52,910 bases of DNA, taken from the IMG/VR virus record IMGVR_UViG_3300013108_000349, positions 1-52,910 of that record; one strand, given 5' to 3'. This document shows, piece after piece, positions 1 to 52,910 of this stretch. The stretch's first letter is position 1. Every line of letters starts with the position of its first letter. The notes under the pieces were generated by a model. The model did not search any database, was not told the DNA's origin, and saw nothing but the letters and a program-made list of their open reading frames with translations. Origin of the DNA: a virus. The position numbers were made by a program, and so were the translations under genes.

Positions 1-2
1 AT

Positions 3-389
3 TTATTTATCAATCGTATCGCAAAAATAAGGCTCTGCTATATGTTCAAAGGAATAACCTCTGCTTATCATTTGTTGCATTATCTGTGATTTAATATCGC
101 CTTCTTGAACTATGATTTCTTGATGAGGCTTTCTTAAAAAAAATGGAACACTATATAGCTCTTTAGAATTAAAATATTTAGTGTAGCTTACTCCATTTAT
201 ATTAACTAATATATCAGTAAATATAAAACCTAGCTTATCGTCTTTTAAAAAATCTGACATGATAGATTCATATTCTCTAACCTTAGTTGTATTTGAATCA
301 ATTATTGCTACAACTTCTCCGCTAGTGATTTTGCTCAAACTATCATTAAATTGCTGTGGTGTTGTAATTACTATTTCTTTGATAGGCAT
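3..389 (-). CDS. Glycosyltransferase-like fragment (GT-A/GT2 C-terminal half)
   Basis: A 128-residue protein, complete at both ends; its start overlaps the end of the upstream gene by 19 nt. Residues about 25-95 read like the second half of a family 2 glycosyltransferase: 'SGEVVAIIDSN' resembles the strand leading to the metal-binding acidic motif, and 'GFIFTDILVNINGV' followed by 'FFLRKP' resembles the segment after it. A complete GT-A domain is usually 220 residues or more, so this is at most half a domain. The preceding gene carries a region that looks like the first half, so the two may act together or be a broken gene. Function is inferred from pattern only; it could be an unrelated phage protein. 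Confidence 0.45.
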   Translation of the reverse strand: MPIKEIVITTPQQFNDSLSKITSGEVVAIIDSNTTKVREYESIMSDFLKDDKLGFIFTDILVNINGVSYTKYFNSKELYSVPFFLRKPHQEIIVQEGDIKSQIMQQMISRGYSFEHIAEPYFCDTIDK

Positions 390-1228
390 GGAACCACCTC
401 CGAAGATTCGTAAATGAACTTTTCTGCATCTTCTTCAAACTCTAAAACTTTGTCTTCAAGGTTTCTATGAAAGCTATTTCCACCGTGTTTTTTATGAGTG
501 GTTTTATTCACAATCATTCCATTAATTCCTTCTACTGATTTTACGAAACCTATTTGTTTCATATCAATAAGTATAGCATCATTTAGTTCCTTGCTAAAAT
601 CTTTAGGCACTAAAAATCCTGCGTCAAAGGTAGTGTAGAATGGATACGGTTTTTCTTTATTGTTATCAAAAGCTAAGTCAGTTAGGTCTCTTTTGTCTAG
701 ATTTTGATCGTATACATTCTTTAGGCTGTATTGATGAAAATTAAAGCTTTGTAGCAATTCTAATAGTTTAGAGGGGGCTACTGTTTCTCCTCTTCCTTCT
801 TCTTCACTATAGTCAACAAAAGCCATATTAAAAACAGTTACCAAGTTAGGACTAACTTCTTGATCTTGTAAAGAAAACAGTGTTTTTTTAAGTTCTTTAT
901 ATTTAGAGTCTTTATCAAAGAAAACTATAGCGTGGTAAGGCACTTTAGTTTGAAGTTTTACTATATCTTGCCAAGTACTACTCGAATAAGCTTTCATAAC
1001 CTCTTCGTTTCTGTAGAACATACAGAATCTACCATTAATTAGTTTGAACTCTTTGTTGGAATCATCAAATACTTCAATTACTGGCACTCCTGCTTTTTCG
1101 TAGTCTTGTATTTTATTTAAAGAACACCCGCTTTGTTTGTTTGGGTTTTCTCCATCATATTTAGCAAAAACACAGTCTCTACAAACCGTATGTATTTGAC
1201 TTACTTCGATCTCTTGATTTTCTTCCAT
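371..1228 (-). CDS. Cysteine-motif protein with GT2-like N-terminal segment
   Basis: A 285-residue protein. The first 70 residues contain spaced cysteines (CRDC, then C, then 'RFCMF') that could bind zinc or an Fe-S cluster. From about residue 98 the pattern 'AIVFFDKDSKYKELKKTL' followed by 'SLQDQ' resembles the opening strand and helix of family 2 glycosyltransferases, where a nucleotide-sugar site begins. The region after that is not clearly recognisable. The start is supported by AAGGA upstream. It lies in a run of glycosyltransferase genes and overlaps the next gene, which resembles the missing second half of such a domain. A role in glycan transfer is inferred and not certain. Confidence 0.5.
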   Translation of the reverse strand: MEENQEIEVSQIHTVCRDCVFAKYDGENPNKQSGCSLNKIQDYEKAGVPVIEVFDDSNKEFKLINGRFCMFYRNEEVMKAYSSSTWQDIVKLQTKVPYHAIVFFDKDSKYKELKKTLFSLQDQEVSPNLVTVFNMAFVDYSEEEGRGETVAPSKLLELLQSFNFHQYSLKNVYDQNLDKRDLTDLAFDNNKEKPYPFYTTFDAGFLVPKDFSKELNDAILIDMKQIGFVKSVEGINGMIVNKTTHKKHGGNSFHRNLEDKVLEFEEDAEKFIYESSEVVPCLSKK

Positions 1229-1229
1229 T

Positions 1230-1616
1230 CTAGTTCCTTTCTACTATAATGCTGTATCTTCCTGCGTTAACATTGGCAAAATTTACTTTCCATCCATTGT
1301 TTTGAAAATGTTCTTTTAAAAATCCTATAGAATAAAAATTCTGAAATACTACTCTTTTTCCATATAGTTCATCTGCACCGTCTTGTAAAATCTTTTTACA
1401 AAACGCTAGACCATCAAAACCTTGAAGTGTTAGTTTGCCGCCCGTTTTTATTTTTACAGCAATCGCTTCTAATAGGTTTTCTGTAGGGTCAACTTCTAAA
1501 ACATCTAAAACTTTTATATGTTCAAAGTATCCGTCTGGTGCTTGCATTAATTGTCCAACTACTACATCTTGTGCTTCTAGTGGCTCAACGACTAAGTTTA
1601 CTTTTTTTCCTATCAT
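1230..1616 (-). CDS. Small methyltransferase-like protein
   Basis: A 128-residue protein resembling the C-terminal half of class I SAM-dependent methyltransferases. 'IKVLDVLEVDPTENLLEAI' matches the strand and helix around the catalytic region, 'KTGGKLTLQGFD' matches the GG-containing turn and strand, and the C-terminus 'GWKVNFANVNAGRYSIIVER' matches the last beta hairpin. The glycine-rich SAM-binding loop normally found at the N-terminus is not visible, so this may be a truncated or divergent member. Similar short proteins are often found beside phage glycosyltransferases. One base separates it from the next gene, so it is co-transcribed with the glycan genes. Substrate unknown. Confidence 0.5.
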   Translation of the reverse strand: MIGKKVNLVVEPLEAQDVVVGQLMQAPDGYFEHIKVLDVLEVDPTENLLEAIAVKIKTGGKLTLQGFDGLAFCKKILQDGADELYGKRVVFQNFYSIGFLKEHFQNNGWKVNFANVNAGRYSIIVERN

Positions 1617-1617
1617 T

Positions 1618-2550
1618 TTATCTCCTGATGTAAGGTGTGTTTTCTATAAATCTAAAAACATTTTGCCAGCTATTTTTAAAATCTTCTTGTGAAGTGAATA
1701 CATATTCTTTGGCTATTTTTTTAGTATTGTTAATAGCAGCAAGTTGCTCTTGGCTAAACCCACCATTTAAAAACTGCCTTAAAGTATCATTTACGTTTTG
1801 TTCATTCACTAAAAAATAACATTCTTTAGGTATTTCAGAGGTAGCAAAAGAAACAACAGGTATTTCGTTTGCCATACAATTTATTGTGTCTTCGTCTAGA
1901 TTTTGCCAAAGATTTAAATATATGCCTGCTTCTTCACTATTCTTTGTAATCTCTAACCCTGCAAAAATATTAGCAGGCAACCCCTGTAGGTATTCATCAG
2001 GCACAGACCTTGGAACTAAAACCTTCTTTGCTTCAATTGGATTTACATTTAGTACTGGAGCAAGAGGTTTGATCGGCACAGCTACTTTTTGAAAAGGTGA
2101 TTGCCAAGAAGTGCTAACTTGTTCATTAATACCAATGGTAATATGGCCTGATCTTTTTAACAATGTTTCTCTATCAGTAATGTTTGAACTTGCAAAGAAA
2201 GGAATAGGTGTCATCATTTCAGAACTTGCAAAGTCAATTAATATAACTGGAACATGAAGATAGCTAGAAACAGATATGGCTTCTTCATACGATCTACCTC
2301 TGTTAATAACTATTATAGCATCAATATCTATTGGTGATTCATTACTTTTTATGATTTCAACATTGTTTGGTCTAGCCCAGTTTCTTATCCATCTAGAGGT
2401 TTGAAACCTGTTTTCAAATAAGTAAAAATTAATATCATTAAAACAATACCCAAGACTAAATACATAGCTAGTATAAGAGTCATTAAACAATAATACATTT
2501 AACTTTTTGTCTTTTTGAGCAGACCTAGTTATTGAGTTTATCGGATACAT
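1618..2550 (-). CDS. Putative GT-B glycosyltransferase
   Basis: A 310-residue protein with the two-Rossmann look of GT-B enzymes. The N-terminal half starts with a hydrophobic strand ('KLNVLLFNDSY') and alternates strands and helices. The C-terminal half has 'GIYLNLWQNLDEDTINCMA' followed by 'EIPVVSFATSEIPKE', similar to the region where family 4 enzymes bind the nucleotide-sugar (typically E-x7-E plus 'G.PvvA'). The canonical E-x7-E pair is weak. It overlaps its upstream neighbour by 13 nt, indicating one transcription unit with the other glycosyltransferases. Donor and acceptor cannot be told from sequence. Confidence 0.55.
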   Translation of the reverse strand: MYPINSITRSAQKDKKLNVLLFNDSYTSYVFSLGYCFNDINFYLFENRFQTSRWIRNWARPNNVEIIKSNESPIDIDAIIVINRGRSYEEAISVSSYLHVPVILIDFASSEMMTPIPFFASSNITDRETLLKRSGHITIGINEQVSTSWQSPFQKVAVPIKPLAPVLNVNPIEAKKVLVPRSVPDEYLQGLPANIFAGLEITKNSEEAGIYLNLWQNLDEDTINCMANEIPVVSFATSEIPKECYFLVNEQNVNDTLRQFLNGGFSQEQLAAINNTKKIAKEYVFTSQEDFKNSWQNVFRFIENTPYIRR

Positions 2551-3611
2551 ATTAATTCCTTTAGTTTTGCATATGATTGTTCTTTATGAGTATTTTTAAA
2601 CAACTCTCTATTTGTTAAACTACTGCCAGTTTTAGCACAAGTTTTTAAAGCCTTGCATAAAGCAGGAGTGTCCGGTACTTTCCAATAATGTTTTCCTGAA
2701 TACATATTGGGCAAAGGTCTATTATTTTTTTGACACACATCAGTCCTACTTAATACAGGATAGCAACCTTCTAAAAACATTGCAGTATCTAAAAGGATAG
2801 GTCTTGATTTTCCCATCAAACATTCTAATATCTCTTGATTCGTAGAAATATTATAGCCAACATTGATATAGTAGTCGTAATTAAGATGAGCGTATGCTAG
2901 TGCTCTAGGGTCATTACTTATTATTGCTATATCTGGATAATGTGTAGAAGAACCGTAGCAGTTCATTTTTGCTTTAATTTGTTCAACCATGTTTTTAATC
3001 ATTTCTGAATCATTATCAAAAACAATCAAAATAACATTGTCTATTGAAGAAAAACAATTATAGTACGCTGTTAGTGTCTCCATAAGGCCGCTATCATCAT
3101 CTGGCCCAGCAGTGGTATAAAACACAGTTTTATTTTCTAGTTCTGGAATATCTAAAGTTACTACTTCTTTTGGTTCACTTAGAACCGGAGGAAAGTCAAA
3201 AGCAAATATTTTACTTTCTTTTATTCCTGATTCTTTTAGTAATTGTTTTTCAAAAGGAGAAAAAACACAAATCTTATCAAACAGTTTTAAATTTTCAACC
3301 CAGCTTAAATTATCTATACGGCAATCGACTTTAGTAATTGCTATATTGTAATTAAAATCGCCTTCATAATTTAGTGTTTCAGGCAAGCCATGTTGTATAA
3401 TAACATCTTTTTCTTCTACATAAGAATGTTCTTCTTTTATTTCACCCAAATCAACTATATTGTTTGAGTAGTAAAGAGGTCTAGCTACAACGTTTTTAAC
3501 AGTATGTATTAGCAACTGCAAGAAAGCCCTGCTGGTTTTTCCCCATTCGTCATTTTGTCTATAAGGACCAATATATAATACTTCCTTATCTAGTAATTCT
3601 ATCGCTGTCAT
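2538..3611 (-). CDS. Putative GT-B glycosyltransferase
   Basis: A 357-residue protein. It begins with a strand-glycine pattern ('EVLYIGPYRQNDEWGKTSRA') like the acceptor domain of GT-B enzymes, then 'KICVFSPFEKQLLKESGI', a common feature of family 4 enzymes just before the inter-domain linker. 'TVFYTTAGPDDDSGLMETL' marks the beginning of the second Rossmann fold. The C-terminal 'NQEILECLMGKSRPILLD' resembles the donor-binding acidic and glycine segment. The start codon overlaps the upstream stop as ATGA, so translation is probably coupled. Membership in the family is inferred; the sugar is unknown. Confidence 0.6.
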   Translation of the reverse strand: MTAIELLDKEVLYIGPYRQNDEWGKTSRAFLQLLIHTVKNVVARPLYYSNNIVDLGEIKEEHSYVEEKDVIIQHGLPETLNYEGDFNYNIAITKVDCRIDNLSWVENLKLFDKICVFSPFEKQLLKESGIKESKIFAFDFPPVLSEPKEVVTLDIPELENKTVFYTTAGPDDDSGLMETLTAYYNCFSSIDNVILIVFDNDSEMIKNMVEQIKAKMNCYGSSTHYPDIAIISNDPRALAYAHLNYDYYINVGYNISTNQEILECLMGKSRPILLDTAMFLEGCYPVLSRTDVCQKNNRPLPNMYSGKHYWKVPDTPALCKALKTCAKTGSSLTNRELFKNTHKEQSYAKLKELICIR

Positions 3612-5251
3612 TTTCTTAGTCCTTCGTGTGCTTGTTTAATAAATCCATGCTGTAGTTCTAGGGGTGTATTAGAACATCTTAATTGATCTAAAGCAAATCT
3701 TTTTTCAGAGATATTTCTACATTCTTTAAAAACCGTTTCTTGAGTACAGGGCGATAGGTTTCCACCATCTATTATTGCCCCAAAGTTTAAGTTTCTTAAA
3801 TTACTTAACATTTTATGATTGAACATATTATATCCATCTTGAATCATAGCGGAATAAACCCATTCACAGAATTGAATATTTGAAAGATTTTTAATTGGTT
3901 CTTTAGGAATAGGTTTTATGATAGGTGGTATATTCCAATCAAGATTCTTACTCAAATCCACTTGGTCAAAATAATCTTGCCAAGCATTAGCGGAAATATC
4001 CCAAGTGTATCTTTCAATACAGTTTTTCCTAGTTTGAATTCTTTGTTGTTTTTTCTGCTCTTTAGTTTGTTTTGCAAAAGCTTGCATTGCTTCAACAAGT
4101 GCTTTGTTGTTTGGGTTGCTTCTATCCGCATTAGTTTCCATTTCTCTTTGAAGCATCGGCTCGATGGGATACCCTTTGGTGTAGGAAACTATATCTTCCA
4201 TAGCACTATAATTAATAGAAGCTATAGGTGTTCCGCACGCTGCTGCTTCAACTTGAGGCATACCAAAACCTTCGCAAATTGCATACTGAACATACAAATC
4301 CATAGCATTATATATTTTATGTAGTTCTGAGTGTTCTATTCCGTTTTGAACACTAGGTAAAGATGCTGCAAAACTTCCGCATTTATTACATGTAGTTAAT
4401 GCGTCTCTATAATGACAGGAGAAAAATTGATTACAAGACCTACAAACATATGTACATAATAACTTAGAACCAATCCCGTATTCATGAGCAAGGGAAGTAA
4501 TATTCCATCCCATTTTTTCAGGATAGCTTGTATGAATGTATAAGAAAGACTTTTTTCTTGTCTCTTCGTCTGTAGTATCTAAAAAGGTTTTAAAGGCTTT
4601 CATTAATTCTGGAAACATTTTTCTCTTTTGATTACGCATAACAGTGCCAAATATGATACTGTCTGTAGGCAGACCTAAAGAAGCTTTATGGTTATCTTTA
4701 TTAGGAATAATATTGAAGATTACGGGGTCAATAGCAGGAGAAGCACATCCATGTACTTTAACCCTTCCTTTTGTTTGTTTTTCTATGGTTCTTATTCCGT
4801 ACTCAGAATAAGCCATTAGCCCATCACACTTATTAAACCAATAAAGCCATTCATTTTTTTGTGGTTCGCTATCAATTGTTGGCATCCATACCCAATGAAA
4901 AAATGGTAGATATGGGCTGTCAACTATATAAGAATCCATCCAAGGATCACGATATGTAACAACAATGTCTGGTTTAAAATCCAATACTGCTAATTCAAAT
5001 TTGTGAACCCCCCATTGTACTACTGGGTTTTTATGTTGCTCTGCATAGTCTTTTTCTCCACGCATAGGAGCATTGCCATATATTAACCAGTCACTATCTT
5101 TTACTGTGTCCGGTGATCTATAGCAAGAAAATTCAGCTATCTCATATTTTCCAGAACTATGTATCCTTTGCAATATTTCTTTAGCATATGTACCAAAACC
5201 AGAAGCTAGTTCTGTTGACTCTGTTACGAATAATACTCTTTTCTTATTCAT
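3608..5251 (-). CDS. Family 4 glycosyltransferase with an inserted zinc ribbon
   Basis: A 547-residue GT-B glycosyltransferase. The N-terminal domain starts 'RVLFVTESTELASGFGTYA', typical of family 4 enzymes that pass a sugar from a nucleotide donor with retention of configuration. The donor domain shows 'EGFGMPQVEAAACGTPI' near residue 327, the conserved E-x7-E type motif. Between the domains, at about residues 266-292, sits a CxxC...CxxC cysteine cluster ('VCRSCNQF' and 'CNKCGS') that looks like a zinc ribbon and is not usual for the family. A C-terminal extension of about 130 residues is unassigned. It overlaps its neighbours on both sides, so it belongs to the same transcript as the sigma factor gene upstream. 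Confidence 0.8.
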   Translation of the reverse strand: MNKKRVLFVTESTELASGFGTYAKEILQRIHSSGKYEIAEFSCYRSPDTVKDSDWLIYGNAPMRGEKDYAEQHKNPVVQWGVHKFELAVLDFKPDIVVTYRDPWMDSYIVDSPYLPFFHWVWMPTIDSEPQKNEWLYWFNKCDGLMAYSEYGIRTIEKQTKGRVKVHGCASPAIDPVIFNIIPNKDNHKASLGLPTDSIIFGTVMRNQKRKMFPELMKAFKTFLDTTDEETRKKSFLYIHTSYPEKMGWNITSLAHEYGIGSKLLCTYVCRSCNQFFSCHYRDALTTCNKCGSFAASLPSVQNGIEHSELHKIYNAMDLYVQYAICEGFGMPQVEAAACGTPIASINYSAMEDIVSYTKGYPIEPMLQREMETNADRSNPNNKALVEAMQAFAKQTKEQKKQQRIQTRKNCIERYTWDISANAWQDYFDQVDLSKNLDWNIPPIIKPIPKEPIKNLSNIQFCEWVYSAMIQDGYNMFNHKMLSNLRNLNFGAIIDGGNLSPCTQETVFKECRNISEKRFALDQLRCSNTPLELQHGFIKQAHEGLRK

Positions 5252-5699
5252 CTTTATTTGCTTCTCTCAATCTGATTAATAGGTTGTAGAATTTATTTTT
5301 AACCGAAGATGGCGACTGATCTAAAATCTTACATATTTCTCTAAACTTGTATCCAGCCTGTCTTAATTTAATAATACTTTTTTCTTCTTCGGTCATATCT
5401 GCTGTAAATAACTCCCAAAGTCTTTCCTTATGTTGAGCATCAAAACAAGTATTTTCGATTAAAGATAAAGTCTTATGGTTGTTTTGATTTTTTATTTCTC
5501 TAATTATCGACCATCTAATAGGTCGCCAAGCATATGTAGAGAGAGCATTACCGGATTTAAGGTCATATTTTTGTAAAGCTTTCCATAAACCAATTCTTCC
5601 CGCATCCATCAAGTCTTGATGCTCAGTGTGATTTTTGGGTTTGAATTTTTTTACAATATCTACAACCAACCCCATGTTTTCTTCTATTAAATCATCCAT
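5244..5699 (-). CDS. Sigma-70 family RNA polymerase sigma factor
   Basis: A 151-residue protein with the layout of small sigma factors. 'NMGLVVDIVKKF' and 'DLMDAGRIGLWKALQKYDL' match region 2, which binds core RNA polymerase, and 'LSTYAWRPIRWSIIREIK' matches the -10 recognition helix. The C-terminal half, 'MTEEEKSIIKLRQAGYKFRE' and then 'SPSSVKNKFYNLLIRLRE', is a region 4-type helix-turn-helix for -35 recognition. The gene would redirect host RNA polymerase to phage promoters. An AAGGA ribosome site precedes the start, and a TATAAT-like box lies in the 12-nt gap from the upstream polymerase gene. It sits at the end of the replication block, just before glycosyltransferase genes. Confidence 0.88.
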   Translation of the reverse strand: MDDLIEENMGLVVDIVKKFKPKNHTEHQDLMDAGRIGLWKALQKYDLKSGNALSTYAWRPIRWSIIREIKNQNNHKTLSLIENTCFDAQHKERLWELFTADMTEEEKSIIKLRQAGYKFREICKILDQSPSSVKNKFYNLLIRLREANKDE

Positions 5700-5711
5700 A
5701 TGTTATCCTTA

Positions 5712-7337
5712 TTATATACATTGTTTCAGCTTTTGTACCTTCTTAATAATAAAACTTCCGAATTTTTCATCTTTAGTTCCTCTAAACAACAATACCTTTC
5801 CAATAGATACGGCTTCTTTCATTCTTTTCCAATCATCAGAAAATATTGTCGTGCTGTCTAAAGTACAAGTGCCGTCACTCAATCTTAAAAATGCCATGAC
5901 TGAACCCTTGTGTTTTCCATTCTTGGTTTTCCATTCTCTTATATCTTCTACCTGTGCGGCGATAGCTATTGAATTTGAATCAAAACCCTTTAGATATTCT
6001 CTACAAGTACAGTTTGCGTCCATAGTATCATATTCATCTACTTCTGAACATGTAAGTTCTATACCCATAAGGTCTCTTTCTTTTTTTGCCCTCCAAGAAG
6101 GTCTATCGACCAACTCATAAGGTGGTTCTTTTAAAGAAATTATACAACTTCTTAAAAACTCAATATTTTTATCCGTCCAAGCATTTCTTCTTCTATTCTT
6201 TACAATATCATCTATACATTTTTCAATACCTCTGATAAAAGTTTTAGAATTATCATTAGAAAGGAATGTTTTATCCCTATCCTTTATTTCTTTGTAAACA
6301 TTAAATTGGTAAATCATTTTTGATCTTTGCATCTTATAACAATCAAACGCTCCCGCTTCAATCATTGATTCAAAAGAATTACTTTTTATAAATCTTCCTA
6401 GACGCATCAAAAACTCTTCCCAACTCATTCCATAAATATCAATTTTACTATCTTTAATGTAACCTTCTAGTTGGTCAAAAACGCTTTCGCCTACATTTTT
6501 AATATTTGTAATTCCAAATGTCGGAACATTATCAACCAAGCAAAACTCTTTTTTCATTTGCATGATATTAGGAGGCATAACATCAATATCCATAGCTCTA
6601 GCATTACTAACTAAGTCGTTTACCTCTAGCAGAGGCTTGGGTTTACCCTTTGCATGTCTTAGATATGAAGTAAAGAAGGCTCTAGGAAAGTGTGCTTTGC
6701 AATAAGCTGTTTGATAACCATTGATAGCATAGCTTACACTATGGCTTTTATTGAAAGAATATTTTTGAGATTTCTCGATCCAACTAAAGATTTCTTCTGC
6801 TTCTTCTTTGTTTATCATCTTTAATTCTTGAGAACCCTTGATGAACTCCTGTTTAACTTTAGCCATAAGTTCAACATTCTTTTTACCAATAGCCTTACGA
6901 AGATTATCGGCTTGCTCTAGGGAAAAGCCAGCGACCAACTGTGCAATCTGCATGGCTTGCTCTTGATATACTAGAATACCATAGGTACTTTTTAGAATAG
7001 GTTCAAGAACCTCAAATTCATAAGCTACAGCATCTTTTCCTGATTTTCTATCAATATAGTGATTTGTCAAAGACTTACCTTTAACCATAGCGTCACCACA
7101 ACCCGGTCTAATAATAGCATTTAGGTCTGAAAGTTCTTCTATATTTCTAGGCTTGACTTCTCTAGCTTTACTTTGTCCTAGTTGAGATTCCAGTTGAAAA
7201 ACACCTTTGGTATTTCCTTCGCAAATCATATCCCAAGTTTTTTGACAATTCAATGGCAATGAATCAATATTAGGATTAAATATAGGCAAACCGTTTTCGT
7301 TTTGTTCAAATTCACAACCACATGAAAATTTAATCAC
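5712..7337 (-). CDS. dnaE: DNA polymerase III alpha subunit, C-terminal half
   Basis: A 541-residue protein corresponding to the fingers and C-terminal parts of bacterial DNA polymerase III alpha. Near residues 37-80 it has 'TKGVFQLESQ' and 'LNAIIRPG', hallmarks of the fingers. 'YQEQAMQIAQLVAGFSLEQA' and 'FNKSHSVSYAINGYQTAYCK' follow in the order seen in DnaE. An OB-fold-like domain near residues 450-535 ('IAIAAQVEDIREWKTKNGKH') ends the protein. The PHP domain and palm with all catalytic aspartates are in a separate gene (8269-10155). No intein sequence flanks the break. The two products presumably assemble into one polymerase. Confidence 0.9.
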   Translation of the reverse strand: MIKFSCGCEFEQNENGLPIFNPNIDSLPLNCQKTWDMICEGNTKGVFQLESQLGQSKAREVKPRNIEELSDLNAIIRPGCGDAMVKGKSLTNHYIDRKSGKDAVAYEFEVLEPILKSTYGILVYQEQAMQIAQLVAGFSLEQADNLRKAIGKKNVELMAKVKQEFIKGSQELKMINKEEAEEIFSWIEKSQKYSFNKSHSVSYAINGYQTAYCKAHFPRAFFTSYLRHAKGKPKPLLEVNDLVSNARAMDIDVMPPNIMQMKKEFCLVDNVPTFGITNIKNVGESVFDQLEGYIKDSKIDIYGMSWEEFLMRLGRFIKSNSFESMIEAGAFDCYKMQRSKMIYQFNVYKEIKDRDKTFLSNDNSKTFIRGIEKCIDDIVKNRRRNAWTDKNIEFLRSCIISLKEPPYELVDRPSWRAKKERDLMGIELTCSEVDEYDTMDANCTCREYLKGFDSNSIAIAAQVEDIREWKTKNGKHKGSVMAFLRLSDGTCTLDSTTIFSDDWKRMKEAVSIGKVLLFRGTKDEKFGSFIIKKVQKLKQCI

Positions 7338-8029
7338 TATATTTCTACTCCAGCAAAACTACCTTTAAATTTAGAAACAGACGCTTGCTTCCTATGAAAC
7401 TTTAGAAATCTTGTTACAATGGCTGATTCTTCAAAAACATCTGTTAATGCGTCATGAGCTACGCCACCCTTCATTTTAATATCAAAAAACTTACGCCATG
7501 TGTCCATCTTAAAATCGAATGGTTCTTCAAGATTTTCAAACCACCAAAAAAGATTATCCATAGCATCTAGCTTTGTAACACCAGAAAAAGGATTTTTAAC
7601 TTTATATTTAGCACAAAGTCTTTGAGCAATAGGAAGGTCAAACCCTGTAATATTATACCCTGCTGGAATCGGTTGAGGAAACCATTGTCCAGGTTTCTTG
7701 TCAACATTGTATTTAGAGCACCAATTACAAAAGTTTTTCCAAGCAACCTTTTCTGAAAGACCACCTTTCCATTTCTCAATTATCTCTGCACTAGAAACAC
7801 CGTAGTTTTCAGCGTGCCAACTAATAGTTCCTTCTCGCTTAGGTACTTCAAAATACTCTGGTTTATCAATACCTTCTGGCTTAATCATAACATTAAACGC
7901 TTGGTCTTTTTTTATTTCAAGAGTTTCTGGATGGATTGGAACAGCGGCTAATTGCACAATATTACATTTTTCTGCATCTGGCAAATCTGTTTCAAAATCA
8001 AAACATATAATCCATCTACTATTTTTCAT
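7337..8029 (-). CDS. DEDDh 3'-5' exonuclease (proofreading-type)
   Basis: A 230-residue exonuclease of the DnaQ/DEDDh superfamily. All motifs are visible: 'FDFET' at residues 10-14 (first two acidic metal ligands), 'NITGFDLP' near 126-133 (third Asp) and 'HDALTDV' near 192-198 (His and last Asp). The family removes mispaired 3' nucleotides during replication. Its stop overlaps the start of the DnaE C-half and its start overlaps the upstream stop (ATGA), so it sits between the two polymerase halves. This placement suggests it serves as the proofreading subunit of that polymerase. Confidence 0.88.
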   Translation of the reverse strand: MKNSRWIICFDFETDLPDAEKCNIVQLAAVPIHPETLEIKKDQAFNVMIKPEGIDKPEYFEVPKREGTISWHAENYGVSSAEIIEKWKGGLSEKVAWKNFCNWCSKYNVDKKPGQWFPQPIPAGYNITGFDLPIAQRLCAKYKVKNPFSGVTKLDAMDNLFWWFENLEEPFDFKMDTWRKFFDIKMKGGVAHDALTDVFEESAIVTRFLKFHRKQASVSKFKGSFAGVEI

Positions 8030-8268
8030 TTTAATTCCTCCGAAGGTACAATGTATATATTTTCAAACCTCACACAACCCGTTTCTGGATTTTGCTCAAT
8101 ATGTTTTTGTACGGCCCCATGTTCTTGCTGTGTAATATCATCCAAATGATTACAAGTTAGCTCATAAGCACCTTTCGATACAACAACCTTTTGTATAAAG
8201 GGGTATTCGAGAGATAGTTTCATCATATCTTGCATGAATTTTGCGTACATTTTACTTTTAGTATCCAT
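8026..8268 (-). CDS. Conserved-position small protein of unknown function
   Basis: An 80-residue protein not recognised by family. It has a helical N-terminus rich in Met and Lys, then a likely beta segment ('FIQKVVVSKGAYELTC') and a C-terminal strand ('VRFENIYIVPSEEL'). It has no membrane segment or obvious catalytic motif. Its start follows the DnaE N-half stop directly (TAAATG, with GGAG upstream) and its stop overlaps the exonuclease start. Being locked between the polymerase halves suggests a replication role, but that is inference from position only. Confidence 0.7.
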   Translation of the reverse strand: MDTKSKMYAKFMQDMMKLSLEYPFIQKVVVSKGAYELTCNHLDDITQQEHGAVQKHIEQNPETGCVRFENIYIVPSEELK

Positions 8269-10155
8269 TTATTCTCCTGCTACAATTTTAACAACGTCCA
8301 TAACTTTATCTAATCCTCTAATAGCTAGGCAGTCTAGTTTAAGAAGTCCTACATCTTCACAACTCGGCCCTTCAAATCCTGCTAATTGATTTTTACCTTT
8401 ATTATCTAGCACCATAGGACATGATTCACTAATCGGTTTTCTCGAAACGATAACGCCTGCGGCATGTTTGCCAGAAATAATTTTTGTACCCTCGATCCTA
8501 ATAGCCTGTTCAAACACCTTAGCCATCCTTCCTTCTAAATTACCTTCTTTGCCAATATAGCACCAGTTCTTTAGCTTCTGCGGGGTATTTTCCAATGCCC
8601 AAAGTATACTAGAAGAATAACCATATTCATCTTCAATATCTTGCAATTCGTCAGAAATTTTATTCTCGTCTTGTAAACATTTTGTTATAGCTTTCTGTTC
8701 ATCAAATGAAACGTTACCTCTAGAAGCCATAACTCTAGTAAGTGCTGCCTTACCTTTTAGTTTTTGAAAAGTAATAATCTGTGCAACATTTTCTTCACCG
8801 TACTTGTCTCTAATATACTCAATAGTTTCTTCTCTTGCCTCTTTTGGAATATCAAAGTCAATATCGGGCCAAGAGATTTTACCGGGTGCGTTACGACCAG
8901 CATTATAAAACCTTTCAAAGATTAACTTGTAGGGTATTGGGTCTACTTGTGTGATATTAAGTAGGTTGGAAACCATACAGCCAGCAGCACTTCCACGACC
9001 CGGTCCTGTGATATATCCTTTACTCCTAACAAAATTAAGAATGTCATCAATGATAAGAAAATAGCTGGATAAACCGATAGATGTGAACACTTCCAATTCA
9101 TGATTAACCCTGTTTCCATATTTATTAAATAGTTCTGATGTTTTATCAAATCCTTTCATCTTTTTATTCCATCCGTCCCTACAAAGCTTTCTGAGGTATT
9201 CTTCTGGACTCATACCATCGGGACAACTAAACTCTGGCGGATCGGGCGACTTCATAATATTGTAGTTTTCACACATGTCAAGAATTAGATTAGTATTAGC
9301 TAGTTCTTCTTCTGTATGAAATTCAATCATATCTTCATAAGTGGGGATATGATAGTTATTTGAAAGAAAGTTTGTTTTCAGTACATTACTAGCTGTTCCC
9401 TGCTTTAGTTCTCTTTGGACTTGAGGGATCGTTTTCTTCAATGCTGTACACAAAAGTATACGCTGATCCTCTGCATCCTCCCTTCTGCAATAATGAGCGT
9501 CTGGTGTAGCCACACAGGGGATTTTTGTTACTTTCGAGATTTGCCTTAAAGCATTTGCTACAGAACCAGCAAATTTATTAATTTTGGAATCAATTAATTG
9601 AATCTCAATAAAGAAATTACCTTTGCCAAAAATAAGCTCTAGGTCTTTAGCTTTGGCAACCCCCTTTTTCATCCAATCAGGATCAAGCCTTTCACCATCT
9701 GTAATAGCATTTGCTAATATTGAACCAAGATGACCGCTAAATGAGACTAGGTTTTTTTGAGAACCTAGCATGGCTAGAATATCAATGTCGATTCTTGGCT
9801 TATGGTAAAAGTGTTCTTTTTTATTGGACATAGAAACCATAGATAAAAGATCAAACCAGCCTTGATGATTTTTAGCAATCACCACCTGATGACTTAACTT
9901 TCTATTATCTTTGCTCTTTTCAAGAACAGAGCCTTCGCAAACATAAAGTTCGCAACCAAGCAAAGGTTGCAAACCAGCAGTCTGCATTTCTTTGCTAAAA
10001 TCCACAGCACCACTTACAGAACCATGATCTGTAATAGCACAAGCAGAAGAACCAATCTCTTGTATTCTTTCTGAAATATCAGAACACTTGCTTAGTCCAT
10101 CAAGCAAAGAGTACTCGCTATGACAATGTAATGGCGTATAAGTTTTCTTTTTCAT
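8269..10155 (-). CDS. dnaE: DNA polymerase III alpha subunit, N-terminal half (PHP and palm)
   Basis: A 628-residue protein carrying the PHP domain and the polymerase palm of DNA polymerase III alpha. The PHP part shows 'HCHSEYSLLDG', 'AITDHGSVSGA' and 'VATPDAHY', keeping metal-ligand residues. The palm shows 'GPGRGSAAGC', then 'PDIDFDIP' with two catalytic Asp residues, then 'ITFQKLKGKAALTRV'. The third catalytic Asp is in 'LLKLDCLAIRGLDKV', about 20 residues before the stop. The protein ends there, while in standard DnaE (about 1,150 residues) the chain goes on to the fingers. The fingers are in the gene at 5712-7337. Its start overlaps the upstream stop as ATGA. Confidence 0.92.
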   Translation of the reverse strand: MKKKTYTPLHCHSEYSLLDGLSKCSDISERIQEIGSSACAITDHGSVSGAVDFSKEMQTAGLQPLLGCELYVCEGSVLEKSKDNRKLSHQVVIAKNHQGWFDLLSMVSMSNKKEHFYHKPRIDIDILAMLGSQKNLVSFSGHLGSILANAITDGERLDPDWMKKGVAKAKDLELIFGKGNFFIEIQLIDSKINKFAGSVANALRQISKVTKIPCVATPDAHYCRREDAEDQRILLCTALKKTIPQVQRELKQGTASNVLKTNFLSNNYHIPTYEDMIEFHTEEELANTNLILDMCENYNIMKSPDPPEFSCPDGMSPEEYLRKLCRDGWNKKMKGFDKTSELFNKYGNRVNHELEVFTSIGLSSYFLIIDDILNFVRSKGYITGPGRGSAAGCMVSNLLNITQVDPIPYKLIFERFYNAGRNAPGKISWPDIDFDIPKEAREETIEYIRDKYGEENVAQIITFQKLKGKAALTRVMASRGNVSFDEQKAITKCLQDENKISDELQDIEDEYGYSSSILWALENTPQKLKNWCYIGKEGNLEGRMAKVFEQAIRIEGTKIISGKHAAGVIVSRKPISESCPMVLDNKGKNQLAGFEGPSCEDVGLLKLDCLAIRGLDKVMDVVKIVAGE

Positions 10156-10589
10156 TCAGTTGATCCCGGTGCTTTATAGTGTCCATGAATATGATCTGGG
10201 TGAGCATAATTTTTAGTAACCCAGTCAATACCCTTTTGTTGTATAGCTAGACGTATCTGCTCACACTGAGTCATAGTATCGCCATAGCACGTTCTTTGTC
10301 CTACTCTCTTTTCCACTATAGGTAAAACATGAGTGTCTTTAAAAGTGGTTTTTCCAGCATCGCAAAGCGTTTTACACTTCCAAGATTCCTTTCTATTAAA
10401 TTCTGGTATTACTAATGGTTGTTCTGTATCCCTAATAGTTTCAAACTTCTTTTTGATAATTTCTATGGTTTGATCCATATCTGAATCTTGAAAATGAACC
10501 GTATAAGGACCGCCTGTATTTATGTAGTAAATTGTAACTAGGAACGTGCTTACGTCAGGATAAAGATGCTTGCAGGCATAGTGATACAT
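10152..10589 (-). CDS. RecB/Cas4-type nuclease, C-terminal part after an in-frame TGA
   Basis: A 145-residue product that continues directly, in the same frame, from the nuclease fragment at 10590-11252: the TGA stop is followed at once by ATG. Its first residues, 'MYHYACKHLYPDVS', match the segment after the QxxxY motif of RecB-family nucleases. Cysteines in 'WKCKTLCDAG' and 'TCYGDTMTQC', together with an N-terminal Cys in the other fragment, recall the Fe-S cluster seen in AddB and Cas4-type members, though spacing is unusual. It probably results from a nonsense change in one gene or from a restart. As a separate protein it lacks the catalytic Asp and Lys. Confidence 0.7.
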   Translation of the reverse strand: MYHYACKHLYPDVSTFLVTIYYINTGGPYTVHFQDSDMDQTIEIIKKKFETIRDTEQPLVIPEFNRKESWKCKTLCDAGKTTFKDTHVLPIVEKRVGQRTCYGDTMTQCEQIRLAIQQKGIDWVTKNYAHPDHIHGHYKAPGSTE

Positions 10590-11252
10590 TCATAACTGTG
10601 CATTGTCAAATAAATTCGCCTGAGTATATTCTTTACCTGTAGCCCAATCTTTTCTTTGTCCAGTTTTCCAATCAACTACTTCATATACCTTTTCTCCACC
10701 TTCTTCGCTAACGTCTGTTATAAGGTCGATTGTTCCCTTTAAAGAGAGGTAGCCATCTAAATTATGCTCTGGATATTCGTATTTTGCCCAATCTTCTTCA
10801 AGAGTAATGTCAAAATGTGGTTCCACATCAACAATTTTTCTTTGCCTTGGGTCAAACCACCCATCTCTATACTTTAAAGCCTTCCAAGCCCAACTTACAC
10901 AATCTTCAAAATCTTTTTCACGCCACCTAGTTCTAGGTTTTTCATTATGGTGCGTCCATTGAGAAGTATAAAATTCGTAAACTCTAGCCGCCATAGCATT
11001 AAAATACTCTGGAGTATAATCATCTGTAATGACTTCTCCAATATCAGAATCATTGATTACCTTTATACCAGACTGTTCTGCCTTTTGACACAAAGCGGCA
11101 ATCTCTAATATCTTATGAGTAATAGTACCTTTGTCTGCTTTCTTGCCACCCTTTCCTCTGATACCTAATGTGTATTCAATATAGAATTGCATAGGACACA
11201 TTCGATGTGTGTTGAAAGAACTGCTCCTAAAGTATACGATTGGGATTCCCAT
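10590..11252 (-). CDS. RecB/Cas4-type PD-(D/E)XK nuclease, N-terminal part
   Basis: A 220-residue fragment with the core of a RecB-family nuclease. 'SSFNTHRMCPMQFYIEY' is the N-terminal helix with a Cys typical of Fe-S members, 'KGTIDLI' (Asp near 176) and 'EVVDWKTG' (Asp 194, Lys 196) are the PD-(D/E)XK active site. The protein stops at '...DNAQL' with TGA, and the next codon is ATG in the same frame, giving Q-L-stop-M-Y. If the stop were an amino acid, the conserved QxxxY motif would be complete. The gene lies between the dNMP kinase and DnaE, so a role in DNA end processing or recombination is likely. Confidence 0.8.
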   Translation of the reverse strand: MGIPIVYFRSSSFNTHRMCPMQFYIEYTLGIRGKGGKKADKGTITHKILEIAALCQKAEQSGIKVINDSDIGEVITDDYTPEYFNAMAARVYEFYTSQWTHHNEKPRTRWREKDFEDCVSWAWKALKYRDGWFDPRQRKIVDVEPHFDITLEEDWAKYEYPEHNLDGYLSLKGTIDLITDVSEEGGEKVYEVVDWKTGQRKDWATGKEYTQANLFDNAQL

Positions 11253-12005
11253 TTAAACTCCTAAGTTTGGTAGTATATCGCAACCAAGTTCTTTCAGTGC
11301 GAAATAGATTTCTTTATTTTGTTCTGCTATATTTAGTTTCTCGTTATTAATTATCTTAGAACATAGATCAATATTAACATTTTCACTAGTATGACTGTCT
11401 GCTGATTTAAACTTATCTTTGGTCAACCCTAACACTATCGCTTCTTTAGATTTACAGCCTTCTATTTCGTTTTCAAATCTAATGTCACCAATAAGTGCTA
11501 GTCTAGAGTTATCTTTTTTAATTCTTCTAAATAAGGTATCTAGCCAAACCTCGGAATTAATTTTTCTAAACACATCAGAACCTAGATACTGCAAAAACTC
11601 ACGAATGGTCATTGGTCCCGATTGGTGATAAATTCCCGGCATATTTTCCCATAGTAGATGAGTAAGCTCGTTCTTGTCATCATCTGTTCCATATACCTTA
11701 TCTTCTGGCAAGCCAAAAATATCAATAGCTATACGCTTTAAAGGATCAGCTAAGTAATAAGTCTTAATTTCACTTGATATTGCATCAAGAACCCTGTCTA
11801 CATCAACATGCTTTTTTGAAAACTCAAAATAATCTAAACCATCCTTACATTGACCAAATATATCTGAAACTTCTATTTTTCCATCTTCATTAAGTCTAGC
11901 ATTTTTACAAACTCCTAGCTCAATCATTTTAAGCATCAATATAAAGTTACAGGAGGTATCTTTACCGCTTTGTTTTTTTCCAGCAAATCCTATAATCTTA
12001 GTCAT
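11253..12005 (-). CDS. Deoxynucleoside monophosphate kinase (T4 gp1-like)
   Basis: A 250-residue P-loop kinase. 'GKKQSGKDT' at residues 9-17 is the Walker A loop. 'MTIREFLQYLGSDVFRKI' followed by 'VWLDTLFRRI' and 'ALIGDIRFENEI' are features of the phage dNMP kinase family represented by T4 gene 1, which phosphorylates dGMP, dTMP and hydroxymethyl-dCMP. The product feeds dNTP synthesis together with the RNR, dCMP deaminase and dUTPase genes in this window. Its stop adjoins the nuclease gene start, and it overlaps the upstream small gene by 8 nt. Exact substrates cannot be told from sequence. Confidence 0.82.
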   Translation of the reverse strand: MTKIIGFAGKKQSGKDTSCNFILMLKMIELGVCKNARLNEDGKIEVSDIFGQCKDGLDYFEFSKKHVDVDRVLDAISSEIKTYYLADPLKRIAIDIFGLPEDKVYGTDDDKNELTHLLWENMPGIYHQSGPMTIREFLQYLGSDVFRKINSEVWLDTLFRRIKKDNSRLALIGDIRFENEIEGCKSKEAIVLGLTKDKFKSADSHTSENVNIDLCSKIINNEKLNIAEQNKEIYFALKELGCDILPNLGV

Positions 12006-12246
12006 CAGTTTTCTTTCTCCCCGATCCTAAAACAACAGCGTAGTGTGCTTCTAGAGTATCTATCATACTTTCTGCACGATCTAACTGTTCTAATGCTTCC
12101 ATAAGATTGTCTGTAAAATCTTTTGTAGAGTGTTCTCCTACGCCAACGCCTTCCTCAAGCAATAATTCTAAAGACATTTTTGCCGCCGCATAGTCTGCCT
12201 GTAGCTTGCTTTCAAGAAAGTTTAAAGCGTATTCTTTGTGACTCAT
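11998..12246 (-). CDS. Small helical protein of unknown function
   Basis: An 82-residue, mostly helical, acidic protein with no recognised family. 'ALNFLESKLQADYAAAKMSL' and 'NLMEALEQLDRAESMIDTLE' suggest two amphipathic helices and perhaps a coiled coil. It overlaps the primase gene by an ATGA junction and the dNMP kinase gene by 8 nt, so it is translated with replication genes. No function can be assigned. Confidence 0.65.
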   Translation of the reverse strand: MSHKEYALNFLESKLQADYAAAKMSLELLLEEGVGVGEHSTKDFTDNLMEALEQLDRAESMIDTLEAHYAVVLGSGRKKTDD

Positions 12247-13403
12247 TTGTAAATCTCCCTAGCTTGATTAATAAAAGGTAAAATTTCATCGGTTATTTCA
12301 TTTGTATTCATTTCGCCAACATCTTCTTTATTAACATTAACAATGAATACTCTGTATGTTCTATCTAATTGTTCTTTTATAGCATACGCTGCTTTCTCAC
12401 CAGCACCATGATCGTCATTATCCATAATAAGTATGACAGACATTGCTCCAGATTCATCTATAAGTTGTTTTTGGGGAGTATTCAATACTGTGCCAAACAA
12501 GCCTAAAGAATTGTGTATACCTGCTTCTTCTAGCCTCCAAACATTCCCAGGAGATTCTACTAAAATAGCAACGCCTGATTCTTGAATATGTTTTTTAGCT
12601 CTCCAATAATTATACAATACCTTTTCCTTTTGGAAGCCTTTTGTGTGTCTCCATTTTGGAAAATGAAAACAATCTTTTTCAGGATTATGATAGGAACTGC
12701 ATTTTTTACATTGTTCAAATATACTTCTACCTGTAAAACCTATAATCATCTGTCCTTCATCGTCATATATTGGTACTACTGCTCTATTAAAAAAGGGTTT
12801 GCCATAAGTATGACAAGTACCAACATCATAGTCATCCAACACTTCTATACTATAATCTCTTTGTAAAAAATATTGAGACGGTATTTCTACTTTTGACCTG
12901 TAATATTCTCTATCTATGGTTCCTGCGATTTTATTTTCTGGAGCGAGATTGCTTACAACCTTGCAAAACTCATGGTTGCCCATGTTTACTTTTTGAGGTT
13001 TTATATCTCCGAATTTTAAATCGAACATATTTAACAAAAAGTCTACCGTTTGCTCAAAGCTTACGGTTCTGTCTCCCGGTACTTTCCAGTCGTGCTTAAC
13101 TTTGGATAGTCCACCTCTAACCATAGAAAGCAGTGAAGTACCGAAATACTTCTCGCAACCGTGAGTTCTGCATTTATAATGCACTCTATAGTCTGCATCA
13201 TAATAAAGGTTCAAGGCTGTTTTATTATCTCCACCATGAATAAAACAGTTTGAAAATATGACCTTAGCACCCTTATGGTGCTTGGCATCAAAATACTCGT
13301 ATATATCTTCTATATTTTCAAGAACAATATCTGTAAGCTGATTTAACTTACCTTGATCCTTATACTTAGAACGCGATATCTTCTTCTGGTGTTTCGTCGT
13401 CAT
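12243..13403 (-). CDS. DNA primase (zinc finger and TOPRIM)
   Basis: A DnaG-type primase that makes RNA primers on single-stranded DNA. The N-terminal part has a CHC2-like zinc finger: 'SNCFIHGG' followed by 'HYKCRTHGCEKYFG'. Near residues 285-365 is a TOPRIM domain: 'AILVESPGNVWRLEEAG' with the catalytic Glu, and 'LIMDNDDHGAG' with the paired acidic residues. The start was set at the second Met (MTTKHQ), because GGAGG lies 5 nt before it; the in-frame Met four codons earlier has no such site. The gene overlaps the helicase gene by 38 nt, consistent with a primase-helicase pair made together. Confidence 0.85.
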   Translation of the reverse strand: MTTKHQKKISRSKYKDQGKLNQLTDIVLENIEDIYEYFDAKHHKGAKVIFSNCFIHGGDNKTALNLYYDADYRVHYKCRTHGCEKYFGTSLLSMVRGGLSKVKHDWKVPGDRTVSFEQTVDFLLNMFDLKFGDIKPQKVNMGNHEFCKVVSNLAPENKIAGTIDREYYRSKVEIPSQYFLQRDYSIEVLDDYDVGTCHTYGKPFFNRAVVPIYDDEGQMIIGFTGRSIFEQCKKCSSYHNPEKDCFHFPKWRHTKGFQKEKVLYNYWRAKKHIQESGVAILVESPGNVWRLEEAGIHNSLGLFGTVLNTPQKQLIDESGAMSVILIMDNDDHGAGEKAAYAIKEQLDRTYRVFIVNVNKEDVGEMNTNEITDEILPFINQAREIYK

Positions 13404-14817
13404 CTGATCCTCCATCTTCTAGTTCGTATGCGGTCATACCTTCTTCAAGTTTCGCATATGCACCTCTCATCAAAACATTAATATAGTCGCCACCCTCTAG
13501 TCCTTCTCCCTGTCTAGCAATAATAGGAACAAGTTTTCTGTTTCCATTTTCAGGACCGTCTTTAGCAATTTCCTCATCTGATTTTTCTTTGTAAATAGTA
13601 AAGTTAGAGCATAGCCACATGATTCTATCTGAACCACTAGCAGCATCAGTTGATTCTTTGCTAATTCCATCTCTATTTAATTGAATGAAGTTAAGAATGG
13701 GAATCTCATATCTCAAGCAGAAGTTGTGTAGGGAAGTCATCATAAAGCCCAGCAGTTGAAACTCTTTCATATCTGTTTTAGCTAACTCAGCAGCTTCCAT
13801 CAATTTAAGATAATCGTATACGATAACGCAGTCGTTAGCTTTGCCTTCTTCGTTTATACCAACAACTTTGGCAAGCCATCTTCTCATAATTGATAGTTGG
13901 TCTTCAAACGCTCTGCCGCCAATGTTTTTATGATAAAAAGGAAGGTCTTTTAGCTTTTTAGCTAAATCTATCATATTGTTTTTCTTAAAATCATCATCAG
14001 CGTATTTACCCGTTTCAATCTCGTTGATACTAGACTTGCCAGAAGTATTAAATGAAGCCATTGCTCCACCTCTGTTTTGCTGATCTTTCTTTGTCATTTC
14101 AGTATCTAGATATAATACAGGTATGCCTTGTTCTGCGATATTTTTACCCATATTAAGACCAATAAGACTTTTACCTACCTTGGTTCTAGCACCGATAACA
14201 TTTACACTACCCTTTCTTAGACCTCCACCAATAGAAAAATCAAATTTAGGAAAACCAGTTGGAATACCTATTTGATCTACTCTATTGCCTGCACGATCTA
14301 TTAGATATTCTTCTAGGTCTCCAAACAATAACTCAGGAGCATCGTCATGGTCATTAAGAAGTGATGTAAAATCAAATATAGATTCTTCGGCTAGACCAAG
14401 AATTTTTGATATAGGTTCATCACCTTTTATCTGTAGATATTGGTCTTTGGTTTGCTCCAACTGATCGTACATTAAACGAGCAATTTGAAGCTTTCTAATC
14501 TTAGCACCAAACTTCCTGATATTGTCAAACAATACAGGGAATTTAAGGATAGCACCTAGATGAGATAATTCATTATTATTATTAAAAAAGTCGTTTAAAC
14601 CGATTTCTTTAGCAGAAGAAAGAATACTAGGTACGTCTATCTTTCTTGTATCATCATCTTCTAACAGTCTTTTTACACAGGCAAAAATTACAGAATTAGA
14701 ATCAACTGTAAAAGAAGAATCATCCACTATATCTGCAACATCAAAGTATGCTTCTGAACCATACTTACAAATCCCTGCAAGAACAGCACGTTCAGCAGCA
14801 GCATCCGACAAAACCAT
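13366..14817 (-). CDS. Replicative DNA helicase, DnaB-like
   Basis: A 483-residue helicase. The N-terminal 100 residues ('SDAAAERAVLAGICKYG') match the DnaB N-terminal domain that contacts primase. The RecA-like core begins 'GFPKFDFSIGGGLRKGSVNV' with Walker A 'GARTKVGKS' near residue 209, then 'VLYLDTEM'. The Walker B region is 'DCVIVYDYLKLM', and 'ILNFIQLNRDG' resembles motif H3 of DnaB. It would unwind the phage replication fork as a hexamer. It overlaps the primase gene downstream. The C-terminal tail is very acidic. Length is within the DnaB range. Confidence 0.9.
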   Translation of the reverse strand: MVLSDAAAERAVLAGICKYGSEAYFDVADIVDDSSFTVDSNSVIFACVKRLLEDDDTRKIDVPSILSSAKEIGLNDFFNNNNELSHLGAILKFPVLFDNIRKFGAKIRKLQIARLMYDQLEQTKDQYLQIKGDEPISKILGLAEESIFDFTSLLNDHDDAPELLFGDLEEYLIDRAGNRVDQIGIPTGFPKFDFSIGGGLRKGSVNVIGARTKVGKSLIGLNMGKNIAEQGIPVLYLDTEMTKKDQQNRGGAMASFNTSGKSSINEIETGKYADDDFKKNNMIDLAKKLKDLPFYHKNIGGRAFEDQLSIMRRWLAKVVGINEEGKANDCVIVYDYLKLMEAAELAKTDMKEFQLLGFMMTSLHNFCLRYEIPILNFIQLNRDGISKESTDAASGSDRIMWLCSNFTIYKEKSDEEIAKDGPENGNRKLVPIIARQGEGLEGGDYINVLMRGAYAKLEEGMTAYELEDGGSDDDETPEEDIAF

Positions 14818-14820
14818 ATT

Positions 14821-15345
14821 TTACCATCCCGCTTGAGTAGAACAAGAATTACATTTCCATCTATCAGGGTCCAATACAAGAGCAGCAGAAACATCCCACT
14901 CATCACCACAGACACAACATTCTACTTCTATTGTAGAACTTGGTCTTGCTGGTAATTTGAATGTACGACCTTTGTTTTTCTTATCTTCATTTTTTGCTTC
15001 TGTCATCTCTTCTCTTTCGGCCCCAGATAATTGTACGCCGCTAATGAAGTCTGTGAATTTATTTTCACGATTTCCGTCAATATTCATAGGTTCTGTTCTA
15101 CATTGTTTTCCCTTTCCTGCCTTCTTTCTTTTTTTAGATTTTTTAGCTTTTCTATTTCCTACTTGTCTATTATTATTTCTTTTGTTTTTTCCGCTACCCC
15201 TTCTTTTGTTTATAACATGAGCAGAGCCTTCATTTTTTTCTGGTTCTTCTTCTTTCTTTTCTCCAACTGATAAAACTTCTTCTATATCTTCTGGGTCTAA
15301 CTTGCTTAAAAGTTGTTTTAGTAAAATCTTGGTTTCATCATCCAT
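14821..15345 (-). CDS. Basic-linker protein with C-terminal zinc ribbon
   Basis: A 174-residue protein. The first third is acidic and helical, the middle (about 45-85) is a very basic low-complexity stretch of Lys, Arg and Asn, and the last 45 residues hold a zinc ribbon: 'VECCVCGDEWDVS' and 'WKCNSCS'. The charged middle suggests nucleic acid binding. It sits between the helicase gene and an upstream unknown gene with a TAATG overlap, so it is part of the replication operon. No known family was recognised; a role as a helicase or primase accessory protein is a guess. Confidence 0.7.
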   Translation of the reverse strand: MDDETKILLKQLLSKLDPEDIEEVLSVGEKKEEEPEKNEGSAHVINKRRGSGKNKRNNNRQVGNRKAKKSKKRKKAGKGKQCRTEPMNIDGNRENKFTDFISGVQLSGAEREEMTEAKNEDKKNKGRTFKLPARPSSTIEVECCVCGDEWDVSAALVLDPDRWKCNSCSTQAGW

Positions 15346-15827
15346 TATTTCATAGCCTTTGCTAACTGTAGGTTTTTGTATAATTCGCTCATATGCTTAC
15401 AAGAAGAAGCTAAATATGTTATTCTATTTGCTCTTTGTTGTGCATAATTTTTAAGTTTTAGTAAGCCACTAGCATAATCATCATTATTTATAGCTTGAGA
15501 AAACTGACTTTCCCAAGAACCTCTAAATTGTTGTTCTTTGCCTGAGATTATTTGTTTTAAAACATTTGAAGCCCAGTCAACCCTAGCGTTTTCTCTGTTG
15601 TAGCATCTTTGTAAATAAAAAGAAAAGCCGCCCAAAGTAATAGCTATTTCAGCACAATCTATTGGAGATAACTTTTCCATCTGCTCTCTTGTCATAGATA
15701 GGTATTTTTTAACACTATTATCGCCTTGCTCTTGAAATTGAGATAAGCCTATTTTACCTTCATATTCATCAAGCATACTCTCAAGCTTTTGCATCCTCGC
15801 TAACGGAGTATTATTTTGTTCTTCCAT
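15345..15827 (-). CDS. Unknown protein in the recombination cluster
   Basis: A 160-residue, mainly helical protein. 'SPIDCAEIAITLGGFSFYLQ' and 'RCYNRENARVDWASNVLKQI' form a helix pair in the middle. Phage UvsY-type recombination mediators have a similar size and a related hydrophobic and basic helix pattern, and a RecA-like gene lies two genes upstream, but the similarity is too weak to claim. It overlaps the nuclease-like gene by 28 nt. The start chosen has GAGG about 9 nt upstream. Function unknown. Confidence 0.65.
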   Translation of the reverse strand: MEEQNNTPLARMQKLESMLDEYEGKIGLSQFQEQGDNSVKKYLSMTREQMEKLSPIDCAEIAITLGGFSFYLQRCYNRENARVDWASNVLKQIISGKEQQFRGSWESQFSQAINNDDYASGLLKLKNYAQQRANRITYLASSCKHMSELYKNLQLAKAMK

Positions 15828-16210
15828 TGCTCTATGTCCTCATTATAGGGTAGTTCAATATGTGTTATATTATTTAGCCAACACCACTCTTGTTTATCTG
15901 CATCGTTTTTCTTTTGGTTAAGAAAGTCTCTTGCAGAAGCATGAAACATAGTATTAAACTTATAGTGCTGTTGTCCATGAACTTCTACTGCGAGCTTAAT
16001 TTGGTTTATGTAGAAGTCTAAGTATTGAGTCTTGCTGCCTCTTGGCTTGATAGGAACTTCCTCTAAAATCTTCATTGTAGGAAACATCTCATATAAAATT
16101 TTTCTAGCCCTAACGTGTAGTTTAGACCTAGACCTTTTATCTGTAGCCGTAACTATTTGTCCGGTTAGTTTCCACGCAGTGATATTTCCCTCCAAGTCTC
16201 TTACCTTCAT
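15800..16210 (-). CDS. DUF559/Vsr-like PD-(D/E)XK endonuclease
   Basis: A 136-residue protein similar to the small endonuclease superfamily containing DUF559 and Vsr proteins. 'QYLDFYINQIKLAVEVHGQQ' shows the acidic pair (Asp, then Glu in 'AVEVHGQQH'), and 'KKNDADKQEWCWLNNITHIE' is the helix and strand that follow. The N-terminus carries basic residues. Such enzymes nick DNA or resolve branched structures. Its start overlaps the RecA-like gene stop (ATGA), so recombination or repair is a reasonable context, but the substrate is unknown. Confidence 0.7.
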   Translation of the reverse strand: MKVRDLEGNITAWKLTGQIVTATDKRSRSKLHVRARKILYEMFPTMKILEEVPIKPRGSKTQYLDFYINQIKLAVEVHGQQHYKFNTMFHASARDFLNQKKNDADKQEWCWLNNITHIELPYNEDIEQWKNKIILR

Positions 16211-17196
16211 GATATACCTATTATTTCAAACACTTGTTGTTTTAGTTCAGTGTAATACTCAGGATTGTTTTCTAGATAAGTTGCAAAATTAGACATCCCT
16301 TGAACCTTCTCACCATTCGGTAATTTCATCCATGTTTTTCCCTCAACAACCCCAAAGTCTTTGGCTAATTGAGCGAGTTCATATTCGTTCCATATGCCTC
16401 TGCCATATTTAATAATACTGCTTACTTTTTGACCCGGTGCTCCAATCGCAGAATTTTCTACAACCCAAAAGACTTCTTGACCAATTTGTGTTTCTCCCTG
16501 CATTAGTGGTTTTTTATGTGTTGCCCAAAGTTTAACATCCTGTGCATATTTGAGGGCATTTCCCGATTTCTCTACCTTACTCTTGCCTGCACCAAACTTA
16601 TTTATATTTGCCATAAGATGGGTGATTCCAACAAGCGTGACCCTATTGATTGGAAGTACATTTGCAAACCTTCTAGTAAACTTACTTAAATAACGATTCA
16701 TTGCTGCTACTTGAGTATCGGTAATGTCTCCCACAAGTTCTGCTTCTGCTGCTAACGCAGAGAAAGAGTCAATTACGCAAACAGCATGAGGGTCGTTATG
16801 AATAACGTTATCAAAAATGCCTAGATATTTTTCTCCAGATAGAATATTCCCCTTCTTCGATCCTACAACCTTAAAATGCTCAGGTGAATAGTCTAGCCCG
16901 TTGATTCCTTCTAGGTCTCTCTTTTTTAACCTGCCTTCTATATTTCCATAGTAAACGTTTCTTTCTTTTTTTTCTTCTGTTTTTACCGCTTGTGCGTTTT
17001 TACAAAACTGTAAAGCATGAACGGTCTTACCAATCTTTTCTGGACCTGTCATAATAAATAGACATCCCTCTGGAACACCACCACCCAATGCAATATCAAG
17101 CTTTGGACTTACTGATATAATTGGAGGCGGGTTATCAACTATGAAAGAAGCATCTAATAAAACATCCCCATACTCTTTAATAATATCTGTTGTCAT
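16207..17196 (-). CDS. RecA/UvsX-like recombinase
   Basis: A 329-residue RecA-fold ATPase. 'GPEKIGKT' near residues 51-58 is the Walker A motif, 'NVYYGNIEGRLKKRDL' resembles the conserved Glu-containing segment, and 'HAVCVIDSFSAL' is the Walker B strand. 'VTLVGITHLMANINKFG' and 'EKSGNALKYAQDVKLWAT' match the post-Walker B region of phage UvsX-type proteins ('GG.al.y....'). It would form filaments on single-stranded DNA for strand exchange and replication restart. The gene is in the replication operon, overlapping both neighbours by ATGA-type junctions. Confidence 0.85.
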   Translation of the reverse strand: MTTDIIKEYGDVLLDASFIVDNPPPIISVSPKLDIALGGGVPEGCLFIMTGPEKIGKTVHALQFCKNAQAVKTEEKKERNVYYGNIEGRLKKRDLEGINGLDYSPEHFKVVGSKKGNILSGEKYLGIFDNVIHNDPHAVCVIDSFSALAAEAELVGDITDTQVAAMNRYLSKFTRRFANVLPINRVTLVGITHLMANINKFGAGKSKVEKSGNALKYAQDVKLWATHKKPLMQGETQIGQEVFWVVENSAIGAPGQKVSSIIKYGRGIWNEYELAQLAKDFGVVEGKTWMKLPNGEKVQGMSNFATYLENNPEYYTELKQQVFEIIGIS

Positions 17197-17627
17197 TCTA
17201 AATCCTTGAGTTTTGATATGATAGACTTTTTCTTATTGTTTGATTCAAATGTTTTCTTTTCGGAGAAATCATATTCAATCTTCTGGGCTATCTTTTTAGC
17301 CACTTCTTCCTTACCCTTATATTCTTCGATTACTTTCTTTAAAAAAGGACTTCTTAAAGAATAGCATTTCCACATTCTTTTATCATTTAAAGCAGATATG
17401 ATTACATGCTCACCATACTCTTTGATAAGTTTGTTAGCAAGAGTAATTTGATATTTATAGAATTTAAGCCATTCTTTTAGTTCCCAAAATTTTAGTGGCA
17501 ACTCTTTTCCTTCTGTTCTAGCTTTCTTTTCACATATAAGTTCTGTGATATATTGTCCTGAATGAACATAGCCATTAGGAGAATATCTGGACGGGTAACG
17601 GCTCTTTTCCGTTCTCTTTTTGCCCAT
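17193..17627 (-). CDS. Unknown basic protein upstream of recombinase
   Basis: A 144-residue, lysine-rich protein without a recognised family. The middle is helical and aromatic: 'LPLKFWELKEWLKFYKYQIT' followed by 'LIKEYGEHVIISALNDKRMW', suggesting a folded nucleic-acid or protein-binding domain. The C-terminus is charged and probably disordered. GAGGAATAG precedes the start. It overlaps the recombinase gene by 4 nt, so it could be a recombination or helicase-loading factor, but this is position-based inference only. Confidence 0.65.
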   Translation of the reverse strand: MGKKRTEKSRYPSRYSPNGYVHSGQYITELICEKKARTEGKELPLKFWELKEWLKFYKYQITLANKLIKEYGEHVIISALNDKRMWKCYSLRSPFLKKVIEEYKGKEEVAKKIAQKIEYDFSEKKTFESNNKKKSIISKLKDLE

Positions 17628-17629
17628 TT

Positions 17630-18016
17630 CTATTCCTCTTCAAAGATTGTAAATATACCTTTCTTTTTCTTATTGTCTTCTGCACTAGCTAATCTTTTGT
17701 TTCTTAGCTCATCTGACCTAGATGCTTGAGCAGGGGTCATAATGTTTACCCCTTTGTTATTCTTACCGGCACTCTTGTTGATAAACATGGTAGCTTTTTT
17801 TCTGCCGTTTTTATCAATGTTTACCACCTCTTCTGTTTCATCGCTGTCGCTATCAATACGAGTTTGAGTCAAATCGTTATTTTTAACATAATTCTTAATT
17901 GTATTAACATGTCTGCCTAAGAAATTTGCTATTTCTTTAACATCCTCACCATCATTTTGATATTTGGTTTCGATAGTATATTTTTCTGCATCTGTAAGTT
18001 TGTTTACTTTACTCAT
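17630..18016 (-). CDS. Helix-turn-helix protein
   Basis: A 128-residue protein. The first 50 residues form a helix-turn-helix: 'LTDAEKYTIETKYQNDGEDV' followed by 'IANFLGRHVNTIKNYVKNND', as in transposase- or regulator-type DNA-binding domains. The rest is polar, rich in Lys, Asp and Asn, and likely flexible. It may be a DNA-binding regulator or a structural nucleic acid protein. It overlaps the upstream gene (ATGA) and precedes the basic protein gene by 2 nt. Its target is not visible. Confidence 0.65.
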   Translation of the reverse strand: MSKVNKLTDAEKYTIETKYQNDGEDVKEIANFLGRHVNTIKNYVKNNDLTQTRIDSDSDETEEVVNIDKNGRKKATMFINKSAGKNNKGVNIMTPAQASRSDELRNKRLASAEDNKKKKGIFTIFEEE

Positions 18017-18414
18017 GACGATTCCCTTTCTGCATTGTTAAGCCATGCGGCGTTTTTGGTTTTTAAAAAATTTGTATAGTACCTGAATACTTTTTCGTTA
18101 GTTATTTGCATAGACCAAGCTGGTTTGCCAGCATGTCTAAGTTGTTTATGGCTACTACCTTCTGAATACATACCAATAGGATTATAAAGCTTTCCATACT
18201 TGCCTCGTTTTACATAGTATGAAGTCTTTTCTCCCTTTGTCATCAAGATAGCATAAGCATCAATAAATTGAAATGGATCATCTTTTTCTATATCAAAATC
18301 CATCAAAGGCATATTGTCATCGTCAAGATAGTCTTCCCTACCAGACCAAGTGTAAACCTTAATTTTTATATCTTTATTTTCTTTTTTCTTTCTGTTTATT
18401 ACAAATTCACTCAT
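18013..18414 (-). CDS. Unknown protein
   Basis: A 133-residue protein I do not recognise. It mixes predicted strands ('IKIKVYTWSGRED', 'TSYYVKRGKYGKLYNP') with aromatic and basic residues. No catalytic motif, membrane segment or signal is visible. Its start overlaps the upstream zinc-ribbon gene by 8 nt and its stop overlaps the helix-turn-helix gene, so it is expressed with the replication block. Confidence 0.6.
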   Translation of the reverse strand: MSEFVINRKKKENKDIKIKVYTWSGREDYLDDDNMPLMDFDIEKDDPFQFIDAYAILMTKGEKTSYYVKRGKYGKLYNPIGMYSEGSSHKQLRHAGKPAWSMQITNEKVFRYYTNFLKTKNAAWLNNAERESS

Positions 18415-18802
18415 TTTTTTTACCCTTTCTCTTTTTTTGTATTTCTGATTTGCTTAGGCTTGGCAGACTACCATCTTTTTTAGATAGACTCATTCCGTCT
18501 GGTAGTTTTTCTTCTAATGTATTTTCTGGTTTTGTAACAAAACTTTCAGACATATCTTCTACTTGATATTTGCCATAAAGCTTTGTTTGCTTGTCTGCAT
18601 ACTCACCAACAGTCTTTGCTTCATGTAAACCCTTGATATAATTAGGGGTAACATTATCTGCGTTAAAGTCTCTGTACACCTTTTTTTTAGTGTTACAGTT
18701 CGGACATTTAATGTTTTTTAACTTTTTATCGTATTCATTAAATTTCCAAGTTCTAGTAAAACCAAAATTGCAACCCTCACAATATAAACTATATTCTGGC
18801 AT
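18407..18802 (-). CDS. FmdB-like zinc ribbon protein
   Basis: A 131-residue protein. The N-terminal 45 residues match the FmdB-type zinc ribbon: 'YSLYCEGCNFGFTRTW' then 'IKCPNCNTKKKVYRDF', two CxxC pairs that should hold one zinc ion. The rest is charged and probably unfolded. Many such phage ribbon proteins occur near replication or transcription genes, and a regulatory or nucleic acid role is plausible but unproven. It overlaps the next gene by 8 nt and joins the upstream cysteine gene by 1 nt. Confidence 0.72.
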   Translation of the reverse strand: MPEYSLYCEGCNFGFTRTWKFNEYDKKLKNIKCPNCNTKKKVYRDFNADNVTPNYIKGLHEAKTVGEYADKQTKLYGKYQVEDMSESFVTKPENTLEEKLPDGMSLSKKDGSLPSLSKSEIQKKRKGKKNE

Positions 18803-19029
18803 TATTTCTCCTTTTCTTCATCTAAGAAATGCCGTTTAACATCTAAACATTTTTTACAATAGACCTTAACTGCTCTAATGTTAAGACCTTCTTCGGAAAG
18901 CTTTAATCTAAAAGACTTGCTTCCTTTACGATACCTGCCCTCAACTTCAACTTCTGGAACAATAGCTGTTACCTTGTCTCCGTTACTTAGCATCCTATGA
19001 CAGTTATCGCACTTTTTATATTCATACAT
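18802..19029 (-). CDS. Small zinc-binding protein (two CxxC)
   Basis: A 75-residue protein. 'YKKCDNCHRML' near the N-terminus and 'KVYCKKCLDVKRH' near the C-terminus give two CxxC pairs around a beta-rich middle, a zinc ribbon layout. The start was placed at 'MYEYKKCDN', which overlaps the end of the HNH gene by 8 nt, rather than 16 codons upstream within that gene. Function unknown; the neighbours are an HNH nuclease and another zinc ribbon protein. Confidence 0.65.
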   Translation of the reverse strand: MYEYKKCDNCHRMLSNGDKVTAIVPEVEVEGRYRKGSKSFRLKLSEEGLNIRAVKVYCKKCLDVKRHFLDEEKEK

Positions 19030-19564
19030 ATATTTTCCATTCTTCGGGTATACCATGCCATTGTGATAAACCAGCATAAAAAGAACTTGGATCAGGCTCT
19101 ACAGGTTTTTTAATAAGTTTCATACCGGCTTCTTTTGGGTTTCTGTTTGCTTTTTTTGTATTACATCTAGAACAAGCTATTACACAGTTCTCCCAAGTGT
19201 GTGCTTTTCTGACAGGATCAAATCTACTTTTGGGTTCTATATGATCTATTGTAGCCGTTTCTGGTCTAAGGTTGCACATGCAGTACTGACACTTTCTTTC
19301 ATCCCTTATTAATAAGTTTCTTTTTTTTAAGGTGATGATTCTTTTTCTTTTAATATATCTTCCCGTTACAGCAACAGCAGGCAAAGCAAAAGATTTTCCA
19401 CCAGCAGATTCAATATGGTCGTCTTTGTAGTATTCTATAACCCTAATTCCTTCTCCGATTATTTCTTTACCAATTATTTCTAAACATATAGCCCTTTTCC
19501 AATTTATAACCGTCAAAGGGGTATAGTCTTGATTTAAAATCAGGCAGGATTTATGCTTTTTCAT
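19022..19564 (-). CDS. HNH endonuclease
   Basis: A 180-residue HNH nuclease. The N-terminal 'LILNQDYTPLTVINWKRA' is the common pre-domain found with this HNH subtype. The nuclease core is 'KCQYCMC', 'ATIDHIEPKSRF' (the metal-binding DH and E), 'ENCVIACSRCNTKKANR'. Two CxxC pairs bind zinc. Proteins of this type are often seen in phages and in bacterial genomes as homing or accessory endonucleases. The start codon lies about 10 nt after a TATAAT box, so its mRNA may be leaderless. It is the first gene of the lower replication block. Confidence 0.86.
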   Translation of the reverse strand: MKKHKSCLILNQDYTPLTVINWKRAICLEIIGKEIIGEGIRVIEYYKDDHIESAGGKSFALPAVAVTGRYIKRKRIITLKKRNLLIRDERKCQYCMCNLRPETATIDHIEPKSRFDPVRKAHTWENCVIACSRCNTKKANRNPKEAGMKLIKKPVEPDPSSFYAGLSQWHGIPEEWKIYV

Positions 19565-19570
19565 ATTACA

Positions 19571-19576
19571 ATTATA
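19571..19576 (-). promoter_or_regulatory. Promoter -10 box (TATAAT) before the HNH gene
   Basis: A perfect TATAAT on the minus strand, in the context GAAGTATAATTG, stands just after an intrinsic terminator and 7 nt before the HNH start codon. No clear -35 element is visible at the usual distance. If used, transcription would begin at or next to the start codon. The same GTATAAT context recurs in other gaps of the window. Confidence 0.5.
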
Positions 19577-19591
19577 CTTCGGTAAGTGTAT

Positions 19592-19626
19592 AAAAAAACC
19601 CCCAACAAAAAAATGATGGAGGTTTT
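19592..19626 (-). terminator. Intrinsic terminator after the small membrane gene block
   Basis: On the minus strand, AAAACCTCC pairs with GGGGGTTTT across a 14-nt loop (nine base pairs, one U-G), followed by a run of seven T. It follows directly after the 59-residue GTG-start gene and ends the 22.3-19.6 kb transcript. The HNH gene promoter comes right after it. Confidence 0.82.
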
Positions 19627-19629
19627 ATC

Positions 19630-19809
19630 TTATTTTTCGATATAAACAGTTACATCCTTCTTAAAAATCAGGGAATAACCCTTTTCGCCTGATTTTATTT
19701 CTACAGCATCGGAAAAAATTTCACTTAGCTCAACAAGCTTGTCAAAGGTTTCTTTAGAAATCCCAGCCTCTTTCAATAACTTGTTTAGTAGTAGTTCAGA
19801 TAAACTCAC
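19630..19809 (-). CDS. Small GTG-start protein (59 aa)
   Basis: A 59-codon frame that starts with GTG; the GTGA overlaps the stop of the upstream membrane protein gene, a standard coupled junction in this genome. It ends in TAA just before the terminator. The protein, beginning (M)SLSELLLNKLLKEAGISK and ending 'LIFKKDVTVYIEK', is probably a helix pair followed by two strands. It has no recognised family. The coupling, the clean stop and the terminator make it a likely real gene that size and start-codon filters would miss. Confidence 0.75.
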   Translation of the reverse strand: MSLSELLLNKLLKEAGISKETFDKLVELSEIFSDAVEIKSGEKGYSLIFKKDVTVYIEK

Positions 19810-20141
19810 TTAACTACCATATTATTAGAAGGCAGCAACAAGGGCCAAACTTCATCTAATTTCGCACAAGCTTCTGCCAAGTCATTTTCGGCACACCCAT
19901 CATGCAATGCTTCCCACATGGTGACTAGCTCTGTCATACTAGGAGGTTCGTCTACAGGGTTTGGCACTACAGGCTTGATAATAGGTTTTGCTTCCCAAGT
20001 CTTTTTTATAAAACTTTTTATTGAAGCTGCAATATCTTTTGCTTTAGAAGAAATTACAGGAAACACTAAAATAACACCTAAACCAATAAGTGCTAAAGTT
20101 ACTCCATCCATGCCTTTTATAAAATCTAATAAGCTTTCCAT
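19806..20141 (-). CDS. Membrane-anchored protein (111 aa)
   Basis: A 111-residue protein with one hydrophobic segment near residues 11-28 ('GVTLALIGLGVILVFPVI'), then a basic linker and an acidic C-terminal region. The start was set at 'MESLLDFIKG', one base after the stop of the holin-like gene, rather than 11 codons upstream inside that gene. It is followed by the GTG-start gene in a GTGA overlap. Its place in a run of small membrane proteins suggests lysis or envelope function, but no family is recognised. Confidence 0.7.
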   Translation of the reverse strand: MESLLDFIKGMDGVTLALIGLGVILVFPVISSKAKDIAASIKSFIKKTWEAKPIIKPVVPNPVDEPPSMTELVTMWEALHDGCAENDLAEACAKLDEVWPLLLPSNNMVVK

Positions 20142-20142
20142 T

Positions 20143-20319
20143 TTATTTAGTCTCTCTAAGAGTGTCGCCCACAACCCAAGCTACTACAATACTAACAACG
20201 CCAACGACTTGTTCGACATTCAACTCATAGCCAAATAATTCTGACGATGCAACTGCCACCAAGCCGACTGCTGAAACCCAAAAACGTCTTGAGGTCAACA
20301 AAGATTTAATCTTATTCAT
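20143..20319 (-). CDS. Holin-like small membrane protein (58 aa)
   Basis: A 58-codon frame with ATG and TAA, not long enough for usual gene callers. The protein starts 'MNKIKSLLTSRRFWVSAVGL' and has two hydrophobic segments (about 13-26 and 38-51) separated by a polar turn, ending in a charged tail '...GDTLRETK'. This layout, 'LLxSRxFW' then two membrane helices, is common among small phage membrane proteins sometimes annotated as holins. It lies 4 nt downstream of the 114-residue membrane gene and is followed at once by another. The holin role is inferred from layout. Confidence 0.72.
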   Translation of the reverse strand: MNKIKSLLTSRRFWVSAVGLVAVASSELFGYELNVEQVVGVVSIVVAWVVGDTLRETK

Positions 20320-20323
20320 TTAA

Positions 20324-20668
20324 TTACCCTTTCTTATAAGAATCATCACTAAGCAACTCAACTAATTCTTCGTTGCTTAAACTAGATAAAGAATCCATTA
20401 TGCCTTCATAAATTAATCCAGCTTGGTCTTTATCTTTACAATTTTTTTGAACGACTTTCCAAATTACAAATTTTTTAATCGCTCCCAATGATGCAAGTCC
20501 TTTTGCGGCTCTTTTTTTAGAACCATATAGCTTCATTACAATTTTAATAATTTGAACTATTATATTAACAATAGTAATTATTGTAACTATATCAAAACCA
20601 TATCCTTGACTTTTAGCAATTTTTTTAGATTTACAATGAGATATGTATGCTAGTTCTTGAATATTCAT
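20324..20668 (-). CDS. Membrane protein of unknown function (114 aa)
   Basis: A 114-residue protein with a strongly hydrophobic segment near residues 26-48 ('FDIVTIITIVNIIVQIIKIV'), followed by a basic stretch and an acidic C-terminus ('LSNEELVELLSDD'). The single membrane helix and basic flanks indicate insertion in the inner membrane. Its start overlaps the upstream stop by 1 nt, and the holin-like gene lies 4 nt downstream. No family was recognised. Confidence 0.7.
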   Translation of the reverse strand: MNIQELAYISHCKSKKIAKSQGYGFDIVTIITIVNIIVQIIKIVMKLYGSKKRAAKGLASLGAIKKFVIWKVVQKNCKDKDQAGLIYEGIMDSLSSLSNEELVELLSDDSYKKG

Positions 20669-21435
20669 TACCTACCTCCAAATAACCTATAAAAAAACCC
20701 TCCTCTTCTACTGCTATTTACCGATCTTGAAGTCGGGCATCTTCCATTTGGACAATCTTGTACAGAAACGACAGGGGTAGGTTCTGAATAGCCGCACTTA
20801 GGATTATGCTTGCAGCTTTCACCAGACTCTACACACGGACATTTTGTTTTATGACCATCGCCATGAATAACATACCCTTTACCTTCGCAAATACATTTGT
20901 CGCTATCGGGGGTTGGTTTTGGATTATCATCCTTATCAACATATTTTTCAATAGCGTCAACAGTCTTATCCTTGTATTCTTCAAACACTGAATCATACTC
21001 TGGATTATACATTTTCCAAGCAAAACCATAGAATAAATCCTTTAATTTTTGGTTTTCTTCCTCTGTTATTGGTTCTTTCTCATCCTGTTTACCAACAACT
21101 TCTGCCATAATAGCAGCAGCGGCAGGCGACCATTCAGGATACTTGCCACTATTTTCACCCTCAAGAACTTCATCACCTAAATATTTAAGGTAGTATTGGA
21201 GTTCTAAATTGTTTTTAATATCAACCTTATCATACTCTTGCCACATAGCATAGAACATGCCTGCATATTCAGCAGAATCCCCACCTTCTACAGTGGGAAG
21301 TCCAGATACGAGTTCTACTATCTCATCACTAGGTCTTTCTAACTTACTTGGCACGATATTTTCTCCACGACTTGACCAATAAATAGCAAATCCAATTAAA
21401 CCAAGTCCTAAAATCAATCTTAAATTATCACTCAT
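20668..21435 (-). CDS. Membrane-anchored, cysteine-rich protein
   Basis: A 255-residue protein. The start was set at 'MSDNLRLILGLGLIGFAIYW', where ATGA overlaps the stop of the papain-like protease gene; a longer frame reaches back 39 codons into that gene. The first 20 residues form a membrane anchor or signal. The middle is acidic and helical. Residues about 175-230 hold a Cys- and Pro-rich tail: 'DKCICEGKGYVIHGDG', 'TKCPCVESGESC' and 'DCPNGRCP'. The cysteines resemble zinc-binding or disulphide modules. It is likely exported or envelope-bound and co-expressed with the protease. Function unknown. Confidence 0.65.
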   Translation of the reverse strand: MSDNLRLILGLGLIGFAIYWSSRGENIVPSKLERPSDEIVELVSGLPTVEGGDSAEYAGMFYAMWQEYDKVDIKNNLELQYYLKYLGDEVLEGENSGKYPEWSPAAAAIMAEVVGKQDEKEPITEEENQKLKDLFYGFAWKMYNPEYDSVFEEYKDKTVDAIEKYVDKDDNPKPTPDSDKCICEGKGYVIHGDGHKTKCPCVESGESCKHNPKCGYSEPTPVVSVQDCPNGRCPTSRSVNSSRRGGFFYRLFGGR

Positions 21436-22355
21436 GACCATCCCCCTAGTCCGTAATCTGGTAATTGTTTGGCGGGAAAACCCTTTACAGAACTGTAAGC
21501 AAATGTTCCTCTTGCAGCTAAAATAGATTTTGCATCTTTTTCTCTTACCCAAAAACTTCCATCTGGTTGTCCATGACGTTTTGGCCCTCTATTCCACGGA
21601 CCCCAACTGTTCTGTATCAAGAATAGCATTTCATCATAAACTTCTCCGGTATCATCACAAGCAATCCAAGCCATAGCGTGATTCCAGCCTTTGCCTCTTT
21701 TGGCTATACCATACTTGTCTCTTGTGCTACTAAAGCCGATACCGCTACAACCTGCTAGTCCATAACCATTAGCAATAGCATCTCTTGCTTCCTCGATAGA
21801 AGATATAAGAGATATGGTTTCTACAGGATGTTTTGATGCTTCATTAATATAAATAGATTTTGGAATTCTTTTTTTAGCACCAAGAGAAGAATTATATTTT
21901 GAAAGATCACAATCAGGATATTTCTTTCTTAGTAAAACACCACCTTGTGAATTAACGTATCTAGAGCCTCCACTACAGGTCATTCCTTGTCCCATATGAC
22001 TTCTTGACTGATAAACATTTTCAGTGGCACTTCTAGTAATAAAAGCTTCTGTCTCACCCTTTATATCAATCTCTACTGCTCTAGTAATATCTATAGCATT
22101 TCTAATAGCGTGTGAAACACAATCGCCAGTAGTTTGTCTTTCACTAGGTCCAAAATTAGGATCAAATTTTAACAAAGACTTAAAAGGAAGGCTTAACTTA
22201 CCCTTTCCACTTTCTTCTAGCTCATATGCTGCTGCACCAAACATAGGCATAGGCAACTCACCAAGAAGCTTTCTAACATCTTCTGGATCACACTCAGCAC
22301 CTAGAAGCCCGTTTTCATAAGCTTCTAATAAATCTTCTGGATTATTATAGTCCAT
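21432..22355 (-). CDS. Papain-like (C1-type) cysteine protease
   Basis: A 307-residue protein with all marks of a papain-fold peptidase: 'TTGDCVSHAIRNAID' with the nucleophile Cys79, 'GWNHAMAWIACDD' with the catalytic His226, and 'LFLIQNSWGPWN' with Asn249 and the following Ser-Trp. The catalytic order Cys-His-Asn matches peptidase family C1. No clear signal peptide is visible. C1 enzymes are unusual in phages. It is the first gene of the membrane block after the RNR, and overlaps the next gene by ATGA. It could process virion proteins, act in lysis or target a host protein. Confidence 0.82.
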   Translation of the reverse strand: MDYNNPEDLLEAYENGLLGAECDPEDVRKLLGELPMPMFGAAAYELEESGKGKLSLPFKSLLKFDPNFGPSERQTTGDCVSHAIRNAIDITRAVEIDIKGETEAFITRSATENVYQSRSHMGQGMTCSGGSRYVNSQGGVLLRKKYPDCDLSKYNSSLGAKKRIPKSIYINEASKHPVETISLISSIEEARDAIANGYGLAGCSGIGFSSTRDKYGIAKRGKGWNHAMAWIACDDTGEVYDEMLFLIQNSWGPWNRGPKRHGQPDGSFWVREKDAKSILAARGTFAYSSVKGFPAKQLPDYGLGGWS

Positions 22356-22367
22356 TTTAATACCTCT

Positions 22368-24884
22368 TTAACATTTTGACCAACCGCAAGAAGTACACTG
22401 AACACAACCTTCTTGCCTGATTAGAGTTTTACCACCACATTCTGGACAACACCCTTCTTCTTTTGCACCGTCTGGAATATATTTTTTCAATGCTCTAGAC
22501 ATGCTTTTGGCAAAAGAATTCATATCGCCTTTAACTTTTTCTAACTGTTGAACAATCATTTGTATATCAGCACCACTTCTTAATGCTGTAGAGGTCATTC
22601 TAGTTAGAGCATCTTCTTCTTCACTACAGGTTTGATTGATAGGAGATAGTTCAAGACCGTCTTCCAAAATAGCTTTGTAAACACCTTTTGGACGCCCCAG
22701 CTTAATAATAGTGCCTTTTTTAATCTTTTTATCAATAAAGCCGTTCTTACCAGCAAAAACTTCGTATACTTCCCCTTTATAAAGACCTACAAGAACAAAA
22801 TATTCTTCACCCTTTACCTTAATGTGATAAACATCACAATCTAACTCTTTTGGTCTTTCTTCTGGAAGCCCAGATTCTTCTTTATTTTCTATAGAAGAAC
22901 TAGCAGAAAGAACCGCTGTCATTGTTCCTGCTCGATAAGTAGTAAATCCTTTGATTCCTTTTTTCCAAGCCTTAAAATAAACATCTTGGAAATCTTCATA
23001 AGGATATTCATTTGGTAGATTAATAGTTTTAGAAATAGCAGAGTCAACCCATTTGGCAAATATAGACATAGTGTTTACATGAGCGTCAACATCTAAGTCC
23101 ATAGTGCAAGAAGCCCAAGCTGCTTCTGCGTTCCATTTATCAATTCCCCTTAAATAAGATACACCATAATCCTCTATCCATTCTTCCTTTAAAAGCCCTC
23201 TTGTGCGGTCAAATTTCCATACTTTTCCTTCAAATTTAGTTGCCAAAAGGTTCTCATCCCCCTCTTTTACCCACTCCCACTCTATGGCGGAGGCATCAGC
23301 AGGCAAATCGAACTTCTTGTTTTCCCAATCGACATTCTTAGGCACTCCAAGACCATCAGGATGTGTTGGCTGAATAGATGTTCTAAAGTACCCATGCATA
23401 AATAAGGGTTCCAGACCGCCACTAACAAGGTTTGCATAGCAGGAGCTATTTCCAGTCGGTTGAATAGATGTGACATGAGAGTTTCTCATTCCGTACTTTT
23501 TAATCAATCCAATAGTATCAACATTAAGATTTTTAACAAACTCTCCACTTAAATACTTTTCTTCATCATAAAGAGGAAAAGCACCTTTTTCTTTTGCCAA
23601 TAAAGCAGACGCTTTGTAAGCCTCATTGGTAATAAAATTCATAAGATGCTCTGTCATTTCTAGAGCCTTTTTACTACCATATTTAACTCTAGCCATAATA
23701 AGGGCAGAACCATAACCCATAACTCCTAAACCTATTCTTCTTTTATCCATTAGGTTTTTCTTTTGGGATTTTAATGGAACATTTGTCTTATCATTAACAT
23801 TATCCATAAATCTGACTGCTTTATTGATAACAGATTCTAGTTCATCGTATTTCCAATCTTTCTTTTCTGGATCAATAAAATGAACTAGATTAATAGAACC
23901 TAGCAAGCACACCCCACCAATAGGTAACACTTGTTCTCCACAGGGGTTTGTAGCATTAATATGTTCACAATAATGAAGATTATTCATTCTATTCATATTG
24001 TCAACAAAAAGAACACCGGGTTCATTTCTGTTGTATGTATTGTCCATAATTAGATTCCAAAGTTCTTTTGCAGAATCAAAAGTATGATGCGTTACACAAG
24101 CTTCGCTATCACTTTCGTTACTAGCTTCTGCTACTTCTACCCATTTATCAATATCTCCATCCCACTCTTTTTTATAGAGTTTTGGATATTCTTCGTAATT
24201 TGGAAAACGTAAATTCCAAGACCTGTCTTTATTAACAGCTTCCATAAATTCATCTGTACACAAAATAGACATATTAAATTTAGAAAGACGGCCGGGAGTT
24301 TTTTTTGCTTCAATATATTCAATAATATCAGGATGCCAGCAACTCATAGTTACCATTTGAGCACCCTTTCTAATAAAATTCTTTTGATCTTTTCTTGATT
24401 TTTTACTTGAACCTGCTGTAATAATTTCTGACGACTTATCCCATAGTTCCAAAAACTTTACTGCTCCCGGAGATTGATTAGCAATACCACCAATATGAGA
24501 ACCACAAGGACGCATTACGTTGGCACAGAAGCCATAGCCGCCTTCACTCTTGAGTATCTGTGCTTGCTTGGTTAGAGTCGCATAGATGCCCTCTATGGAG
24601 TCTAGGTCTGCACCTTCAAAACCATCTACAAAACAATTAATATAAGTAGTTCCCTTTAATCCTGTGCCAGCATTACTTGTAATTCTTCCACCAGGAACAA
24701 ACTTAAAATCCTCTAAAATATCATAAAAATCTTCTTCGCATCTTTTTCTAACAACTATGTCTTTTTCTACAGAAGCTAAATCGACTGCTGTTCTTTTCCA
24801 AGTACATTCTACGCTCTCATCACCACTAAACTTATATTTTTGATACCACGTTTCTTCTGAAAACGAATTAGTAAACCTAGACAT
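22368..24884 (-). CDS. nrdJ: Class II (B12-dependent) ribonucleotide reductase
   Basis: An 838-residue class II ribonucleotide reductase, which makes deoxynucleotides from ribonucleotides with adenosylcobalamin. Characteristic pieces are 'FVPGGRITSNAG', 'INCFVDG', 'SEGGYGFCANVMRP', 'NATNPCGEQVLPIGGVCLLG' (the Asn-Cys-Glu active site), 'RRIGLGVMGYGSAL' and 'ITSIQPTGNSS'-type text in the second half. The C-terminus has a zinc motif ('CCPECGGK' and 'CVQCTSCGWSKC') near the reducing cysteines. A long structured leader with a terminator stands before it, suggesting attenuation control. It fits with the dCMP deaminase, dUTPase and dNMP kinase genes. Confidence 0.93.
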   Translation of the reverse strand: MSRFTNSFSEETWYQKYKFSGDESVECTWKRTAVDLASVEKDIVVRKRCEEDFYDILEDFKFVPGGRITSNAGTGLKGTTYINCFVDGFEGADLDSIEGIYATLTKQAQILKSEGGYGFCANVMRPCGSHIGGIANQSPGAVKFLELWDKSSEIITAGSSKKSRKDQKNFIRKGAQMVTMSCWHPDIIEYIEAKKTPGRLSKFNMSILCTDEFMEAVNKDRSWNLRFPNYEEYPKLYKKEWDGDIDKWVEVAEASNESDSEACVTHHTFDSAKELWNLIMDNTYNRNEPGVLFVDNMNRMNNLHYCEHINATNPCGEQVLPIGGVCLLGSINLVHFIDPEKKDWKYDELESVINKAVRFMDNVNDKTNVPLKSQKKNLMDKRRIGLGVMGYGSALIMARVKYGSKKALEMTEHLMNFITNEAYKASALLAKEKGAFPLYDEEKYLSGEFVKNLNVDTIGLIKKYGMRNSHVTSIQPTGNSSCYANLVSGGLEPLFMHGYFRTSIQPTHPDGLGVPKNVDWENKKFDLPADASAIEWEWVKEGDENLLATKFEGKVWKFDRTRGLLKEEWIEDYGVSYLRGIDKWNAEAAWASCTMDLDVDAHVNTMSIFAKWVDSAISKTINLPNEYPYEDFQDVYFKAWKKGIKGFTTYRAGTMTAVLSASSSIENKEESGLPEERPKELDCDVYHIKVKGEEYFVLVGLYKGEVYEVFAGKNGFIDKKIKKGTIIKLGRPKGVYKAILEDGLELSPINQTCSEEEDALTRMTSTALRSGADIQMIVQQLEKVKGDMNSFAKSMSRALKKYIPDGAKEEGCCPECGGKTLIRQEGCVQCTSCGWSKC

Positions 24885-24916
24885 TTTATATTAATCTCCT
24901 GTTGTCCTGCATTAAT

Positions 24917-24971
24917 AAAAAAACCCCAAGTATTTATACTAACCTCTACTTTGTTAATACAAATACTGGGG
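24917..24971 (-). terminator. Intrinsic terminator in the RNR leader
   Basis: On the minus strand, CCCCAGTATTT pairs with AAATACTTGGGG (11 base pairs with one bulged U), followed by seven T. It ends 32 nt before the RNR start codon, so transcription from the leader promoter must pass it to reach the gene. That position is typical of an attenuator. Confidence 0.85.
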
Positions 24972-25145
24972 GGTATTGTACGGTTAAGCGACACGTTTTG
25001 TTATAGAGACTGGTAGATTTACGAGTAATAAATCTTTTTGTTATAAACAAACTTTAATTAAATTTTATCTATCAGTCTACTTGTAATTATTGACCGGAGT
25101 GTGCCGCTTTAACGGTGAATAAAAATTCGCTCTTTATCTCCAGCC
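24917..25145 (-). ncRNA. Structured leader RNA upstream of nrdJ (riboswitch- or attenuator-like)
   Basis: A gene-free stretch of about 230 nt with several helices. P1: GGCTGGAG (25145-25138) with CTCCGGTC (25099-25092), eight pairs including two G-U. A strand inside that loop, GTTAAAGCGGCAC (25113-25101), pairs with GTGTCGCTTAAC (24994-24983): 12 pairs, one bulged A, one G-U, forming a long-range pseudoknot. A second hairpin pairs AGACTGATAGAT (25078-25067) with ATCTACCAGTCT (25018-25007), one mismatch, enclosing TTTGTT/AACAAA. The element ends in the terminator at 24917-24971. I do not see the cobalamin B12 box. It may control the RNR or be a separate small RNA. Confidence 0.75.
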
Positions 25146-25151
25146 ACTATT

Positions 25152-25157
25152 ATTATA
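25152..25157 (-). promoter_or_regulatory. Promoter -10 box (TATAAT) for the RNR leader
   Basis: A TATAAT on the minus strand in the context GGTGTATAATAATAG, about 7 nt before the first paired base of the leader RNA and 50 nt after the dCMP deaminase stop. No good -35 is visible. Its spacing to the leader helix is right for transcription start. Confidence 0.5.
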
Positions 25158-25206
25158 CACCCCTCAAACTAACAAAAAAGTTACCTGCAACTTTTAAAAT
25201 AATATT

Positions 25207-25737
25207 TTATTGAGGTTTTGCAATATCGCGACCGCAATAGTACAAATCTATTGGTGGACAATAGAGTGGTGTATCCGAAATAACATTTGTCATACCGCAA
25301 AATTTAATTTTTACACCAGCCTCTTTAAACATTTTTTTTGATATTTCAAAACTTTTTCTCCAACGTCCCACGCTAGGTGTGTCTTCCTCATCAAAAGAAA
25401 CTACTTTTTTTATTCCACTTTGAATAATCATAGCCGCACACTCACTGCATGGCATAAAAGGATATGTATAGATGGTACAACCTTTTAAAGATTTATTAGC
25501 AAACAGCATGGCATTTCTCTCTGCATGTACCATATGTTTATATTTTTGCTCTCTATCTTCTAGTTTTTCTATTGTATCCTTAACACCTTTAGGAAAACCA
25601 TTATAGCCAAGAGAAACAACCCTTCGGTTTTTATCTACTATGACCGCCCCTACTTTTGTACTAGGGTCTTTGCTCCAAGTAGATACTGTTTTGGATAGGG
25701 TTAAAAATCTCAAGTCCCATATATGCTTTTTTTTCAT
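25207..25737 (-). CDS. dCMP deaminase
   Basis: A 176-residue deoxycytidylate deaminase, which converts dCMP to dUMP for dTMP synthesis. The zinc site is 'VHAERNAM' (His71, Glu73) and 'FMPCSECAAMI' (Pro96, Cys97, Cys100). The N-terminal 'KDPSTKVGAVIVD' and 'SLGYNGFP' are conserved in the family. Length is standard. The start overlaps the upstream small gene's stop as ATGA. It is followed by the RNR leader, so the two pyrimidine-pool enzymes are adjacent. Confidence 0.93.
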   Translation of the reverse strand: MKKKHIWDLRFLTLSKTVSTWSKDPSTKVGAVIVDKNRRVVSLGYNGFPKGVKDTIEKLEDREQKYKHMVHAERNAMLFANKSLKGCTIYTYPFMPCSECAAMIIQSGIKKVVSFDEEDTPSVGRWRKSFEISKKMFKEAGVKIKFCGMTNVISDTPLYCPPIDLYYCGRDIAKPQ

Positions 25738-25925
25738 TTACCAAACTTCTTTCTTTTTTTTACAACGCAAGAGCAATACGCATAATAGTCTGCACTCGGT
25801 CTATCTTTACGATAAGTTCCATTAAAACCATTTTGATAGTGCTGATAACCCCTGCCATAACAATCTTTGCAATTTTTAGTTGCCCAAAGTTCTGCTAAAT
25901 CAACATCCACTTCTCTATTCGACAT
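25734..25925 (-). CDS. Small DnaJ-type cysteine motif protein (63 aa)
   Basis: A 63-residue protein starting MSNREVDVDLAELW. 'CKDCYGRGYQHY' is a CxxCxGxG repeat and 'YCSCVVKKRKK' gives another Cys pair, so it probably binds zinc like half of a DnaJ zinc domain. The start is set by a GGAGG 5 nt before ATG; an earlier in-frame ATG lies inside the terminator and is not used. The gene overlaps the dCMP deaminase start by ATGA. Function unknown. Confidence 0.68.
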   Translation of the reverse strand: MSNREVDVDLAELWATKNCKDCYGRGYQHYQNGFNGTYRKDRPSADYYAYCSCVVKKRKKFGK

Positions 25926-25935
25926 TCTTACCTCC

Positions 25936-25979
25936 AAAAAAAAACAGAGCATAACCAAAACTAATTGATTATACTCTGT
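25936..25979 (-). terminator. Intrinsic terminator touching a ribosome binding site
   Basis: On the minus strand, ACAGAGTATAATC pairs with GGTTATGCTCTGT (13 base pairs, with three G-U) around a 10-nt loop, followed by eight to nine T. The T run is followed immediately by the GGAGG ribosome site of the next gene. It separates the 26.0 kb coiled-coil gene from the dCMP deaminase pair. Confidence 0.82.
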
Positions 25980-26003
25980 ATTTTACGTTCTAGAGAAAAC
26001 TAT

Positions 26004-26297
26004 TTATTTTTCATCCGTCAGATGTTTGGTTAAAATCGAGGTCATAATATCAATCTTAGCATTAATATTATGTTCTAGCTTGTCAATCTTGCTCTCAATT
26101 TTGTTATCGAAAGTATCAATTTTTCTTTCCATAACCTCAAGCCTTCGATTGATTTCTGCATTAACCTTTTGCTCTAATAAATCTAATTTCCTATTATGGG
26201 AAACCACAGTTTTCAATAACCAAGCAACTACAGGAAGAAATATCAAAGCTGCTATTTCTAGTAGTGTTTTTATTAGTTCTAATAAGCCCATTTCCAT
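26004..26297 (-). CDS. Membrane-anchored coiled-coil protein
   Basis: A 97-residue protein. Residues about 10-28 are hydrophobic ('LLEIAALIFLPVVAWLLKTV') and the rest is a heptad-patterned coiled coil ('RKIDTFDNKIESKIDKLEHN'). The basic residues before the coil suggest the helix spans the membrane. GAGAGG precedes the start. Such proteins are common in phages but no function can be assigned; spanin or anti-infection roles are possible. It lies between the virion-like gene and a terminator. Confidence 0.68.
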   Translation of the reverse strand: MEMGLLELIKTLLEIAALIFLPVVAWLLKTVVSHNRKLDLLEQKVNAEINRRLEVMERKIDTFDNKIESKIDKLEHNINAKIDIMTSILTKHLTDEK

Positions 26298-26331
26298 AAC
26301 GACCTCTCAATCACTATAATAATGGTTAATA

Positions 26332-26934
26332 TTAGCCCCAAAGATATCTTGGCTTATACTCATCCTGAACAGGTTCAGGAGCACCGTCACGATATTGTAA
26401 TTCGCCAGGTACATCTTGAGTTGGATTAGCAGCATTATCAGTTCCGCTTGTTGCTACAGCAGCAGAAACGTCACCAGTAAGACCAATATCCCAAGCACCA
26501 GTAGCAGCAACGGTAACAGCAGGATCAAATACCCCAGAATACTCATTCCAACCACCAGTTCTAACAGCAGTCTTATAGAAGTATGTATTAACTGTTTGTA
26601 CTTGATGGATTGATTGACCAGCATTTGCAGAATTTGAAGCACCACCAATAAGGTAATCGTTTGAAACGCCTGCAAGATCATCCGTTACTCTTACAATAAC
26701 TTGATCGCCACCATTGAAAGCACCGCCCGATAAAGGCGAGTCTACATATGGAAGACCAGATACAACAGTAATGTATGTGATACTATTATTGCCTAAATTT
26801 ACAGCGTCAGCTACAAAACGTGGATCAGTAATGTTACCACCAGCACGAATTGTTCCAACATCGTTGTTTACACCACTTGGTAAACCACCTACAAGTGCGT
26901 CATCTGCACCCGCAGAAATATTCCAGTTACTCAT
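26332..26934 (-). CDS. Virion-like, beta-rich structural protein
   Basis: A 200-residue protein, rich in Gly, Ala, Ser, Thr, Asn and Val, with few charges and no cysteine. It reads like a capsid decoration or tail protein: 'NISAGADDALVGGLPSGVN', 'GTIRAGGNITDPRFVADAVN', and the C-terminal 'QYRDGAPEPVQDEYKPRYLW'. A similar composition appears in the protein at 49120-49629. There is no recognised domain. GGAG lies 8 nt upstream of the start. Structural role inferred from composition. Confidence 0.6.
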   Translation of the reverse strand: MSNWNISAGADDALVGGLPSGVNNDVGTIRAGGNITDPRFVADAVNLGNNSITYITVVSGLPYVDSPLSGGAFNGGDQVIVRVTDDLAGVSNDYLIGGASNSANAGQSIHQVQTVNTYFYKTAVRTGGWNEYSGVFDPAVTVAATGAWDIGLTGDVSAAVATSGTDNAANPTQDVPGELQYRDGAPEPVQDEYKPRYLWG

Positions 26935-26988
26935 TATATTACTCCACTATTGGAATAATCAATTCCTCTAACTCCTACAATAAAAATC

Positions 26989-27627
26989 CTATTCCTTATC
27001 AAAATAATTACACCAAAATTCTAAATCGTATACTCTTAATCCGAAAAAGTCAGACCTTTTTACAATACCAACCTGCTGTTCATGCCAAAGAAAACCATTG
27101 TAAATTACAGACATTTCAGTATTTTTTTGTATTAGTTTTGCATTTATTACTGTGTCAAAAAATGATTCTCTGTGGTAAGCAATACAAGGATAACATATAT
27201 CTATGCCTACAGAGTAATATAATTTACATAGGTTGGTATAATTTAAATTGGAATCACTATCAATAAAAATTCTAAGGGTTACTCCGTAGTCTCTACAAAT
27301 ACTTAATGCAGTTTTAATTTCTTTTAGTGCTTTTACGGGAGACTTTTTCATTAGATAATGATTAGGGACATAATCTATAGCATTTATACCAGACTTAGCA
27401 TAATTGAGAACCATATAATTTCTTGCTTTAGAAGAAGAATGCCCGCATGGATAATCTATTGGAGATGATACAACAAATCCTTCTGGCAGGTATTCTTTAA
27501 TTTCTCTATACATATTAATAGGTATAGACATACCCTTCATTCCTAAGTCCATAGACCTATAAACTAAAGATAGTTCTTTAGAGTAATCGTTAATTACCCT
27601 GTTGTAGTTGCAGTATTCTATATACAT
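26989..27627 (-). CDS. TIM-barrel protein, DeoC-like
   Basis: A 212-residue protein that resembles deoxyribose-phosphate aldolase in strand order: 'GFVVSSPIDYPCGHSSSKAR' (compare the 'P.G' segment with K), 'KSGINAIDYVPNHYLMK' (compare 'GA.EID.V.N'), and 'DYGVTLRIFIDSDSN'. The catalytic Lys of the family ('KTSTG') is not seen, so it may be a distant or inactive relative. Such barrels degrade deoxynucleosides in bacteria. It overlaps the ClpP-like gene by 1 nt. Function uncertain. Confidence 0.5.
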   Translation of the reverse strand: MYIEYCNYNRVINDYSKELSLVYRSMDLGMKGMSIPINMYREIKEYLPEGFVVSSPIDYPCGHSSSKARNYMVLNYAKSGINAIDYVPNHYLMKKSPVKALKEIKTALSICRDYGVTLRIFIDSDSNLNYTNLCKLYYSVGIDICYPCIAYHRESFFDTVINAKLIQKNTEMSVIYNGFLWHEQQVGIVKRSDFFGLRVYDLEFWCNYFDKE

Positions 27628-28241
27628 TACTTAACTATGCCGTCAGAAAACCCGTAAAAAACAGCTTCTTCGGCAGACAAATACCAATCACCGTTGCTTA
27701 TCTTTCTTTTTATATAAGCTTTTGTTTTCGAGAGGTTGTATTCTTTTTCTTTAAAAAAGCAACCAGTTTTATAGCATTTCTCTGCATAAATTCTAAGCAT
27801 TTTTTCGCAGTTTTTCTTGTCAACTAAAGAGTAATTTTGAGCACTAAGATAGTCTCCTGAATTATCAGTGGAACCAAAATGACACATAAACATAGCATTT
27901 GGAGTAAGGAGCCTTTTGGTTGCAGATTGCAATATTATAGTTCCCATTGAGCAAACTTGTGAGTATCCTACAACAGTGGTTTTGCACCTACAGTTTTTAA
28001 TTGCATCATATATCCCCATTCCAGCATACCAACAGCCACCGCCTGTTTGCAAATAGATAGTTATGGGGTCTTTGCTAAAATTCTTTAGAATATTAATATT
28101 CTTTATGAAGTTTTGTAGCATCCTATGGTCTACACCACCAGATTCACCAGAATCATCAAACTCATTTATGTAAATTTCCCTATTTTTAACGTCTATTCCG
28201 TAACTATGAATTTCTCCAACGCTATCTCTAATATTAGTCAT
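27627..28241 (-). CDS. ClpP-like serine protease
   Basis: A 204-residue ClpP-fold peptidase. 'PITIYLQTGGGCWYAGMGIY' matches the N-terminal strand and glycine-rich loop, 'QVCSMGTIILQSATKRL' carries the nucleophile Ser98, 'MFMCHFGS' the His121 and 'NGDWYLSAEEAVFYG' the Asp185, so the triad is complete. Family members form barrels that degrade unfolded proteins, and phage versions often act as head-maturation proteases. It overlaps its neighbours by ATGA-type junctions. Host ClpX partners cannot be assessed here. Confidence 0.87.
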   Translation of the reverse strand: MTNIRDSVGEIHSYGIDVKNREIYINEFDDSGESGGVDHRMLQNFIKNINILKNFSKDPITIYLQTGGGCWYAGMGIYDAIKNCRCKTTVVGYSQVCSMGTIILQSATKRLLTPNAMFMCHFGSTDNSGDYLSAQNYSLVDKKNCEKMLRIYAEKCYKTGCFFKEKEYNLSKTKAYIKRKISNGDWYLSAEEAVFYGFSDGIVK

Positions 28242-28686
28242 TAATTTCCTCTATGGTATTTACTAGAGTATTTCTAATATCGTTCATTACATCACGATCT
28301 ATAAACATCTTACCTATAGCTATTCTAAACCTATAAGGAGTCATTATGTCTAAAGATTCTACCCCCTCACAATCTTCAATAATATCTCTAAAATCTTCAT
28401 ATAATTTAAAGTTAGAATGTCCAACCCAAAATTTAAAGTGGTTACTAGCTAAAGATTGTTCTGTAAGAGGTAGTACGCCAAAAGGGGTCATTATAGTTTT
28501 TACTGGTTGAGAAAAGAATGGTACTTCTTCTACTATTTCATCTTCCATTTCTATTTCAGCATCTTCTATTGCATCATTATATATTTTTCTAGAAGAGTTT
28601 ATTTCTTCATTATTGTAGGCATCTATCCATCGCTCCCAGTATATATCAAATACATTGGGGTCAGGTTTAGGAAATTCATTAGACAT
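28234..28686 (-). CDS. Unknown acidic protein
   Basis: A 150-residue protein without a recognised family. The first 55 residues are acidic and aromatic; the rest mixes helices ('FKLYEDFRDIIEDC') and short strands ('MTPFGVLPLTEQSL', 'MTPYRFRIAIGKMF'). It overlaps the ClpP-like gene by 8 nt and has a clear GGAGG before its start. A TATAAT-like sequence lies in the 60-nt gap upstream. Function unknown. Confidence 0.6.
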   Translation of the reverse strand: MSNEFPKPDPNVFDIYWERWIDAYNNEEINSSRKIYNDAIEDAEIEMEDEIVEEVPFFSQPVKTIMTPFGVLPLTEQSLASNHFKFWVGHSNFKLYEDFRDIIEDCEGVESLDIMTPYRFRIAIGKMFIDRDVMNDIRNTLVNTIEEIND

Positions 28687-28746
28687 TTTGTTCCTCCAAG
28701 TTATTTGTTAGGGACACTCAATATTATATACACCTCGGAGTATTTG

Positions 28747-29172
28747 TTATTCTGAATGTCTAATTGTGCTAAAAACATCAGATGCGGAAACGGCAACATT
28801 TTTATCTTTTTTATTAAAATTTACAACTTGAGAATTTAAATATTCTATATGTTCTGCTAATTTGATATTAAATTGTAGTTTATCTTCATCTTCACCAGCC
28901 CAAACAGAAAGCCCCTGCGTTACAAAAGGAGCTAATTCTCCTGCTGCTATATGCATTAATAGCAAAGCAAGAGTATTTATTGTTTCTTCTGAGATTTCAT
29001 ATATTTCTGACTCAACAGAAAAATCACCGCTACTAGCATTAAAAAGTATTTCAATTCTACCTGAAATATCTAAATCTTCTTCTGTTGGTTTTTGTATTTG
29101 TTCCTCCTGTTCTGCTACTTCGGGTTTTTTAGATAGTTGTTTTTTTATAATGTCAATAATTCCGTCTAACAT
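28747..29172 (-). CDS. Unknown protein (141 aa)
   Basis: A 141-residue protein with an acidic, glutamine-rich N-terminus and a helical middle ('ETINTLALLLMHIAAGELAP'). The start was placed at 'MLDGIIDIIKK', which follows the GMP reductase stop directly (TAAAATG), rather than six codons upstream inside that gene. No signal, membrane or catalytic motif is seen. The 60-nt gap that follows holds a promoter-like TATAAT. Confidence 0.6.
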   Translation of the reverse strand: MLDGIIDIIKKQLSKKPEVAEQEEQIQKPTEEDLDISGRIEILFNASSGDFSVESEIYEISEETINTLALLLMHIAAGELAPFVTQGLSVWAGEDEDKLQFNIKLAEHIEYLNSQVVNFNKKDKNVAVSASDVFSTIRHSE

Positions 29173-29173
29173 T

Positions 29174-30373
29174 TTACACCGTCTTATCAAAATGAGTTCT
29201 GTTTACTTTTACTGCTTTCGCACACTTTGGCAAATCCTTGAGTGATGTAGCACCAACGTAAGCACAACAACTTCTTAGTCCGCCTTCAATATCTTTAATT
29301 ATGTTATCAACTGGTCCCTTGTAAGGAATTGTTTTGACTCGTCCTTCGCTGGTAGCATAATTATTCATACCATCGTTATGTTTGTTTTGGGCTTTTTCTG
29401 AGGACATGCCATAGAAAAGTAAACTTTTCTTTTGTTTAGACATTTTAGGTAGCATAACGTGCGGAGAGTCCATTACGTCCTCATGAGGAATATTGACAAT
29501 ACCTCCACCTCTAGCCAGTGTTGCAACAAAGTCATCGGGCCAAATGTCGAGTTCTTCTCTAACCCATTCTCTATCTTTATCAAGGTGATATTCCCACTCG
29601 CCCTCACACTCATCTGTTCCTGCCAGCATACCGCCCAGCATCACAAAGTCAGCATTAGCCGCGAAAGCCTTGCACACATCAGCAGGTATCCTGCACCCGC
29701 CATCAGCACAGATCAGACCCATTCTGCGTTCGCCACTCTTGAGTCCATGAGCAGCGTGACTACATTCAATAATCGCAGATAGCTGTGGGTATCCAACCCC
29801 TGTCTTGAGTCTGGTTGTGCAAGCACTTCCCGGTCCAATACCAATCTTTACAATATCAACGCCCCCATGAAGAATCAACTCCTGAACCATCTCTGGTGTG
29901 CAAACATTTCCTGCCATAATAATAGAGTTTGGGAATGATTCTCTAACATCATTACAGAAACCAACAAACTTTTCGGTGTAACCATTGGCAATATCAATGC
30001 AAATATTTGGCGAATAATGCAGGCTTTCTGAAATTTCCATTAGTTTTGGAATTTCTGATGAACCCATACCAATACTAACCCAAACATTTTTTTCAACGTT
30101 ATAGTAATCAAAGTAATCGTTAATCTTTTTTGTACTATAATGTTTGTGCAGACAAGTAATCATTTCGTGAGCATTAAGAGTGGTTCCCATCTTAAATGTA
30201 CCAGTCGTATCCATATTTGCTGCCATAATTGGCAAACCTATCCATTCTTTAGGAGAATGAAAAAATTTGTAGGTTCTTTTTAGATCAACTTCTTTTCTAC
30301 TAGCAGCAGGCGATCTTGCAGGAACAAGCAGAATGTCGTCAAAGTCTAGCTTGGTTTCGTCCACTATTTTCAT
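29174..30373 (-). CDS. guaC: GMP reductase with a ~48-residue insertion
   Basis: A 399-residue member of the IMPDH/GMP reductase family, closest in motifs to GMP reductase, which converts GMP to IMP with NADPH. '[12 protein letters not shown]' starts the TIM barrel, '[20 protein letters not shown]' holds the catalytic Cys185 and the GMP reductase-type loop, '[16 protein letters not shown]' and '[14 protein letters not shown]' follow. Compared with standard GMP reductases it has about 48 extra residues near 262-312, between 'CEGE' and 'LFYGMSS'. It overlaps the upstream small gene by ATGA. GMP reductase is rare in phages; the enzyme would steer purines to adenine nucleotides. Confidence 0.85.
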
Positions 30374-30558
30374 TTAAAAATTCCTTTGATTCTTTCCCAT
30401 AGCGTTTTAGTTTTTCCAGACTGCCTTGCAAACCTTGCCAATCTGTTTTGCTTTTCTGCTTCCTTTTGTATATCTTCAATATACTTATTGTTCTTCTTTT
30501 GGATAATTTTTTGTATTTTAAAGAACTCACTATCGCTTTTTCCAATGTCGCCCCTCAT
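30370..30558 (-). CDS. Small basic helical protein (62 aa)
   Basis: A 62-residue Lys- and Gln-rich helical protein ('IQKIIQKKNNKYIEDIQKEA'). Both ends are coupled by ATGA overlaps, to the dUTPase stop upstream and to the GMP reductase start downstream, which makes it preferable to the other overlapping frame of similar size. No known family. Its place between two nucleotide enzymes is not informative. Confidence 0.65.
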   Translation of the reverse strand: MRGDIGKSDSEFFKIQKIIQKKNNKYIEDIQKEAEKQNRLARFARQSGKTKTLWERIKGIFK

Positions 30559-31106
30559 ACGCCAGTACTCCCAATTCCATCTTCGCCACGATCACTGCTT
30601 GAGAGTTCATTAACAACCACTATTTTGATATCTGGTACTTTTTGAAATAATATTTGAGCAATACGGTCTCCCTTTTTGATTTCAACATTATTAAAACCCC
30701 CTGCGTGTGGAACAGAAGTATTGTATAAACATACCATTATTTCACCGCGATAACCAGCGTCTATAACTCCTGCTAACACATCAATGCCTGATTTTACAGC
30801 AAGCCCTGATCTGGGCCAAATCAGTCCTACCCATTCATCGGGCATTTGAATAGAAATACCAGTTTTAACAGTTCTTCTTTCTCCTTCATGAATAGTAATA
30901 TCTTCTGTTGAATACAAGTCCCATCCCGCATCAGAGAGATTGCTTCTTGTAGGAACTTTAGCACCTTTGTTAATAAGTTTTACCTTTATGCTTTGACCTG
31001 TATCTTCGGGCATTGCATCAATTTCTTTTAACTTATTTAATAGATCAACAGTGTCATTGAGATATTTTTGTCTTGCTTCATGGTCAGGATGCGATTTATA
31101 TACCAT
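30555..31106 (-). CDS. dut: Deoxyuridine triphosphatase (dUTPase)
   Basis: A 183-residue trimeric-type dUTPase, which removes dUTP and supplies dUMP. All five motifs are present: I 'DAGWDLYS', II 'PRSGLA', III 'GVIDAGYRGEI', IV 'GDRIAQILF', V 'RGEDGIGSTG'. There is an N-terminal extension of about 40 residues of helical character. Its stop overlaps the small basic gene. It forms part of the pyrimidine pathway with dCMP deaminase. Confidence 0.96.
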   Translation of the reverse strand: MVYKSHPDHEARQKYLNDTVDLLNKLKEIDAMPEDTGQSIKVKLINKGAKVPTRSNLSDAGWDLYSTEDITIHEGERRTVKTGISIQMPDEWVGLIWPRSGLAVKSGIDVLAGVIDAGYRGEIMVCLYNTSVPHAGGFNNVEIKKGDRIAQILFQKVPDIKIVVVNELSSSDRGEDGIGSTGV

Positions 31107-31107
31107 A

Positions 31108-32184
31108 TTATTCTCCTACGAAATTTTGTGCTGTTTTTTTCCAAGTAAGTTCTTGTGCGGTTCTTAAACCTTCTAAATTAAAAGTATGTCCTCCGATGGC
31201 TTTCCATCTTTGATAAAAATCTCTAAGATGAGTTACAAGTTGTTCAAAAGCATTGTCGTTTATAGAAGCCCAAGTTCCAACGTCTCCCATAAACCACTTA
31301 CCATCATAAGCAACTTCTTCTGAATCAATTTCAATCAACATAGAGTTAGAAGTCTTGCAAAACTCAGTGTGTGCTGAGTAATTAGTTGTTATTACATCTT
31401 TTCCCATAGCCATCATTTCTAAAAGTTCAAGATTCCAGCCTTCCGATCTAGCTGGAAAAACACCACAGTCTGTTTTTGCCATTATTCTTGCTAGTTCCTG
31501 TTGATATTGTACTCTGGGGATCATTTTGATGTTCGGTGCTTTGTACATTGATTCCCAATAGTTCTTTTCATTTTCATTTAAAAATGGATTTTCTGTCATC
31601 ATCCATAGTTCTACATTTTCACCATTAGAAAAAGCTTTCTTAAATGCTTCATGGAGTATGTCGTGACCTTTTCTTTGTTCCCATTTTCCACAATTAAAAA
31701 ATACGCACTTGTCTGTTTGTGTTTTATTCGGATAAAATATTTCTGTATCAACACCACAAGGATTGACAAAGATAGGAACTGTAACGCCGTTTTGCAGACA
31801 AATCTTTTTAGCCCATTGAGAAGCCACAAATAATGTATCTACTGAATTGAGATTAGACAGTCTTCTTGTATCAAATTTATTTATTTCAAAAAACGGATAG
31901 GCAAAATACGGCCCTTTGCCAACCCTTTCAGCTAATGCAAACTCATGCCATATTTTAAGACACGGTGCATTAGGATCAAAAGCTGCCTGCATATGTATAG
32001 ATTCTTGCAGAGCAGTTTCTTCCCAAGTGTCTGTAGCACAAGGTGGAGCAAGTGCCGCAGTGCTTGCCATAGGCCAAAGTGTTGTTTCCACTCCAAATTT
32101 TTTAAAAGATTTCCATATATTGTATCCAACTACCCCATACCCCAAGCTATTGATCGGTGCTTGAAGATTAATTCTTTCTAACAT
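31108..32184 (-). CDS. Family 4 glycosyltransferase
   Basis: A 358-residue GT-B enzyme. The N-domain starts 'LQAPINSLGYGVVGYNIWKS', and 'DTLFVASQWAKKICLQNGV' precedes the linker. The donor domain shows 'CVFFNCGKWEQRKGHDIL', 'DCGVFPARSEGWNLELLEMM' (E-x7-E motif) and 'GKDVITTNYSAHTEFCK'. The start is set at MLERINLQAP, with AGGAG 6 nt upstream; a longer frame begins ten codons earlier without a ribosome site. The gene follows a terminator, so it begins a transcript. Sugar and acceptor unknown. Confidence 0.85.
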   Translation of the reverse strand: MLERINLQAPINSLGYGVVGYNIWKSFKKFGVETTLWPMASTAALAPPCATDTWEETALQESIHMQAAFDPNAPCLKIWHEFALAERVGKGPYFAYPFFEINKFDTRRLSNLNSVDTLFVASQWAKKICLQNGVTVPIFVNPCGVDTEIFYPNKTQTDKCVFFNCGKWEQRKGHDILHEAFKKAFSNGENVELWMMTENPFLNENEKNYWESMYKAPNIKMIPRVQYQQELARIMAKTDCGVFPARSEGWNLELLEMMAMGKDVITTNYSAHTEFCKTSNSMLIEIDSEEVAYDGKWFMGDVGTWASINDNAFEQLVTHLRDFYQRWKAIGGHTFNLEGLRTAQELTWKKTAQNFVGE

Positions 32185-32203
32185 AAAATCTCCTAAATTG
32201 CAT

Positions 32204-32232
32204 AAAAAAACCATGCGGGTTGTCCCACATGG
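32204..32232 (-). terminator. Intrinsic terminator after the surface gene module
   Basis: On the minus strand, CCATGTGGG pairs with CCCGCATGG across a 4-nt loop (nine base pairs, one U-G), followed by seven T. It follows the small secreted protein gene and ends the 35.9-32.2 kb unit. A GTATAAT sequence lies a few bases before it. Confidence 0.86.
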
Positions 32233-32261
32233 AATTATACTTTATTTTTTTCCTGTCGTTA

Positions 32262-32552
32262 TTATCTTCTCCAAAAATTGTAATTGTAGTTGATACTAGG
32301 CTGTACTCCATAATAGTTAAAAGTTCTAACTTGTGGAATGTGGTAAAAACCTGCATTTACTCCCACGGTCACATTTCTTCTGTAAGGATCAACATAAACA
32401 TTGTTTACGTTCAGAGTTGTGCCTTGTGGAATCCAAACAACATGTGGTTGATAACCAATAACCCTGTGACTATGGTTATGCCAAGGCCAGTGTGCGTTTG
32501 CCGTAGAGCTAAAAAGCAGGAAAGCAAACAGGGAAATTATTATATTTTTCAT
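32262..32552 (-). CDS. Small secreted protein (96 aa)
   Basis: A 96-residue protein with a clear signal peptide ('MKNIIISLFAFLLFSSTANA', then His and Trp). The mature part is rich in Asn, His, Tyr, Val and Pro, with several 'HxxxW' and 'NYYG' elements, suggestive of an extracellular, beta-rich protein. It starts by overlapping the DUF1501 stop with ATGA. No known family. Secretion in the host envelope is inferred from the signal. Confidence 0.68.
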   Translation of the reverse strand: MKNIIISLFAFLLFSSTANAHWPWHNHSHRVIGYQPHVVWIPQGTTLNVNNVYVDPYRRNVTVGVNAGFYHIPQVRTFNYYGVQPSINYNYNFWRR

Positions 32553-33778
32553 ACTATATCCTTTAAAATATTCTTAGAGTCTTCTTTTACGATACTGTGA
32601 GGTCTGCCATCCGTAGCAGTGTATCGCGTTAGTTTTATCATGTCAAGATGATCGTAAATAGTCCAAGCCAAATCTTCTGGCCCGCATCTACCTTGGTCAA
32701 AGTCGTCAGCATTAGGACTAGATGCCCCAATAGTGCGTCCCATTTCATAGCTACCGCAACTAATCATAAGTGGTGCAAGTTTTCCGAAGTGGTCGCGACC
32801 TTGGTTTGCATTGACCTTTGGAGTACGGCCAAACTCAGAAGTAACAACAAGCATAACACGCTCGTACATTCCTCTCGCTTCTAGTGTATCCATAATCTTT
32901 GCTAGGTAATGATCTAGTTCTACCTGTCTGGTTTGTAGCGAGGTTGCTATATTGGTGTGCATGTCCCAACCGCCATAACTTAATGATACAAACTTAGAAC
33001 CAGCCTCTAGAAGTCGAATCGCAGTAAGGGCGTCCTGCCCCAAGGTAGCATCCTTGAACTCATCATAATCTGGATCGTTTTCAAAACGGAAAGCTTTTGA
33101 GCCGTTACCTAAAATAATATCAACAGACTGGTTGCGAAGATCACTCCAATCTTTTGCCATTTGTTGTTCTTTTGCGATAAAATTACCATCAATTATATTA
33201 AGGGCGTAGAGTCTACGCTTGAAGTCATCACTTTTACCAAGCAGTTGTAGGTCTTTTCTGCCCTCTCTAGTAGCATCAAACCCTGTGTACTTTCCTCCAA
33301 GCCAAGCTGCTCCATTGTGATCGTAAGAGCCTAGCTTAACATATGTTGGCAATCCATCATCTGTATTCACACCGTGATGCTTGCTCATCATACTACCATA
33401 ACTAGGCCACTTTGAGCTAGTACCAGCACCAAAGTTTGCTTCGCCTGTAACAACCCAGTGGACAGCAGATGCGTGATTCTGGTCCCTGTGACCAAACGCT
33501 CTAGGGATTGCGATTTTATCTGTACGCTTAGATAGCTCTGTGAACAAGCCGCCTAGCTCTACGCCTGCGACATTAGTTTTTGTAGCTCCGGTCACAGATC
33601 GCCGGTCAGCAGGAGCAAATGGAATAGGATTAAAGGTCTCAATATGACTAGCACCGCCGCCAAGAAAAAGGAACAATACTGCGGTATCGTCTTTTTTTGT
33701 ATCGTCTGCGTAAGTCGCTGTAATATTTCCACAGGCAAATGTAGTTGCTCCTAATTTAACAAAATCTCTTCTTTTCAT
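32549..33778 (-). CDS. DUF1501 family protein with twin-arginine signal
   Basis: A 409-residue protein of the DUF1501 family, abundant in Planctomycetes. 'MKRRDFVKLGATTFACG' is a twin-arginine export signal. The family pattern follows: 'GGGASHIETFNP', 'FGHRDQNHASA', 'SYGGWDMHTN', 'VTSEFGRTPKVNANQGRDHF' and a C-terminal 'ATDGRP'. DUF1501 proteins resemble the alkaline phosphatase superfamily (metal-binding Asp and His) but their role is unknown. It is in a transcript with a dockerin gene, a LamG gene and another twin-arginine protein. Its G+C looks higher than the neighbouring phage genes, suggesting transfer from a host. Confidence 0.9.
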   Translation of the reverse strand: MKRRDFVKLGATTFACGNITATYADDTKKDDTAVLFLFLGGGASHIETFNPIPFAPADRRSVTGATKTNVAGVELGGLFTELSKRTDKIAIPRAFGHRDQNHASAVHWVVTGEANFGAGTSSKWPSYGSMMSKHHGVNTDDGLPTYVKLGSYDHNGAAWLGGKYTGFDATREGRKDLQLLGKSDDFKRRLYALNIIDGNFIAKEQQMAKDWSDLRNQSVDIILGNGSKAFRFENDPDYDEFKDATLGQDALTAIRLLEAGSKFVSLSYGGWDMHTNIATSLQTRQVELDHYLAKIMDTLEARGMYERVMLVVTSEFGRTPKVNANQGRDHFGKLAPLMISCGSYEMGRTIGASSPNADDFDQGRCGPEDLAWTIYDHLDMIKLTRYTATDGRPHSIVKEDSKNILKDIV

Positions 33779-33982
33779 CTAAACCATCTCCTTCTTGTTG
33801 TGGTCATCGTCATGTAGTTTTTGAATAGGAACCATGACATAATCGCCTTTTATATAACGCTCAGGAATACGACCATGATTAGGGATAGTATAAGCAACAA
33901 AATCTTTTTCAGTTTTTCTAGCTAAAGCAGCACCAAAGAAAGGAACCGCTGCTAAAACCTTTATAAAGTTTCTTCTTTCCAT
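33779..33982 (-). CDS. Small twin-arginine signal protein (67 aa)
   Basis: A 67-residue protein starting 'MERRNFIKVLAAVPFFGAAL', a twin-arginine (RRxFIK) signal with a hydrophobic core. The remainder is short, basic and His/Asp-rich ('QKLHDDDHNKKEMV'). It adjoins the DUF1501 gene and starts at the LamG gene stop. It may be a partner of the DUF1501 protein or a folded metal-binding peptide. No family recognised. Confidence 0.68.
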   Translation of the reverse strand: MERRNFIKVLAAVPFFGAALARKTEKDFVAYTIPNHGRIPERYIKGDYVMVPIQKLHDDDHNKKEMV

Positions 33983-35496
33983 TATCCCACTCCTAAAAGC
34001 AATGCGTTAATAGAACCACCCCCACTAAGACCGCCTTCTTCTCCCCTTGCTGTAGATAAGATGCTTATCTCTTCATCAGATAAAACCCTTTGATAAATGC
34101 GAATATCATCAAAGTACAGCGACTCCGATGCTAAATTCCCCGCATAACCATCGAAATTTGACCATCCAAGATAATGATTTTGAGTAGCCTCAATCTCATT
34201 TCCAGCAAAACCTCCAGTGGCTTTGCTGGTTCCGTCAACAAAAACCTCTACTTCATTGGTGGTATAATTTCGTGTAAAGACTAGATGATGCCAGCTACCA
34301 TCATCGCTGCGTGGAACATCCGACACTGAAACACCGCCATTATTTACACCGTCATCAGCAAACGAACTTAAAAAACGGGTACTGTTGGTTCTCCGAGTAC
34401 CGTACCACTCAACCCCTGCTCCACTATCTTCGGGACCAATGAATGTAGTATTTGGGTCGCCACCATCCAGATTTGCTGTGAATTTAACCCAAATCGCAAA
34501 GGTGGTATCACCCGTAAAGTTGGGACTGAGTAATGCCGGTAGCTTAACTCTTGTTGTGGACGATACAGACATTTCAAAGGCAAAAAAGCCACCTGATCCC
34601 GTATCTGAAACAATCGAAAATGTTCCTTGTTTTTCTCCGTGGTAATTGTTTCCACTTAGATCACTTGTAGACTGATCCAAGGAAGGAGCGATCCATAAAA
34701 TCTCATCGCCCAATCCTGTGTACGAGTTTGCAGCATTTCTGCCAGCGGAAAGTTCTGTGATTTGTGACTGTGTTAAAACCGTATCCCACATTCTAACATC
34801 ATCTATTCGACCCTCAAACGGATAAAATATAGAACCGGTTAGAGTTCCGCCAGCAGTACGCTCTCTGATTGCACCAATCGAGTAATCGGCCCTTGTTCCT
34901 ACAACATTACTGTTTACAATACTTGTTGGCTGGGTTCCGTTTGTAAAGTATTGCTGCGTTCCAGAATATTTTACCCCATCAATATAACATATTATTCTAT
35001 TTTGAGTGGTTGAAAGGTTGGTAGCTGGTTCGTTTGCGTCATAGGTAAAAAGTACATGATACCATTGGTCTGCGTTTGGAATGGGGGCGAATACTTTTAG
35101 CCACTCATTATCAGTGTTTGACACCGTGGGATCGTAAAATCCGTTGCGAAAATATAAATCGTCACCAATCCTTCTTATCTGAATATTTCCTTTGTTCATT
35201 GCGTGATTAGCAACGATTATTTGAATACCTGTTCCAGATTCATATTTAACCCACGCACTAACGGTACATGTAACAGAACTATCAAGATCGGCAAAAGCAC
35301 CGTCTGCAAAGTGGCTGTCAACGGTGGGGAGGTCTGGAAGCGTGTCAAAAGCCGATGTTCCACCCGAATCTGTATCAGCGGTAATTTCGCCACCGTTATA
35401 GATGGTTAAATTTCTACCATTCCCAGAAATGTCGTTCAGACCACCATTAGCACCGCGACCAGCATTATGATGAATTAAAGGGGTTGGGATAGCCAT
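33982..35496 (-). CDS. Double LamG/concanavalin-like lectin protein
   Basis: A 504-residue protein with two concanavalin-like domains. Domain one spans about 20-230: 'TVSAWVKYESGTGIQIIVAN', 'ADQWYHVLFTYDANE', 'ICYIDGVKYSGTQQ'. Domain two spans about 265-480: 'TTFAIWVKFTANLDGG', 'GSWHHLVFTRNYTTNEVEVF'. Both end in 'FEGRIDDVRMWDTVL' or 'YFDDIRIYQRVLS', typical of LamG jelly-roll folds. It has no export signal. The C-terminus 'GGGSINALLLGVG' is short and glycine-rich. It may bind carbohydrate as a tail fibre or adhesin. It overlaps the dockerin gene by 22 nt. Confidence 0.78.
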   Translation of the reverse strand: MAIPTPLIHHNAGRGANGGLNDISGNGRNLTIYNGGEITADTDSGGTSAFDTLPDLPTVDSHFADGAFADLDSSVTCTVSAWVKYESGTGIQIIVANHAMNKGNIQIRRIGDDLYFRNGFYDPTVSNTDNEWLKVFAPIPNADQWYHVLFTYDANEPATNLSTTQNRIICYIDGVKYSGTQQYFTNGTQPTSIVNSNVVGTRADYSIGAIRERTAGGTLTGSIFYPFEGRIDDVRMWDTVLTQSQITELSAGRNAANSYTGLGDEILWIAPSLDQSTSDLSGNNYHGEKQGTFSIVSDTGSGGFFAFEMSVSSTTRVKLPALLSPNFTGDTTFAIWVKFTANLDGGDPNTTFIGPEDSGAGVEWYGTRRTNSTRFLSSFADDGVNNGGVSVSDVPRSDDGSWHHLVFTRNYTTNEVEVFVDGTSKATGGFAGNEIEATQNHYLGWSNFDGYAGNLASESLYFDDIRIYQRVLSDEEISILSTARGEEGGLSGGGSINALLLGVG

Positions 35497-35912
35497 ATTT
35501 TTTCTTCTTTCATTATAGTGTCTGTGTTATATTCTACAATAGGTAACTGTTCCGATTCCCCATAAGAATTTTGTTGCCTTGCTAAATAATTAAGAACAAG
35601 TAACGCATCTAAAGCACTTGCTCTGCCATCATTATTAACATCGTAGAACACTTCTGGATGAGGGTCTACACTAGCAGGATCAACTAATTCATAGCTCTCT
35701 TGAGAGTCTGTATATTTTCCAAGAGCCATTTCGTTAAGAATAATCAAAGCATCAAGAACTGTTGTTTCGCCTTGATTGTTCACATCTGTAGGTTCTGCGT
35801 AGTTATGCCAAGTGGGTTCTCCGCATTCTTCTGGTTGTGGAGCAGGAAAACAAATATCTGCTGCCATCATATTTCTCTGACTTAGCTTTTCTATTTTTAA
35901 TTTTCTTTTCAT
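35475..35912 (-). CDS. Dockerin-repeat protein with a planctomycete-type N-terminus
   Basis: A 145-residue protein. 'KLSQRNMMAADICFPAP' matches the 'LExRxLLAAD' N-terminal signature of planctomycete surface proteins. Two dockerin-type EF-hand repeats follow: 'EPTDVNNQGETTVLDALIIL' and 'YDVNNDGRASALDALLVLNY', with Asp, Asn and Gly at the calcium-binding positions and the hydrophobic helix after. Such repeats anchor proteins or bind cohesin-like partners. AGGGG precedes the start. Finding it in a phage is a strong host hint. Confidence 0.88.
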   Translation of the reverse strand: MKRKLKIEKLSQRNMMAADICFPAPQPEECGEPTWHNYAEPTDVNNQGETTVLDALIILNEMALGKYTDSQESYELVDPASVDPHPEVFYDVNNDGRASALDALLVLNYLARQQNSYGESEQLPIVEYNTDTIMKEEKIWLSQPL

Positions 35913-35937
35913 TGTTATCCCCTAAAGATTTATAAAC

Positions 35938-36245
35938 GCCAGTTTGGATAATAAGGTACTGGCAAACCCCAGACAGCTTATGCTGCCAATGCGAGACTTT
36001 CATCTGCAATTAAAAATTTAGAACCGTTTTAACGTAGCCTCAGTTCCAACTACGGATTGCAATTATTACATCATATTGTGGATCGAATCTATTTCACCCC
36101 CGTATATGGGAAGGGGATAGGGAATCGAACCCTATCGCTTCATCAGGACTTTTCCGTTGGGTCCAACGGGAGTTTCCCAAATCACATCAACCTGATCCCT
36201 CGCGAAAATTAAGTGGAGGTGTGCGGTACTGCCCCGCAGTCTCCG
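35938..36245 (-). ncRNA. ssrA: Circularly permuted transfer-messenger RNA (tmRNA)
   Basis: tmRNA rescues stalled ribosomes and tags the unfinished protein. Here the parts are in permuted order. First comes the T arm (TAGGG-TTCGATT-CCCTA, 36134-36118), acceptor strand TCCCCTT and CCA (36109-36107). After a 5-nt spacer comes the 5' acceptor strand GGGGGTG (36101-36095) and the D-loop motif GATTCGA (36089-36083). A pseudoknot follows: CGTAG/CTACG (36054-36050, 36037-36033) with GAACTG/CGGTTC (36046-36041, 36026-36021). Then the tag frame, 36007-35978, reads ADESLALAA-stop. The acceptor pairing has two G-U and one mismatch, and a classic G3-U70 pair is not obvious. Outer ends are estimates. Confidence 0.9.
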
Positions 36246-36275
36246 ACAACATCAATAATAACGTCTACAATCATA

Positions 36276-36296
36276 CCTTATTATACTCTAATAAGG
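36276..36296 (-). repeat. Perfect inverted repeat overlapping the tmRNA promoter
   Basis: CCTTATTA and TAATAAGG separated by 5 nt form a perfect 8-bp inverted repeat. It covers the TAG stop of the small Cys-rich gene and the TATAAT box. It could be an operator or an RNA hairpin; there is no following T run, so it is not a normal terminator. Confidence 0.6.
36280..36285 (-). promoter_or_regulatory. Promoter -10 box (TATAAT) for the tmRNA
   Basis: TATAAT on the minus strand in the context GAGTATAATAAGG, with TTGTAG 18 nt upstream as a possible -35 box. It lies about 35 nt upstream of the first tmRNA hairpin. It is embedded in a perfect inverted repeat, so it may be regulated. Confidence 0.6.
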
Positions 36297-36386
36297 ACAG
36301 TTTCTACAACCGCAACCGCAACAACTTCCTCTTTTTAAAAGTTCTTCTTTGGTAAAGGTCGCTTCTTTTTCTTCTGATTTACTCAT
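36288..36386 (-). CDS. Tiny cysteine-rich protein, CCGxGCxxCPY type (32 aa)
   Basis: A 32-codon frame, ATG to TAG, lying 1 nt after the stop of the upstream structural gene. The C-terminus is 'KRGSCCGCGCRNCPY'. The five-cysteine pattern 'KRGxCCGxGCRxCPY' is the conserved part of a small bacterial family (DUF5522 in my recollection), so the gene is very probably real despite its size. It is directly upstream of the tmRNA gene. The cysteines suggest metal binding. Function unknown. Confidence 0.8.
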   Translation of the reverse strand: MSKSEEKEATFTKEELLKRGSCCGCGCRNCPY

Positions 36387-36387
36387 A

Positions 36388-37158
36388 TCACCATGCCTTA
36401 CATGACCAATAACGTGCTTTCCACTTAGGACCAGGATTGCTACAGTTATGTCTTGCTCTAAAGTTTTTACGACGATTAGGAATATTTTTCTTAATCTTCA
36501 TATTGGGATCACCAAAACGAACGATTACAACTTTTCCGCTACCATTCTTAACATAAACAGCACTTTTCTTTGGACCACTCGGAGTTCTAAACGGCTTGTT
36601 TAAAGTTACCTTTCGGCCTTGATATTCAGCAGCTTTGCCTTTGTATAAAAGAGGTCTGCCGTCTTTTCTATGATTACCCCTTCTATTATATCTATACTGT
36701 TCACCAGTCTTAATGTCTTCGTATAAATATGATGCGTGAGTTCTGATATTTTCCCAAAGACTAGCTTCTTCGGTAGCAATATCCCACTCTACAACATCTT
36801 CATCTTGGTCATACCCATCATAATAGTCTTCACTTGCGGGTACATAAAAGTTGTCTTCTGTAAGTTCTTCGGTCCAGCCATTTACGGATTCAAGCGTAGC
36901 AACAGCACTAAGGAGAATGAAAAAATTTGTTAAATCTGAAAGAGCATGAGTTCTTTCTTCATACATGCAAGAAGCTGCCCATTGAATATCTTTTTCATAT
37001 AGTTCTGCACCTTCTGTATATGCTTTTTCACTAAATTTTTTAGGCCCATCTATGGCAATTCCTTGTTTGATAGCCTTTTTCTTAGCATCTGGCCCAGTAT
37101 AACACTGGCCGGAATCTCCATATTGCCAACCGTCTTTGCCACATCTTTTTATTGGCAT
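36388..37158 (-). CDS. Phage structural-type protein with C-terminal 'RARHNC...WSCKAW' domain
   Basis: A 256-residue protein. The N-terminus 'RCGKDGWQYGDSGQCYTGPD' followed by 'AKKKAIKQGIAI' and the C-terminus 'FGDPNMKIKKNIPNRRKNFR', 'ARHNCSNPGPKWKARYWSC' are two modules that recur in virion-associated proteins of large tailed phages. Between them is a helical and acidic region. I take it as a minor virion or prohead protein. The C-terminal module is Arg- and Cys-rich. It is the first gene after the SSB terminator. Confidence 0.7.
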   Translation of the reverse strand: MPIKRCGKDGWQYGDSGQCYTGPDAKKKAIKQGIAIDGPKKFSEKAYTEGAELYEKDIQWAASCMYEERTHALSDLTNFFILLSAVATLESVNGWTEELTEDNFYVPASEDYYDGYDQDEDVVEWDIATEEASLWENIRTHASYLYEDIKTGEQYRYNRRGNHRKDGRPLLYKGKAAEYQGRKVTLNKPFRTPSGPKKSAVYVKNGSGKVVIVRFGDPNMKIKKNIPNRRKNFRARHNCSNPGPKWKARYWSCKAW

Positions 37159-37191
37159 TTATATTCTCCTAACAAAAGGGGATATCTTTAT

Positions 37192-37229
37192 AAAAAAAGG
37201 GTCGATAATGTTAAATACACTATCAACCC
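37192..37229 (-). terminator. Intrinsic terminator after SSB
   Basis: On the minus strand, GGGTTGATAGTG pairs with CATTATCGACCC (12 base pairs with G-U) across a 7-nt loop, followed by seven T. It separates the SSB transcript from the structural and tmRNA region. Confidence 0.9.
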
Positions 37230-37252
37230 CTCTTTATTTAAAATTTTATGTG

Positions 37253-37654
37253 CTAAAATGGCACACTTTCATCAATTTCACCAGCCATACTTTTTGCAGC
37301 AGTACGATTTCCTCCTGATCCACCACTTCCTTTAGGTCCAAGATTAATCTTGTCTGCTACTAGACGCAATTTAGAACGCTTTACGCCCTCGTCTGTTTCC
37401 CAAGTATCTAGTTGAAGCCTTGCTTCGACCATGAGAAAAGCACCTTTTGTAAGGTATTCTGCAAGAACTTCTGCTTGCTTTCCCCAAAGTGTAATGTCTA
37501 CAAAAGTAGGTTCTTCTTTCTTTTCACCATCTTTTGACCACACACGATTTGAGCAAAGACCAATATCTGCTACTGCTGTACCTGCTGGGGTATAGCGAAG
37601 TTCAGTGTCTCTAGTAACTCTACCTGAACCAATCCACTTGTTAAGATCACTCAT
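37253..37654 (-). CDS. ssb: Single-stranded DNA-binding protein
   Basis: A 133-residue OB-fold SSB. 'NKWIGSGRVTRDTELRYTPA' and 'KKEEPTFVDITLWGKQAEVL' followed by 'YLTKGAFLMVEARLQLDTWE' are diagnostic of bacterial-type SSB. The protein ends with an acidic tip 'GEIDESVPF', close to the usual DDDIPF that binds repair and replication partners. It covers single-stranded DNA during replication and recombination. The gene precedes a strong terminator. Confidence 0.93.
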   Translation of the reverse strand: MSDLNKWIGSGRVTRDTELRYTPAGTAVADIGLCSNRVWSKDGEKKEEPTFVDITLWGKQAEVLAEYLTKGAFLMVEARLQLDTWETDEGVKRSKLRLVADKINLGPKGSGGSGGNRTAAKSMAGEIDESVPF

Positions 37655-37675
37655 TCTTTAATTCTCCATTTAAAT

Positions 37676-37909
37676 TCAAACATTAACACCACGATAACGC
37701 AAAGCTTTACGAGCAAGTCGTCGCCCGTAAGTAGTACCATTGTTTCTGACAAGCTTGCGGAACTCACCAGAAAAATCACTATGAGCCAAAGTCTGAGTAA
37801 CCTGTCTGGTAGAAAGTGACTCTGTTGCCCACTTTGTAAGGGTTGTCTTTACTTTTTGTGGAGACTCATCAATAAGGTTTGTCCAATTTACTGAATTTGC
37901 AGTTTTCAT
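37676..37909 (-). CDS. Small basic protein of unknown function (77 aa)
   Basis: A 77-residue protein, net basic, with a helical first part ('PQKVKTTLTKWATESLSTRQ') and an Arg-rich end ('RRLARKALRYRGVNV'). No recognised family. The position next to SSB and the charge suggest DNA binding. GAGG-like sequence precedes the start. Confidence 0.6.
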   Translation of the reverse strand: MKTANSVNWTNLIDESPQKVKTTLTKWATESLSTRQVTQTLAHSDFSGEFRKLVRNNGTTYGRRLARKALRYRGVNV

Positions 37910-37937
37910 CTAAAATCCTCTCTTTTTGTGAAAAAAA

Positions 37938-38192
37938 TTAGTTAGTTGTTACGAATGGGTTTTCGGATACATTATTATCAATGCTGGCAGGAGCAGAAAC
38001 ACTGGTTTGTCCCGCACCGTTTCCCAAAACCTGTTGTGTTCCTTGGCTATTGACCAGCTTGCACTCATCAAGATGTTCTTCAAGCTGCTTTACATACTGC
38101 TCTGCTTGAGCTAGTTGTTCTTTTGCTGAAACAAGTTGGTTTTCTACACTTGTAATATAAGCCGTTGCCATTTCATTTAAAGTGACAGTCAT
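37938..38192 (-). CDS. Coiled-coil small protein (84 aa)
   Basis: An 84-residue protein. Residues about 10-45 form a heptad coiled coil ('QLVSAKEQLAQAEQYVKQLE'), and the C-terminus is low-complexity with Asn, Gly and Ser and ends in 'NPFVTTN'. No function recognised. It lies between the NTF2-like gene and the SSB operon genes, with AGGAG before its start. Confidence 0.6.
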   Translation of the reverse strand: MTVTLNEMATAYITSVENQLVSAKEQLAQAEQYVKQLEEHLDECKLVNSQGTQQVLGNGAGQTSVSAPASIDNNVSENPFVTTN

Positions 38193-38200
38193 TCTTTCTC

Positions 38201-38566
38201 CTAGTTCTTATATGCTCTAATACTTTTCAATTTACCTTCTGAATCTATTTCCATCAGGTCAACTACATTAACTATACTCTTAAAATCTTGATTTGCACCA
38301 TGCAAATGATGAACTTTTTTTATTAAAATGAGATCGAACTCGATACATACAAACTTATCCCTATAGCATGAGTTTTTGATCGCAATGTTAATCTCGTCAT
38401 ACCTTTTAAACAGGTCTTTGTTTGCTTGTAGAACTCGCTCTTTACCAAAAATATCGTAAGTCCAATCCTTGAGGTGTATATTTTCTGCATAAAATTCTTC
38501 TAAAGATTCTAGGTCTTTTACAGCAAAAGCCCCAAGGTATTTTTTACATAAGTTTTCCCAGATCAT
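38201..38566 (-). CDS. NTF2/SnoaL-like fold protein
   Basis: A 121-residue protein with the NTF2-like pattern: an N-terminal helix ('MIWENLCKKYLGAFAVKDLE'), 'FYAENIHLKDWTYDIFGKER' and three C-terminal strands ('CIEFDLILIKK', 'IVNVVDLMEID'). Such proteins in sugar clusters may be isomerases or binding proteins. The start was chosen at the Met with AGAGG 7 nt upstream; an earlier in-frame Met eight codons before has no ribosome site. A TATAAT box lies 30 nt upstream of this start. It follows the glycan block. Confidence 0.6.
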   Translation of the reverse strand: MIWENLCKKYLGAFAVKDLESLEEFYAENIHLKDWTYDIFGKERVLQANKDLFKRYDEINIAIKNSCYRDKFVCIEFDLILIKKVHHLHGANQDFKSIVNVVDLMEIDSEGKLKSIRAYKN

Positions 38567-38595
38567 ACCCATTCCTCTTGTTAGTGCCATAATTT

Positions 38596-38601
38596 ATTAT
38601 A
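38596..38601 (-). promoter_or_regulatory. Promoter -10 box (TATAAT) before the NTF2-like gene
   Basis: TATAAT on the minus strand, context GAAGTATAATAAATT, in the 21-nt gap before the first Met of the NTF2-like frame and 30 nt before the start with the ribosome site. The GAAGTATAAT context is identical to the box before the HNH gene. No strong -35 is seen. Confidence 0.5.
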
Positions 38602-38611
38602 CTTCTGTTTT

Positions 38612-39670
38612 CTATCTTACATGTATTTTTTTTGAAAACTCTGGAATATTTTTCCAAGGCCGATAAACCGAAGAATACATTTTGTAATCATCTGTTAGAT
38701 CACATAACTCATCAATACAATTAATAGAATTGCTCATTAGGCTATATAACATAGCCTGTCTGACTAATTTATCACAAAGTAAAAAGTCTGGGCATTTTTT
38801 ATCTAAACATTTATATTCTGCTTTGTTCATAATTTCATTTAACATATCGCTATGGTTTTCTTTATTTAGCTTGAATTTCCAATAATTGCTTCTACACTCA
38901 AACTCACCCATAGTACTAACGTCTATAATTTCAAAATACTTCTGCATTAACGATTTGTGATTTGCACAAACAGGGTTTTCATTTTTATGAAGAAGATAGT
39001 TTATAGCAAGCCTGCACTCAGGAGGAACACATGTTTCGTTAACACCGTTAAAACTTGTAACATCTGTATTGTACAAATATTCTATATATCTATCGTTTTT
39101 CAGACAGTCTTCAAAATATAGCGGATTTATAATCTTTTCTACTAATTCTGCATAAGAAGACAGAAAAAACTCTTTCATATTTTTATAGCTTCCTGCTATT
39201 ATATGATCGCCAATATGATATGGAAAATCTTTTCTAAAAAATATATTAGAACATATTATTTTATCAGGATTAGACTTCATCTTTTCTATCAAAGGAATAT
39301 AGTTTTCAAAATACTCATCTGTTCTTATTTTAATAGCGTAGTCGTATTTATTATCTTTACCGTCTACTTCAATTTGTTTAAACGCATTAGCAGATGTTAA
39401 AACTTGATTACCGTAGTTATTAGCATTAAGCATATCAAAAACTTGTATGTTTTTTAAATCTTCTGCATAAACATAATTTACTTTTGACCACTTTTTAAAT
39501 TCAGATATAGTCTTAAAATCATCATCGTCTTCCTTTGTTTCAAAAGTTGATACTATTATATCGTAGTTGGGAAAAAAAGAATCTAAATAAGAAATACTTT
39601 GTGATAAGTTTTGTAGCACTGATGCTACAAGTGGCCCCTGTATTATTATCGCTACATCGGTACTATTCAT
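38612..39670 (-). CDS. WavE-like lipopolysaccharide synthesis protein
   Basis: A 352-residue protein of the WavE type. 'AIIIQGPLVASVLQNLSQSI' and 'FPNYDIIVSTFETKEDDDD' match the conserved start 'vaIvIQGP...IVlStWe', and 'KIRTDEYFENY' is the metal-binding acidic region. Vibrio WavE acts in lipopolysaccharide core synthesis. The C-terminal half has a CLDKKCPDFLLC cysteine stretch. It overlaps the sulfotransferase-like gene and presumably takes part in glycan assembly. Specific substrate unknown. Confidence 0.72.
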   Translation of the reverse strand: MNSTDVAIIIQGPLVASVLQNLSQSISYLDSFFPNYDIIVSTFETKEDDDDFKTISEFKKWSKVNYVYAEDLKNIQVFDMLNANNYGNQVLTSANAFKQIEVDGKDNKYDYAIKIRTDEYFENYIPLIEKMKSNPDKIICSNIFFRKDFPYHIGDHIIAGSYKNMKEFFLSSYAELVEKIINPLYFEDCLKNDRYIEYLYNTDVTSFNGVNETCVPPECRLAINYLLHKNENPVCANHKSLMQKYFEIIDVSTMGEFECRSNYWKFKLNKENHSDMLNEIMNKAEYKCLDKKCPDFLLCDKLVRQAMLYSLMSNSINCIDELCDLTDDYKMYSSVYRPWKNIPEFSKKIHVR

Positions 39671-40346
39671 TGTAAAATCCAGCTATTGTTGATTCGTAAT
39701 CTAGTATTTTTTCTTTCAATGATTTAGAAATATTTTGTTTTATTAGTGCTTTTCTGCTGCTGTTGCTAACCCTTATCTTAGTGTTAGATATTATTCTATC
39801 CATAAACGGAATATTTAATTGCTCACTTATATACTTTATGTCATTATAAAATGTTTCTTTCTTGTAAAAATGTAAGTTTTGGTAATCAATAATATTATTT
39901 ACAAATTTTTCAGAAATGCTTTTTTCTGGCGACCACCCATTAGTTCTTTTTTCTATAAAAGTTTCAATATCAATATTTTTATTAGCTTTGTTTTTTACTT
40001 GAAAATCACTATAAAATTTATTGGCTTTAACTTTCTCTGGCATAGAAGAATTTTTTATTCTAAACCAGTTTTTTACTTCTTTTGGATAATTCATATCACA
40101 GTAAAGAGAAATATATAAAGATACAGGGTTTCTTAATCCTGCTATTAGGCTGTAGTCACTATATTTATCATCAGATATTTTATCAAATGTTACATGTGCG
40201 ATAATCGGCGTGTCTTTAGCAAATATATCTTTTTTGAGTTCTTCTCCTACAGAGTCTTCTATCTTTAGAAAATAATAGTGTAAGAAAGTACCAGCACATT
40301 TAGGATTGTGTTGAAAAACAAAACTATATTTATCATTAATTATCAT
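39663..40346 (-). CDS. Sulfotransferase-like protein
   Basis: A 227-residue protein. 'FQHNPKCAGTFLHYYFL' near residues 12-28 matches the 5' phosphosulfate-binding loop (PKxxGT) of sulfotransferases, and 'LIAGLRNPVSLYISLY' near 85 matches the 3' phosphate-binding R-N-P-x-S motif. The enzyme would move sulfate from PAPS to a carbohydrate or similar acceptor. It is in the glycan block, next to a WavE-like gene and overlapping it. A second such gene is at 44856-45497. Confidence 0.75.
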   Translation of the reverse strand: MIINDKYSFVFQHNPKCAGTFLHYYFLKIEDSVGEELKKDIFAKDTPIIAHVTFDKISDDKYSDYSLIAGLRNPVSLYISLYCDMNYPKEVKNWFRIKNSSMPEKVKANKFYSDFQVKNKANKNIDIETFIEKRTNGWSPEKSISEKFVNNIIDYQNLHFYKKETFYNDIKYISEQLNIPFMDRIISNTKIRVSNSSRKALIKQNISKSLKEKILDYESTIAGFYNE

Positions 40347-41163
40347 TTTTGTATTCCCTTAAAAACTCACTCAATAAGAATATAACCCTTTGTTTATCAA
40401 ACTCATTTGATATAACGTGAAAGAATATAGATTTTTTATTAGAAACCCAAAATTCTTCACACAATCCGCAATCAGAGGCACATTCTATATCCGATTCGTT
40501 TATACAGTCTGAGTTTAATGCCATGTTTATTAGAACTTCGTCTGTAAACAAACCTCTTTGATTACCGTCTTCTGTGGTTCCTACAAAATCAATAATATTT
40601 TGTATACCATCATCTTCCATAATATTAATATTGTAGTTATTTAAAAAACCAATAACAGAAAGTGCGTGTTGTTTATTGCAAGCCATAAAACCACTAGAAA
40701 AATGATATAGTCTACTTTTCTTATTGGAAAAAGCCAACATCCTTTCTCTTCTTAGAGGATTTATTTTCTTTCCATCCCTTCTTCCTCTTCCAAAAGAATT
40801 ACAGTAGAACTTAGAGTGGTCTGTGGAGTAATCTAAATTTAAATGAGGGTTCAAAACTAGAGTGTCTAAGTCCACAAAATAAGCATAATCATAATCTGAT
40901 TCTGCAAAGATATTCCATCTGATGAATTTTTCTAGCTTAAAAAAATCCTTTCTGTTAGGACACGCTGCTTTAGCCTGCTTGCGGTACTTTAGAATATATG
41001 GATGCGTGTTGCCAACAAAAACTATATCAATTTCATTTTTCTCTGAGTATTCTGTTAAAGAATTTCTAGTAAATTCTTGCCAAACAAAATCAATATTGTA
41101 ATCGGTTGCTCTTAGGTCTGAATATTCTTCATATGTATCTAATACATAAATTACAGATTTCAT
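40336..41163 (-). CDS. GT8-like glycosyltransferase (DxD)
   Basis: A 275-residue protein. 'DYAYFVDLDTLVLNPHLN' is a GT-A metal-binding DxD motif as in family 8 or similar glycosyltransferases, preceded by an acidic strand and followed by 'YHFSSGFMACNKQHALSVIG'. The C-terminal region has cysteine pairs ('CASDCGLCEE'). It overlaps the sulfotransferase-like gene by 11 nt and the cytidylyltransferase gene by 4 nt. It is probably a sugar transferase in glycan synthesis. Confidence 0.65.
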   Translation of the reverse strand: MKSVIYVLDTYEEYSDLRATDYNIDFVWQEFTRNSLTEYSEKNEIDIVFVGNTHPYILKYRKQAKAACPNRKDFFKLEKFIRWNIFAESDYDYAYFVDLDTLVLNPHLNLDYSTDHSKFYCNSFGRGRRDGKKINPLRRERMLAFSNKKSRLYHFSSGFMACNKQHALSVIGFLNNYNINIMEDDGIQNIIDFVGTTEDGNQRGLFTDEVLINMALNSDCINESDIECASDCGLCEEFWVSNKKSIFFHVISNEFDKQRVIFLLSEFLREYKNDN

Positions 41164-41594
41164 CTTTCTTTAATCCTTTTCTTTATTTCTGTAGTACTTA
41201 TACCAGTATTACCATAAGGTAGGTAGGCTAACACAATTTCGTTTTCGTCAAGCCAATCCTGACTAAATCCCATTTGCGAGTAATAGTTTTTGCCTGCCCA
41301 GTCGCTACCAACAGCTATAATTTTAGGCTTAACCAACTCAATCATACTTCTACTATTTTCATCATATTTATTTTCTATAACCTCATCAACATATTTACAA
41401 TGCTCAAGAGAAACTTTCCTTTCTTTAAAAGACATTATGGGTTTTACCCCCTTGTATCTTTCAACAAAAGAATCCCTATTCAAACAAACTACAACATGGT
41501 TAGATATTAACCTGCATTGTTTTAAAAATTTCAAGTGACCGTAGTGTAGTATGTCGAATGTTCCTCCTGTGTATAATTTATTAGACTTCATCAT
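41160..41594 (-). CDS. Cytidylyltransferase-like nucleotidyltransferase (TagD/RfaE type)
   Basis: A 144-residue protein with the HxGH fold of the cytidylyltransferase family. 'YTGGTFDILHYGHLKFLKQC' carries HYGH, 'CLNRDSFVERYKG' and 'SFKERKVSLEHCKYVDEV' are conserved, and 'GISTTEIKKRI' is the C-terminal signature (cf. RTEGISTT). Members activate glycerol-3-phosphate or sugar phosphates with CTP or ATP. It overlaps the HAD fusion gene by 14 nt, suggesting they act in one nucleotide-sugar route. Confidence 0.82.
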   Translation of the reverse strand: MMKSNKLYTGGTFDILHYGHLKFLKQCRLISNHVVVCLNRDSFVERYKGVKPIMSFKERKVSLEHCKYVDEVIENKYDENSRSMIELVKPKIIAVGSDWAGKNYYSQMGFSQDWLDENEIVLAYLPYGNTGISTTEIKKRIKER

Positions 41595-42954
41595 GCTTGT
41601 CCATAAAAATCTTCAAATCTTCTGGAGTGCCAAGCCCCCACATGTCTTTTCTTGCTATATTGAAAATCTTAATCTTTTTATTATCTTCAATAGCCTCATT
41701 AAATACGGGGCAAACATAAAACTCTCCATTGAATCTATTTTCTTTAGAGATCATACTTCTTGCATATTTAACGTAGTCTGAGCCTTTATTCCAGTAATAT
41801 ATGCCCACGGTTGCTATATCACTAATAGGGTTCTTCTCAGCTACTTCACTTACATAGCCATCTTCATCAAGTTTAACAAAACTCCATTTAGGATGAGAAG
41901 ATTTAAAAGTTAATACTCCTGCGTCTATTTCGTTGTCGCCCTGCATGGAATACATAAATTCATGAGAATCCCAATCAACATACTGATCTGAATTAGCTAA
42001 AAGCAATGGTTGATTATTATCAATAAATTCTTCTGCCAGAAGAGTAGTACATGCTGCCCCTTCTGTAACACCATTTACCTCGATTATTGTACACTCAGGC
42101 GATATAGACATAAGCATATTTCTCAAATTGTACTTTTCGCAATGAGATTTTTGAACAATAAATATATGTCTTGCGTCAATGTTTAGGTTTTCTACAACCA
42201 TTTGGATCATGGGTTTTCCGTTAACCTCTATCAATGGTTTAGGAAACGTATAGCCTGCTTCTTCAAAACGTGAGCCAGCACCCGCCATAGGTATCAACAC
42301 GTTCATTTTTCCTCCACGCCACTTTTCTTTAACCACTTCATTCCTTTCTATTTTTTTTATATGATTTAATATATCATCTAAATGAACATCATCTGCATTT
42401 GTTACAGCATGAAGATGACCGCCAGAATCTATAGCCGCTTTTCTTCCAATCGGAGAATCTTCGACTATCAAAGTCTCTTTTGGTGAAACCCCTGCTTTTA
42501 TCATACTCTGTAAAAACATTTCTGGACTAGGTTTTGCATTTTTTACGTCTTCATTTGAAAAGATATGGTCTACAAACTCTATAAGGTCTTTTTTTATCAA
42601 CATCATTTTTATTGTATTTCTAATAGAATTAGAACAAACATGAATAATATATCCATCAGATTTTAAAACCCTAAGTATATTTCTCATGTAAACATCAATC
42701 ATCATATAGTCTATAAACTTTAAAGTCAACCTTTGCTTTTCTTGCCATATATCTTCATGAAACCTATCGGCAATACCCATTCTAATAAGTTTGGTTTTTG
42801 TCGGCAGTCCATCGTACTTTGTTAAATGGTCTTTTTTTGATATAGCAAAATCTGGACCGCACACGTTTGACAAAGCTATATTTAATGATTCAAAATGTAA
42901 ATCTCTAGCGTCAACAAGCACTCCGTCAAGATCAAAAATGATATGCTTTATCAT
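41581..42954 (-). CDS. HAD phosphatase fused to a sugar nucleotidyltransferase
   Basis: A 457-residue two-domain protein. Residues 1-210 are a HAD phosphatase: 'IIFDLDGVLVDA' (nucleophile Asp), 'VCSNSIRNTIK', 'NAKPSPEMF' (Lys) and 'IVEDSPIGRKAA' (Asp). Residues about 217-457 are a nucleotide-sugar pyrophosphorylase: 'NVLIPMAGAGSRFEEAGYTF', 'PKPLIEVNGKPMI' and 'LLLANSDQYVDWD'. The linked phosphatase and nucleotidyltransferase would act on consecutive sugar-phosphate steps. Fusion is visible as one frame with no stop. It is central in the glycan block. Confidence 0.83.
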   Translation of the reverse strand: MIKHIIFDLDGVLVDARDLHFESLNIALSNVCGPDFAISKKDHLTKYDGLPTKTKLIRMGIADRFHEDIWQEKQRLTLKFIDYMMIDVYMRNILRVLKSDGYIIHVCSNSIRNTIKMMLIKKDLIEFVDHIFSNEDVKNAKPSPEMFLQSMIKAGVSPKETLIVEDSPIGRKAAIDSGGHLHAVTNADDVHLDDILNHIKKIERNEVVKEKWRGGKMNVLIPMAGAGSRFEEAGYTFPKPLIEVNGKPMIQMVVENLNIDARHIFIVQKSHCEKYNLRNMLMSISPECTIIEVNGVTEGAACTTLLAEEFIDNNQPLLLANSDQYVDWDSHEFMYSMQGDNEIDAGVLTFKSSHPKWSFVKLDEDGYVSEVAEKNPISDIATVGIYYWNKGSDYVKYARSMISKENRFNGEFYVCPVFNEAIEDNKKIKIFNIARKDMWGLGTPEDLKIFMDKHDEV

Positions 42955-42955
42955 A

Positions 42956-43690
42956 CTATCTCCAAGTACAAGGTTTCATCTGTGTGTGTTTAGCGAAATA
43001 ACTTCTTCTAAACCCTTCTGTTTCTAAAAACGGATTTAAGGTAGAACCAGCGTCGAGGTATGTATTATTGCTTGAATACTCCGTTAGCTGATGAGCAAGT
43101 ATGTTGCCAAAAGGACCACAGCAAAACAAGAACAGCCAACCTTTCATTTTTTCTCCATCAATCAAAGCTTTTAGGTCTTCGATCTTATCTTGGTTTCTAA
43201 CCCAAGCGTCTGCTGATATAGGACAAAAGAATTTTGGCTTAAAAGGAAGTTGATCCAAGGTACTGTTTTCGTTAGCAACTAAAACAATATTGTATTCTGA
43301 ATAATGAGGAACTATATTTCTTAAATAATAATCGTAATTACTATTTACCCAAAGGTTTGCCCAAGTTAATCTTTCTTTGGGTTGTTCGCAAAACTTTTGC
43401 ATATCTTCAAACGCAGTTCCTTGACAGCAATGACAAGAGATTCCTACATGATAGTTGGTATGCTGATACTTAAAAGAGTTTATCAATAACTCGCGTGCCT
43501 TAGTATGCTCTTGACTATTGACATATTGAAATTCGTTATTATTCAAAACTTTATTTTGCATAACAGCCCATTCGCCATCAGCAAATTTTGAAAATGTAAA
43601 AGGCTCTTTTTTACTCAGTTTACCTTCAAAGTATTTAATATCTTCTGCAAAATATTTATTGGGATGAATACCTAATTGTAAGTCGCTCAT
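42956..43690 (-). CDS. GT-D/DUF1792-like glycosyltransferase
   Basis: A 244-residue protein. 'KEPFTFSKFADGEWAVMQ' resembles the 'fsRFGDGE' signature of DUF1792 (GT-D) glycosyltransferases with the key Asp and Glu, and 'LFLFCCGPFGNILAHQL' is like the later 'l..lG..a..l' segment. The start was set at 'MSDLQLGIHP', with AGGTAG 5 nt upstream; the longer frame enters the upstream gene without a ribosome site. It is in the glycan block next to two methyltransferases. Confidence 0.68.
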   Translation of the reverse strand: MSDLQLGIHPNKYFAEDIKYFEGKLSKKEPFTFSKFADGEWAVMQNKVLNNNEFQYVNSQEHTKARELLINSFKYQHTNYHVGISCHCCQGTAFEDMQKFCEQPKERLTWANLWVNSNYDYYLRNIVPHYSEYNIVLVANENSTLDQLPFKPKFFCPISADAWVRNQDKIEDLKALIDGEKMKGWLFLFCCGPFGNILAHQLTEYSSNNTYLDAGSTLNPFLETEGFRRSYFAKHTQMKPCTWR

Positions 43691-43694
43691 TAAA

Positions 43695-44279
43695 CTACCT
43701 TTTATGTTTGTATACAAAAAATTGTGCAGAACTGTATGGCTCAGGCTTATCTTGATATTCTACTAACTCAAGTTTTTCTCCATATGTTTCTTCTAGGTAT
43801 TGCCTCCACTTTGAATCAAAAAGATGCTTACCTGCACCAAATTTTGAAGGAGAATTAATACTATCTTGTGCGTAGATGATAATTAAATTACTAGATTTAT
43901 TAAACATCATATCTAGCGTTCTTTTCATGTAATCCTGCTCATTTTCAAGCAAATGATAGAGTACGTCAATACAGATAGCGGCATCGCAACTCTCTCCATC
44001 ATACTTGTCGAAAGGAGTGTTTATAAGGGTGATATTATCTTTGGGTTTTTCAGGATAGTCAAATATATCCAAACCAATATAAGACTTTACATCAAGTCCT
44101 TCGGCAAGACCAAGATCGCCATGTCCGAAATCTAAGACCGTTTCTATACCATATTCCTTAAAAGACCTATTTAGAAAAGAAGTTTTAAATTCTAATAGCC
44201 TACCAACGCTACCGAAACCACTAGTACCTTTAATATTAGATGTATTGTATCTTTTTTTCCAATAGTTTACTGAATCCAT
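43695..44279 (-). CDS. Class I SAM-dependent methyltransferase
   Basis: A 194-residue methyltransferase. 'ETVLDFGHGDLGLAEGLDVK' is motif I (SAM binding, normally 'vLDlGcG'), 'YIGLDIFDYPE' is motif II with an acidic residue for the ribose, 'DAAICIDVLYHLL' is motif IV, and 'NLIIIYAQDS' the next strand. It could methylate a sugar, a lipid or a protein; the context suggests a sugar. It lies 1 nt downstream of another methyltransferase-like gene. Confidence 0.8.
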   Translation of the reverse strand: MDSVNYWKKRYNTSNIKGTSGFGSVGRLLEFKTSFLNRSFKEYGIETVLDFGHGDLGLAEGLDVKSYIGLDIFDYPEKPKDNITLINTPFDKYDGESCDAAICIDVLYHLLENEQDYMKRTLDMMFNKSSNLIIIYAQDSINSPSKFGAGKHLFDSKWRQYLEETYGEKLELVEYQDKPEPYSSAQFFVYKHKR

Positions 44280-44280
44280 T

Positions 44281-44868
44281 TTATTTCTCCGTCTTTCTTA
44301 TGCAAACCAAACCACAGTTTAAGTGAGAATACCTTGTATTTGGTTGTGTGGAATTACTACCATTTAATCTTTCGCCTTCATCTTTTATCTTCAAGCCAAA
44401 ATAGTCTTCAAAAGCTTCTAGTTGTAATCCCGGATAATCAAATGTAAATATTAGCAAGCCTCCTGCTTTTACTTGAGAATATAGATTTTTAAAAACATCT
44501 ACATGACTAAACCCCTTAACTTCTTCTACTGTTGATATATTTAAAACAACATCATATTTACTATACATATCAAATAAAGGTAGTTTACAAATATTATAAG
44601 TAAAAGTATTTGGCTCTTTAGATGGATTTATATCAGAATTTACTACTCCTGAACCATACCTGTTTTCTAAATATTCTTTAAATACTATATGTACACCTTC
44701 AAAACCCCAAGAAGTATTGTGAAGAAGAGGCTTGTCTGTACTGCAATATCTATCAATACAGTCTACAACAGCGGGATATTCATAAGGTCTAGACCAAGCC
44801 TTACGGTATATAAATAAAGGGTCGGTATAATCATCAGTATTAAAATATCTAAATTCTAAGACTTCCAT
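44281..44868 (-). CDS. Methyltransferase-like protein
   Basis: A 195-residue protein. 'YDVVLNISTVEEVKGFSHVD' and 'FKNLYSQVKAGGLLIFTFDY' match motifs IV and V of class I methyltransferases. The first motif, expected near residue 50-60 ('WGFEGVHIVFKEYLENR'), is degenerate. It may be an active methyltransferase with unusual SAM binding or an inactive relative. It overlaps the sulfotransferase-like gene by 13 nt. Confidence 0.65.
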   Translation of the reverse strand: MEVLEFRYFNTDDYTDPLFIYRKAWSRPYEYPAVVDCIDRYCSTDKPLLHNTSWGFEGVHIVFKEYLENRYGSGVVNSDINPSKEPNTFTYNICKLPLFDMYSKYDVVLNISTVEEVKGFSHVDVFKNLYSQVKAGGLLIFTFDYPGLQLEAFEDYFGLKIKDEGERLNGSNSTQPNTRYSHLNCGLVCIRKTEK

Positions 44869-45497
44869 TTTTTTGCCCTTTCATATAATTCAAAATCTTT
44901 TTCGTAAATATTTTCTACAATCCGACGTTCTTTTTTTGTAAGTTTATTTTTTTTCGCTTTTGATTTATTAATATTTGGAAAATCTATCCCCCGTGTTACA
45001 CAACCTTCTGCAAATTCTTGCATTTTTTCTAATGGTATTAGTAATACATTTTCAGGCTTAGTAAAAAAATTAATAGAATCAAATGAAGATTCAAGATGAC
45101 TAATCACCCAGTATTCTTTGTAGTGAAGCGAGTCAACACCATCTATGTCATTTTGTAATGAAACGCATACATTTCTGACAGTATCAAAACGTTCTCTTAT
45201 TTCCCAAGACTTTTTTATAAAGCTTGTAAAAGAAACATTTTTTCTAAAAATACCTTCGCACCTTTCCATACCTTTAGGGTTTTTAGTCAACCACTTATAA
45301 GAAGAAAATAATTTGTCATAAGGATTTCTAATAATAGCAAAAATCTTTTTATCTGTTTCTACATGCTTTTTGTAAAAAAGATATTGGGGGTTGTGTATAG
45401 CAGGAGTTACTATCAATAGGTCTTCTTTTAATACAGATTGTTCAAAAAATTTATTTAAGGACTCTCCACCACTTTTAGTTATCCTAATCCAAATCAT
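44856..45497 (-). CDS. Sulfotransferase-like protein
   Basis: A 213-residue protein. 'IRITKSGGESLNKFFEQS' resembles the 5' PAPS-binding segment of carbohydrate sulfotransferases ('h.K.ggTsl...l'), and 'IFAIIRNPYDKLFSSYKWL' is the R-NP-xxR/KxxSxY motif. It is the second sulfotransferase-like gene in the block. The ribosome site GGAG precedes the start. It may add sulfate to a surface glycan. Confidence 0.75.
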   Translation of the reverse strand: MIWIRITKSGGESLNKFFEQSVLKEDLLIVTPAIHNPQYLFYKKHVETDKKIFAIIRNPYDKLFSSYKWLTKNPKGMERCEGIFRKNVSFTSFIKKSWEIRERFDTVRNVCVSLQNDIDGVDSLHYKEYWVISHLESSFDSINFFTKPENVLLIPLEKMQEFAEGCVTRGIDFPNINKSKAKKNKLTKKERRIVENIYEKDFELYERAKKWKS

Positions 45498-46583
45498 CTA
45501 TTTCTCCGTATATTTTTTATTGTTTAAACCAAGTTCTTGATCTATTATACGCACTACTTTGATAGCAGAATTACCATCTCCATAAGGACAAGGTAATTTT
45601 TCATCAATTTTGTAGTTTTTTAGTTCTTTAAATCTATCTTTAAGGAATTTTGGTTCGGTAGCAAAGAAAGAAAAAGAACCAACTCCTTCTGTTCTCTCTG
45701 TTTTTTTCCTACACACAATGCAAGGAACACGCAAAAACGCTGCTTCTTCTTGTATTCCTCCGCTATCTGTTATTACAATACGGCAAGAACATAGCAATTC
45801 TAATAACCTTTCGTGTTCTAGAGGGTCAACAACTGTTACATATTTTAATTTTTCAGCATGTCTAAGAACATTGGGGTTTGGATGCACCGGTAAAACCCAT
45901 TCATATTGAGAATACTTCTTTGCTAATTTATCTATTTGCTTAAACCACTTTTTAATATTCTTGTGGTTTTCTCTACGATGCAAGGTAACAAGTATTTTAT
46001 CTTTTTTTAAAGCCATAAGGTCATTACCTGTTCGCATTTTATAATCGAACTTAAAATCAACTATATTATCAAGAACCGTATTGCCAACAACATGTATAGA
46101 CGAAGTGTTTCCTTGTATGCCTGATTCCCAAAGATTGCTTCTTGCAGTATCCGTAGGACACAGGTGTATGTCTGCAATACAACCTGTAGCCTGTCTATTA
46201 AATTCTTCTGGATAAGGGTTTTTGTTATCCCAAGTTCTTAAACCTGCTTCTAAATGAATAACAGGTATATTCCTATGATATGCCGCTAATGCTGTAGCGA
46301 ATACGGTAGTAGTGTCACCTTGAATTAAGACATGACTAATACCTTCTAGATGATTATCAATCTGAGACATGATAGAACAAACAATAGAATCTAGTCTATT
46401 TTTGCAAATATCGTTATTGATTTCTAAAGTGGAAATCACATAGTCGTCTAAAGAACTATCAATAATATCCTCATGTTGTCCTGTAAATAAAATTCTGAAA
46501 GGTATACCACATTCTTCCATAGTATCAACAACAGGTCTAATCTTTAGCCACTCAGGTCTTGTTCCAAAAACTGTTAATATCAT
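45498..46583 (-). CDS. wecB: UDP-N-acetylglucosamine 2-epimerase (WecB-like)
   Basis: A 361-residue enzyme. 'LTVFGTRPEWLKIRPVV' at the start, 'LIQGDTTTVFATALAAYHRN', 'PVIHLEAGLRTWDNKNPYPE' and 'EEFNRQATGCIADIHLCPT' are diagnostic of the non-hydrolysing epimerase, with 'ITDSGGIQEEAAFLRVP' at the C-terminus. It interconverts UDP-GlcNAc and UDP-ManNAc, starting ManNAc-type sugars. Length is standard. In phages this gene goes with envelope glycan modification. It overlaps the GT2 gene upstream by 4 nt. Confidence 0.92.
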   Translation of the reverse strand: MILTVFGTRPEWLKIRPVVDTMEECGIPFRILFTGQHEDIIDSSLDDYVISTLEINNDICKNRLDSIVCSIMSQIDNHLEGISHVLIQGDTTTVFATALAAYHRNIPVIHLEAGLRTWDNKNPYPEEFNRQATGCIADIHLCPTDTARSNLWESGIQGNTSSIHVVGNTVLDNIVDFKFDYKMRTGNDLMALKKDKILVTLHRRENHKNIKKWFKQIDKLAKKYSQYEWVLPVHPNPNVLRHAEKLKYVTVVDPLEHERLLELLCSCRIVITDSGGIQEEAAFLRVPCIVCRKKTERTEGVGSFSFFATEPKFLKDRFKELKNYKIDEKLPCPYGDGNSAIKVVRIIDQELGLNNKKYTEK

Positions 46584-47347
46584 TTTTTATCCTTACAAAG
46601 TTTCCAGCCCCAATCGGTCAACCTTTTAACACATTCGTTTCTTTCTTTATAAAATTGCTGATGATTTCTCACAGCAGAACTGGCAACAGCGTCTACGCCA
46701 AGCTGGTTTCCATATAGACTACTCCAACATTCTTGGTAGTTCGGAGGATGAGGCGGAACATAGGTTTTTATGTCGCCATAAAGCTGACACATCGCAGAGA
46801 AGTGCATGTCCTCCCCGTTCTCCCACATTGGTTTTTGCATCCACATATAGCGTGAATAGGCGGCAGGAAAGAACCAAGCGTGACCCACTAGGTCAACCTC
46901 TACAATGTCTAGGTTGCCAGAAACCCATCCATATCGGGTATTTGGTTGATAGGTTTGGTCATTATGAAGACTAACTCCTACACCTCCATACAAACCTTCT
47001 GCTTTGTTGAATGAGTTGATGCAATTTTCAAACCATTCTTTGCCCGGTATTGTATCATCGTCAAAGATCGCAGTAAAATCCGTGTCCACCAAACAAGCCA
47101 AAGCAAAGCGACCACAATATTTCCAGTTATAGTTGGAATCAATAATCCTTATGCCTGCCTCTTGAGCAAACTTTGAAAACGAATCCCAATCAAAATGCTC
47201 TTGATGGAAATCTGGATGATAGTTCTTCCAAATCCATATTTCCTGCGGCTGAACAGATTGTGCTAGTAATGCTTTTATTTGAGATGCAAGGTTTTGAGGT
47301 CGTCTATAACAATTTAAAATAGCTGTGATAGACTGTGTTTTGCTCAT
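46580..47347 (-). CDS. Family 2 glycosyltransferase
   Basis: A 255-residue GT-A enzyme. 'ITAILNCYRRPQNLASQIKA' is the opening strand and helix, 'FTAIFDDDTIPGKEWFENC' carries the DxD-type metal-binding acids, and 'LVGHAWFFPAAYSRYM' plus 'ENGEDMHFSAMCQLYGDIKT' the later acceptor-side motifs (ED). Complete single-domain length. It overlaps its neighbours by 4 nt at both ends. Confidence 0.86.
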   Translation of the reverse strand: MSKTQSITAILNCYRRPQNLASQIKALLAQSVQPQEIWIWKNYHPDFHQEHFDWDSFSKFAQEAGIRIIDSNYNWKYCGRFALACLVDTDFTAIFDDDTIPGKEWFENCINSFNKAEGLYGGVGVSLHNDQTYQPNTRYGWVSGNLDIVEVDLVGHAWFFPAAYSRYMWMQKPMWENGEDMHFSAMCQLYGDIKTYVPPHPPNYQECWSSLYGNQLGVDAVASSAVRNHQQFYKERNECVKRLTDWGWKLCKDKK

Positions 47348-48246
47348 ACCATTGCACCCTTAATTTTTTGCCAATCTTTTTGTTCTCTTACAGCAGTATT
47401 ATACTCCCAAGCTTTCACTAATACATCAGCATTTACATTATTTTCCTGTAATAATTTTATCATTCCGTTCATGTCTTTGGGAAAACACTTGCCTCCAAAT
47501 CCTAAATTACCATCTGGTCCCGGAACATGCCAATGAAGAAGCTTATCACCCTCTGCTGAACCAAGCCTACCGTCAACTTCTACAGCAGTCTGTATAAATT
47601 CATTATAATCTATTCCAAGATTTTCAGCTAATTGATTCATCATATTAGCAAAGGTAACTTTCAAAGCATAATAGCTATTAGTCATATACTTTATTAATTC
47701 TGCTTCTTCTGGAGTAACAAATACTGCTTGTGCATAAGGCCAAAGTATATTATTTAAATCATACATTTTTATTTCTGCGTCTTGATTAAAAATACCATAA
47801 AGATTATAATCTGTATTTTTAACATCATCAAAAGCAGTTCTTTCTGTAAGAAATTCTGGACTAACAACGAGTTCAATATTTCTAACTTTTTCTTCTAGTC
47901 TACTTGTAGTTCCTACAACCATAGTAGACTTTAGAATAACTATTACCTTTTTTGTATGTACCGCACACCAAAAGTCAATTAGATGAAGACACTGTTCTAC
48001 TATCTCAGTATTACAGCTTCCATCTTTATTCATAGGCGTAGGAACACAAAGATAGATAAAATCAGATTCTCTTACAACTCTTTCATATCCTATATTTATA
48101 TCATCTGAATCATTAACATCATAACATGAAAGACTTACAATCAAACCAATGCTGTTTTTTTTGTTTGTTATAAAGTTTGCCCTTTGCGATATATACTTTT
48201 CTAAAGAGCCTCCGACAAAGCCCCTTCCAATAATACCAATATTCAT
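47344..48246 (-). CDS. UDP-sugar 6-dehydrogenase, short form
   Basis: A 300-residue UDP-glucose or related dehydrogenase. 'MNIGIIGRGFVGGSLEKYI' is the Rossmann NAD loop, 'FIYLCVPTPMNKDGSC' the cofactor-binding segment, 'VVSPEFLTERTAFDDV' the conserved Glu strand and 'NLGFGGKCFPKDMNGM' the catalytic Cys. Family members have about 390-450 residues; here the C-terminal UDP-binding domain is missing or very short. It oxidises UDP-sugars to uronates for acidic glycans. The short form may be a phage-type version or need a partner. Confidence 0.85.
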   Translation of the reverse strand: MNIGIIGRGFVGGSLEKYISQRANFITNKKNSIGLIVSLSCYDVNDSDDINIGYERVVRESDFIYLCVPTPMNKDGSCNTEIVEQCLHLIDFWCAVHTKKVIVILKSTMVVGTTSRLEEKVRNIELVVSPEFLTERTAFDDVKNTDYNLYGIFNQDAEIKMYDLNNILWPYAQAVFVTPEEAELIKYMTNSYYALKVTFANMMNQLAENLGIDYNEFIQTAVEVDGRLGSAEGDKLLHWHVPGPDGNLGFGGKCFPKDMNGMIKLLQENNVNADVLVKAWEYNTAVREQKDWQKIKGAMV

Positions 48247-48254
48247 TTTTTTTC

Positions 48255-49118
48255 CTATGATGACAGAAGTTCCCAGAATTTTTTAGGAGAGTTATTACAT
48301 CTTTCTCTCATAAAATCTAAATTGTATCTCTTTATCATTTGAACAGCACCGATATTATCACTACAGTCTAATTTCATTCCGCACAACGCTGCTTCACCAA
48401 CAGACCTGCAAAAAGGTTCAAACTTATTTGGATGATAGTAAAGTGTTTTATAACTGTTGTACAAATTAGCCATTTGTGAATGGTCTACTTTTCCTAACCA
48501 TTCAACATTATCAAAAGAATATTTTAATGAACTCTCCCAATAGGGGTCGCCCCAACCTGCAACAGCATATTGTTTATTAGGATTAGACAAAACTTCTTTC
48601 ATAAAATTCTGAGTACCTTTCAGAAAGTGAAAAAAACCACAATACAATGTAGCATCTTTTCTTTCTTTTCCTTGATCGAAAAATTGCTCAGAAGGAATGG
48701 GAGAAGCTACTACTTCCCAGTTCTTTCCAAATATATCTCCATACATAATACGAAATTGATCGTAATGATATTCAGAAAGAAATATATTTTGTATTGTAGA
48801 ACCGAAAAGTTTTTCTCTATCTTCTTTGGATAAATAAGCATTTGAATCATGTTCAAGTCTAACATGATTTTTACAAGATAGAAGGTAGTTCCATATATCT
48901 TTGCGTCTAGTATAGATTGCTTCTAGGTTTCCACTAACGACATAGTTATATAGTTCTATACTAGAAGCAGGAAGTCCTCTAAGTTCTTGGTAATCGTAAT
49001 GAACAAAGTCTATTTCAATCCCTCTTTTTTTTCCTTCTTCTATAATAAAAGAATCAGTCCTTTGACTTCCACCAATATTGTGATGTATGCCAAAATCTGT
49101 TATCCAAAGAACTCTCAT
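48255..49118 (-). CDS. GT-B glycosyltransferase (family 4-like)
   Basis: A 287-residue protein. 'MRVLWITDFGIHHNIGGSQR' is the typical start of the acceptor domain, 'YCGFFHFLKGTQNFMKEV' begins the donor domain, and 'FEPFCRSVGEAALCGMKLDC' is the E-x7-E-like donor motif. It probably transfers sugar from a nucleotide donor. It starts the glycan block after the virion-like gene. Confidence 0.76.
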   Translation of the reverse strand: MRVLWITDFGIHHNIGGSQRTDSFIIEEGKKRGIEIDFVHYDYQELRGLPASSIELYNYVVSGNLEAIYTRRKDIWNYLLSCKNHVRLEHDSNAYLSKEDREKLFGSTIQNIFLSEYHYDQFRIMYGDIFGKNWEVVASPIPSEQFFDQGKERKDATLYCGFFHFLKGTQNFMKEVLSNPNKQYAVAGWGDPYWESSLKYSFDNVEWLGKVDHSQMANLYNSYKTLYYHPNKFEPFCRSVGEAALCGMKLDCSDNIGAVQMIKRYNLDFMRERCNNSPKKFWELLSS

Positions 49119-49119
49119 G

Positions 49120-49629
49120 CTATCCTGTTACTCCTACTACGATTAATCTCCAATTAACTCCACTTCCGTCTACATCGTCTATTCTTAAATCTTTATTGGT
49201 TGCGTCTACAGTAACGCCAGAAATAGGATCGCTATATTGATAAACAGCATATGGCTTTACCCTTACATTTCCGCTTCCTCCATTGAATAGTTCTGTAAGT
49301 GCGTTAGCACCACTAGCAGCAACCGTAATGTCATTGGCATATGCGGTAGACCTGTTCTCGATAACTATACTCTTGATTTTTGAAAACTGTATAGTGGTAT
49401 CGGCATTAAAAACAGTTTTAGTTAATGATCTAAAATCTAAATATTCTTTACCACCACTAGGTAAGGTTCCACTTGTGATAACACCATAGTTTGCTTCTAA
49501 ACTTCCCGATCCGTTTTCTAAAGTTTGAGAATAATTTAGCGTAGCTGTCTCAGTTTGAGAATTACTACCAGAATCAATCATTGTGAATGAAATATCGCTT
49601 GATATGATAGATGTTGTGGTTATTGCCAT
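49120..49629 (-). CDS. Virion-like, beta-rich structural protein
   Basis: A 169-residue protein with many Ser, Thr, Asn and Gly, few charges and no cysteine. It starts 'MAITTTSIISSDISFTMIDS' and ends 'NWRLIVVGVTG', which is the kind of sequence often seen in phage tail or capsid-associated proteins. The middle ('ITSGTLPSGGKEYLDFRSLT') is beta-rich. It has a promoter-like TATAAT in the gap upstream. Its composition is like the protein at 26332-26934. Function inferred from composition only. Confidence 0.6.
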   Translation of the reverse strand: MAITTTSIISSDISFTMIDSGSNSQTETATLNYSQTLENGSGSLEANYGVITSGTLPSGGKEYLDFRSLTKTVFNADTTIQFSKIKSIVIENRSTAYANDITVAASGANALTELFNGGSGNVRVKPYAVYQYSDPISGVTVDATNKDLRIDDVDGSGVNWRLIVVGVTG

Positions 49630-49706
49630 TTTTTATTCCTTTTATTTGAAAAGATTGTTATTAATAACCTTATATACACCAGTATTATAGTCGTCGGAAT
49701 TGTTAA

Positions 49707-50060
49707 TTAACCCCAATCCTTGATGCTATTTACGGTTTTTAATAATACATCTTCGTCACCAACACCTCTTTCCCATCTTATCAAACCCATTTCAAATCTA
49801 AAAGGTTTTGGCATTTTTGCAAATTTATTTGCCTGACTATATCTTTCAAAGAATTTTTTTCTAAAAACCTGTGCTTCTGGGGGCAACTTTTCTATATAAA
49901 CTATGGCATCGGAATAATTAAGTAAACTAAGCCATCTAGGAGAGACTCTAACACACCTTTCTGGAAGTTCCAATGCCTGTACGAAAGCCAAAGAAAGTGC
50001 GTCTAAACCTCTCTGTGGACTCCCTAGAAGAATGTGTTTTTCAGTCACCTCAATCATCAT
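49707..50060 (-). CDS. Unknown protein (117 aa)
   Basis: A 117-residue protein without a known family. 'KHILLGSPQRGLDALSLAFV' could be a nucleotide-binding or helical region, and the C-terminus ends with 'WERGVGDEDVLLKTVNSIKD'. Two adjacent Met codons could be the start. It overlaps the PD-(D/E)XK-like gene by 11 nt. No function can be assigned. Confidence 0.58.
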   Translation of the reverse strand: MMIEVTEKHILLGSPQRGLDALSLAFVQALELPERCVRVSPRWLSLLNYSDAIVYIEKLPPEAQVFRKKFFERYSQANKFAKMPKPFRFEMGLIRWERGVGDEDVLLKTVNSIKDWG

Positions 50061-50619
50061 AGATAAAAGTTAGCCTTTGCTGACGAAAATACTTTTTATA
50101 TTCGCTTTCAAATATCTGGACACACAGCTTATTTCCAAATTTAGGCTCATTGTACCAATCTTTATCGTCAAGCATTTTCTGTATTTTATCTGGCTTTATA
50201 ACACCCCACTTAGTTTTCTCTAGTACAATATTGCTAGTATCATAATTAATATTACCTGTATTGTAGAATAACAGTATGCCAGCATTAGCTTTGATATACT
50301 GCTTTAAGTTATAGACTTTAAACGTACATTTATTTTTTACAAAAGAGTTTTTAATATCTAGGTCGTATACAGAATCATTAACCTTGAATCTATAGTCAAC
50401 GCTACAACTGCTCTTTCCTTTGAATACTTTACCCTCATTGTCTACTCCTAGATCATAAGTTTCTACCTCATAACCCCTATGTACCATTTCAGCAACAAAC
50501 AAGTTTTTTAAGAATACTTCTTTCTTTGTTCTACAAGATATATCTTTAGCAAACTGTTCATCAGTTCTATTATCTTTTCTGTAGCTATAACTATCCATTA
50601 TCGTATTCTTCTTCATCAA
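50050..50619 (-). CDS. PD-(D/E)XK-like nuclease
   Basis: A 189-residue protein. 'SCSVDYRFKVNDSVYDLDIK' shows the D...DxK arrangement of the restriction-endonuclease fold (Asp in 'VDYRF', Asp and Lys in 'LDIKN'). 'AGILLFYNTG' is a following strand. The N-terminus ('RTDEQFAKDISCRTKKEVFL') is helical and charged. Nuclease role is inferred; it could process recombination intermediates or act on host DNA. It overlaps the next gene by 4 nt and lies beside a second nuclease-like gene. Confidence 0.6.
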   Translation of the reverse strand: MMKKNTIMDSYSYRKDNRTDEQFAKDISCRTKKEVFLKNLFVAEMVHRGYEVETYDLGVDNEGKVFKGKSSCSVDYRFKVNDSVYDLDIKNSFVKNKCTFKVYNLKQYIKANAGILLFYNTGNINYDTSNIVLEKTKWGVIKPDKIQKMLDDKDWYNEPKFGNKLCVQIFESEYKKYFRQQRLTFIYDD

Positions 50620-51098
50620 TTTCCACTTACCCTTGCTGCCATTTGTTCAAACAGTGTTTTCCACACTTTCTTTTTAATTGTAAAACCATCTGATGAAATA
50701 TCTCTAAATTCACCCCATGTAACGACCTGTATATCTTTATAATATTGTTCTGAAAGTTCTTTTGCCATTTCTTTAGCCACTTCAAAACATTTTTGTATCT
50801 TTCCTGTTTTATCTTCAAAGTTCCATATAGCATAATATTTTTTACAAGGCACGCATTTAGCTGCGTTTTGCAAGTCCCAACAATAGTTTTGAACCTTGGA
50901 ACCCCAAGCCTCGTAAGACTTACATTCAATAGCTATCTCTGCCGAAGGCAAATAAATATCCAAAGGTCTTTCTCTTTTGTTATGATCTAAACTTTTGTAT
51001 GTAAGTTTTTCTATTTTATAATTTAAGTTAGTTAAATAGTCTCTAACCAAATTTTCAAAATCATCACCATTATGCCAAGCATTTGAACCCTGACCCAT
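50616..51098 (-). CDS. PD-(D/E)XK restriction-endonuclease-like protein
   Basis: A 160-residue protein. 'DFENLVRDYLTNLNYKIEKL' is the helix that opens many restriction-like nucleases, 'RPLDIYLPSAEIAIECKSYE' gives the D...ECK catalytic triad. Later parts are helix-rich ('KCFEVAKEMAKELSEQYYKD'). It follows the gene at 51107-51697 with an 8-nt gap. Both adjacent nuclease-like genes may form a module. Substrate unknown. Confidence 0.66.
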   Translation of the reverse strand: MGQGSNAWHNGDDFENLVRDYLTNLNYKIEKLTYKSLDHNKRERPLDIYLPSAEIAIECKSYEAWGSKVQNYCWDLQNAAKCVPCKKYYAIWNFEDKTGKIQKCFEVAKEMAKELSEQYYKDIQVVTWGEFRDISSDGFTIKKKVWKTLFEQMAARVSGN

Positions 51099-51106
51099 AA
51101 TTTACC

Positions 51107-51697
51107 TTACCTTAAAATTCTCAAAACTGGCCCCACTATATCTTCACCAAGTTCTTCGATATATCCCATAGCTTCGTTTTCAGCCTTTATTTGTTTCTTG
51201 GTTTTGGTTAAACCCCTACGGAGTGCTATAGGATGAGATTTTCTGTCCTCTACTTCCCTGTCATAACTCGTATGGGTTTCTTGAAAAGACTTTGCTCTTA
51301 TAATTCTACTATCAACTTTTATTTCCCAGTATCCTGACTTCCAATTTTTTCTAGGATAGTATTCGTGCATCTTATTAAACTCCCCAACATACCCTGTGCT
51401 GTTGAGAAAGTCTAATCTTGTCATCCAGTCCTTGATCTTATCGGCTATTTCTCTACGTTGCTTTAACCATTTCTTTTCGCCTTTTTCTGTTTTTACATGA
51501 CATTCACGCAAGACCTTGTACCATTCAACATGGAAATCAGTTTCTCGCCTATGCCAGTCTACCCCCATTACCTGAACAAGTCCCTTGCCTCCCCATTCGT
51601 TGTAAGTATGATTGACTTCTAGTATATCGAATGTGTCGATAATCTTCGGGTTAGGATCAATTCTAAAAATAATAAGTATTAAAATTAACTTAAACAT
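51107..51697 (-). CDS. Exported or membrane-anchored protein, unknown
   Basis: A 196-residue protein with a short hydrophobic N-terminus ('MFKLILILIIFRIDP') that may be a signal or anchor. The middle has 'TFDILEVNHTYNEWGGKGLV' and 'WHRRETDFHVEWYKVLRECH', an aromatic and beta-rich region. The rest is charged and helical. No known family was recognised. It overlaps the ATP-grasp gene by 8 nt. Confidence 0.58.
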   Translation of the reverse strand: MFKLILILIIFRIDPNPKIIDTFDILEVNHTYNEWGGKGLVQVMGVDWHRRETDFHVEWYKVLRECHVKTEKGEKKWLKQRREIADKIKDWMTRLDFLNSTGYVGEFNKMHEYYPRKNWKSGYWEIKVDSRIIRAKSFQETHTSYDREVEDRKSHPIALRRGLTKTKKQIKAENEAMGYIEELGEDIVGPVLRILR

Positions 51698-52442
51698 TTG
51701 TAACCTTTTTTACTATTTTATCAAGATCGCATTTATAGAAACCGGACGAACTAAAAGAGTTCATTTCAACTACAGTTCGCTTATTATCTTTTGTAATCCC
51801 TACGTCCAATACAAATAAACGACTTTCAGATTCAATCATCGGTATTACATCATTATTTACCCAATTTAATATATCCTCTTCCAGCCTATTATCTATTTTG
51901 GCTATATCCATTTTTTCATTAGTTTTATATTGACAGGCAGTAAAACCTAAATTATCTTTTACAATTATCCTATATTCTTTTATAAGATTAATAGGATATG
52001 CTATTATCATTAACTGTTCGTCTTGCACCTTATATTTTTTCTTGTAAAAATCAATATCATCAATTCCAATAACGTGTGATCCTGCAATTTTTCCAAATAC
52101 AGATGCTTTAATAAAAAACTTATTTGCACCAAGTTTTTCCATCCAATATTCAGGCTGTTTTTTTAAATCACCCATTGTTACAGAGAACCATTTTCTTTCA
52201 AGTAACTTTTCAATTTTATTATAAAAGCTAGAAACATCAAGTTCTTTAAGATTGCAAAACATTCCACAATGACTATTATATCTAATAGCATCCCAAACTG
52301 GGCATCTTACAATATCTCCATCGGGTATGGGTTCCCAGAACCTATATTCTTCCCAAGTGTGATTATATTTGTATAAGCTGTTTTTAAAATTATCCCATTC
52401 AGGAGTTTGTTTAACAGCTTCGTGTATAATCCATTTTTTCAT
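51690..52442 (-). CDS. ATP-grasp-like protein
   Basis: A 250-residue protein. The C-terminal half shows an ATP-grasp pattern: 'KFFIKASVFGKI' (nucleotide-binding Lys), 'YPINLIKEYRIIVKDNLGFT' and 'LFVLDVGITKDNKRTVVEMN', where Asp, Glu and Asn would bind magnesium. Enzymes of this fold join a carboxylate to an amine or thiol using ATP. The N-terminal 90 residues are not recognised. Substrate unknown. It overlaps neighbouring genes by 4-8 nt. Confidence 0.68.
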   Translation of the reverse strand: MKKWIIHEAVKQTPEWDNFKNSLYKYNHTWEEYRFWEPIPDGDIVRCPVWDAIRYNSHCGMFCNLKELDVSSFYNKIEKLLERKWFSVTMGDLKKQPEYWMEKLGANKFFIKASVFGKIAGSHVIGIDDIDFYKKKYKVQDEQLMIIAYPINLIKEYRIIVKDNLGFTACQYKTNEKMDIAKIDNRLEEDILNWVNNDVIPMIESESRLFVLDVGITKDNKRTVVEMNSFSSSGFYKCDLDKIVKKVTNV

Positions 52443-52879
52443 ATGATTGACCCTTTTAGTTTTTCTAAAATATTATGCAGAGTCTCATTCTGAAACAAAT
52501 TGTTGCTTGCCGCTGCCCTAATGCCACGATCTACTTCTTGCTGGTCTTTGTTGACCTGCTCGAATGTATGAGGCACATCATCATCCTCGATTGGTTCGTC
52601 ACTATTCATCATCCCAAGTGGGATTGCTTTCGGAACGCTTTTTACTTCGTTTCCTTCAAGCACGTTGAGAATTTGAATGAGCAGTTCTGCATTTTGTTTT
52701 TCAACCGCAGAGTTTACCCCAAGACTGTGAATCTGTTTAGTGTTCCAGTCAATAACTTTTGACAACTCTTTTTCTGCCAGCCAATTTGCCCTATGTTTGC
52801 CCGTAATAAACCCTATGGTCATAGAACTAAAGACAATAGTAAATATAGTTAAAGCAAAATAGATTTCTTTCTTATTCAT
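52439..52879 (-). CDS. Membrane-anchored helical protein
   Basis: A 146-residue protein with a single membrane segment near residues 7-27 ('YFALTIFTIVFSSMTIGFIT') and a helical, acidic body. No recognised family. The stop overlaps the ATP-grasp gene by 4 nt. Its start overlaps the end of a gene that runs beyond the window. Confidence 0.6.
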   Translation of the reverse strand: MNKKEIYFALTIFTIVFSSMTIGFITGKHRANWLAEKELSKVIDWNTKQIHSLGVNSAVEKQNAELLIQILNVLEGNEVKSVPKAIPLGMMNSDEPIEDDDVPHTFEQVNKDQQEVDRGIRAAASNNLFQNETLHNILEKLKGSII

Positions 52880-52910
52880 TCAAAGATATTTCCAAGAACT
52901 TCAAGTTCAC
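52876..52910 (-). CDS. C-terminal end of an upstream gene, cut by the window edge
   Basis: The last 35 bases hold a frame ending ...ELEVLGNIFE-TGA, in which the stop overlaps the next start as ATGA, the common junction in this genome. Only ten residues are visible, so the product is unknown. Confidence 0.5.
   Translation of the reverse strand, partial: ELEVLGNIFE

Follow-up and report, generated by a model that had tools for sequence, protein, structure and literature searches.

The window, the entire 52,910-bp stretch of DNA analyzed here (34.9% GC), is a phage fragment that encodes a DNA polymerase in two parts, a DnaB-like helicase, a primase, RNR, and SSB. On its minus strand, between a 256-aa protein and a 32-aa Cys-rich open reading frame (ORF) on one side and a dockerin and LamG pair on the other, lies a tmRNA gene. 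A cmscan search of the whole window had tmRNA as its sole target, with two matches: tmRNA_permuted (RF04321) at 36272-35978 (-), with 96.0 bits (gathering cutoff, 47 bits), E 1.9e-17, and model positions 1-213 of 213, and alpha_tmRNA (RF01849) at 36296-35970 (-), with 75.8 bits. The preliminary description had proposed a permuted tmRNA gene on this strand of a phage, naming Infernal and ARAGORN as checks; Infernal with both Rfam models bears it out. ARAGORN made no tmRNA call in the window, nor after in silico deletion of the intervening sequence (IVS, or spacer), and called permuted tmRNAs with the same tag in several relatives. The gene has the following parts.

36280..36285 (-): TATAAT box upstream of the tmRNA, seen by eye; a promoter scan found no two-hexamer site here
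36214..36272 (-): acceptor piece (Rfam alignment, covarying helices), with the 5' halves of two outer helices (GATTG and GTTATTA), half of a D-stem-like helix (TGT-C-GGA), the T arm, and the acceptor 3' strand
36222..36238 (-): T arm TGCGG-GGCAGTA-CCGCA (Rfam alignment), with the noncanonical, alphaproteobacterial-type T loop GGCAGTA
36215..36221 (-): acceptor 3' strand CACCTCC, partner of 36101-36095, 100% paired in 16 homologues
36214 (-): discriminator A73; CCA is not encoded after the acceptor piece
36102..36213 (-): IVS of 112 nt, which processing should remove; its length varies among relatives
36107..36134 (-): tRNA-3'-end-like element within the IVS (TAGGG-TTCGATT-CCCTA, 7 nt, C, CCA)
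35978..36101 (-): coding piece through the tag stop codon, with the acceptor 5' strand, a D-loop-like region, the helix 3' halves, PK1, and the tag
36101-36095 (-): acceptor 5' strand GGGGGTG, the start of the coding piece
36018..36054 (-): pseudoknot PK1, CGTAG/CTACG crossing TTGGAAC/GTTCTAA, with double changes in 9/12 pairs
35978..36007 (-): tag frame ADESLALAA-stop with resume codon GCA (GCA GAT GAA AGT CTC GCA TTG GCA GCA TAA)
35938..35963 (-): downstream hairpin GCCAGT...ACTGGC, 3' domain of the tmRNA (covariation helix 8)

The order is permuted, in that the acceptor piece (36272-36214) and the IVS (36213-36102) precede the coding piece, which begins at 36101. About 20 related phage loci were collected by pattern scans of IMG/VR and by a protein scan with the neighboring 256-aa protein, and 16 phage homologues were aligned with the IVS removed. 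Over the 48 pairs counted, 92.2% of cells are paired and 35 pairs have changes on both sides; the covariation score is 0.532, against 0.197 +/- 0.014 in shuffled alignments (0/500) and at most 0.09 with the strands slid. Strong covariation extends over eight helices. The T arm (36238-36222) has 97.4% of cells paired and double changes in 5/5 pairs, and the PK1 helices (6 and 7) are 95.0% and 93.6% paired; the hairpin at 35963-35938 has double changes in 5/6 pairs but is 71.6% paired, weaker than the other helices. All seven pairs of the acceptor stem form in 16/16 sequences, three of them covary, and G3-U70 is invariant (16/16).

These pairings revise part of the earlier anatomy, which had placed the T arm, the acceptor 3' strand, and CCA at 36134-36107. 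A real tRNA-3'-end-like element does occupy those positions, but it is not the T arm or acceptor 3' strand of the tmRNA: the covarying partner of GGGGGTG is CACCTCC at 36221-36215, with the T arm at 36238-36222. The G3-U70 pair had been reported as missing and the acceptor stem as having one mismatch because the wrong, downstream strand was used; the pair is present and the stem is fully matched in every homologue. Likewise, the spacer had been described as extremely short, at 5 nt, a length that does occur in relatives, but that of the window is 112 nt. The 5' acceptor strand (GGGGGTG, 36101-36095), the pseudoknot (PK1, 36054-36018), and the tag ADESLALAA, read directly from its frame at 36007-35978, stand as first described.

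Tags in this group always end in A(L/M)AA. The commonest, kept in most relatives, is ADESLALAA, which we read directly in the window, L172, L178, and L196; other relatives have ADENLALAA, AEPSFALAA, DVETYALAA, ADVSFAMAA, AGRNVAMAA, and ANASFAMAA. Conservation of the tag, together with a pseudoknot and other helices that covary, implies selection on both structure and tag and thus a gene that works or did so until very recently. The window gene is almost certainly a phage-encoded, alphaproteobacterial-type permuted (two-piece) tmRNA, whose processing, charging, and tagging we infer. No tmRNA was detectable in relative G004 or in two contigs of relative G046, and the tmRNA is therefore accessory; the close relatives G001 and G002 do not inform its presence or absence, since their alignments to the window stop short of it.

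The spacer varies in length among the relatives. Counted as the bases after A73, it measures 5-35 nt, 112 nt (the window), or 602-612 nt (7 loci) across 18 related loci; spacers of 5 nt occur in L134, L135, L139, L140, L171, and L196, and those of 13-35 nt in L141, L174, L194, and L136. Together with its relatives, the window locus makes up a family of two-piece phage tmRNAs whose spacers range from 5 to 612 nt. The closest sister phage (IMGVR_UViG_3300032277_002333, L030/L172), syntenic with the window and 84-93% identical to it in most pieces, has the same tmRNA and tag, and its IVS holds an ORF of 182 aa (L030:4477-5025) whose TGA stop codon falls within the sequence that opens the coding piece, GGGGGTGA. 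The encoded protein matches PHROG endonuclease and HNH families (best, 2.4e-28) and had no Pfam match; its AlphaFold model, with a pLDDT of 58, was not taken to fold search.

A protein scan with this HNH sequence gave 17 family members, the query included, and the SLDRID and Cys motifs are invariant in the 12 that were aligned. Seven of the genes lie in the IVS of a permuted phage tmRNA (L177-L183). Six others (L184-L188 and L190) follow a standard one-piece tmRNA and share its orientation, at a distance of 65-70 nt from its 3' end. The gene of L191 neighbors a standard tmRNA and runs opposite to it, that of L189 is cut by the contig end, and no tmRNA was seen in L192 and L193. More distant relatives in crAss-like phages adjoin group I introns, which fits a homing endonuclease family; no intron was found by Rfam in the HNH/tmRNA loci.

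Alleles with and without the endonuclease gene could be compared in two pairs, L172 with the window and L178 with L196, by counting flank identity in 20-nt bins outward from the IVS. Within 40 nt of the IVS, the window and L172 share 75 and 55% identity on the left and 75 and 85% on the right, but in the two bins beyond these, to either side, they are 95-100% identical. The endonuclease-bearing L172 and L178 are 100 and 90% (left) and 100 and 95% (right) identical in the first two bins, and their left flanks beyond 60 nt are 30-55% alike. The same dip beside the IVS recurs between L178 and L196. By this measure, the flanks are co-converted in both plus/minus allele pairs.

The leaders of the HNH genes carry a further mark. 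In 7/7 of them the ribosome-binding site is sequestered in a hairpin (z, -2.6 to -6.3) whose loop contains a TATAAT-like box (a variant in L183). The same arrangement is found in I-TevI and SegB of T4 and in MobE of Aeh1, and I-TevI is translated only from transcripts that start inside the hairpin (PMC2988022). By analogy, the HNH protein would not be translated from pre-tmRNA that reads through across the acceptor stem. The acceptor strand recurs as CCAYCTCCACC where the HNH element starts, which at first suggested a target duplication; the repeat is more readily accounted for as the strand lying over the ribosome-binding site.

HNH genes are plentiful in phages and homing cleavage is predicted here, so the sister-phage genes could be ordinary phage genes that came to these positions by chance recombination. 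We regard this as unlikely, because 13/17 family members either occupy a tmRNA IVS or follow a co-oriented tmRNA at 65-70 nt, flanks are co-converted in two allele pairs, the ribosome-binding-site hairpin is that of the T4 homing endonucleases (PMC2988022), and distant relatives sit beside group I introns. Judged by their sequences, the HNH genes carry the hallmarks of homing, and their products would be expected to cleave DNA. The spacer of the permuted phage tmRNA is probably a dedicated homing site. A tmRNA-specialized HNH family, whose members lie immediately 3' of the acceptor 3' strand in permuted and standard genes alike, would use the processed-out spacer as a safe house, as other homing endonucleases use self-splicing introns; the 112-nt insert of the window would then be some other occupant and might block homing. 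These loci suggest a simple way for a selfish endonuclease to inhabit an RNA gene with no self-splicing intron involved, since maturation of the RNA would itself remove the insert.

The window itself represents an allele free of the endonuclease, with a different short insert in its IVS. The IVS opens with CACTTAATTTTCG, the 13-base start shared with endonuclease-bearing L182, and continues with unique sequence, at whose end a T arm is followed, at exact tRNA spacing, by seven bases, a discriminator, and CCA. A descriptor of T arm, 8 nt, and CCA occurred once in the 52.9-kb window (both strands) and in 0/20,000 shuffles of the spacer. Beyond the 13-base start, the insert had no relatives among the related loci, and the IVS core had no exact match in viral contigs, weak phage matches being mostly T arms. 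The insert may have arisen by capture of a tRNA 3' end, or it may be what remains of another mobile insert. Its T arm and CCA at exact tRNA spacing would also suit a functional tRNA gene nested in the IVS or an attachment site copied from a host tRNA, and the 2025 tmRNA database includes one permuted gene with an intact tRNA-Ala in its IVS, and one with a repeat there (PMC11915505). Either is improbable for the window, whose IVS gave no Rfam tRNA match up to E 10 and no tRNA by ARAGORN at default settings; its relaxed ARAGORN score of 32 is no better than those of neighboring random matches (28-34), and its fold energy equals that of shuffles (z, -0.14). The nested tRNA was accordingly rejected as unsupported by tRNA models, and the attP reading because no integrase was found in the window record. 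A hammerhead-like CTGATGA in the IVS was set aside as well, since GUC and CUGAUGA are not linked by a stem I and Rfam gave no match.

The architecture of the gene, its covariation and tag, the polymorphism of the IVS, the HNH genes within IVSs, and the co-converted flanks are features of the sequences themselves; the pathway proposed for the RNA is modeled on known two-piece tmRNAs. The transcript would fold with the acceptor strand at 36221-36215 paired to 36101-36095, host RNase P would cut before 36101, and the other end would be trimmed to A73 (36214) and receive CCA, the 112-nt IVS being discarded. Charged with alanine via G3-U70, the two-piece RNA would act with host SmpB to rescue stalled ribosomes and add the tag (A)ADESLALAA, whose ALAA end would suit ClpXP-type proteases. 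The IVS tolerates inserts, be it the HNH gene of the sister phages or the other short insert of the window. No SmpB (PF01668) was found in the window record or in 16 related or comparison phage records (17 in total, several of them fragments), and the SmpB of the host must presumably serve. For many tRNA-like genes and phages, it is usual for CCA to be unencoded and for SmpB to come from the host. That the gene is a decaying or nonfunctional copy, captured for example from an alphaproteobacterium and giving no working tmRNA, is very improbable, for although the long spacer insert, the unencoded CCA, the lack of an ARAGORN call, and a phage without an SmpB partner could be read that way, the missing CCA and SmpB are commonplace, the acceptor stem is paired 7/7 with G3-U70, the T arm, PK1, and tag frame are intact, and covariation is strong across 16 phages.

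Phage tmRNAs are few in databases, with 79 unique ones in the 2025 tmRNA database (PMC11915505), and no usable blastn match for this family was found in 50,697 phage records. Two-piece tmRNAs of phages have nonetheless been published, among them that of Melnitz, and make up 53 of 133 unique phage tmRNAs in one survey (PMC9004378), so the case for novelty first suggested from the phage location is weak. The window gene resembles RF04321 and RF01849 in gene order, G3-U70 acceptor, alpha-type T loop, outer helices, PK1, resume codon, and tag, and differs in its phage setting, its 112-nt IVS with a tRNA-3'-end-like insert, the lack of an encoded CCA, and a short, 9-residue tag. With Melnitz and the Pelagibacter phage ssrA (PMC9004378) it shares a phage-encoded permuted tmRNA of alphaproteobacterial type, with no SmpB found in the present phages; the Melnitz gene was reported with a glutamine riboswitch (PMC9004378), whereas the window has none at Rfam cutoffs.

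Endonuclease genes within tmRNA genes also have a precedent, in the LAGLIDADG homing endonuclease genes of group I introns in bacterial tmRNA T loops (PMC11915505). In both cases the endonuclease gene lies inside the tmRNA gene near the T arm and acceptor, but the T-loop introns are self-splicing and interrupt unpermuted genes, whereas the sister phages have HNH genes in the IVS of permuted genes and no intron by Rfam. The likeness to T4 I-TevI, SegB (in a tRNA region), and Aeh1 MobE (PMC2988022) lies in the ribosome-binding-site hairpin with a promoter-like box, the co-converted flanks, and the phage setting, and insertion beside RNA genes is common to SegB and the sister-phage HNH genes. I-TevI and SegB, however, are GIY-YIG enzymes of the td intron or a tRNA spacer, and cleavage has been shown for the T4 enzymes; the present genes occupy a tmRNA spacer and encode predicted HNH endonucleases. 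A search of open-access papers turned up no earlier account of permuted tmRNA spacers that harbor an HNH endonuclease gene. The window tmRNA by itself adds to the published phage two-piece tmRNAs, and the endonuclease-invaded spacer is what is new.

The probable planctomycete host of the preliminary description is weakly suggested by a subthreshold Planc_extracel motif (E 0.0069) at the N terminus of the dockerin protein and by a DUF1501 protein; the genes for the DUF1501 and dockerin proteins lie at 32549-33778 and 35475-35912 (-). The sole genome match of the DUF1501 protein, 91% identical, is JABXKB010000239.1 (L168), a contig in a Lokiarchaeota MAG that has two contigs similar to the window phage. 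These are probably misbinned phage contigs, and inference of the host from bacterial homologues was therefore rejected.

Several other arrangements were seen near phage tmRNAs. In L134, L135, L139, and L140, tRNA genes (Glu or Asn) begin at the 3' end of the permuted tmRNA, and the ARAGORN gene predictions overlap. In the viral contigs L144, L145, and L148, a sequence resembling the start of a tmRNA (GGGGCTGAAATAGATTCGA) occurs together with a tag-like frame, ...SYALAA; L144 and L145 have a tRNA-like sequence immediately upstream. L203 (IMGVR_UViG_3300033143_002446, 2528-7007) has a permuted tmRNA with the tag ANASFAMAA and, by eye, a spacer of roughly 190 nt; this tmRNA adjoins a GOLLD RNA and about 22 tRNA genes. 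The one-piece tmRNAs upstream of the HNH genes of L184-L188 and L190 (at about 1042-2055) have, according to ARAGORN, unusually long tags of about 24 aa (AKTAKYKGHIS...). Directly upstream of the tmRNA in the window, at 36386-36288 (-), the 32-codon ORF MSKSEEKEATFTKEELLKRGSCCGCGCRNCPY is also present in L030 and represents a small conserved Cys-rich protein.
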